DNA from: Candidatus Bathyarchaeota archaeon
GTDB lineage: Archaea > Thermoproteota > Bathyarchaeia > Bathyarchaeales > Bathyarchaeaceae
Reading direction: 5' to 3'
DNA length: 37,351 nt
NCBI GenBank assembly: GCA_026967815.1
Contig: JAPUUO010000004.1
Coordinates: 1 to 37,351 of the forward strand
In this document: positions 1-37,351 of the stretch, one piece after another
How positions within the stretch are numbered: the first letter of the stretch is position 1
How the letters are laid out: each line of letters begins with the position of its first letter
Position numbers and translations under genes: made by a program
The notes under the pieces: generated by a model
Told to the model about the DNA's origin: nothing
Seen by the model: only the letters and a program-made list of their open reading frames with translations
Databases searched by the model: none

Positions 1-2
1 AC

Positions 3-416
3 GAACTAAAACTCGCGACAATATCAGGAAAGACCCGACAAGAGATTGAACAACGTTACCCAGGAGTTGAAGCCATAAACCCAATAGACCTAATCGCCGA
101 CGCCAGAGCAGAAAGATACTCCTACGTCTTAGACAAAGTCCTATCCGACCCAAACGTGGACGGAGTAATGATCATAAACATGCTTAAATCATGCTATTTC
201 AAACCAGAAGACGCCCTAGCAATTGCTGAAACAGTTGAAAAGCATCCAAAAAAGCCAGTAGTAGATGTTCCGGCAGGCGGAGAAGACTTCGCACTCGTAT
301 ATAGAATTTTGCGAGACACAAACATACCCCTCTATAATCTACCTGAGAAAGCCGCAAAAGCCTTGAAAACCCTACAAACATATCATACAGTTCTGCAGAA
401 GATCAAGCAAGACTAG
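3..416 (+). CDS. C-terminal part of an NDP-forming acyl/acetate-CoA ligase (CoA-binding/alpha-type), truncated by window edge
   Basis: Open frame from the window edge: ELKLATISGKTRQEIEQRYPGVEAINPIDLIADARAERY...; the NPIDL motif is typical of ADP-forming acyl-CoA synthetases. Confidence 0.75.
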   Translation, partial: ELKLATISGKTRQEIEQRYPGVEAINPIDLIADARAERYSYVLDKVLSDPNVDGVMIINMLKSCYFKPEDALAIAETVEKHPKKPVVDVPAGGEDFALVYRILRDTNIPLYNLPEKAAKALKTLQTYHTVLQKIKQD

Positions 417-499
417 TCACAACACGTTTATGGGCAAGATTTATGCTGAAAACTAAATGGCGAAAATTACGTATGCATAATCTTCCTTAAATTCTTAAG

Positions 500-515
500 C
501 ACCCAAAAATGGGTG
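500..515. repeat. Perfect inverted repeat CACCCA-AAAA-TGGGTG in intergenic region
   Basis: Direct reading; 6-bp arms, 4-nt loop. Confidence 0.5.
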
Positions 516-596
516 TTCACTAGATACTGCACAAATATTAATAATACCCTTTGATAAAGCAGAGTACACTTGATGGTGTAAATGTGAGATGAAGAC

Positions 597-1385
597 TTGA
601 GTCTTTCAATTGAGAATATGAGAAAAGACATTCGAATGCGAGATGAATCGGATCCAAAAATGTCGAATGCCTGGCTCCTCGTTTACCTGATACCCATTTT
701 CGCTGCAATTACTGCAATGCTAACAGTCTTCTACATTGTGTTTGCGACGATAACAACTCCTTGGATTATGCCTGAAGAAACCGTTGCTCTACCCTTGCTG
801 GCTGGATTGACTATCTTGCTAGCGTTGCTTGCCATAATTGGGTTCATAGTATCCATAATACTCAGATATAAACTCGTTAACAGACGTAACACGCATTTCA
901 AAAGACAGATTTTCCTCTTCGACGACATTGTTGCTGCGGTTAAGGCAATAGCAGCAAAAAAAGGAGTTGACGTCGAGGTCGGGTTAGCGTCTTGTGAAAG
1001 AACAGTGAGGGAAGCTAAGGCTGAAGAGACTGAAAAAAGCGCCGTACTTTGGGCTATTTTGTCCGCATTCATATTTCTTGCGGAATGGTATATCAACTAC
1101 TTTCTGATGAAAGACTTCTATAAGCATGAGAGAAGAGAAGATGGCTTTTGGGAAGACCTCGGGAAAACGCTAGACAAATCCGGTATCACGTTTTCCGTGC
1201 CGAGAAGAACAGAGGCCACACCCAACAGAAGCTTTGTTCTATACCTAATTGTAACAATAATAACTCTCGGCTTATTTGGGATTTACTGGCTTTACGTCTT
1301 GCTGAACGACCCTAATGAACACTTCAAATATCACATGCAAATCGAAGACCAGCTATTAAGTACTCTGGAATCTATTGCGGTCTAG
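597..1385 (+). CDS. Multi-TM membrane protein with DUF4234-like C-terminal segment
   Basis: Hydrophobic segments; FVLYLIVTIITLGLFGIYWLYVLLNDPNEHF pattern; start codon uncertain (TTG). Confidence 0.6.
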   Translation: MSLSIENMRKDIRMRDESDPKMSNAWLLVYLIPIFAAITAMLTVFYIVFATITTPWIMPEETVALPLLAGLTILLALLAIIGFIVSIILRYKLVNRRNTHFKRQIFLFDDIVAAVKAIAAKKGVDVEVGLASCERTVREAKAEETEKSAVLWAILSAFIFLAEWYINYFLMKDFYKHERREDGFWEDLGKTLDKSGITFSVPRRTEATPNRSFVLYLIVTIITLGLFGIYWLYVLLNDPNEHFKYHMQIEDQLLSTLESIAV

Positions 1386-1484
1386 AAAATTCCTGTGCTA
1401 CTACCCACCTCTCTTCTCAGTTATTCTGTAGTAGTTCTGCTGTCTGATTGTAAGATCCTTCGTAAACTTTGAACCCAGATACTT

Positions 1485-2168
1485 CTACAGTCCTAGTAGG
1501 TATGGAGTAATGTACGTCTCTATGTAGGCTGCTATCATGAAAAGTATCACGGACGCTATCGCTAGAATTATGGTGTCTTTTACGCCCTGTTTAAGATTGA
1601 CACCGTTCACCTTTTCACCTGTTATTTTCGCCATCACTGCATCAATCGTAGTTACGTGCCAGCGTATTATAGAAGCAAATTGGAGTATAAATGCTGGTAT
1701 TTCAAATATGCCATGAGGCGTCAATCCTACGATAGGATAATATGTGCCATAGGTTATCCCAGCTATAACGGCTACGATCCCTATTACCCCTCCGTTAAGC
1801 AAAAGCTCTGAACCCAGAATGAATGTGCCTAGCAAGGGTACCCAAACAAGCATCTTTAAGGGGTTCCAGAAATGACCTACATTGTTTAGAAAAATGTAAA
1901 AATAGAGATTTTCAGTGAATGGCGGCGGAATGGCAATGTAACGTCTTTCGGACTGCGCCACAGACCGAAACCAATCTGATAACCATGGAGCCACGGAGAA
2001 AACAAGAACTGTCAAGAACATTGAGACCAACAATATGATAAAGAAAGTTAGAGTTATGACTTTAATTATCATTTTATTTCGTTGAATACAGGATTTGAAC
2101 GTCTCTTCAGCTCTCTTGAAGAGTAATTTCAAGTCCACATATAATGCCCCTACAACTCTGAAGGCCAT
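1485..2168 (-). CDS. Stage II sporulation protein M (SpoIIM/DUF95) family membrane protein
   Basis: Multi-TM protein with TPHGIFEIPAF motif characteristic of SpoIIM family. Confidence 0.8.
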   Translation of the reverse strand: MAFRVVGALYVDLKLLFKRAEETFKSCIQRNKMIIKVITLTFFIILLVSMFLTVLVFSVAPWLSDWFRSVAQSERRYIAIPPPFTENLYFYIFLNNVGHFWNPLKMLVWVPLLGTFILGSELLLNGGVIGIVAVIAGITYGTYYPIVGLTPHGIFEIPAFILQFASIIRWHVTTIDAVMAKITGEKVNGVNLKQGVKDTIILAIASVILFMIAAYIETYITPYLLGL

Positions 2169-2470
2169 TGCTGATTAAAAACTTGTCAGAATAAAAACTT
2201 TCTACCAATCTTCCTAGCCGAGTTTTCAAAGGCTTCCAACATTCTGTCGACATAGTCTCTTCTTTCAAACGTCTCTTAGACACATGTTTTCCCTCCTCGA
2301 CCCAGTACATGAATCCGTTCATCTCAAGTTGTCGTCCTGGAAGAGCTGAATCACAAGAGAACTGAAAACCCTTTACAACGAGGATATTCCGAAGACAACT
2401 TGCATAGAAAAGAAGAAAAGGGAAATATTTGTTAAAGTTCCTTGCGGCTAAAGTCTGCGTGATAAGAGTG

Positions 2471-4168
2471 ATGAGGCACTGTTTCTTGATCGAAGGTCTA
2501 AAGGAAAGCGTATTAAGCCTGTGTAAGCGCATTGCTGGCTCTCGCCGCATCGTTGCTGCTTGTTTTTATGGTCCTTGGGTGTGTGGATACGCTGAAGGCA
2601 AGAGCGACATACACCTGTTATTGATACTAGCTAATTTTCGTCCTAGATTAAGAGGTTACTGCAAGCCATTGAATGAAACTAACGCGTTCATATTAGCGGT
2701 GGATCAAGGGGCATTTGAAAAGGATGTGGAGGCTGGATGGCTCGGGGAATTTACTGCAGAAAAAGTTGTGGTTCCATACGAGCCACTGTTCAATAAAGAG
2801 TATCTTTCGCGTAAAGAGGTTTTGTTAAAAAGAAGGATAGTTTGGGAACTTCTAGAAAACATTGTTTTGGGATTCCCTGAATCCTCCCACGAGTTGATCA
2901 TTAAAACCGAATATTTCCTTTGTGAAACCATCGGACAGAGATCTAAGCTCTTCCCGCCCATAACCTTCCGCTTCCTAAATATGTTAAGAAATGATGTAAA
3001 AGAGAGAAATGTCAAACAAATGATGAATGGCTTTTCAAAAGCTCTCAAAGAATTGGGTGAAGAAAAATGGATTAGCTTTCATGACGGACATGTGAAAATT
3101 ACGCAGAAATTCATTCATGCAATTAGAAGTAGAAAGATCAGAATCCCGTCGTTTCTACGATCTGTCCAACGCGCCGCATTATTCCATGTTCTTAGTGTTC
3201 TTCCAAAGATGATGAGTCCTCTACAACACGAAGAAGAAATCTTCATGGAAACTCATTGGAATTTCAGAAATGAAGACTTAACGCTTCAACTTGAAGATCC
3301 GAAAAAATATTTGTTTATGCCCACCCCACTCGGTCCAGTGCCCCTCTCAGATGAAACCACGATTGAGGAGTTTGTGAGGAAAAACGTTCCAAGTGGAGAT
3401 ATGGCCAATATTCAAATAAGCGAAATGGGCGGAGTCCTAAACACTGCCTATCAGCTAAGTTTTCGAAGAAACCACGAGGAACACAAAATTGTTGTGAAGA
3501 AATTTAAGGATTGGCTTGGCATCAAATGGTTCCCTCTGGCGCTTTGGGCTTTGGGCACTAAGTCCTTCGCCGTTTTAGGGCAATCTAGGCTAGAGAGAGA
3601 ATATGCGCTTAGCCAGTTCTTACACAGTCAAGGATGGCCTGTTCCCCAGGTTCTTTACATAAGCCCTAAAGAGAGGTTGATCTTTAAGGAGTTTGTTGAA
3701 GGCGAGAATCTTTCTAAAATTATCCAACACCTAGTAACTGATAAAGAAAAAGTAGCTGATGAATTTGCGTTAGTTAGGACTGTGGGCAGGAGAATTGCTG
3801 AGGCGCATGGACTTGGTGTAGCTTTAGGCGACTGCAAACCCGAGAATGTCATAGTAACTAAGGACGGGACTCCGTATTTCGTTGACCTTGAACAGGCATC
3901 GAGAGATGGTAATCAAGCATGGGACATTGCAGAGTTTCTTTATTATTCGGGACATTACGTCTCTCCAATCGCACCGGCAGATGCTGCTGAACACGTCACT
4001 AAAGAATTCATAAAGGGGTACTTAGAAGCAGGAGGCAAAAAAGAAACAATAAAAAAAGCTGGTTCTCCACGATACACAAAGGTGTTTAGCATTTTTGCTC
4101 CACCACATGTCATCCTGGCAATGTCTAACCTCTGCAAGAAAATGGGTGAAGAACAAAACAGGAATTAA
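2471..4168 (+). CDS. Nucleotidyltransferase-like domain fused to RIO/Bud32-like protein kinase domain
   Basis: N-terminal YGPWVCGYAEGKSDIHLLLIL (NTase-like); C-terminal LGDCKPENVIV...YFVDLEQ (kinase catalytic loop and DFG equivalent). ORF track starts at 2429; ATG at 2471 is plausible. Confidence 0.7.
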   Translation: MRHCFLIEGLKESVLSLCKRIAGSRRIVAACFYGPWVCGYAEGKSDIHLLLILANFRPRLRGYCKPLNETNAFILAVDQGAFEKDVEAGWLGEFTAEKVVVPYEPLFNKEYLSRKEVLLKRRIVWELLENIVLGFPESSHELIIKTEYFLCETIGQRSKLFPPITFRFLNMLRNDVKERNVKQMMNGFSKALKELGEEKWISFHDGHVKITQKFIHAIRSRKIRIPSFLRSVQRAALFHVLSVLPKMMSPLQHEEEIFMETHWNFRNEDLTLQLEDPKKYLFMPTPLGPVPLSDETTIEEFVRKNVPSGDMANIQISEMGGVLNTAYQLSFRRNHEEHKIVVKKFKDWLGIKWFPLALWALGTKSFAVLGQSRLEREYALSQFLHSQGWPVPQVLYISPKERLIFKEFVEGENLSKIIQHLVTDKEKVADEFALVRTVGRRIAEAHGLGVALGDCKPENVIVTKDGTPYFVDLEQASRDGNQAWDIAEFLYYSGHYVSPIAPADAAEHVTKEFIKGYLEAGGKKETIKKAGSPRYTKVFSIFAPPHVILAMSNLCKKMGEEQNRN

Positions 4169-4432
4169 GATGAGCCAAATAGATCATAAAAATAGAAAAT
4201 GGAAAGGGCACCACAAATGTCCAGTAAGGCGACTCCTGCCTTCAATGGATCTGCAGGTCTAGAAGCTCAGAGATAGAAGCGTCACGTAAACGAATTCTGG
4301 CCATGCGAACTGTCGTTTGTCAGGGTCTCGTAAGATTAAATTCATAATGACGTTAGATGAAAGCACCGATAAGCCCAATTGCGCGCGACAGAAGTTCTTT
4401 CCATTACATCGCAAGTTATGCGTGATTGCGAT

Positions 4433-5740
4433 TTATTTTTCCATTAAGTCACAGGCAGTTTTTTGAGCTCTTCTCATGACCTGAGACTGATTGAGTGTTT
4501 TGACATTTCGTTTTTCCATCAGTATCTCTCCATCTACAATCATTGTGTCGACGTCACTTCCATGGGCAGAATAGACAAGGTTAGCATGAAAGTCATGCAT
4601 AGGTGTCAGATGAGGTTTTTCAAAGTTAATAAGTATTAAATCGGCTTTCTTGCCCACTTCTAATGAACCAACAATGTTCTCTACCCCTAAAGCCTTGGCC
4701 CCTTCAATGGTTGCCATTCTCAAGACCTTCTCAGCTGGTAAAACGGTTGGGTCCATAAAGAATATTTTCTGTAATAGAGCCGCAATTTTCATGTTCTCGA
4801 ACATGTCAAAGCTATTATTGCAGGCGGCTCCGTCCGTTCCTATGCCCACGGTTACGCCAAGCTTTAAGAGATCCCGTATTTTCGGAACGCCTGAGGCGAG
4901 TTTCATGTTGGCTACTGGGTTGTAAGCCACCTTAACGTCATGTCTCTTTATTATTTGCATGTCTTTTTTTGAAAGGTGAATACAATGTGCAGCTAGAACG
5001 TCTGGATTTAAGAAGTCAATTTTTTCCAACAGTTCTGTTTCAGTTAGTCCAAGATTATTTTTCACAGCTTCTGTCATACTCTTCGATTCAGCCAGATGTA
5101 CGTGTAAGCCCATCTTATGCTTAGAAGCTGCTTTTCTCACCTTTTTTAGTAGTTCTGGACTACAAGTGTGGACAGTATGAGGTCCCAATCGAAAGTTAAT
5201 TCTTCCATCAGCGGATCCTTGATACTGTTGAGCTATCTTTATTGCTTCTTGAAGCATTCTTCTTCCCATTTTGCTGTTTCCAGCTTCGACTATCCCAGGG
5301 GCTAAAACCGCTCTCAATCCAGACTTTTTCGCAGCTTCTGCCACAGCATCTTCATAAAAGTACATATCTGAGAAACACGTCGTACCGCTTTTGATCATCT
5401 CTAAACAGCCGAGCAAAGCACCATTGTATACGTGGCTTCGCTTCAGTTTCTGTTCCAAAGGCCATATGGTTTTTCCCCACCACTCATCGAAGGGTATGTC
5501 TTCTGCAATTCCTCTGAAAAGAGTCATAGCGACGTGAGTGTGACAGTTTACTAATCCAGGTAAAGCCACTTTTCCTTGTCCATCTAGTGTTCTTTTCGTC
5601 TTTATGGACAAAGCCTTGGTTGCGTTTCCCATTTGGCTGATTTTTCCATCGGTAACTGCGATGAACCCTTTTCGAGTGATTCCTTTTCCATTCATAGGAA
5701 GAATTGTGCAGTTACGAATTAGAATGTCTGCTTCGTTCAA
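4433..5740 (-). CDS. Amidohydrolase, SAH/MTA/5'-deoxyadenosine deaminase-like
   Basis: LPGLVNCHTHVAMTLFRGIAEDIPFDEWW, GLHVHLAES, AAHCIHLS, VGIGTDGAACNNSFDMFENMK are MtaD/DadD-type motifs. Confidence 0.85.
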   Translation of the reverse strand: MNEADILIRNCTILPMNGKGITRKGFIAVTDGKISQMGNATKALSIKTKRTLDGQGKVALPGLVNCHTHVAMTLFRGIAEDIPFDEWWGKTIWPLEQKLKRSHVYNGALLGCLEMIKSGTTCFSDMYFYEDAVAEAAKKSGLRAVLAPGIVEAGNSKMGRRMLQEAIKIAQQYQGSADGRINFRLGPHTVHTCSPELLKKVRKAASKHKMGLHVHLAESKSMTEAVKNNLGLTETELLEKIDFLNPDVLAAHCIHLSKKDMQIIKRHDVKVAYNPVANMKLASGVPKIRDLLKLGVTVGIGTDGAACNNSFDMFENMKIAALLQKIFFMDPTVLPAEKVLRMATIEGAKALGVENIVGSLEVGKKADLILINFEKPHLTPMHDFHANLVYSAHGSDVDTMIVDGEILMEKRNVKTLNQSQVMRRAQKTACDLMEK

Positions 5741-5931
5741 GAGCTACACCTGCAGAGTAATGGGTTAATGCTGGATTTGATAAATAATGCTGTGAAAACG
5801 TTAGAACGTTAATAGTTCTTGATTAAATATGGGAGGATTAAAGAATTTTGGAATAGGGGTGCGAGAGGTTTATTTGTCTCTCTGCTAAGAGCCCACCTTG
5901 TTGAAGACTTAGCCGAAGCTTGCTTTTAAGT

Positions 5932-6351
5932 CTATTTTGAGAGCTGGGTCTTTGACAATAGTTTTCGGTTGTCTTTCGCTATCAAGCCTAGGTGGTGGCC
6001 GTTGATTCCCATCTTGCCTATGCCTATTGAAAGTTTCCTGTATATGTGGGTTAATGATTCCTCTGTGCAGGCGAGTAGATCCAAGCCTTGAGGTGTTATG
6101 CTATAGACCTTTCTGGGCCGTTCGCTTTGTAGATCCCATTGGCTTTTGATGTAGCCCTTTCCTTCGAGAGTTGAGAGTAGCGGGTATATGGTACTTGGTC
6201 CGAAGTAGACGCCGAAGTTCTTGCGTAGGCTGGAAATGATTTTGTAGCCATGCACGGGGTGGGCTCGTAGGTATTGTAGAACTACGAGGTCTAGAAGTCC
6301 TCTCATGAGTTTGATTTGGACTTCCCGTGCTTTATGGTTCATATTTTCCAC
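5932..6351 (-). CDS. PadR family transcriptional regulator
   Basis: LDLVVLQYLRAHPVHGYKIISSL...GPSTIYPLLSTLEGKGYI winged-helix signature. Confidence 0.88.
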   Translation of the reverse strand: MENMNHKAREVQIKLMRGLLDLVVLQYLRAHPVHGYKIISSLRKNFGVYFGPSTIYPLLSTLEGKGYIKSQWDLQSERPRKVYSITPQGLDLLACTEESLTHIYRKLSIGIGKMGINGHHLGLIAKDNRKLLSKTQLSK

Positions 6352-6393
6352 CTGTATTTTTGTTAGACAGTTTTTCGGTTCAACATAGATACA

Positions 6394-6415
6394 ATATGTC
6401 CTCTTTCGGACATAT
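6394..6415. promoter_or_regulatory. Candidate PadR operator ATATGTCC-N6-GGACATAT
   Basis: Perfect 8-bp inverted repeat containing ATGT-N10-ACAT, 43 bp upstream of the minus-strand padR start. Confidence 0.7.
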
Positions 6416-6464
6416 CAAGTCTTTATAGACACTAAACAACAATATAAAAGTTCGCACGTACCGA

Positions 6465-6491
6465 AAGCATAAAAAAGCATACTGAAGCATA
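6465..6491. repeat. Three AAGCATA direct repeats with 10-bp period
   Basis: AAGCATA at 6465, 6475 and 6485, just upstream of the putative TATA (taatttaaata) of the 6561 gene. Confidence 0.6.
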
Positions 6492-6560
6492 AACCAACTT
6501 CTAAATAATTTAAATAGACTTAAACATCAGCAATATCATAAAAGCACAACTGGGTAAAAA

Positions 6561-6884
6561 ATGAACGAAATAGACCTAAACGAAGCTTTCATCAAAGACA
6601 TGAAACGACGATTCGTTAAAAGCTTCCTAGACATGCTCATTCTGAAACTCATCCAAGACGAACCCATATGGGGTTATAAAATCCTCAAAGAAACAAAAAA
6701 ACTTTACCAGGTCAAGCTTAGACATGGCGCGCTCTACCCCCTACTTAACATGCTAGAAATGAATGGCTACATCAAAAGCAAACAAGAACTCCACAAAGGA
6801 CGCATAAGAAAAGTCTACAAAATCACACGCAAAGGAACACAACTCCTCAATACATATCAAAACTTCCTAAAACAACAACTGTAA
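6561..6884 (+). CDS. PadR family transcriptional regulator
   Basis: FLDMLILKLIQDEPIWGYKILKET...GALYPLLNMLEMNGYIKS...RKVYKITRKG. Confidence 0.88.
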   Translation: MNEIDLNEAFIKDMKRRFVKSFLDMLILKLIQDEPIWGYKILKETKKLYQVKLRHGALYPLLNMLEMNGYIKSKQELHKGRIRKVYKITRKGTQLLNTYQNFLKQQL

Positions 6885-6916
6885 AGCCCCAAGTAAAAAA
6901 CAAAGGAGAACAACAA

Positions 6917-7990
6917 ATGAAATCAAGCAAAAAGAGGAAAGGCACCGCAATCATGCCAGAAGAAGCAATGAAACAACTCCAAAAAATCTTCAAAAAAAGA
7001 GGAAGCAAAGCTCTTGAAATGGCTAGAAACGAAATTCTCCAAGAAAAAATCGAATCCAAAGAAGCCAGAGAAGCCCTGACATACTTCATGACCGAATACT
7101 GGAACGACTTAGCCAGACCGACCTTGCTTTCCCTTGCCTGCGAAGCAATAGGGGGAAACCCGGAACTGACAACACCCATAGCAGTCCCAATGACCCTGAT
7201 AAGCGGCGCAATAGACATACACGATGACATCATAGATGAGTCAAAAACAAAAGATAGCCGTCCAACAGTTTTTGGAAAATTTGGTAAAGATATAGCCTTA
7301 CTTGTAGGCGACGCTCTTCTTTTCAAGGGTCTAGCGCTTCTCAACAAGGCTGCACAAAAAGGGATTCCACAAGAACAAATGAGAAAAATCATAGACACCG
7401 TGAAAAACATGTTCTTTGAACTTGGTGATGCCGAGGCCTTGGAACTTCAATTACGAAGACGTAGAGATGTTTCACCAGAGGAATATATTCACGTTGTGAA
7501 AAAGAAGGCTGCGGATGTAGAAGCTCACACCCGCATCAGTGGCATCTTGGGCAGCGGGTCAGAAAAAGAAATCGAAGTCTTAAGTGAGTACGGCCGACTC
7601 TTGGGCATGTTGATCATTTTAAGAGATGATTGGATAGATCTGATAGACTTCAATGAGAGTGTGCACAGAATTGAACGAGAATGCTTGCCGCTCCCATTGC
7701 TCTATGCACTGAAAAACCCAGAAATCAAGTACGAAATTGACAATATTCTTATGAAAAAGAAAATCGCGAAAAGGGACGCCAAGGCTGTGTTAAGAATTAT
7801 TTACAATACTGAAGGTTTTCAGGAATACGAGAATCTCACCAAGAAATTAGCCAAGGATGCCTTTGCCAAATTATCCCTAATTAAGTTTGATCGACAGAAC
7901 CTAGAACTACTTGTTCATGCTATGCTTCCGCAAACAAGCAGAACAGCGGAGTTTCTAGCTAGAACCACCAAGCCCTTAGAGGCAACTTAG
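6917..7990 (+). CDS. Polyprenyl (geranylgeranyl-type) diphosphate synthase family protein
   Basis: First Asp-rich motif IHDDIIDES; second-motif-like RDDWIDLID; GDALL. Confidence 0.8.
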   Translation: MKSSKKRKGTAIMPEEAMKQLQKIFKKRGSKALEMARNEILQEKIESKEAREALTYFMTEYWNDLARPTLLSLACEAIGGNPELTTPIAVPMTLISGAIDIHDDIIDESKTKDSRPTVFGKFGKDIALLVGDALLFKGLALLNKAAQKGIPQEQMRKIIDTVKNMFFELGDAEALELQLRRRRDVSPEEYIHVVKKKAADVEAHTRISGILGSGSEKEIEVLSEYGRLLGMLIILRDDWIDLIDFNESVHRIERECLPLPLLYALKNPEIKYEIDNILMKKKIAKRDAKAVLRIIYNTEGFQEYENLTKKLAKDAFAKLSLIKFDRQNLELLVHAMLPQTSRTAEFLARTTKPLEAT

Positions 7991-8187
7991 TACGCTTCTT
8001 TTTCTTTGCCATTTCTATCTCCAGTATATTTGTTGGACATATATCTGCATATAAGAATTGTTGTACACATCTACAATTTCTATTCACTCGGGTCTTGCAT
8101 CGAATAATTCTGATGCAGGATATTAATTTGCGCTACATAATTTTCATTAAGTGATAACTTTCATAGGAGACTTGAGCAGTGTAGAAT

Positions 8188-9399
8188 TTGCTCGGGAAAC
8201 ATTGGTTGAAGCCTACGGGTATCTCTCGAAGAGATTTCTTCACAGTCTTTATTCTATTATTCAATGCCCTTACTTGGCTTTACATGACAGTGTTAATGAT
8301 AGACTCTATCATAGGTAATCTTGATATTGCGTCCACAATTTGGACGATTTTTTATGCTTCAGTGGTTTCATCTAGCATAGTCGGTTCAATCTTATCGAGC
8401 AAAATTGAAAGGCTTAACTTTCTGTATTTTTGGATGGCGCTTGGAGCAGTTGCATCGTTTTCACCTGCTATTGCAAATGATTTGTCGATTGTTAACACCT
8501 CTATATCGTGTCTCCTCTTAGGGGTTTCAGTTGGGTTAGGTATGCCTTCCGCTTTATCCTACTTTGCAGACTTGACGCAAATTGAAAATCGAGGGCGCAT
8601 AGGTGGAATTATATTTTTGACTGCGAATCTAGGCGTTTTTCCTCTTGCACTTCCATTTATGTTACTTAATTCTACTATTAGCTCGTTAACCTTAGCTATT
8701 TGGAGAGGTTTAGGGCTTGTCTTCTTTTTGTCGTTTAAACCAAAAGACAAACATGAAAAGAAACTTGGAAAGAGAAAACAAGCATCCTTTACCGATATCT
8801 TTCAAGACAAATCGTTTATTCTCTATCTCATTCCTTGGATAATGTTCACTTTCATAGATCGTTTGGGAGGAGAGTTTTTTGGGCGCCAATTGGAAGAAGC
8901 ATTGATCGGAAGCATTTCTGCCCTCTTTGGAGGGTTCTTAGCAGACAGCATTGGAAGAAAACGGGTGGTGGTTTATGGTTTTATCCTTCTAGGAATTGCA
9001 TATGGTATAGTAGGAATTGCTCCAACAATGCTTTTGCCCAGATATCTTTATTTGACCTTAGATGGGTTTGCAGCCGGCATTCTGTCGGTAACATGCTTAC
9101 TGATTCTGTGGGGAGATTTATCTCAATCTGGACGTAGAGAGAAATACTACGTAATAGGAAGCATCCCGCTCTTCCTGACCAGCCTAGTACCAATCCATTT
9201 GTCTCCATACATTGCGCTAATCCCTCTGAATGCCACCTTTTCCATTGCCAGTTTTTTCTTGTTTTTGGCTGTTTTACCTTTAATATATGCTCCTGAGACT
9301 TTGCCAGAGAAGAAAATTCGACTTAGGCAATTGCAAAGCTATGCAGAAAAGGCTAGGAAGCTTAGCGAAAAACATTTGAAGAGCAGTACACTGAATTAG
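8188..9399 (+). CDS. MFS transporter
   Basis: About 12 hydrophobic segments; GGFLADSIGRKRVVVYGF MFS loop motif. Confidence 0.75.
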   Translation: MLGKHWLKPTGISRRDFFTVFILLFNALTWLYMTVLMIDSIIGNLDIASTIWTIFYASVVSSSIVGSILSSKIERLNFLYFWMALGAVASFSPAIANDLSIVNTSISCLLLGVSVGLGMPSALSYFADLTQIENRGRIGGIIFLTANLGVFPLALPFMLLNSTISSLTLAIWRGLGLVFFLSFKPKDKHEKKLGKRKQASFTDIFQDKSFILYLIPWIMFTFIDRLGGEFFGRQLEEALIGSISALFGGFLADSIGRKRVVVYGFILLGIAYGIVGIAPTMLLPRYLYLTLDGFAAGILSVTCLLILWGDLSQSGRREKYYVIGSIPLFLTSLVPIHLSPYIALIPLNATFSIASFFLFLAVLPLIYAPETLPEKKIRLRQLQSYAEKARKLSEKHLKSSTLN

Positions 9400-10172
9400 A
9401 GTGTTTCAATTGTTGTGGCTACTCTCTCCAAGATTTTGACGAATGGGTGGTCTGGGTTCTCGTTGGAAAACACTATGGTTCCTCCTGATCGGAGTATGTC
9501 GCAGAAGCAAGGAACCATGTCTACTAGCGGCAAACTGGAGTTGTTAACAAGCTTTTTTGCTAGCTCTTGTCGGTGGCCTTTTGTTGTGAGGAAATTGGCG
9601 AATACTTTGTTCATTAGTAAGCCTGTTTTCTTCTCGAAGAGATCATACAGTTCGTCTATCATTCTTTGAGTTCCTTTTATGTCTGATATGTCCATTCCGC
9701 TGACTACAAGCACGAGGTCAGCACTGACAATAGCGTTTATCGATGAATACTGTAACCCGGGACTGGTGTCAAAGATGATATAGTCAATGTGCTTGTCATT
9801 TAGAAGTGAGTTTTTAAGAGACAAAAGGCGTCCTAATGCTTTCATTTCCCATTTTCTGTCTTTTGCGCTCATCTCGCGAATGGCTTCAGTGCTCGGATTG
9901 GCGAATCCAACGAGAAGTTTGCCTCGCTTAGCGTAGGTTTTAGAGAGGTCAACCAAAACCTTCTTTATGTCGCAGACTCCGTTGAGATAGTCGTTTATCC
10001 AGTACTCAGTATTTTTGGCTTTAAGTATAGATTGAAGACTTGGAGCTCGAAAGTCTAAATCGAAGAGACAAACACTCTTTCCTCTGTTAGCGTACAATGC
10101 CGCTAGATTTAGAGAAAGCAGGGTTTTGCCGGTTCCACCCTTGTATGAGTGAATTGCTATGATTTTTGCCAT
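9396..10172 (-). CDS. ParA/MinD-like ATPase
   Basis: IHSYKGGTGKTLLSLNLAALYANRGKSVCLFDLDFRAPS deviant Walker A; DYIIFDTSPG. Confidence 0.88.
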   Translation of the reverse strand: MAKIIAIHSYKGGTGKTLLSLNLAALYANRGKSVCLFDLDFRAPSLQSILKAKNTEYWINDYLNGVCDIKKVLVDLSKTYAKRGKLLVGFANPSTEAIREMSAKDRKWEMKALGRLLSLKNSLLNDKHIDYIIFDTSPGLQYSSINAIVSADLVLVVSGMDISDIKGTQRMIDELYDLFEKKTGLLMNKVFANFLTTKGHRQELAKKLVNNSSLPLVDMVPCFCDILRSGGTIVFSNENPDHPFVKILERVATTIETL

Positions 10173-10543
10173 GTTTTGTTCCCTTCGTCTTTGTCAACGT
10201 AAAAATAGGCTTTTCGACCTCTCCTCTCTTTTTTCAAGTACCCCATCATAACAAGCTGGTTAAGATAGCTGCTTTCAACAGCTCTCGCTCGCTTTGTTTG
10301 TTCAGCTACTTCTTCCGCAGTAGCTTGCTCAAACTTGCAAATGGTTATGGCGGTCTTCCTAAGATGGTCAGGCAGAGAAAGAAGTGTCATTACATCTAAG
10401 ACATCGGGGATCTCAGTATTCGATTCAGAGCTATGCTTCTGCAGTTCGATTATAACCTCCATTTTCTCATTGAGGCTGTCGAGGCTTTCCTTAATTTTTT
10501 GTAGCAATCGCGTATGAGTGCCTTCCAACTTTCGAACTGTCAA
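10157..10543 (-). CDS. Winged-HTH DNA-binding protein translationally coupled to ParA/MinD-like ATPase
   Basis: TAITICKFEQATAEEVAEQTKRARAVESSYLNQLVMMGYLKKERRGRKAYFYV; 16-bp overlap with downstream ATPase gene. Confidence 0.65.
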   Translation of the reverse strand: MTVRKLEGTHTRLLQKIKESLDSLNEKMEVIIELQKHSSESNTEIPDVLDVMTLLSLPDHLRKTAITICKFEQATAEEVAEQTKRARAVESSYLNQLVMMGYLKKERRGRKAYFYVDKDEGNKTWQKS

Positions 10544-11004
10544 AGGTTTGAGTCTCCACGTGTGTTTGACACATCTACAGAAACCTAGAGCTATGGAATC
10601 TATTAAGTCTTACGACACACTTCTATGTATTCGCAATACTGTGAACAAATGCCGCAAGAAATGTAAGATGCTGTGGCTTCAGCGTGTTTTGGAGATTTAA
10701 ACTGAAGTTAGCTTCATTCTTGTAGGAACTGAGTCTTATCAATAACGCGTCAAAGATGAAGATGAAACGTATCATGAGTCAGAAGCCGAACCAGCGTTTT
10801 TGTATCCATTATCATGAAGTCTTCAAGCAAAATTTTCACCACTATTATTCGTTAGTTAGAATGCTAATAAAACAGGTTTCAGCGGGAACTGGAATTCGAT
10901 GTCTGGTATATTGCGAAAACTGATTAATCTTCTATGGGAAAAAACAGGCTTATTGGAATTAAAAATCTTGAGAAATTCTAGACTTTCTTGGATGTAACTT
11001 TCGG

Positions 11005-11304
11005 TTAGTAGAGAGAGGGTGGTAGGCGTTTGCCCTGTGCTTCTTCGATGATGGGCAAAACTGTCTTGAGTTCCCTGAAATACTTAAGTACCGTTAGTCC
11101 CCGTTCGGTTATAGCATAAACTATGCGCTTCTTTCCTACTGTCTTTTCTTCGATAAGATCTTGTTGCATTAGAAAATTCAAGTATTCTTTTAGGACGCTA
11201 CAGTTAACGTTGGCTTTATACATTATGTGAGTTAACTTTAAAGGTCCGTGGCGGGCCAAAACTTTCAGGATATCAACGTACATTTCCAGTTTGGATCTAC
11301 GCAA
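11005..11304 (-). CDS. Winged-HTH transcriptional regulator (ArnR1-like)
   Basis: YVDILKVLARHGPLKLTHIMYKANVNCSVLKEYLNFLMQQDLIEEK...YAITERGLTVLKYF. Confidence 0.75.
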   Translation of the reverse strand: MRRSKLEMYVDILKVLARHGPLKLTHIMYKANVNCSVLKEYLNFLMQQDLIEEKTVGKKRIVYAITERGLTVLKYFRELKTVLPIIEEAQGKRLPPSLY

Positions 11305-11350
11305 TACAAACCCACCTTTTCATACGTTTATTGATTTCTATATAAATGAT

Positions 11351-11563
11351 TTATGGATTTAGACTATGTTTTCTAGGACTGGAAGCCTTTGCTTTTGACT
11401 GGATCTCTGTGAAAACGACCATTCTGTTAATGAAAGCAGTTACCAAATCGTCTGCTAGGATTTTCTGTAGATCTTCAGAGAGCTTTTTCATTTCCTCCTG
11501 AAAGATTTGCAGAATCTTCTTTTCGAGTCTTTTATGTTTAGCTTGAGTAGTGATTCTTTCCAA
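11351..11563 (-). CDS. Small hypothetical helical protein
   Basis: 70-aa ORF in an otherwise empty gap, same strand as 11304 gene; weak support. Confidence 0.4.
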   Translation of the reverse strand: MERITTQAKHKRLEKKILQIFQEEMKKLSEDLQKILADDLVTAFINRMVVFTEIQSKAKASSPRKHSLNP

Positions 11564-11721
11564 CCTTTATCCTCCACTTTTCTGCCTTTTGAGGGGTTGG
11601 TATTTAACTAGTTTATGAATCCCGAATACACATTTTGATGTTAGCCCTGACTGAGAGAAGTTTCATAAAACTTTTATATGTAGTGGGGGTCGTCAATATA
11701 GCGTTGATTGGCGGTGCTTTG

Positions 11722-11961
11722 ATGGAACCCAGCAAGAAACCATTGAACGTTCTAACGAAACGCTTGGATACCTACATCATGATTACTCTGAAGAATGGAG
11801 TAGAATACAGAGGCACAATGGTTCAGTGCGACGGCTTCATGAACATACTCCTAAACGGCGCCTCTGAACACATAAACGACAAAGTAACAGCAAATTATGG
11901 AAACATTCTTGTCCGAGGGAACAACATACTTTACATAACCATTGATGTTCCACATAAGTAG
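11722..11961 (+). CDS. Sm-like (LSm) RNA-binding protein
   Basis: MEPSKKPLNVLTKRLDTYIMITLKNGVEYRGTMVQCDGFMNILLNGA...GNILVRGNNILYI: Sm1/Sm2 motifs; internal ATG at 11722 preferred over ORF start 11635. Confidence 0.9.
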   Translation: MEPSKKPLNVLTKRLDTYIMITLKNGVEYRGTMVQCDGFMNILLNGASEHINDKVTANYGNILVRGNNILYITIDVPHK

Positions 11962-12049
11962 CTTGAGCCACTTTATACGGCATCCAATTATCTTATGTTC
12001 TCGAAAGCGATAAGCAATTGTGACTATCTAGCTTTGGAAGGTTCGTGAT

Positions 12050-13162
12050 TTGCGCAAAATGATTCCTATAAATGCTCCCCAAACCGATGAACGCGAAATT
12101 GAAATGGTCACCAAGGTTTTGAAAAGTGGCAACTTAACTGCGCGTGTTGGAAGTAGCTCTATGGTTGCAGACTTTGAACAAGCCTACGCCAAACTTGTGG
12201 AGTCGAAACATGCAATTGCAGTGAGTAGCGGTACGGCCGCTCTTCACATGGCACTTTTGGCAGCAGGAGTAAAGCTAAACGATGAGGTTATTATCCCAAG
12301 CTTTACATTCGTTGCAACGGCTGAAGCCGTGGTGTTATGTGGTGCAAAACCGGTTTTTGTCGACATTGACCCTCTGACCTATAACCTTGACCCAGAAGAA
12401 TTTAGGAAAGCCATAAACTCCAAGACCAAGGCTTTGATACCTGTAGATTTGTATGGACTTTCCGCAGATATGCAAGCCTTAAGCAAGATCGCTAGAGAGC
12501 ACAATTTGGCTGTTATCGAAGATGCAGCTCAAGCTCATGGAGCTGTCTACAAAAGGAAACCACCAGGCTATTTTGCAGATATGACCTGCTGGAGTTTCTA
12601 CGCCAGCAAAAACATGACTACGGGTGAAGGAGGTATGATTACGACTAACAATGATGAATCTGCTGATGTGCTTCGCTGTACGAGATCGCATGGAGAAAAA
12701 GGCGAGTATGTGTCGTTCATGCTTGGACATAACTATCGCATGCCAGAAATGGAAGCAGCAATCGGCCTAACTCAGATGGAAAAGCTTCCAGCCTTTTTAG
12801 AAAAGAGACGTAGGAATGCTGAGCGCTTAACTGAAAGATTAAGTCTTGTAAAACGTTTGGCATTGCCAAAGGAACCAGAAGGTTACAGACATAGCTGGTA
12901 TCTCTACACGACCAGGCTTGAGGATGGTAATCGAGCAGAGAGAGACGGAACTATAGAAGAATTGCGGAAACGCGGCATAGGCGCAACCGTTTACTACGGC
13001 ACACCAATTCATCTTATGCCTTTTTATCGCCAATTCGCAACCCATAATCTTCCAAGAGCAGAAAAGGCTTCAGAGCAAGTGATTTCGTTGCCGATTCATC
13101 CGGGCGTCACGTTGCAAGAAATAGATTATATTGCTGATTCTGTTATTGAAGTTGTCGGATAA
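12050..13162 (+). CDS. DegT/DnrJ/EryC1/StrS family PLP-dependent aminotransferase
   Basis: AVSSGTAALHMALLAAGV, VIEDAAQAHGA, FYASKNMTTGEGGMI, GHNYRMPEMEAAIG. Confidence 0.92.
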   Translation: MRKMIPINAPQTDEREIEMVTKVLKSGNLTARVGSSSMVADFEQAYAKLVESKHAIAVSSGTAALHMALLAAGVKLNDEVIIPSFTFVATAEAVVLCGAKPVFVDIDPLTYNLDPEEFRKAINSKTKALIPVDLYGLSADMQALSKIAREHNLAVIEDAAQAHGAVYKRKPPGYFADMTCWSFYASKNMTTGEGGMITTNNDESADVLRCTRSHGEKGEYVSFMLGHNYRMPEMEAAIGLTQMEKLPAFLEKRRRNAERLTERLSLVKRLALPKEPEGYRHSWYLYTTRLEDGNRAERDGTIEELRKRGIGATVYYGTPIHLMPFYRQFATHNLPRAEKASEQVISLPIHPGVTLQEIDYIADSVIEVVG

Positions 13163-13228
13163 CGGTTAAGGCTTATATTATGAGAGAGGAAATATGGTTT
13201 CCAACTTAGTTGAGGAGGACTGCTGGCA

Positions 13229-14554
13229 TTGGCGAAAAAGACCCGAGTTATTATTATGGGGGCCGCTGGACGCGACTTCCACAACTTCAATGTCTACTAC
13301 CGAAACAATCCGGAATATGAAGTCGTAGCTTTCACAGCGACGCAGATACCTGGCATCGAAAAACGTGCTTACCCTACGGAACTGGCGGGTTCCGACTATC
13401 CAAACGGGATACCTATCTATCCCGAGAAAGATTTACCCGAACTAATCAAGAAATACAGCATAAATGAAGTAGTCTTTGCTTACAGCGATGTGCCACATGA
13501 ATATGTGATGCACCAAGCCTCTACAGTCTTAGCCAATGGTGCTGACTTTCGACTTATGGGTCCCTTCGCAACAATGCTAGAGGCTAAAATGCCAGTGATC
13601 TCTATATGTGCTGTCAGGACGGGTTCTGGGAAGAGCCAGACTTCAAGAAGAGTAACAGAAATATTGAGGAAAAAGAGCTTCAGAGTTGTTGTTGTTAGGC
13701 ATCCAATGCCCTACGGCGACTTAACCAAGCAAGTGTGTCAGCGTTTCGCTTCACATGAAGACCTAGACAAACATGAATGCACCATTGAAGAACGCGAAGA
13801 ATACGAACCCCACATCAACAATGGAATAATTGTTTACGCAGGAGTTGATTACGAAATAATTCTGCGAGAAGCAGAGAAGGAAGCGGACATAATCGTCTGG
13901 GATGGAGGTAACAACGACCTGCCGTTTTACAAGCCAGATCTCCACATTGTTGTCGCCGACCCTCACCGTCCGGGGCATGAAGTTGCTTATCACCCTGGAG
14001 AAACCAACGTGCGTATGGCAGATGTAATTGTCATAAACAAGGTGGACACCGCTGACCGTACGAACATCGCAACCGTTAAAAAAAACGTGAAGAGATTGAA
14101 TCCGAAAGCGATCGTAATAGAAGCAGCATCACCTATAACCGTTGACAAGCCTGAACTGATCAAGGGCAAAAAGGTCCTCGTAGTTGAAGACGGACCAACC
14201 ATAACTCATGGCAACATGCCCTACGGAGCTGGAACCATCGCGGCAAAAAGGCTAGGCGCAACAGAGATAGTGAACCCCCGCCCGTACGCAGTTGGCTCCA
14301 TCGTGAAAACCTTTGAGAAATACACTCATTTAGGCGCTGTTCTCCCAGCAGTGGGGTACGGTACAGAGCAAATGAAAGAGCTTGAAGAAACAATCAACAA
14401 GACACCATGCGACGTTGTTCTTATCGGAACTCCAATCGATTTAAGACAAGTTTTGCAGTTGAATAAGCCTGCTGCAAGAGCTAACTATGAACTTAAGGAA
14501 CTTAGCAAACCATCTTTGGAGGATATTTTGGAGCAGCAGTTTCCCCGGAAATGA
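13229..14554 (+). CDS. Cyclic 2,3-diphosphoglycerate synthetase-like P-loop protein
   Basis: VIIMGAAGRDFHNFN..., AVRTGSGKSQTSRRV P-loop, IVWDGGNNDLPF; resembles archaeal cpgS family. Confidence 0.75.
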   Translation: MAKKTRVIIMGAAGRDFHNFNVYYRNNPEYEVVAFTATQIPGIEKRAYPTELAGSDYPNGIPIYPEKDLPELIKKYSINEVVFAYSDVPHEYVMHQASTVLANGADFRLMGPFATMLEAKMPVISICAVRTGSGKSQTSRRVTEILRKKSFRVVVVRHPMPYGDLTKQVCQRFASHEDLDKHECTIEEREEYEPHINNGIIVYAGVDYEIILREAEKEADIIVWDGGNNDLPFYKPDLHIVVADPHRPGHEVAYHPGETNVRMADVIVINKVDTADRTNIATVKKNVKRLNPKAIVIEAASPITVDKPELIKGKKVLVVEDGPTITHGNMPYGAGTIAAKRLGATEIVNPRPYAVGSIVKTFEKYTHLGAVLPAVGYGTEQMKELEETINKTPCDVVLIGTPIDLRQVLQLNKPAARANYELKELSKPSLEDILEQQFPRK

Positions 14555-14897
14555 ATCAACGTACAGTATTTTTTGAGTTGGATCCTTTAATTCTTGCATT
14601 TCTCGTCGCAAGCTTCATAGTCATTTTAGCCTTTTGGGTGAAGAATTTCTCGGAAAACAGTGGTCTATGACCTCGTTTTCCTGCTTGCGTTAGACCTCTT
14701 GCTGGGCCTGTCTTTCAGATTTTTGAATGGGAAATATTGATATCAATAACGCCTTATTTTGTAGCTCTTGCACTTGTCACTGTTCTTTTTGATGGTGGAG
14801 CAAATATGGATAAGAGCAGAATGTGAGAAGTCCGAGAGCATAGGATTAAGCTGTTTCAGTCTTTCTTTTGAGTGTTATTATCGCAGCACGCTGTGAA
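14551..14897 (+). pseudogene. Decayed N-terminal fragment of a CPA-type cation/H+ antiporter
   Basis: Frame-shifted/stop-interrupted matches: FLVASFIVILAFWVKNFSENSG, YDLVFLLALDLLLG (other frame), PVFQIFEWEILISITPYFVALALVTVLFDGGANMDKSRM*, VRSPRA*D*AVSVFLLSVIIAA. Confidence 0.55.
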
Positions 14898-14933
14898 AAG
14901 AATTCTGAGATAAGCCAACCCACATGCTTGAAT

Positions 14934-15452
14934 TCATACTCGTTCTTGAAATACACTGTGCCATTCCTCCTCTTTGGTGAGATTTGCAAGGGCTTCAGCA
15001 TAGATTTTTACCCTTAAGGATTCAGCATCTCCTCGTGCTGGGTCTTTGATGTGTTTTTGTCCGATGATTTTGAGCTGTTTCAACATTGCCAATGCCAATT
15101 TTTCGAGGGTTCTTGATGAAACCTCGGAAACGTGATGGTATAATTGGAAGACGCTGAACATCCCTCTTAGATGTTCTATCTGTGTCCGTATGAAGTACCT
15201 TTGAACATCCTTGGGTATATGAGCAGGATCGATGATGAGTAAAGCTGCTATGGGAGCGTAGAATTTTTGTAGGATGCCGTGTTCTTCAGCCTCAACCTTG
15301 TCTATGTTTATGAGCCCAGTATCCTTGAGTAGGTGCAGTTGATAGCCGACGGCGGCCTTCGTCAGACCCAGCTGTTCGGAGAGCTGAGTTTCTGTCATTG
15401 GATATTTACTTAGTAAACGCATGATTTCGGTCCGCGTGTAGTCGGCGAGCAA
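14934..15452 (-). CDS. ArsR-like winged-HTH regulator; true start probably upstream of 15452
   Basis: LLADYTRTEIMRLLSKYPMTETQLSEQLGLTKAAVGYQLHLLKDTGLI. Confidence 0.8.
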   Translation of the reverse strand: MLADYTRTEIMRLLSKYPMTETQLSEQLGLTKAAVGYQLHLLKDTGLINIDKVEAEEHGILQKFYAPIAALLIIDPAHIPKDVQRYFIRTQIEHLRGMFSVFQLYHHVSEVSSRTLEKLALAMLKQLKIIGQKHIKDPARGDAESLRVKIYAEALANLTKEEEWHSVFQERV

Positions 15453-15606
15453 TTTGATGCTCTCAGGATTATCTACGATGTAGACGGCTTTTCTGGGCAG
15501 AGTCGTACCTACACCCCTCCATTATGTACTCTATGACAATTAGAATTATGAATATTTATTACTATGACTCAGCTATAAGTATTAAACCGATATAAATAAT
15601 TAAAAC

Positions 15607-15622
15607 GTTAAACTCGTTTAAC
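15607..15622. promoter_or_regulatory. Inverted repeat GTTAAAC-TC-GTTTAAC in divergent promoter region
   Basis: Perfect 7-bp arms, just downstream of TATA-like atataaata, 48 bp upstream of CaCA start. Confidence 0.55.
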
Positions 15623-15669
15623 TAATTTAAGATTAGGTAAATGCGTCGCATCTGTAGCGGGTGTCCTAG

Positions 15670-16632
15670 TTGGTCGTTGAGGCAATAATTGCAGTCGTAG
15701 CTCTTATCGCAGGAATAGCGCTGTTGATTTACTCAAGTGATAAGGCGGTGCTTCACTCAATAAGCATAGCTTCAGCATTGAGAATCTCACCGCTTATGAT
15801 CGGTCTCGTACTAATGTCCATCGGCACAGATCTGCCAGAGATTGTCAACGACATTATGTCATCCGCGTTGGGTCACGGAGACATAACTATAGGGGACTCC
15901 CTCGGATCTGTCTTGACTCAAATAACTTTGGTGTTGGGGCTTCTTCCCTTCTTAGGCGGAATGTTCAACGTGAAGAGAAGAGAGATAGTGGTCATCGGAG
16001 CCTGCGAGGTCTTGGCACTCATGCTTGTGGTGTCAATAGTTAGTACCGGGTACATTTCGAGGGTGAGCGCACTCTTTTTGGTGGCTAGTTGGCCAATTTT
16101 CATGTTAATAACGAGAAAAGCCACAGCAAAGAACAGCAAAAAAAAGGAATATGCAGTGCCACGTGCAAATCGAAGGCCGTCGTATCACATCTTGGTAGCC
16201 AGTCTAGGATTTATTGGCGTCGCGATCGGAGCTTATGTTGTGATCCAGTCGGTGATCACACTGTCAGAAGCGTTTCATGTGCCTGAGTATCTCATTAGCT
16301 TCTTCATCGTCGCAATCGGAACTTCTCTCCCGGAGTTCGTGGTCGACTTGACAGCCCTCCGCAAGAAACAGTACGAGCTCGCGATTGGAGACGCCGTAGG
16401 AAGCTGTATTGTCGATGCTACGCTTTCATGCGGAATTGGACCGCTACTCTTTCCAATTAGGGTATCTGGTGAGCTTGCTATGGTCACAGGCTTGTATGCG
16501 ATACTTGCTTCCGTCGTAGTCATATTGACGCTTGCGCTAAGAGAAAGGGTCGATAGGAAAGCTGGAGCGCTGTTCATTGCTCTGTACTTACTTTCCTACA
16601 CGACATTTTACGTGTATGAAGTCGTTGTTTAG
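15670..16632 (+). CDS. Sodium/calcium exchanger (CaCA) family antiporter
   Basis: Duplicated alpha-repeats: MSIGTDLPEIVNDIMSSALGHGDITIGDSLGS and VAIGTSLPEFVVDLTALRKKQYELAIGDAVGS. Confidence 0.9.
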   Translation: MVVEAIIAVVALIAGIALLIYSSDKAVLHSISIASALRISPLMIGLVLMSIGTDLPEIVNDIMSSALGHGDITIGDSLGSVLTQITLVLGLLPFLGGMFNVKRREIVVIGACEVLALMLVVSIVSTGYISRVSALFLVASWPIFMLITRKATAKNSKKKEYAVPRANRRPSYHILVASLGFIGVAIGAYVVIQSVITLSEAFHVPEYLISFFIVAIGTSLPEFVVDLTALRKKQYELAIGDAVGSCIVDATLSCGIGPLLFPIRVSGELAMVTGLYAILASVVVILTLALRERVDRKAGALFIALYLLSYTTFYVYEVVV

Positions 16633-16805
16633 AGCGCGTATGCAGTAATTCCCTGATACCATCGTACTGCAATTCATGTATAAACCAACGCGTGAAGCCG
16701 AATATGAACTCAAGAAATCGGACACCAACACGAAAATTTACTAAGACAGAGTTTTCCAAAGTAAAGATTTTCATAAAATTCTATTTCTACACTTTTGTAA
16801 CAGCT

Positions 16806-17117
16806 CTATTTTCTCGCTAACAGTATCAAACCGCAAAAGATGTTTATAGCTCCGAGAAAACCAAGAGCGCCAATAGCTAGCGGGTCAGTAAACGAAAACT
16901 CCATAGAGACCAAAATCCCGTACAAAGACAGAAGGGAAAACAAAGCACCAGCGGGAATCATTAAGAGAGATAAAGCTCTGCCTATTTTCTCAGCTGCCTT
17001 AAAAACATCCAGCGTTTCAACACCCGTTGTGTCTTTTAGAAGCTCCAGCTCTCGATTTCCGAAGGCAGGAGCTTCAACTACCATTTCCTTTTTCTTCTGT
17101 TTCGGCATTCTGCTCAC
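16806..17117 (-). CDS. Small 2-TM membrane protein (103 aa)
   Basis: Two TM segments, C-terminal FLGAINIFCGLILLARK; downstream of APC permease. Confidence 0.65.
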   Translation of the reverse strand: MSRMPKQKKKEMVVEAPAFGNRELELLKDTTGVETLDVFKAAEKIGRALSLLMIPAGALFSLLSLYGILVSMEFSFTDPLAIGALGFLGAINIFCGLILLARK

Positions 17118-17141
17118 AAACTAAATGTTGAAATGGAATGG

Positions 17142-18695
17142 TTAAAATAGCTTGCGCATGCCGATGAGAATGTTTAAGACCCCAGCCAAAATCGAAACTA
17201 TGCTCACGAAAACCAACATGTATGGAGGAACCTGAGGCAGTATAAGCGGTTTGAAACCTTTTTCCATGAGACAAGCAAACAACGCCGCGAAGAAACCCAT
17301 GCCTAGGCTGATTCCACCCAAAGCAACGCGCAGTCGATGAAAACCCACCATCCTGAGATGATAAGTTGCTAGAACCAACCCCATCAAGCTAAGACTCCAT
17401 AAAATTGCGCTCTCTGCGTTCACATCTCCTTCTAGAAGCACGGGAACTGCCAGAAGCATAAGAGACATGCTGATCCCAATTATTGGAGTAATGGGATAGA
17501 AAGGAGCCTTCAGGGGTCTTTCTAAACGCGGTTTACTCTCTCTAAGCTTTATGACTGAGAGATTAACCAAAGCAAATACTAGAATGGACGCAAAACTCGC
17601 TGCATAGCCCAACCCGACAGCTCCAGCTCCAAGGATAAGGAACAACAGAATGAAAAGCGAGTTTACGATAACCGCCACATGTGGGGTCCCAAAACGTCCA
17701 TGAAGTTTCATCAAAACCTTGGGGAAGTATCCGTCTCTACTCATCCCACAAACAATAGATGATTGAACCGTTATAGCTGTGCTTACGGAAGAAATGCTCG
17801 CAACCATGCCGCCGATCGCGACTAAGACGCCTCCCAACAAACCCAAAGTTTTTTCAGCTGCAAAATTAAGCAAAGTAGACTCAACGAAGTCTTCCTGTCC
17901 GACAACGCTAGTCGTTACATAGGCAACGGTACAATAAAGAGCTATCAACAAAATCATCGACAAGAATATGGCCTTAGGAATGTTCTTCTCAGGATTTTCT
18001 GTTTCCGGGGCTGCTACCACGGTTGCTCTTACCCCAACAAACATGATGAACGTATACGCAGTGGCCGCAAAGACCCCAGATATACCTTCAAATCTGGGCA
18101 AGACTTCTGGAACAACTTGGCCCTGACCGAATCCACTTACAATGAAGAGAATGAAGATGGCTAAGAATGCGACTACTAGTAGAGTAGTGATCTCTTTTAC
18201 TCCTCGAACGCTCAGCGCACCAAGGATGAATATCAAGATGGCTGCGATTAGATTTGTGTAAACTAACATTTGATTTTGATCCAAAGGAAAGAGAATCATC
18301 AATAAGTACGATAGTTGTTGAGTGAAAACTATGGCTGCAAAGGCTGCCCCGAATATACTGCTGAGCCACCTTAGACCACCAGCCATGAAAGCAGTGAAGC
18401 CTCCGAACGCAGCTTTAGCATATGAATATTCCCCTCCTCTCACTGGGAGAGCTGCACAAAGTTCACTATAGCTAAACATTGTTAACAAGCATATCAACCC
18501 ACCGAGAAAAAGCGCAAAGACCATGCCCCCCTGAGCCAAAGAATATGCATAGCCTAACTGCCCGAAGATTTCAAATCCAATAGCACTTCCTAACCCGATC
18601 ATTATTGCACCGAAAAGTCCATGTTTCTCTCCCTTCTTCAACTGAGCATCAGCCCCAATAAGCTCCTTAATGTTCGTGGAGGAGGAAAAACCCAC
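17142..18695 (-). CDS. APC superfamily amino-acid permease with extra C-terminal 2-TM unit
   Basis: GLGSAIGFEIFGQLGYAYSLAQGG, FVGVRATVVAAPETENPEKNIPKAI; about 14 predicted TM segments by eye. Confidence 0.88.
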   Translation of the reverse strand: MGFSSSTNIKELIGADAQLKKGEKHGLFGAIMIGLGSAIGFEIFGQLGYAYSLAQGGMVFALFLGGLICLLTMFSYSELCAALPVRGGEYSYAKAAFGGFTAFMAGGLRWLSSIFGAAFAAIVFTQQLSYLLMILFPLDQNQMLVYTNLIAAILIFILGALSVRGVKEITTLLVVAFLAIFILFIVSGFGQGQVVPEVLPRFEGISGVFAATAYTFIMFVGVRATVVAAPETENPEKNIPKAIFLSMILLIALYCTVAYVTTSVVGQEDFVESTLLNFAAEKTLGLLGGVLVAIGGMVASISSVSTAITVQSSIVCGMSRDGYFPKVLMKLHGRFGTPHVAVIVNSLFILLFLILGAGAVGLGYAASFASILVFALVNLSVIKLRESKPRLERPLKAPFYPITPIIGISMSLMLLAVPVLLEGDVNAESAILWSLSLMGLVLATYHLRMVGFHRLRVALGGISLGMGFFAALFACLMEKGFKPLILPQVPPYMLVFVSIVSILAGVLNILIGMRKLF

Positions 18696-18894
18696 CTGTA
18701 ATCGAGAAAAAGCCGGAAATGCTTAAGATCAGTAGAGATATGGGAAGAAGTTCGGGGGACACACCCAGCAAGCTTTGAATGTGAAGGAAGTTGAAATAGA
18801 GTATACAAGCGAGAATGAGTGCTGACATGCCAATTGCACTCTGCGTCAAACCAACAGCCACAACAAGTGTTCTTTTAGCTTTCATCTGAGTCAC
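18667..18894 (-). CDS. Small 2-TM membrane protein (75 aa)
   Basis: 29-bp overlap with APC permease start; two hydrophobic segments. Confidence 0.65.
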   Translation of the reverse strand: MTQMKAKRTLVVAVGLTQSAIGMSALILACILYFNFLHIQSLLGVSPELLPISLLILSISGFFSITGGFFLLHEH

Positions 18895-19139
18895 TTACGC
18901 CTAAGTATAATTCCCGAAACCAGGTCAAGCGCTCCTACCACAAACAAAACCCACAAGGACAGCATGCGATATTCTTGATTTTCAAGTGTGCTGACATCTA
19001 CAAAGCCAAAAAAGACCATGGCAACTACACCTAACATTATAATTCCCATAAATATTAGAAAACCACCTAAAGCCACTGTAAATCTTAATGTATATTCACG
19101 CATGTTCTTCTCACGGCAAGTTTGCTTTCTAGTGGTCAA
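18891..19139 (-). CDS. Small 2-TM membrane protein (82 aa)
   Basis: 4-bp overlap with downstream gene; two hydrophobic segments ending VGALDLVSGIILRRK. Confidence 0.65.
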   Translation of the reverse strand: MTTRKQTCREKNMREYTLRFTVALGGFLIFMGIIMLGVVAMVFFGFVDVSTLENQEYRMLSLWVLFVVGALDLVSGIILRRK

Positions 19140-19157
19140 TATTTTGTTGATTTCGAG

Positions 19158-20783
19158 CTATTGAACAATTGTTTGGTTGAATGTCTTATGTTCCTCTTCT
19201 GAGAGCCAGCCTTCTTCTTTGAGCCTTTCAAGTCCATTTCTTACAGATTCGCGTAAGTTTTCGGTTTGTAATATATTCGCCTTCACTCCCGCCTCGTTTA
19301 TTTCTCTTTCAAAAACAACGTTTTGTTCCATTATAGTTGGAAATTTGTTGATGAGAGAAGTTATAGCTGCAGAGCGCTGAACAAGCAGTTGTTTAATCTT
19401 AGCGCGGCCCAAGGTTTTAACCTTCACTGAAAAGCTCATGCTGTTTGCCACAGAAGGTGGAAAAACAGCATAGTGCTTCTTTGAATTCACACGATAGCCG
19501 ACTACATAAAATGGCATGTCAACTAAAGTGTATTTATCGCGTTTTTGTTTGATGCCCAGCTTGCTGAGCTGGTTTAAGGTTACCTCCGTTAGTTTCGTCA
19601 GCTTGTCCATTTGACTAATAATGCTTGCGGTTTGTTCTTCGAGTTTTTCAGCTTCTTGTTTGTGGATTTGGATTTTGGCATCTCGCGAAGCTTCAATTTC
19701 CCTTAGTGCCCACATGGCTTCGTCAACACGGCTTTCGCATTCAGCCTTCAACTTCGAAATTTCTCGCTTCTTTGCATTTTCGGGCTCCCTTGTTTTTTCT
19801 TCTGCATCCTTGAGTTCTTTTTCGATTTTTGGGAGTTCTTTCTTGTGTTGCTCAAGTCTTTCTTTCCATCTTCGTTCTCCGGCGCTGTCTTTCTTAACTA
19901 CGCAAGTTTCTATTTCAGTCTTGCAGCGTTCGATTTTGCTGAGCCGCAATGATTTAGTCTTTTCAAGTCTGACTTTCTCTTGCTGTAGGCGGTATATCTC
20001 TTTTTCAAATCTTTTTGAAATCCTTGTTACTTGCTTGTTGTGTTGTTCATGAATTTTTTCGACTCTCTCCTTAACAGCTGGTTTCCGTTTTTCAAGTTTC
20101 TTGTTAAACTCTGCTTTGACTTCTTCTATTTCGTTGCGAATTGTATCGATGTATCTTTTGGTTGTTGTGTTTAAGAGTTTCATGCCTTTGGAAAGGATTT
20201 TGGTTTCCTTTGTAAATTCAGTTCTTAGATTTTCAAGTTCTAGGTTTTTTGCGAAAATCGAGGCTTTATCCAGTGTAGGTGCAAGTAGTACAGTGTCGGA
20301 AAGCGGGTACTCAATTTGCTTAGCTTCGGAGAGATACAATTTGAAGTCTTGGAAAAAATCTGAATCTGTGAGGAGACCGTCTATTATCTTTTCTTTTTGC
20401 CTTTCAGATGCTTGAAAGTAGTTGAGGTTGTCCGAAAGAAACGCTGTGTAGGCTTCTCTTGTGGCAGAACTTCGGTTCACACTGCTGATAAAAGCTTCTA
20501 CGTTTGGGACATCGTGATAAGACAGAGTGAAAGAAGCAACGTTCAGGCCGTCAAAAACGAGACTTATGTTTCCCCATGGGGCAATCCAAAAGGGGTAGCA
20601 AACTTCCACGATAAACGCGAACTCTCTTGGGGCTCGTTTTAAAACAAAACCACTGCCCTTCCGTCTTTGCATCTCGGCTAAACAGAAAACCGCTGCTCTT
20701 TCCATTCCTTTTGTGAAGAGCTTTTCACGGTTTTCGGATGGAGTAGAGAACCGGAGGATTAATTCCGTAACCTTTTCGGTCAC
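19158..20783 (-). CDS. Large coiled-coil protein of unknown function
   Basis: 541 aa; long charged heptad-like region flanked by globular N- and C-terminal parts. Confidence 0.75.
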   Translation of the reverse strand: MTEKVTELILRFSTPSENREKLFTKGMERAAVFCLAEMQRRKGSGFVLKRAPREFAFIVEVCYPFWIAPWGNISLVFDGLNVASFTLSYHDVPNVEAFISSVNRSSATREAYTAFLSDNLNYFQASERQKEKIIDGLLTDSDFFQDFKLYLSEAKQIEYPLSDTVLLAPTLDKASIFAKNLELENLRTEFTKETKILSKGMKLLNTTTKRYIDTIRNEIEEVKAEFNKKLEKRKPAVKERVEKIHEQHNKQVTRISKRFEKEIYRLQQEKVRLEKTKSLRLSKIERCKTEIETCVVKKDSAGERRWKERLEQHKKELPKIEKELKDAEEKTREPENAKKREISKLKAECESRVDEAMWALREIEASRDAKIQIHKQEAEKLEEQTASIISQMDKLTKLTEVTLNQLSKLGIKQKRDKYTLVDMPFYVVGYRVNSKKHYAVFPPSVANSMSFSVKVKTLGRAKIKQLLVQRSAAITSLINKFPTIMEQNVVFEREINEAGVKANILQTENLRESVRNGLERLKEEGWLSEEEHKTFNQTIVQ

Positions 20784-20944
20784 GTTTTACACCATTTTAG
20801 CAACTTAACAGCAATATCGAGTCGGAGTGCTTAAAAATGTTGTGAGACTTTAGTATTTGGGCTCGAAGGAACAATATCCTTGGGTGTTGGTGTCATACTT
20901 AACAGCCTATTATGCGCTTCTAGAGAAACATTATTGCATGTTTT

Positions 20945-20987
20945 GGTCGATACTTCTTCTACTTAAGTTTCTTCAAGAACATCGACC
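20945..20987. repeat. Long interrupted inverted repeat (GGTCGAT...ATCGACC with inner TTCTT...AAGAA)
   Basis: Direct reading; intergenic, 67 nt upstream of 21054 CDS. Confidence 0.5.
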
Positions 20988-21053
20988 GATTAGCTTTAAA
21001 GGAAATTGCTACTATGTGAGATAAGCGTCGAAGTTCATTGAACGTGAAATAGA

Positions 21054-21431
21054 ATGCCTGAGGAAACAGTTTCCCGATTGCCCATAAAATTTGTTGTTAG
21101 GAGTGTGGGAGAGGCTGAGGGGCAACTCATTCGACACTTGGCCCCAAGAACAGTTGAAGCCATAACAACACAGCTTCCAATCGAAGGAAGAGCCGCACTG
21201 TGGAAGGAAGAGGTATATTTTGAAATTCCAGTTAAAATGGGAAATGAGAAAGCCAAAGCTAAGGTTAAGAAGGGCCAGATCGCCTATTGGCCCATGGGAA
21301 GCGCCCTCTGCATTTTTCATGGCGAAACACAACCTTACAGTCCAGTGAACATTGTTGGTGAAATCACCAAAGGCTTAGAACTGTTTGAACGTGTAGAAAG
21401 CGGAACTAGAATCAAGGTGGAAAGGATTTAA
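21054..21431 (+). CDS. Cyclophilin-like fold protein (TM1367/DUF369-type)
   Basis: GQLIRHLAPRTVEAITTQLPIEGRAALWKEEVYFEIPV...KKGQIAYWPMGSALCIFHG. Confidence 0.8.
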   Translation: MPEETVSRLPIKFVVRSVGEAEGQLIRHLAPRTVEAITTQLPIEGRAALWKEEVYFEIPVKMGNEKAKAKVKKGQIAYWPMGSALCIFHGETQPYSPVNIVGEITKGLELFERVESGTRIKVERI

Positions 21432-21907
21432 GGAAACGTGAATGCGCTGTCTGCCCATTTCTTGAGCAGTTCTTCGCATTTTTTCTTTATTTCGCTGTTT
21501 TTGCTTTTTGTTTTGAGTTTTTCGAGGAATTCTATGCGTTTTTCTATTGAAGTCATTTCGCCTAATCCATAGTAGAGTTTGCCTTCAACATAGTCTTTCA
21601 TCTGCTGAGCCTTTTGCACGATATAGCTTGCAGCGTCAACTGGGTCTTCTAGCATGTGTATAGTTGCCCAAATAGCTACGTCTGCTTCGTGGAGTTGGCT
21701 GAAGCCGTTGATTTCTTCTATTTGCCTGATGTAGGTTCTGAGGAAATCATAGTAGCCAACCAGCCTAATTAGTCGCAAAGCTTCGTTCAATTTTTTCTTG
21801 AAAGCTGGGCTTCCCTTCATAGTGAGTTGATGTTTGTAACCTTTTTCTATGATCTCTTTGGCTCTCTGCACTTCTTCTTCTGTATAAACTCGTTTGGGAA
21901 ACGCCAG
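21428..21907 (-). CDS. Conserved archaeal helical protein of unknown function; probable CTG start at 21907 (ORF track start 21871)
   Basis: (L/M)AFPKRVYTEEEVQRAKEIIEKGYKHQL...; GAGG SD 8 nt upstream of CTG; no ATG/GTG/TTG between eS25 stop and 21871. Confidence 0.6.
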   Translation of the reverse strand: MAFPKRVYTEEEVQRAKEIIEKGYKHQLTMKGSPAFKKKLNEALRLIRLVGYYDFLRTYIRQIEEINGFSQLHEADVAIWATIHMLEDPVDAASYIVQKAQQMKDYVEGKLYYGLGEMTSIEKRIEFLEKLKTKSKNSEIKKKCEELLKKWADSAFTFP

Positions 21908-21934
21908 ATGCGTAGCCTCAAAGAGCTGGTTTTC

Positions 21935-22255
21935 TCAGTCAACCGGTGTGTATATCTTGAGGTTTCTGCTTCGAGATACAAACTGGATGATGCCCTTCTG
22001 TTCCATTTGCTTTAGGAGGTCTTTTGCTACGCTTAGTCGTATGTTGAAACGAGAAGCTACAGCAAATGGCGTGAGAGTTTTCATCTTTTTTATTTCGTTG
22101 GTGATCTTCTCGCTTCTGGGGTTGGGCAGGATGATGCCAGCAGTTTTCTTTTCGCGTTTGGATGGTGAATCGCTTGGTTTTGGTTCTTTCTTTTCGCTTT
22201 TTCTGGCTTGCTTTCTTTCAGTCTGCTTGAGAGACATCTTCTTTTTACTACCCAT
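21935..22255 (-). CDS. rps25e: 30S ribosomal protein eS25
   Basis: ITNEIKKMKTLTPFAVASRFNIRLSVAKDLLKQMEQKGIIQFVSRSRNLKIYTP winged-helix core plus basic N-terminus. Confidence 0.88.
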   Translation of the reverse strand: MGSKKKMSLKQTERKQARKSEKKEPKPSDSPSKREKKTAGIILPNPRSEKITNEIKKMKTLTPFAVASRFNIRLSVAKDLLKQMEQKGIIQFVSRSRNLKIYTPVD

Positions 22256-22297
22256 AGTAGTTTCACCGGCAGTTCAGATAGAAATCAATCTGGATGT

Positions 22298-23896
22298 TTA
22301 AAGGTTTTCTTTTACTTGATTTGCAGTCCCGCTTTTCCGTTTTCTCCCCTTTTGTCTTGGAAGAGGAGTTGCATACTTTTTCTCCAACAATTGACGATGA
22401 AGAGTGTTCATGGTGCAGAAAGGAACGATTTTGCCCCCTGGAAAGCCATAGTGTATAGTGCATCTTTCCACTCTTTCTAGGTCAAAGTTGTAGGCATCCA
22501 TGAAATGCATTAGGCCAATCATTAAAGTCTTGTAGTGGAAGGGTCTCAATGATTCATAATTTCCACTCATAATAGCAGGCAGAACCTCCCTCAAAATTTT
22601 AGGTTTTATGTTACGCAGAGCTGATGCTCCAACTCTTAGCCTTGCCTTGAGACGTTGACCTTTCCTCAAATCTCCTGCAGCCAAACTTAAATCGTTAAAG
22701 AACTCGTCCACTTCGCCAAGTTTAGTTATCGGGATTATACTGCTGTTTTCGACGTAAAGATATGTAGCGGCTCCACAGTGCGGGTGACAAGTGAACTCTA
22801 CATGATACTTCGACTTGTAGGCGCTTAGGAAGTCTGAAATTGGATACGTAGACGGAATAGGATAGAAATCGCTTGTTTTTATCACGCCATTTGTTTGGTC
22901 TTCAATGTTGTGAAGAGCTTCTGGGATAGTGATTCTGCCCTGCTTTACTTCCCATTCTTCTGTTCGTCCGGCAAAGGAAACTGGCTGGAAGTTTACACAA
23001 CGTACAACGTCAATGTTTTTGACTGCAAAATTTATGATACCGCCCAGTTGATGGTTGTTCATTCCTCTAACTATGACAGGAACCAAGACAACGCTTTTGT
23101 GACCAGCCTTTCGACAATTTTCAATGAATTTGAGCTTTGTTGCAAAGAGCCACCTTGCATACTTCATTTTTCCTTCGGCGTCGAGATGGCTTGGTGCTCT
23201 TCCGATGTAAGGCTCTGGTGTGACTCCATCGAAAGAAAGATAATATGTGTCTACACCAGCCTTTCGAAGTTCCCGAATGTAGTCTACCCCGTCTTTTTCA
23301 TCGGCTAACCGCACGCCATTAGTGTTGACTTCTACGTGTCTGAAACCCTTCTTTTTTGCAATCTTAACAATTTCAATTAGATCTGGACGTATGGTGGGTT
23401 CTCCGCCAGACAGCTGTAGGGCTGGAGGTGGAACAGGTAGATTGTTTCTTAGATTGTCTATTATGCCTTCGATTGTTTCCAAGTCAGGCTTGTATAGATA
23501 GCCTATTTTGCCAGCGTAGGCAAAGCATATGGAACACTGAAGATTGCAGGCGTTTGTGACATCGATTATGGCGAGAACTGTGTGCGACTTATGATTTGGA
23601 CAAAGACCGCAATCTTGGGGGCATCCCTTGACTGCTTTTGTCCTAGGGTTCTTTATGCCTTTGCCAACCTGCCCATATGTTTCAAATCTTTTGAACATTT
23701 TATAGTCGGACCAGTAAACGTCTTCGAAGTGCCCATGTTTTGGGCAATCCTTTTCAATGATCACTTTGCCGTCTTTCTCTTTCAAAACCGCATCCACTTT
23801 TTCAAGGCATTCAGGGCACAAACTGCGTGTATGCTTAATGAAGCGGGGTTCAGCGTCTTTTACATACGCTTTTTCTCGTCTCTTCAAGATTTCCAA
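22298..23896 (-). CDS. tes: Radical SAM protein, tetraether lipid synthase (Tes)/MJ0619-like
   Basis: N-terminal CPECLEKVDAVLKEKDGKVIIEKDCPKHGHF; CPQDCGLCPNHKSHT; radical SAM motif CNLQCSIC; ALQLSGGEPTIRPDLIEI. Confidence 0.75.
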   Translation of the reverse strand: MEILKRREKAYVKDAEPRFIKHTRSLCPECLEKVDAVLKEKDGKVIIEKDCPKHGHFEDVYWSDYKMFKRFETYGQVGKGIKNPRTKAVKGCPQDCGLCPNHKSHTVLAIIDVTNACNLQCSICFAYAGKIGYLYKPDLETIEGIIDNLRNNLPVPPPALQLSGGEPTIRPDLIEIVKIAKKKGFRHVEVNTNGVRLADEKDGVDYIRELRKAGVDTYYLSFDGVTPEPYIGRAPSHLDAEGKMKYARWLFATKLKFIENCRKAGHKSVVLVPVIVRGMNNHQLGGIINFAVKNIDVVRCVNFQPVSFAGRTEEWEVKQGRITIPEALHNIEDQTNGVIKTSDFYPIPSTYPISDFLSAYKSKYHVEFTCHPHCGAATYLYVENSSIIPITKLGEVDEFFNDLSLAAGDLRKGQRLKARLRVGASALRNIKPKILREVLPAIMSGNYESLRPFHYKTLMIGLMHFMDAYNFDLERVERCTIHYGFPGGKIVPFCTMNTLHRQLLEKKYATPLPRQKGRKRKSGTANQVKENL

Positions 23897-23916
23897 CTTG
23901 ACACCACTGCTGGTTG

Positions 23917-23969
23917 TAAACGTTTAACAAGGGTTTGCGCTATACATATAAGAAGATTTCCAAACGTTT
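23917..23969. promoter_or_regulatory. Two AAACGTTT palindromes flanking a shared TATA-like element between tes and TrmB
   Basis: TAAACGTTTA 23917-23926 and AAACGTTT 23962-23969, centres 44 bp apart; ctatacatataag between. Confidence 0.6.
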
Positions 23970-23985
23970 CCAAAGGTGAAAAGGG

Positions 23986-24756
23986 TTGGTAAACTCTTCA
24001 GCGTCTCTGCCTTTAAGTGGAGAAGCGAAAAGGGTCCTGCGTGAACTTGGGCTCACTCAATACGAAACGCGGGCTTATCTAGCTCTACTTGACAAAGGAG
24101 TCTTAACCGCTAGTCAAGTAAGTGAGTATGCAGAGGTCCCCTACTCCAAAATCTATGAAGTTCTCGCTTCTCTGGAAAAGAAAGGCTGGACAAAAGCTGA
24201 ACGCGGACGACCAAGCAAATATTATCCTAAATCGCCATCTGAAGCACTAAATGCAGCTAAGCTGCGCCTTGAAGAAATGACAAAATCTTGGGAACAAGCT
24301 ATACTGAGTGAGCTGCAGCCGCTTTACGAGAAGAGGGGGATACGGGAAAAACCTGACATATGGATTCTGAGAGGCGAATTTAGCATATTAGCCAAGACTA
24401 AAGAAACCTTGGGCAAGGCCAAAAAGGAAGTAATGATCGCAGCACCTTCGTTGCCAAAAACTCTGGAAAACACTTTGGTGTCCATGTTAACACGCTTGCA
24501 GAATATTGGCGTGAATGTGCTGCTTATGATTTCAAAGGAAGCAAAAGATTGGAACTTGAAGAAGACCGCAAATGTTGCCGATGTTAGGGTTAGGGATCAA
24601 ATGTTCGGCGGCGGTGTTATTATTGATAGCAAGGAAGCCCTGCTGTTTCTGGGTGAGGAGAAGCCCACCCTTGTCATATGGTCGAATCATTTAGGACTGG
24701 TCAAATTCGCCAGAGACTACTTCCAATATTTATGGAACTCTTCAGAAAGGGTTTGA
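23986..24756 (+). CDS. TrmB family transcriptional regulator
   Basis: LRELGLTQYETRAYLALLDKGVLTASQVSEYAEVPYSKIYEVLASLEKKGW; C-terminal PLD-like effector region. Confidence 0.9.
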   Translation: MVNSSASLPLSGEAKRVLRELGLTQYETRAYLALLDKGVLTASQVSEYAEVPYSKIYEVLASLEKKGWTKAERGRPSKYYPKSPSEALNAAKLRLEEMTKSWEQAILSELQPLYEKRGIREKPDIWILRGEFSILAKTKETLGKAKKEVMIAAPSLPKTLENTLVSMLTRLQNIGVNVLLMISKEAKDWNLKKTANVADVRVRDQMFGGGVIIDSKEALLFLGEEKPTLVIWSNHLGLVKFARDYFQYLWNSSERV

Positions 24757-24822
24757 TTTGCCTCAGGCAAATGACAATGGCAAGCCTTTGACACGTTTTC
24801 ACAAAAGGTAGAAGGTGAGAGG

Positions 24823-26199
24823 CTAAGGTTTGCCTAGAACTTTTTCTTCAGGTGGCGGAGATGGGATAAGCCCGTGTTTCATTAGAAGTGCAGTGGACTC
24901 TCTGGCGTTTTTGATGATGGCTACGGCTTTATCCCAGAGTTCTTGTCTACTTGGTTTTACTCTAGCGACTCCTTCTTTAATTGATTCCAACGCGCATGCA
25001 ACAGCTTCATGTGGGAAAACTTCCCACTCATCCATTCTGGGAACTATGTCACCTTCATGAATTCCTCTTTCCTCTGCAAACCTAGACAGTTCTCTTGCAG
25101 CTGCAATGCACATATCGTCGGTGATTATCTTCGCTTTCACATCCAGGACTCCCCTGAATATTGCTGGGAAACCCAGAGAATTGTTTATCTGATTTTCAAA
25201 GTCAGATCTGCCCGTCGCCATAACTCTGGCTCCTGCTTCCTTTGCTTCCCAAGGCCATATTTCAGGAATGGGGTTTGCACATGCGAACACTACGGAGTTT
25301 GTTGCCATAGCGGATACCCATTCTTTCTTGATTGTGCCTGGGCCGGGCTTAGAAGCTGCGATGCAGACATCTGCTCCTCTAAATGCTTCAGGCATGCCTC
25401 CTGTTCTGCCTTCGGCGTTTGTTTTTAGACAGAAATCCCACTTCCATGGGTTTTCCCCTTTTTGTGCTTCTATGTCTTTTCTGTTTGAGTGGAGAATTCC
25501 TTTGCTGTCTGCCATTACGATGTTGCCTGGTTTGACTCCTGCTCTCATGAGAACTATGGCTGTTCGTGTGTTTGCTGAACCAACGCCTACAATGGATATT
25601 AATGCTTCATCCATTTTTTTGCCCACTACTTTTAAGGCGTTTACTAATCCTGCTAGGATTACGGTGGCTGTGCCTTGTTGGTCATCATGCCAAACTGGGA
25701 TGTTGAGTTGTTCTCTTGCTTTGTCCAATACATGGAAGCATTTTGGTTTTTCGATGTCTTCGAGGTTGATTCCTCCAAATGTTGGTTCTATCCATTTGCA
25801 AGCAGTTACAATGTCGTCTGCACTCTTTGTTGCTAAGCAGAGTGGAAAAGCGTCGACTCCACCAAGATATTTGAAGAGGAGAGATTTGCCCTCCATGACC
25901 GGCAAGCCCGCTTCAGGTCCTATATTGCCTAGTCCAAGCACTCTTGTGCCATCGCTTACCACGGCTACGTAGTTCCATCTATTTGTGAGTTTGAACACAA
26001 GTTCAGGGTTTTCCTTAATATCTTTACATGGTCTAGCGACACCTGGTGTGTACCATATGGCGAAATCAGATGGGCCTCGAATAGCGCATTTGGGCAGAAC
26101 CTGCATCTTTCCCTCATAGAACTGGTGGTATGCTGCAGCAATCTTAGCTGGTTTTTTCGCCTTGGCTACAAGTTCTTCTACCGTCACTTTCTTACTCAT
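24823..26199 (-). CDS. Malic enzyme (NAD(P)-dependent, oxaloacetate-decarboxylating)
   Basis: YTPGVARPCKDI, VSDGTRVLGLGNIGPEAGLPVMEGKSLLFKYLGGVDAFP, VWHDDQQGTATVILAGL. Confidence 0.95.
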   Translation of the reverse strand: MSKKVTVEELVAKAKKPAKIAAAYHQFYEGKMQVLPKCAIRGPSDFAIWYTPGVARPCKDIKENPELVFKLTNRWNYVAVVSDGTRVLGLGNIGPEAGLPVMEGKSLLFKYLGGVDAFPLCLATKSADDIVTACKWIEPTFGGINLEDIEKPKCFHVLDKAREQLNIPVWHDDQQGTATVILAGLVNALKVVGKKMDEALISIVGVGSANTRTAIVLMRAGVKPGNIVMADSKGILHSNRKDIEAQKGENPWKWDFCLKTNAEGRTGGMPEAFRGADVCIAASKPGPGTIKKEWVSAMATNSVVFACANPIPEIWPWEAKEAGARVMATGRSDFENQINNSLGFPAIFRGVLDVKAKIITDDMCIAAARELSRFAEERGIHEGDIVPRMDEWEVFPHEAVACALESIKEGVARVKPSRQELWDKAVAIIKNARESTALLMKHGLIPSPPPEEKVLGKP

Positions 26200-26358
26200 T
26201 TACATACCTCACATTCATTGTCCAAATTTTAGCTTGACAATAGGTTCATTTCTTTTACACGTAGAGTTACTGTTGTTCATTTTTCATGCATATAAACTTG
26301 CCGCGGTCAAAAATCACACGAGACTCTCCACAAAGAAAATGCTGGGTGCATCACATTT

Positions 26359-27102
26359 TCACTCTCTTTCCGTGACTAACACTATTTTGGAACTCGTTTT
26401 TCGATATCTTGATTTGTCAAAACTGCTATAGATGCTGATCACCTTAAAGCCTGTTTCTTCAAGCATCTTGACTATTTCGTCTTTAGTTATTATTGCAACG
26501 TCTCCAAACTCATGGTATCTTTCCAGCAGTTTGCCGTTTTTATAGACTTCGAAGAACAAGTTGAGACTGCACTTGTTCTTTGTCCTGTCTCTTCTTGTGA
26601 ATATGCTTCGTACAACCGTTTTTCCGCCTACAGTTTCCTTCCTGTCAATCCACCACGAAGCTTCGGGCTTGCTTGGCGACACTTGTTCAAGGTCAAAGGC
26701 AAACACGCCGGCTTTCTCTAAATGTCTATAAACGCATTGTAAGGTTCGCTTTTGATCTTTAACTGTGATGTTATGGTCAAATGTGGAGGAGGGAACGTAA
26801 ATGAACGGGAATAGCTGCTTCAGCTCAAAGTCTTTCATATCTCCTTTTCTAAAAATCACACGTCTTCTAACGTCTTCAGATTCTTTAGCTAGCTTTTCTC
26901 TGGCTTCTCTGAGCATATGAACAGAGTTATCAAGACCTACAACCGTAACTCCGGCTCTAGCAAGTGGAATAGCCACTCTCGCCGTTCCTACACCCAACTC
27001 CAATGCTTTACCTCTGCTTCGAACAGCAAGTTCTTTGTAGAATCCTAAGTCGTTTTTGGACCCAAACAAATCATAAAATTTGGCAGCCATTCTATAAGTC
27101 AT
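26359..27102 (-). CDS. Class I SAM-dependent methyltransferase
   Basis: ALELGVGTARVAIPLARAGVTVVGLDNSVHMLREAREKL. Confidence 0.9.
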   Translation of the reverse strand: MTYRMAAKFYDLFGSKNDLGFYKELAVRSRGKALELGVGTARVAIPLARAGVTVVGLDNSVHMLREAREKLAKESEDVRRRVIFRKGDMKDFELKQLFPFIYVPSSTFDHNITVKDQKRTLQCVYRHLEKAGVFAFDLEQVSPSKPEASWWIDRKETVGGKTVVRSIFTRRDRTKNKCSLNLFFEVYKNGKLLERYHEFGDVAIITKDEIVKMLEETGFKVISIYSSFDKSRYRKTSSKIVLVTERE

Positions 27103-27281
27103 TTACCCATCACTACTACAGTTAGCATATAGACGCAAAATAAATCAGTATCAAGTTTTAGCTGTTAAAATTGTTTGCTCAACAAGAAGTGACTTTCCAA
27201 TTCTTGAAATCAAGCCCGCTTCAAGGCGTAGCGGAGCTGAAGCGTGCATTAAAGATTAGGTGAGACTGGATTCTTGCTAGT

Positions 27282-28016
27282 TTATGTTCTCCTTTTCCGT
27301 TTGCGCCCAGTTTTTCTCGCAGCTATCAAACCTACCTTCTTGCCAGGTGGGGCGTGACGGGAAACCGTAGTAACCTTGCGGGCACCTCTCTTGCTGCTAC
27401 CGTAAGGATGTGCAGCCGCTATCATGGCAACGCCTCTTGTGCGAGGGTATGCATGTCCTTTAGCCTTCATCAGGTGAAATTTGGCTCCCGCCTTCAAGAA
27501 CGGCTTGTCCACCCGACCAGCACCTGAAATCACTCCAATTGTAGCTCTACAAAGAGTGTTAATATAACGAGTTCTGCCAGAGGGAAGTTTAACCATCACT
27601 CCCTGAGGAGTGTGTCCAACCACAAGCGCGTAAGAACCAGAAGAGCGCGAGATTTTGCCGCCATCACCGGGCGTACGTTCAATGTTGCATACCATTGTGC
27701 CGTCTGGAACATGGCTGAGAGGTAGCACATTGCCAATATCTATTAGGGCCTTGCTTCCTATTTGAATTGGCTGACCTTCATAGGCTCCTTCTGGGGCAAC
27801 TATGTAGCAGGTTTCTCCTGTTTCAAGTTTAACCAAGGCCAGAGGAGCACCTCTTCCAGACTCGTGAAAGATATATTGGATTTGCCCATTAGAAACTCCT
27901 TCAAGTTCCTTCTTCGAAATCGATGGATATTGCACTGGAGCTATTCTTTTGTGAGTTGAAGCCCTAAACGGTGGTGAACCCCTGCCACGTCTCTGAACAC
28001 GGATTCGCTTGCCCAT
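27282..28016 (-). CDS. rpl2: 50S ribosomal protein uL2
   Basis: MGKRIRVQRRGRGSPPFRASTH..., SGSYALVVGHTPQGVMVKLPSGRTRYIN, GVAMIAAAHPYGSSKRGA. Confidence 0.95.
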   Translation of the reverse strand: MGKRIRVQRRGRGSPPFRASTHKRIAPVQYPSISKKELEGVSNGQIQYIFHESGRGAPLALVKLETGETCYIVAPEGAYEGQPIQIGSKALIDIGNVLPLSHVPDGTMVCNIERTPGDGGKISRSSGSYALVVGHTPQGVMVKLPSGRTRYINTLCRATIGVISGAGRVDKPFLKAGAKFHLMKAKGHAYPRTRGVAMIAAAHPYGSSKRGARKVTTVSRHAPPGKKVGLIAARKTGRKRKRRT

Positions 28017-28031
28017 TGGTTTTCGCCTTCG

Positions 28032-28055
28032 TATATGCTACCAAGCCAGCATATA
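28032..28055. promoter_or_regulatory. Perfect inverted repeat TATATGCT-N8-AGCATATA in the rpl2 promoter
   Basis: 8-bp arms beginning 16 bp upstream of rpl2 start; distal arm overlaps the minus-strand TATA-like tttatatgct. Confidence 0.6.
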
Positions 28056-28181
28056 AAACTATTATCGTTTCCATCAACTTTCACTGCACTTTACTTGAAA
28101 CCATTCACTCTCTTTCTTGAGCACTCGATCTTTGCTTGATTTGGCTATTAGAGAGCTAACTTTTATCTCAACCTCGGCGTT

Positions 28182-28502
28182 ATGAGACTAATCATGGAAA
28201 TTATATGCTTTATAAGACTGTCAAAAGAACAGCGGAGAAATCTGCCAGAAGACTACATTCCTCCCCCAATTGAAGGAATGTATTCAGTTAGTGATGAACA
28301 TCCAGAGGGCATTGTTTATCTATATGTGGGCTGCTGTGATTGGGAAAAGAATTTTGATTATTGCTTAAAGGAATTTATCCTGACCATTTTCCATGAGACA
28401 ATGCACATTGTGCTTCCCGAGTTGGAAAAGCACATTCCGTGTGCTGAAAAAATCTGCGCCAGCGTTCTTAACGTGATTCCATCAAAAGACGTTACGCTTT
28501 AA
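28182..28502 (+). CDS. Small protein with HExxH zincin-like motif
   Basis: FILTIFHETMHIVLPELE; 106 aa. Confidence 0.6.
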   Translation: MRLIMEIICFIRLSKEQRRNLPEDYIPPPIEGMYSVSDEHPEGIVYLYVGCCDWEKNFDYCLKEFILTIFHETMHIVLPELEKHIPCAEKICASVLNVIPSKDVTL

Positions 28503-28557
28503 TTCAGAATATATGATCTTCAGAAGGTAGCAAGAAAGACAAAAATGGTGCGTTTGT

Positions 28558-29049
28558 TTGGTGATTTCTCGTCGCTTTGCTGAGCCAGCGAGGTTTTCAT
28601 GGTTGATTGAGGGCAAACTGGCTGGGAGTGCGAGACCCGAGAGCGAACCGCAGCTTAACTGGTTGTGGAATGAAGGTCTACGGGCAATTGTTTGCCTTAA
28701 TATGGAGTGCCCTCTTGATGATGAGCAAGTGAAGAAGATTGGATTTGAGTACGCTTTTATGCCGGTTAGGGATTTTTCTGCGCCGAATGTTGGAGATATG
28801 CGTGAATTTGTGAATTTTGTTGATAGAATGCTTGAACAGAATAATCCTGTGGTCGTTTGTTGTGGTGCGGGTATAGGAAGAACTGGTACAATGTTGGCTG
28901 CCTATCTGGTTAGCAGATGCTATACGCCGGAAGAAGCTTTGGATGAGGTTACAGAAAAACGAGGCATCAGTGTGGAATCTTATGTGCAGCGAGCAGCAAT
29001 CTTCAGGTATGCACGTTCTGTTAGGAAATGTAAAAGCAACACTCAGTAG
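28558..29049 (+). CDS. Dual-specificity/PTP-like protein phosphatase
   Basis: VVVCCGAGIGRTGTMLAAYLV contains C-X5-R P-loop; upstream general-acid Asp candidate in PVRDFSAP. Confidence 0.88.
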   Translation: MVISRRFAEPARFSWLIEGKLAGSARPESEPQLNWLWNEGLRAIVCLNMECPLDDEQVKKIGFEYAFMPVRDFSAPNVGDMREFVNFVDRMLEQNNPVVVCCGAGIGRTGTMLAAYLVSRCYTPEEALDEVTEKRGISVESYVQRAAIFRYARSVRKCKSNTQ

Positions 29050-29098
29050 CAGACCGATCCAACGCATGCGCGAACAACTTGAAGGTTTCCATACTACA

Positions 29099-30115
29099 TT
29101 ATGCGGGTGTCAACACTCTGTTCATAGCGTCATCAGCGACTGCTACAGCGTATCCAGCGATTCTGCGCAGGTCACGGGCTATCATACTCAAAGCGACCGC
29201 GATGTCCACGTCTTTTGTTTTCTCCAGAATTTTCTTCAACAAGGCTTTCTCTTTCTCTCTCATGAATCTCATTTTTCCGAATACAGTGATTGCGAGTTGA
29301 ACATTTTTTTGTAGAAAAGCCTGAACTGATTCTCTTTGCATCTCATACGCAACTTCCGACATATCTCTTATCACCGTTAGAATCTCTGAGTCCACTTTCC
29401 CCTTTCCTTCTAGAGATAAGATGTGCCTCGCAATGGAGGAAGAATGGTAAACCAGTCTGCTTAGGTCTCGGGCAATTAAAGCGAAAGTTGTGCATTCTCG
29501 GCAGTTTTTCACGCCAACTTTTTCGGCTATGATTCTGTTCATGCTGGAGAGTGCTACTTGTCGAATTGTCATGCGATAATGCCGCTGAGCCTCTCTGCTT
29601 CGTTCCAAAACCTCCTTGGCAAGTGTGAAGTTCCAGTCCAGAACAGACTTCACAGCGTCTTCTTGCAGATGCATCGAAAATGAAGAGGTCTTCTCTATAA
29701 GCGATTCCAAGGAGAAAGTTGTTGGATCTATCAAAACCTGAAAACCCAGTTTATCAGCCGCCTCTTCTGCCACTTCAACACCAGGTAACTCCATGCGAAG
29801 CTGTTTAAGCCTTCGTTTTTGTTCAACTGGAATTATCTTTTGGCTACAAATGTTAATTTGGCTGCTTCCTTGGATGTAATAAGTTTCGACGCAATATTCA
29901 AGAGCAGTCAGATTAGAGTAGTCTTCAAGCGAAAGCATCACTTTAAGAGGTTTTTCCGTAGACTCCACTAATGGGTGAAGCCGTAGCGAACCATCTTCTT
30001 CCTCTGAGACAGCGATCTGTTCGCCGCTTGTGAGTTTTCTTTTCTCAACCCACTGTTTGGGAAGCGTCAGGGTGAAGCTTCCTCCCCTGATTTTCTGGAG
30101 CTTTCTAATTTCCAA
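29099..30115 (-). CDS. AbrB-like domain plus PhoU domain phosphate-uptake-type regulator
   Basis: IRKLQKIRGGSFTLTLPKQWVEKRKLTSGEQIAV (AbrB-like) plus PhoU-like helical region. Confidence 0.85.
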   Translation of the reverse strand: MEIRKLQKIRGGSFTLTLPKQWVEKRKLTSGEQIAVSEEEDGSLRLHPLVESTEKPLKVMLSLEDYSNLTALEYCVETYYIQGSSQINICSQKIIPVEQKRRLKQLRMELPGVEVAEEAADKLGFQVLIDPTTFSLESLIEKTSSFSMHLQEDAVKSVLDWNFTLAKEVLERSREAQRHYRMTIRQVALSSMNRIIAEKVGVKNCRECTTFALIARDLSRLVYHSSSIARHILSLEGKGKVDSEILTVIRDMSEVAYEMQRESVQAFLQKNVQLAITVFGKMRFMREKEKALLKKILEKTKDVDIAVALSMIARDLRRIAGYAVAVADDAMNRVLTPA

Positions 30116-30253
30116 ACGGTATCCCTCATCTTGTTCTCATGTATAGGAAATATATAAGTTATATAAAAATGTCCTTGAAAATATTTTTGAGCGAAAAATT
30201 AAAACCTATGTCATACTTTAATACCTCAAGAATCCCAACGAGTGTGTCATGCA

Positions 30254-30535
30254 GTGACAGTTCATGTAAAAGTCCTGCTCCACGCAATGTTCAAAGAGAT
30301 AGCGGGGCAAAGAGAAATTCTGCAAGAAGCAAATGCAAACTCTACACTACGAGATATGCTCGATGTCCTAGCAAAAAAATACGGGAAAGAGTTTGACAGC
30401 ATAATAAACCCAAAAACAGGCCAGGTTACCCTTGACACACTAGTCATAGTGAACGGAAAAAGCATCAGAAACCCAGATGTCCAACTCCAAGACAACGATG
30501 TTGTTATGATAACTGTCCCAGTTAGCGGAGGATAG
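30254..30535 (+). CDS. MoaD/ThiS (ubiquitin-like) family protein
   Basis: VKVLLHAMFKEIAGQREIL...LVIVNGKSIRNPDVQLQDNDVVMITVPVSGG, C-terminal GG; ORF track start 30242, GTG 30254 preferred. Confidence 0.85.
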   Translation: MTVHVKVLLHAMFKEIAGQREILQEANANSTLRDMLDVLAKKYGKEFDSIINPKTGQVTLDTLVIVNGKSIRNPDVQLQDNDVVMITVPVSGG

Positions 30536-30545
30536 TGAAAGCTGA

Positions 30546-30689
30546 ATGAGCGAGGTTAGATGTCTGAACTGTTTGAAGCGTTTCAAAGTTGAGCCAAACG
30601 CCGAAGAAGCAACTTGCCCAAACTGCAAAACAAGATATCGTATCTCTTGGACTACACCTGCTCAAGCCAAGATCCGAGGACGAGCGTGA
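30546..30689 (+). CDS. 47-aa zinc-ribbon-like microprotein (not in ORF track)
   Basis: MSEVRCLNCLKRFKVEPNAEEATCPNCKTRYRISWTTPAQAKIRGRA; two CxxC knuckles; 10 bp after moaD-like stop, 26 bp before AOR start. Confidence 0.75.
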   Translation: MSEVRCLNCLKRFKVEPNAEEATCPNCKTRYRISWTTPAQAKIRGRA

Positions 30690-30715
30690 AAAGCTTACCA
30701 AACGAGGGAAATCAG

Positions 30716-32605
30716 ATGGTTTGGAACAGAAAAATAGCTTATGTTGACTTGTCAACTAAAAAAGTTGTTCAAAAAGACATTCCCAAAACGATGCGCCAAC
30801 TTTACCTAGGCGGCAGAGGCATCGACATGTATCTTCTCTATAATCATGTGAAGCCGAAAATAGATCCGTTGAGCCCTGAAAACGTGTTGTTTATTGGCGT
30901 TGGACTAGTCGGAGGAATTCCGTGTCTAGGCGCCAGCAGATGCGACATAGCCGCTAAATCTCCATTAACGGGCGCTGTTGGCGACTCAAATGTTGGTGGC
31001 TTCTTTGGACCAGAGCTGCGCTTCGCAGGCTTTGACCATCTGGTAATCACTGGAAAGTCCAAGAAACCCGCTTACATTTGGGTGCAAGATGGAGAAATTG
31101 AAGTTAAAGATGCCACTCATCTTTGGGGGAAGGACACAATGGAAGCTCAGACAGCGATAAGGCATGATCTTGGAGATGAAGATGTAAAAAGCTTGGTCAT
31201 CGGGGCAGCTGGCGAAAACATGGTGAGATTCGCTAATGTGCGAACGGGACTGAAGAACTCCGCTGGAAGAACTGGCATGGGCTGCGTGATGGGCTCTAAG
31301 AACCTCAAGGCTGTCGCAGCAAGAGGAACAATGGATCTGGAATTCGCCAAGCCAGAGAGGCTCCTCGATTACTGCAAGGAGATGAACGACATGATAATCG
31401 GCACTCGTTGGGCAAAGACGCAGTCCAGATGGGGCACGATGATAATCTTCAGCAACACGAACACCACGGGACTGATACGGACAAAAAATTTTCAGCTGAA
31501 TCGCCTGGAAGATGGTCAGGACTTGGAACCTGAGAACATTGACCGCTACTCGATAGGCACTTCTGGATGCTACGGGTGTATTGTTCACTGTCGTCACCGC
31601 TACGTTTTAGAGGAAGGACCATATGCGCCCATTTTCGCAGAAGGTCCAGAATATACTTCGTTAGGGGCCTTTGGAACAATGGTCAACTGCAAAAAGATGG
31701 AAACAGTTTTGGTGGCGAATCATCTGGTCAACAAGTATGGCATAGACACGCTTGAAACAGGGGGACTCATCGCATGGGCAATGGAGCTTTACGAGAAAGG
31801 GATAATCAACGATAAGATGACCGGAGGCCTGAAGCTGGATTGGGGCAACGAAGAAGCCGTATTTGAGTTGATACGTCAAATCGCCACGCGAGAAGGCTTC
31901 GGCAACGTTTTGGCCAACGGTTTCCGTGATGCTATAGCCAAGATTGGGAACAATTCTGGGTATTACGCTATTCAGGTTAAGGGCATGAGCAATCTTCACT
32001 CAGATGAGCGGCCTACTCCAAGCTTTGCGTTAGGCATTGCCACTTCGACTCGTGGAAGTGACCATTTGCGCAGTCGTCCTGCAGTTGACATGTACGGATT
32101 ACCCGAAGAGGTTCTGCAGGAATTGTACGAGGGACCAGTTTCATCCGACTATACTTCTTATGATGGCAAGAGTAGAATGGTCTGGTGGCAAGAACTCCTC
32201 TACGCGGTTACGGATTCCATAGGCACCTGCAAATTTCAAACCGTTTTCTGCGCAGTGCACGCTCCAAAATGGAACGAATTCTCAAAGCTGATTCAATATG
32301 CAACAGGCATGAAATTTTCAAAGACGCAACTCATGCAGATAGGCGAAAGAATCTACACGCTGGAGAGAATGTTCAATCTACGTGAAGGCTTCACAAGAAA
32401 AGATGACAGCTTGCCCGAACGGTACTTTAAGGAGCCAACTCCAGTAGGCTTTCCAATCGCAAAAGGCAAAACGATAGATAGAGAAAAGTTTGAAGCCATG
32501 CTGGATGAATACTATGCACTCCACGGCTGGAACAAAAACGGCGTGCCCACGAAGAAGACGCTTGCAGAACTAGGGCTCAACAAAGAGCCAACCCACATGA
32601 TCTAG
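30716..32605 (+). CDS. Tungsten-dependent aldehyde:ferredoxin oxidoreductase family protein
   Basis: MVWNRKIAYVDLSTKK, LGGRGIDMYLL, AAKSPLTGAVGDSNVGGFFGPELRFAGFDHLVITGKS, GCYGCIVHC; ATG 30716 preferred over 30614. Confidence 0.93.
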   Translation: MVWNRKIAYVDLSTKKVVQKDIPKTMRQLYLGGRGIDMYLLYNHVKPKIDPLSPENVLFIGVGLVGGIPCLGASRCDIAAKSPLTGAVGDSNVGGFFGPELRFAGFDHLVITGKSKKPAYIWVQDGEIEVKDATHLWGKDTMEAQTAIRHDLGDEDVKSLVIGAAGENMVRFANVRTGLKNSAGRTGMGCVMGSKNLKAVAARGTMDLEFAKPERLLDYCKEMNDMIIGTRWAKTQSRWGTMIIFSNTNTTGLIRTKNFQLNRLEDGQDLEPENIDRYSIGTSGCYGCIVHCRHRYVLEEGPYAPIFAEGPEYTSLGAFGTMVNCKKMETVLVANHLVNKYGIDTLETGGLIAWAMELYEKGIINDKMTGGLKLDWGNEEAVFELIRQIATREGFGNVLANGFRDAIAKIGNNSGYYAIQVKGMSNLHSDERPTPSFALGIATSTRGSDHLRSRPAVDMYGLPEEVLQELYEGPVSSDYTSYDGKSRMVWWQELLYAVTDSIGTCKFQTVFCAVHAPKWNEFSKLIQYATGMKFSKTQLMQIGERIYTLERMFNLREGFTRKDDSLPERYFKEPTPVGFPIAKGKTIDREKFEAMLDEYYALHGWNKNGVPTKKTLAELGLNKEPTHMI

Positions 32606-32622
32606 TGTGGAGGATGAACACA

Positions 32623-33108
32623 TTGCAAAAAATATTGTTCATAGACCCGGAAAAATGCACGGGATGCAGAATCTGTGAAACCGTATGTTCGTTGCATCAT
32701 GAGAAAGTCTGTAATCCGGCGAGAGCGAGAGTTCACATTGCGAAGTGGGAAACATCTGGTTTGTATATTCCGGTTGTTTGCTTGCACTGTGAGACTCCGA
32801 TTTGTGAGGAGGTCTGTCCAGTGCGAGCGATAAAGCGGGATGAGAAAACTGGAGCAGTGGTTATTGACTATGATCTCTGCGTAGGCTGCCGACTCTGCGT
32901 GCTATATTGTCCATTTGCTGGAGCTGGAATAGACATCGTAACTGGGAAGATCTCGAAGTGCGACCTATGCGATGGAGACCCTGTGTGCGTGAGGTTCTGT
33001 GACCCAAGAGCCCTGCAATATGTTAAGTCATCGAGGGCGAACATGATGAAGATGCGAAAAGCAGCCGAGAAGTTCTCAGAGCTAATGCAGAAGCTTTTGA
33101 TTCCTTAA
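32623..33108 (+). CDS. Polyferredoxin-type 4Fe-4S electron-transfer subunit (HycB/AorB-like)
   Basis: CTGCRICETVC, CLHCETPICEEVCP, CVGCRLCVLYCP, CDLCDGDPVCVRFC; TTG 32623 has GGAGG with 9-nt spacing. Confidence 0.88.
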   Translation: MQKILFIDPEKCTGCRICETVCSLHHEKVCNPARARVHIAKWETSGLYIPVVCLHCETPICEEVCPVRAIKRDEKTGAVVIDYDLCVGCRLCVLYCPFAGAGIDIVTGKISKCDLCDGDPVCVRFCDPRALQYVKSSRANMMKMRKAAEKFSELMQKLLIP

Positions 33109-33259
33109 AGACTCATTTGTGGACATTGCTTGGTCAATTATTTGTGCGCTCTGATTGGGCATAGTCTGCCGAAAGAAGCGGGTTTCAAACGACCTTTCTG
33201 AATCCTAGATAGCTGTAGATTTCCATAAAGTTTCTGCGCACGCACACATTTAGCAAACT

Positions 33260-34186
33260 TCAAGTAGGAAAGGTCAGGCCAACCAATTCTCCGAATAATA
33301 TGTAGCTAGATACCACGTAACCTAATATGGCGCCACTACAAAGATACGGCAGTCCTGCTTGTGGGTTTCCTTTGTTCACACGTCTCATAAGTGCTACGAA
33401 ACCAAAAAGTGTACCTAGCATTACTGATAACGCTATGAGAAGACCGTTACTAGTGATACTGTAAAAAGTTGAGGCAACCAAAATTCCAGGAAAAACAAAA
33501 TCTCCCAAACCCATAACAAATGCCTCCCGCTCCTCGCCATCTTTGAGTTTCTCTTTCAAACTCTTTGTGTCTCTAATTAGAGAATACGCTCTGAATTTTG
33601 GTATGACCAATACTGTGGGCAATTTAAGGTCTAAAATGGTGTCTGCAAGGGTAATCATATGTTTGGTTCTGTACACTGATATTGTATCGTATGCAGCTAA
33701 CCCGATAAGCAAAACAATCACTAGAAAGATGCTCAGCGAAATGCCAAACATCGCAATTACCCCCACCCCTATTAGAATGCTGCATACGTCGATTACATAC
33801 CATTCAGGATATACGACAAGCATGGCAACTAGAATAGCGGCGACCATTATGGAAAGGAATAGTGACCACACTGCTGAAACTACAAAAGTCAACAATGGAT
33901 AAGACACAAAGAAAACAAGATACCCCGTTGCTCCAAGAATGATGCCCTGTATCAGCTGCCTCTTCCAGAATTTCGCAATCAACAATATGGCAGCTGTAAA
34001 TACTAATAACGTCACAAAAAGAGATACTATGTTCATCGGGTCATTGGGGTTTGCGTACAAACGTATATCTGCCACTTCAAACGGTCTTATAACCAACAAG
34101 GTCAAAGCGTCAATTACGACAAATAGGCCACCCATCAGAAAAACAGGAAAGATATTTTTCATTTCTCTTTTCTTGTCTTGGTTCAT
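33260..34186 (-). CDS. Presenilin-like A22 family intramembrane aspartyl protease
   Basis: Multi-TM; GLAAYDTISVYRTKHM (YD motif), FVMGLGDFVFPG (GxGD), QAGLPYL near C-terminus. Confidence 0.85.
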   Translation of the reverse strand: MNQDKKREMKNIFPVFLMGGLFVVIDALTLLVIRPFEVADIRLYANPNDPMNIVSLFVTLLVFTAAILLIAKFWKRQLIQGIILGATGYLVFFVSYPLLTFVVSAVWSLFLSIMVAAILVAMLVVYPEWYVIDVCSILIGVGVIAMFGISLSIFLVIVLLIGLAAYDTISVYRTKHMITLADTILDLKLPTVLVIPKFRAYSLIRDTKSLKEKLKDGEEREAFVMGLGDFVFPGILVASTFYSITSNGLLIALSVMLGTLFGFVALMRRVNKGNPQAGLPYLCSGAILGYVVSSYILFGELVGLTFPT

Positions 34187-34326
34187 TGTATTTCAAGAAT
34201 CGCAAATACCTATTTATAGAGTTTGATCGTTTGGAAAACTGAATTGCCCCTGCGTTCGGATTGCGTGCGCGATACGAAAAGTTTTAAGCAAGCTTTCAGG
34301 CGATAGGAAACTCGAGGTTGTATGAA

Positions 34327-34470
34327 ATGTCAAAAGCGACGAGACCGTGTTACTTCGATAACAGCATAGAGTGTCCAGTTCGCAAAGTTGCAGATGTACA
34401 CCGAGCGTCCCTTCTAGAAAAGGCTTGCCCGATATGTCCGAAACGTCTAAAGATGGTAGAGAAATCTTAA
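34327..34470 (+). CDS. 47-aa cysteine-motif microprotein (not in ORF track)
   Basis: MSKATRPCYFDNSIECPVRKVADVHRASLLEKACPICPKRLKMVEKS; four Cys; upstream SD-like gaggt. Confidence 0.55.
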   Translation: MSKATRPCYFDNSIECPVRKVADVHRASLLEKACPICPKRLKMVEKS

Positions 34471-34851
34471 TAACAGCACCTTCAAGGAATTGCGATTCTA
34501 GGAATCCAACTCTCCCTTTCGTTTGTAAGGGATTTTCCTACGAGCAGAGCTTCTTCGTTAATCAGAGTTTCTACTTCTTGTTTTTCTCTTCTCTTGATTC
34601 GATGGATCCTAACTGTTCGCCTGAAATGGTCTTATAACTTGTTAGTGAAGCTGTTTGCCAGAGAACGCTTCAGGTACATCCTTTCACTTTTCTTTCTGTT
34701 ACATGTTTCTCTTTTAGTTAGTTCTTCGGGCTTGAGTTCGCGGGCGCTAGATTAGTTCAGGATTATTTCTGAATTGAACTCGAAGGAAATATTCTCCGAG
34801 TTTGACTAAGAATATCATCGCTCAATTGATTTTGGAAAGCATTTCGTGCGC

Positions 34852-36387
34852 TCAGACACACGCGGATTCTGCTACTATTTCCATGACATCATAAGTCTTT
34901 ATGCCCAGCGACTTCTTAACGGAAGCATGTCGAAGGTTAACTTGACATGTCGGACACGCCGTTGCGAGTGTGTCCACCCCCAAAGGCACAACGTCCTGAG
35001 CAAGTCTAACGAAGGCCGCGTCAACGCTTACCTGATAGTTAAAGGCCCAGACACCACCTCCAGCACCACAACACCGAGCACGTCTCCTGGTCAACGGCAT
35101 CTCAACAAGCCTTAAGCCAGGTACTGCCTTCAAAAGATCACGAGGTTCATCGAAAACGCCGCTATGCCGTCCAAGCGAACACGGATCATGATAAGCTAGT
35201 TTAAGATTTAACTCTCCCAGTTCAAGCAGATCATCTTTTATCAAACCGTAAGCAAACTGAGAAGTGTGTCTAACTTCACATGGCAATTCAACATTCAAGA
35301 CTTCCGGATACAACTTCGAAAACGTGTAGTAACAACCCGCACATGAAGTGACAAGAACCTTCGCTCTAGTCTTTTTCATCCGCTCAACCACGCGCAATGC
35401 CACCTCCTTCGCCTCCTTCCACAGCCCAGAAGCCAACAAAACATAACCACAACAACCCTCCTTCTCAGCTAGCAAGGAGAAATCAACATCAGCTCTACCC
35501 AAAACGTTAGCAACCGCCATAGCCGTGTGTGGCGTGCGACTAGCTACCACGCAGCCCACCCAGTAGAGAACATCAGCCTTCTCCAAAGGCATTACTGAAA
35601 GGTTTCTCATCCAACCGAAACGTTTAGCAGTGGGTGTTCCTGCCACGTCACCCGTCATCAATATGTTTTTTGCAGCCACAGTGAACAAGTCGGGAGCTAA
35701 ACCCTTCTCAGCTACGTGTCGCCTAGTGTCCATTATAGCCTTTCTCACCTGCGTGTCTTCAAAACATTCAGCGAAACAAAGTCCGCAGAGGCTACATGTG
35801 TAAAGAACATCCGTCAGCTTTCTGGAAGGCTGAAGCTCTCTGCCGGTAAACCCGCGTATTAACAATGCTCTTCCTTTGGATGACCACGTCTCAACGTTGT
35901 TGAACGCCGATGCCACAGTGCAGTAGCCGCTGCAAGTAGCGCGCTCTAAACATTTGCTGGCTGGCATCTTCATAAACAATGTTTTGAGGGCTAAAGCAAA
36001 GTTCCTAAACGTGCCATGTCCAGCTCTAAATATCTCCTTCGCGTTTTTTTCTATATGCTCCTTTTCTTTTGTCGTGCTTGGCATTTCTAGCTTTGGAGGA
36101 GCGGTATCGTCAACCAAAACTATAGGCGAACGAGTAAACCTGAAACCTTCAGTTTTTCCAACACTTCTACGAATAACGGTGAAGCCCTTTTTCTTGGCTA
36201 GTTCAAATACTTCTTGTGCTTGTTCTTTTGATCTGATCCGCAAAACGACATCAAGTTTAGGATATTGCTGTTTTCTGAAAACATGCTCATAAGAGTAGAC
36301 ATAGAGATCTTCGATGTCAGTAAGAACGTTCTCAGGTCCAACTATTTGTCTCAAGTCGTCAGCGATGTTAGTTCCTGTCTGATTCAT
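34852..36387 (-). CDS. HdrD/GlcF-like CCG-domain iron-sulfur oxidoreductase with N-terminal partial FAD-oxidase-like segment
   Basis: CSLCGLCFAEC; CCG motifs CCGYVLL...CAGCYYTF and CCGAGGG...CPTCQVNL; N-terminal DVVLRIRSKEQAQEVFELAKKKGFTVIRRSVG. Confidence 0.8.
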   Translation of the reverse strand: MNQTGTNIADDLRQIVGPENVLTDIEDLYVYSYEHVFRKQQYPKLDVVLRIRSKEQAQEVFELAKKKGFTVIRRSVGKTEGFRFTRSPIVLVDDTAPPKLEMPSTTKEKEHIEKNAKEIFRAGHGTFRNFALALKTLFMKMPASKCLERATCSGYCTVASAFNNVETWSSKGRALLIRGFTGRELQPSRKLTDVLYTCSLCGLCFAECFEDTQVRKAIMDTRRHVAEKGLAPDLFTVAAKNILMTGDVAGTPTAKRFGWMRNLSVMPLEKADVLYWVGCVVASRTPHTAMAVANVLGRADVDFSLLAEKEGCCGYVLLASGLWKEAKEVALRVVERMKKTRAKVLVTSCAGCYYTFSKLYPEVLNVELPCEVRHTSQFAYGLIKDDLLELGELNLKLAYHDPCSLGRHSGVFDEPRDLLKAVPGLRLVEMPLTRRRARCCGAGGGVWAFNYQVSVDAAFVRLAQDVVPLGVDTLATACPTCQVNLRHASVKKSLGIKTYDVMEIVAESACV

Positions 36388-36719
36388 GTTATCCTAACTC
36401 GTTCTCTGCTTAATCGAATCATGGATGCTTTTAGCACGGCATGAAAACTAGAAATTGAGTGGATCCTTCTAAAGTTTTTCTCTTCGAAGTAGCGAAAAGA
36501 TGTGCGGACCCACATCAATATATGACTTAAAAAGTGAGGGAATATGTGCTCCGAGCCGCCATCAAAATTGGGAAAGACCTCGTGGTCAGAAAAGCGTTGT
36601 TCCTAGTGTCGCTCCGCGTTCAATAGCAGCGTAGCAAGAATCCTTTGCAAAGCTAAAGATACTCGCCGAACTGTCACTTTCTCCAGCGTTGTGCACGCTT
36701 TGAATGTGCTCTTGAGTGA

Positions 36720-37340
36720 TCAGGCTGAAGGTTGCGCGATAACTCTCGATTTTCTGAGGAGTATGAAGAGAAATCCCATCACTGCGGCAAAGAGTATTGT
36801 TGTGGCTCCAAAGACATACAGCATGGTTGTCTTGTAGTCGTTAGCTACTTGCGACTCATGCAGTAGATTCTCCAATTGTTGATTGGCTGTTTGTTGATCC
36901 TCCAGTTGCTCTTTGTATGGCGACTCTATAAAAAGCTCTTGTTGGAAAGTCGGATGATCTGAGCCCCTCCATGTTTCCGGCTGGCTGTCCCACAGTTCAG
37001 TTTGGGCTTTCACTTCTACGTTTGTGTAGCCTGATGCGATGTTGGTTGGCAAGCTGAATGGTATGTAAAATGTGCTTGTTTGTCCCTCTTGAATTTGAAT
37101 CGGCAGATCAGTACTTGTGAAAAATTTCTGCAAGTAGACATTTCCGTCAGTGTAGTAGTAGTTTATGGTCGCAGTTAGTTCGGTAACTCTGATCTCGTCT
37201 TCTTTGTCGTTGTAGACTCTGACGACCATGTAGCCTGTTTGACCTTGATGGTATGTTTCCTCGTCAAGAGTGCATGACGTGATGGTTGTAGCATTCGCGA
37301 CGAAAGGAATGATCACTAAAGAGAGAATCGGTAGCAACAC
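36720..37340 (-). CDS. Secreted/surface protein with beta-rich ectodomain and C-terminal TM anchor; may continue past window
   Basis: N-terminal hydrophobic segment, TLDEETYHQGQTGYMVVRVYNDKEDEIRV, coiled segment, C-terminal TM and RKSR. Confidence 0.6.
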   Translation of the reverse strand: MLLPILSLVIIPFVANATTITSCTLDEETYHQGQTGYMVVRVYNDKEDEIRVTELTATINYYYTDGNVYLQKFFTSTDLPIQIQEGQTSTFYIPFSLPTNIASGYTNVEVKAQTELWDSQPETWRGSDHPTFQQELFIESPYKEQLEDQQTANQQLENLLHESQVANDYKTTMLYVFGATTILFAAVMGFLFILLRKSRVIAQPSA

Positions 37341-37351
37341 GATTAGGAGTT

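Follow-up and report, generated by a model that had tools for sequence, protein, structure and literature searches.

A set of genes from a bathyarchaeial contig probably encodes a heteromeric transporter of the APC superfamily, whose small subunits would be homologues of the permease's own terminal hairpin. The window, the whole stretch of 37,351 nucleotides that was analyzed, comes from a 1.35-Mb, 72%-complete MAG of Bathyarchaeia. It carries five head-to-tail ORFs on the minus strand in the order CC, A, B, P, C, where CC is a 541-aa coiled-coil protein, P is an APC permease, and A, B and C are small proteins with two transmembrane helices (2-TM). The heteromeric reading draws on the genes themselves, the homology of the 2-TM modules, their linkage and co-occurrence, one natural fusion and a conserved triad at the substrate site. 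Joint inheritance of an extended permease with three tiny membrane proteins homologous to its extra helices points to an undescribed transporter of several subunits, in which one small module would occur in multiple copies. APC transporters are usually taken to act alone or with one unrelated helper. Bathyarchaeia are abundant, uncultured sediment archaea with poorly known uptake systems, and annotation pipelines would label A, B, C and CC as hypothetical proteins. A search of open-licence papers found no published description of this system. The features are as follows.

19158..20783, minus strand: CC, 541-aa cytoplasmic protein and facultative neighbour (from the ORF, an AF2 model, Foldseek and a genome survey)
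18891..19139, minus strand: unit A, 2-TM, 82 aa as listed; likely start ATG 19103 (70 aa)
18667..18894, minus strand: unit B, 2-TM, 75 aa, directly 5′ of the permease
17142..18695, minus strand: P, extended APC permease of 517 aa (499 aa from TTG 18641), with a 12-TM core and a C-terminal unit; E42/R109/R223
17142..17357, minus strand: unit E, 2-TM C-terminal extension of the permease, residues ~447-517, homologous to A, B and C
16806..17117, minus strand: unit C, 2-TM, whose basic N-tail is cytoplasmic (KDTTG...VFK motif); listed at 103 aa, with ATG 17108 as the likely start (100 aa)

The sequence-only reading had placed five tightly packed minus-strand genes in this region, and all five ORFs are present there. 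Relative to the nearest relative (L093), dN/dS values are 0.19 for CC, 0.37 for A, 0.29 for B, 0.19 for P and 0.13 for C, so all five look protein-coding. Their packing is not due to chance, since A, B, P and C are repeatedly found as neighbours throughout the taxonomic order. The exact gaps and overlaps first described are only approximate, because relatives suggest later starts for A (ATG 19103), C (ATG 17108) and perhaps P (TTG 18641). The start of A would set the gap between CC and A at ~54 bp rather than 18, and that of P would change the 29-bp overlap with B to a short gap, as in most relatives. Scans of the locus for Sigma-70 promoters and terminators, using models that are ill-suited to archaea, returned chance-level results.

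The extended permease and its 2-TM modules

P matches AA_permease_2 (PF13520) at 138 bits (cut-off 27), placing it in the APC superfamily with a LeuT-fold core of 12 TMs. The hydropathy profile of its family has exactly 14 peaks, and the extra pair, at ~469 and ~500, follows core TM12. This bears out the earlier proposal of about 14 TMs, 12 in the core plus an additional 2-TM unit. The closest solved relative of the core is GkApcT (6f34, E 1.7e-55 with the family profile). The C-terminal helices are not standard for the APC subfamily: alignments of LAT and GkApcT structures to the family profile cover the core only, and the match to CAT1/CAT4 stops at position 374 of 501. In CATs, the additional helices are TM11-12 and sit ahead of the last core pair (PMC13022406, PMC13194723). 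No solved relative was found for E when its profile was searched by itself, and both this profile and that of B gave chance matches only among solved structures. Extended permeases form their own clade apart from short APC permeases (100/99 support for the split); one long-branched extended member (L071) falls near the short permeases on a midpoint-rooted drawing. In L060/L119, a 72-aa ORF that looks like a free-standing copy of the extension was not accepted as a separate gene, because it sits at the end of a contig and most likely belongs to a second permease that is truncated there.

Units A, B and C, 70-142 aa long, are 2-TM hairpins that lack an ectodomain, and charge distribution gives all four hairpins, E included, the same N-in/C-in topology. 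Separate alignments of the four were built from relatives and compared by hhalign. In the first alignments, each of the six pairs matches over nearly its whole length and scores 18-38. A cleaner set, drawn from named genomes, yields 42.6 for E-A, 35.0 for E-B, 30.2 for E-C, 48.1 for A-B and 41.0 for A-C; the weakest pair, C-E, scores 18-21 in the first set and 30 in the cleaner one. Genome searches point in the same direction. The B profile, run against its entire 1.35-Mb genome, recovers B and a sole further match, unit A. The second match of the E profile in G051 is likewise unit A, and the permease profile matches free-standing A-type small ORFs in three genomes (G162, G187, G196) at profile positions 435-498. 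Iterated HMM searches merged A, B and C, and the family claims therefore rest on profiles built separately and compared with controls. When permeases and C proteins were aligned together, C fell on E rather than on the tail of the natural fusion described below, and this alignment was not used for folding.

Two alternatives would account for these similarities without a family of functional modules. One is convergent TM composition, in which unrelated 2-TM proteins lie near a permease whose C-terminal helices resemble them by chance. The sequences are short and hydrophobic, single-sequence similarity is low, and Pfam assigns no unit above any family cut-off, with only scattered sub-threshold matches in single-member scans. 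The A protein of the window, for example, reaches 21.5 bits for DUF3180 (cut-off 28.4) and 14.2 for DUF308 (cut-off 25), and at E<=0.1 these families match three and one of 31 A members, respectively. However, core hairpins of the same permease, which share its phylogeny and composition, score ~10 or less against the four units (leaving aside E with TM11-12, whose columns physically overlap), compared with 18-48 among the units. Reversed cross-family profiles reach 15 or less, and genome-wide profile searches pick out the units and essentially no other hydrophobic ORFs. Convergence is thus improbable and largely refuted. The other alternative, that the small ORFs arose by duplication of the permease C-terminus and are now decaying, would draw on the same homology with the extension, and the 72-aa fragment mentioned above looked like such a remnant. 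It is refuted, and extremely improbable, given dN/dS values of 0.13-0.37, a conserved operon position, and family-specific motifs and invariant positions maintained across 30-35 divergent members. With profile similarity above the hairpin controls and a common topology, A, B, C and E constitute one 2-TM module family. The likeness between the small proteins and the permease's extra C-terminus, noticed in the sequence-only reading, thus goes well beyond generic TM composition.

Linkage, co-occurrence and the coiled-coil neighbour

The locus was compared with 42 named relatives, giving 43 loci with the window; the relatives are Bathyarchaeota/Bathyarchaeia MAGs, one of which is filed as Crenarchaeota. 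Gene order is conserved, and A, B, P and C recur together across the order, usually as A> B> P> C> or as B> P> <CC C> <A. Among the 43 extended permeases whose upstream sequence is long enough to tell, 40 are immediately preceded by unit B. Unit C is next to P in 27 loci, beyond CC in 13 and fused in one. In a survey of the class, B is strongly found in 62 of 257 genomes and adjoins an extended permease in 61 of these 62. It occurs outside the order once in this survey (G229), and in a phylum-wide sample it is confined to the same order. A, B and C are all missing from 20 loci of short APC permeases, of which 19 come from survey genomes of the order and one is a divergent APC of the window's own genome, and tested genomes devoid of an extended permease carry neither A nor C.

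Co-occurrence holds where linkage breaks: four genomes with split loci keep A and C, three of them away from the permease. G027 and G035 possess an extended permease without B and retain A and C elsewhere. In G033, the pair A> <C resides on a different contig from the permease, and in G229 the arrangement is A> P> <C with B apart. As the units are encoded apart in several genomes and B is absent from G027 and G035, the stoichiometry cannot be fixed at one of each.

A natural fusion joins two of the components. The single-contig genome G062 encodes a permease of 567 aa that ends in a second module; this tail is the only match to the C profile, and no free C gene was found in that genome. This fusion of C to P is the strongest sequence hint that both belong to one machine. 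The top Foldseek match of the fusion homologue is 6f34 (TM 0.63/0.76, E 5e-13). In an AF2 model of the natural fusion (L124), the second module is of low confidence, with pLDDT below 60, and no claim on packing is drawn from it.

The link to CC is looser. An AF2 model of this protein (pLDDT 84.7) features an alpha/beta N-domain, a long antiparallel coiled coil (173-296/300-407) and a C-terminal domain; Foldseek returned generic coiled-coil lookalikes only, none at E<=1e-3. The cassette has CC next to it in 13 of 43 loci, in one of three geometries, and in 21 of 62 B-bearing genomes. In G035 it accompanies the A/C pair at a site without the permease. These recurrences across loci indicate that the association is not random. 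The coiled-coil partner proposed from the sequence thus recurs at about a third of the loci, in three arrangements, but it is the weaker part of that reading, as the CC family is widespread. Of 257 genomes, 152 contain it (87 of the 120 good ones), and most of these do not have the cassette. Where family f7 lacks the cassette, the surroundings of CC are conserved and of a housekeeping kind, and a Na+/H+ exchanger often precedes it. CC is best called a facultative partner or favoured neighbour.

Proposed assembly and substrate site

In the proposed transporter, P would be the catalytic subunit, combining the LeuT-fold 12-TM core with one N-in/C-in 2-TM module, E, fused at its C-terminus. A, B and C are free-standing homologues of this module. 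The four hairpins most likely pack around the permease, where they may stabilize it, promote its oligomerization or gate it. The basic cytoplasmic tail of C would be the most likely regulatory handle and could carry regulation, with CC as a facultative soluble partner or neighbour. The 2-TM units could also act alone.

A looser relationship is conceivable, in which co-inheritance and co-expression with the permease do not lead to a stable complex, and the small proteins instead help with assembly or insertion, or work independently in the membrane within the same pathway. The genes for A and C located away from the permease in G033, G035 and G027 fit such a scheme, and small membrane proteins often serve as regulators. 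We consider this a minority possibility, as the units are homologous to part of the permease, C is fused to it in G062, and shared ancestry with a domain of the client is rare for transient factors. It is also quite unlikely that the system centres on CC, with the coiled-coil protein as core regulator and the permease and its units as the membrane target. The recurrence of CC in three geometries, in a third of B-bearing genomes, and next to A and C in G035 speaks for this idea. Against it, most genomes with CC lack the cassette, which may simply have landed in the housekeeping neighbourhood that CC often shares with the Na+/H+ exchanger. The heteromeric transporter, with CC as an optional companion, remains the best explanation.

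The substrate site of this presumed complex departs from that of characterized relatives. In AdiC, a glycine of TM1 holds the substrate carboxylate. In GkApcT, this role likewise falls to TM1, through the backbone amides of Thr43 and Gly44, and Glu115 (TM3) together with Asp237 (TM6) couples protons (PMC5803215, PMC13194723). The equivalents of Gly44 and Asp237 in the permease of the window are Glu42 and Arg223, and Arg109 is found on TM3. The carboxylate-binding GxG motif of TM1 is absent, with Glu42 in place of the glycine in all 37 E-type rows, and the E/R/R triad (K allowed for one R) is present in 36 of 37. Most extended permeases carry this unusual triad. The proton-coupling acidic pair of CAT and GkApcT is missing as well from the E-type permeases, which have Ser/Ala at the Glu115 position and Arg223 at that of Asp237. 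Neither Glu115 nor Lys191 of GkApcT is conserved here. A sister G-type clade displays G or A/E (or Q)/E at the triad positions, a charge-swapped arrangement, and in L108, L120 and L127 E-type and G-type permeases occur in tandem with one shared set of units. The TM1 GxG motif is a trait of known amino-acid transporters, not of the fold.

The replacement of glycine by Glu42, paired with Arg109 (TM3) and Arg223 (TM6), suggests that these permeases probably take a different substrate, or hold it in a different pose, than ordinary amino-acid permeases do. If the pocket is reprogrammed in this way, Glu42 might bind a cationic group or form a pair with an arginine, and the swapped charges point to an unrecognized substrate class in Bathyarchaeia. 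We lean slightly towards a fuller description based on the same residues and gene sets: a single APC permease ringed by three paralogues of its own C-terminal 2-TM module (four modules, one of them fused), with a reprogrammed site, E42/R109/R223, that is charge-swapped to G/E/E in a sister paralogue sometimes placed in tandem and sharing the subunits. It appears that an archaeal lineage has copied part of its permease several times to make dedicated small subunits. With free, fused and tandem versions all preserved in nature, the origin of accessory subunits of secondary transporters is directly testable.

Comparison with known transporters

Heteromeric amino-acid transporters (HATs) pair an SLC7 LAT light chain with an SLC3 heavy chain, a type-II glycoprotein with one TM. 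The system proposed here would resemble them in combining an APC permease, as light chain, with separately encoded membrane proteins. It differs in having three 2-TM proteins homologous to the permease tail, without a single-TM glycoprotein heavy chain or any ectodomain. Another parallel is ActP with YjcH/DUF485, a sodium:solute symporter with a small 2-TM subunit. Here too, the gene of a LeuT-fold transporter lies beside that of a small 2-TM protein, but the transporter family is a different one, and Pfam scans assigned none of the A, B or C proteins to DUF485 or DUF4212. DUF485-type subunits are not known to be homologues of their transporter's tail. Helper helices as such have precedents, MgtS on GkApcT and SLC3 on SLC7; we know of none for APC helpers homologous to the permease's own tail.

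The CAT subfamily (SLC7A1-A4) shares 14 TMs and the APC core with P, whose extra pair follows core TM12 instead of being inserted before the last core pair. The nearest likeness is the GkApcT-MgtS complex (PDB 5OQT/6F34, PMC5803215), which provides the closest solved relative of the core and in which a small membrane protein packs against an APC permease, a contact predicted here from the genes. MgtS has one TM, originates from the E. coli expression host and is not encoded with the permease, whereas A, B and C are encoded with P. GkApcT itself ends without a C-terminal extension and retains Gly44 and Asp237 where P has Glu42 and Arg223.

Substrate pocket and arrangement of the permeases

Window 17142-18695, minus strand: APC permease P, with residues 42, 109 and 223 in the substrate site

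E42, R109 and R223 constitute the substrate-site triad of the E-type extended permeases, including P, whereas the G-type sister permeases carry G, E and E at these positions. This difference amounts to a swap of charge within the pocket. Three loci (L108, L120 and L127) bear E-type and G-type permease genes in tandem with a single set of 2-TM units common to both, possibly encoding a permease pair or heterodimer. L134 (like L072) has its permease ORF broken into two frames (207 + 139 aa) through either assembly error or decay, while A, B and C, the separate 2-TM proteins, appear intact.

Neighboring genes

Window 21428-21871: protein of 147 aa matching the Med26/TFIIS helical bundle at 25.6 bits, which exceeds the cut-off of 20.6; adjoins ribosomal S25e

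Ten of the named A-B-P-C-type loci (L094, L095, L115, L117, L119, L120, L127, L130, L131 and L132) have a gene for a flavoprotein of the nitroreductase family (PF00881) immediately upstream of unit A, a possible hint at the pathway; the window lacks this gene. Genomes devoid of the A, B, P, C cassette (L135-L154) conserve a housekeeping neighborhood around members of the coiled-coil (CC) family, comprising an Nre-like protein, a Na+/H+ exchanger, inorganic pyrophosphatase and a NucS-like nuclease, identities assigned partly by inspection only.

Probable module fusions and a separable pair

L071 (genome G008), 1932-2408 relative to the permease: 158-aa protein, two modules in tandem (4 TM)
L071, -400 to -2 relative to the permease: 132-aa ORF, permease-like N-terminus plus B module
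L155 (genome G035), 8777-11157: trio A> <C CC>, apart from the permease

Both L071 ORFs are probably additional fusions or recombinants. In L155, where the trio lies away from the permease, the A/C pair behaves as a sub-module that can separate.
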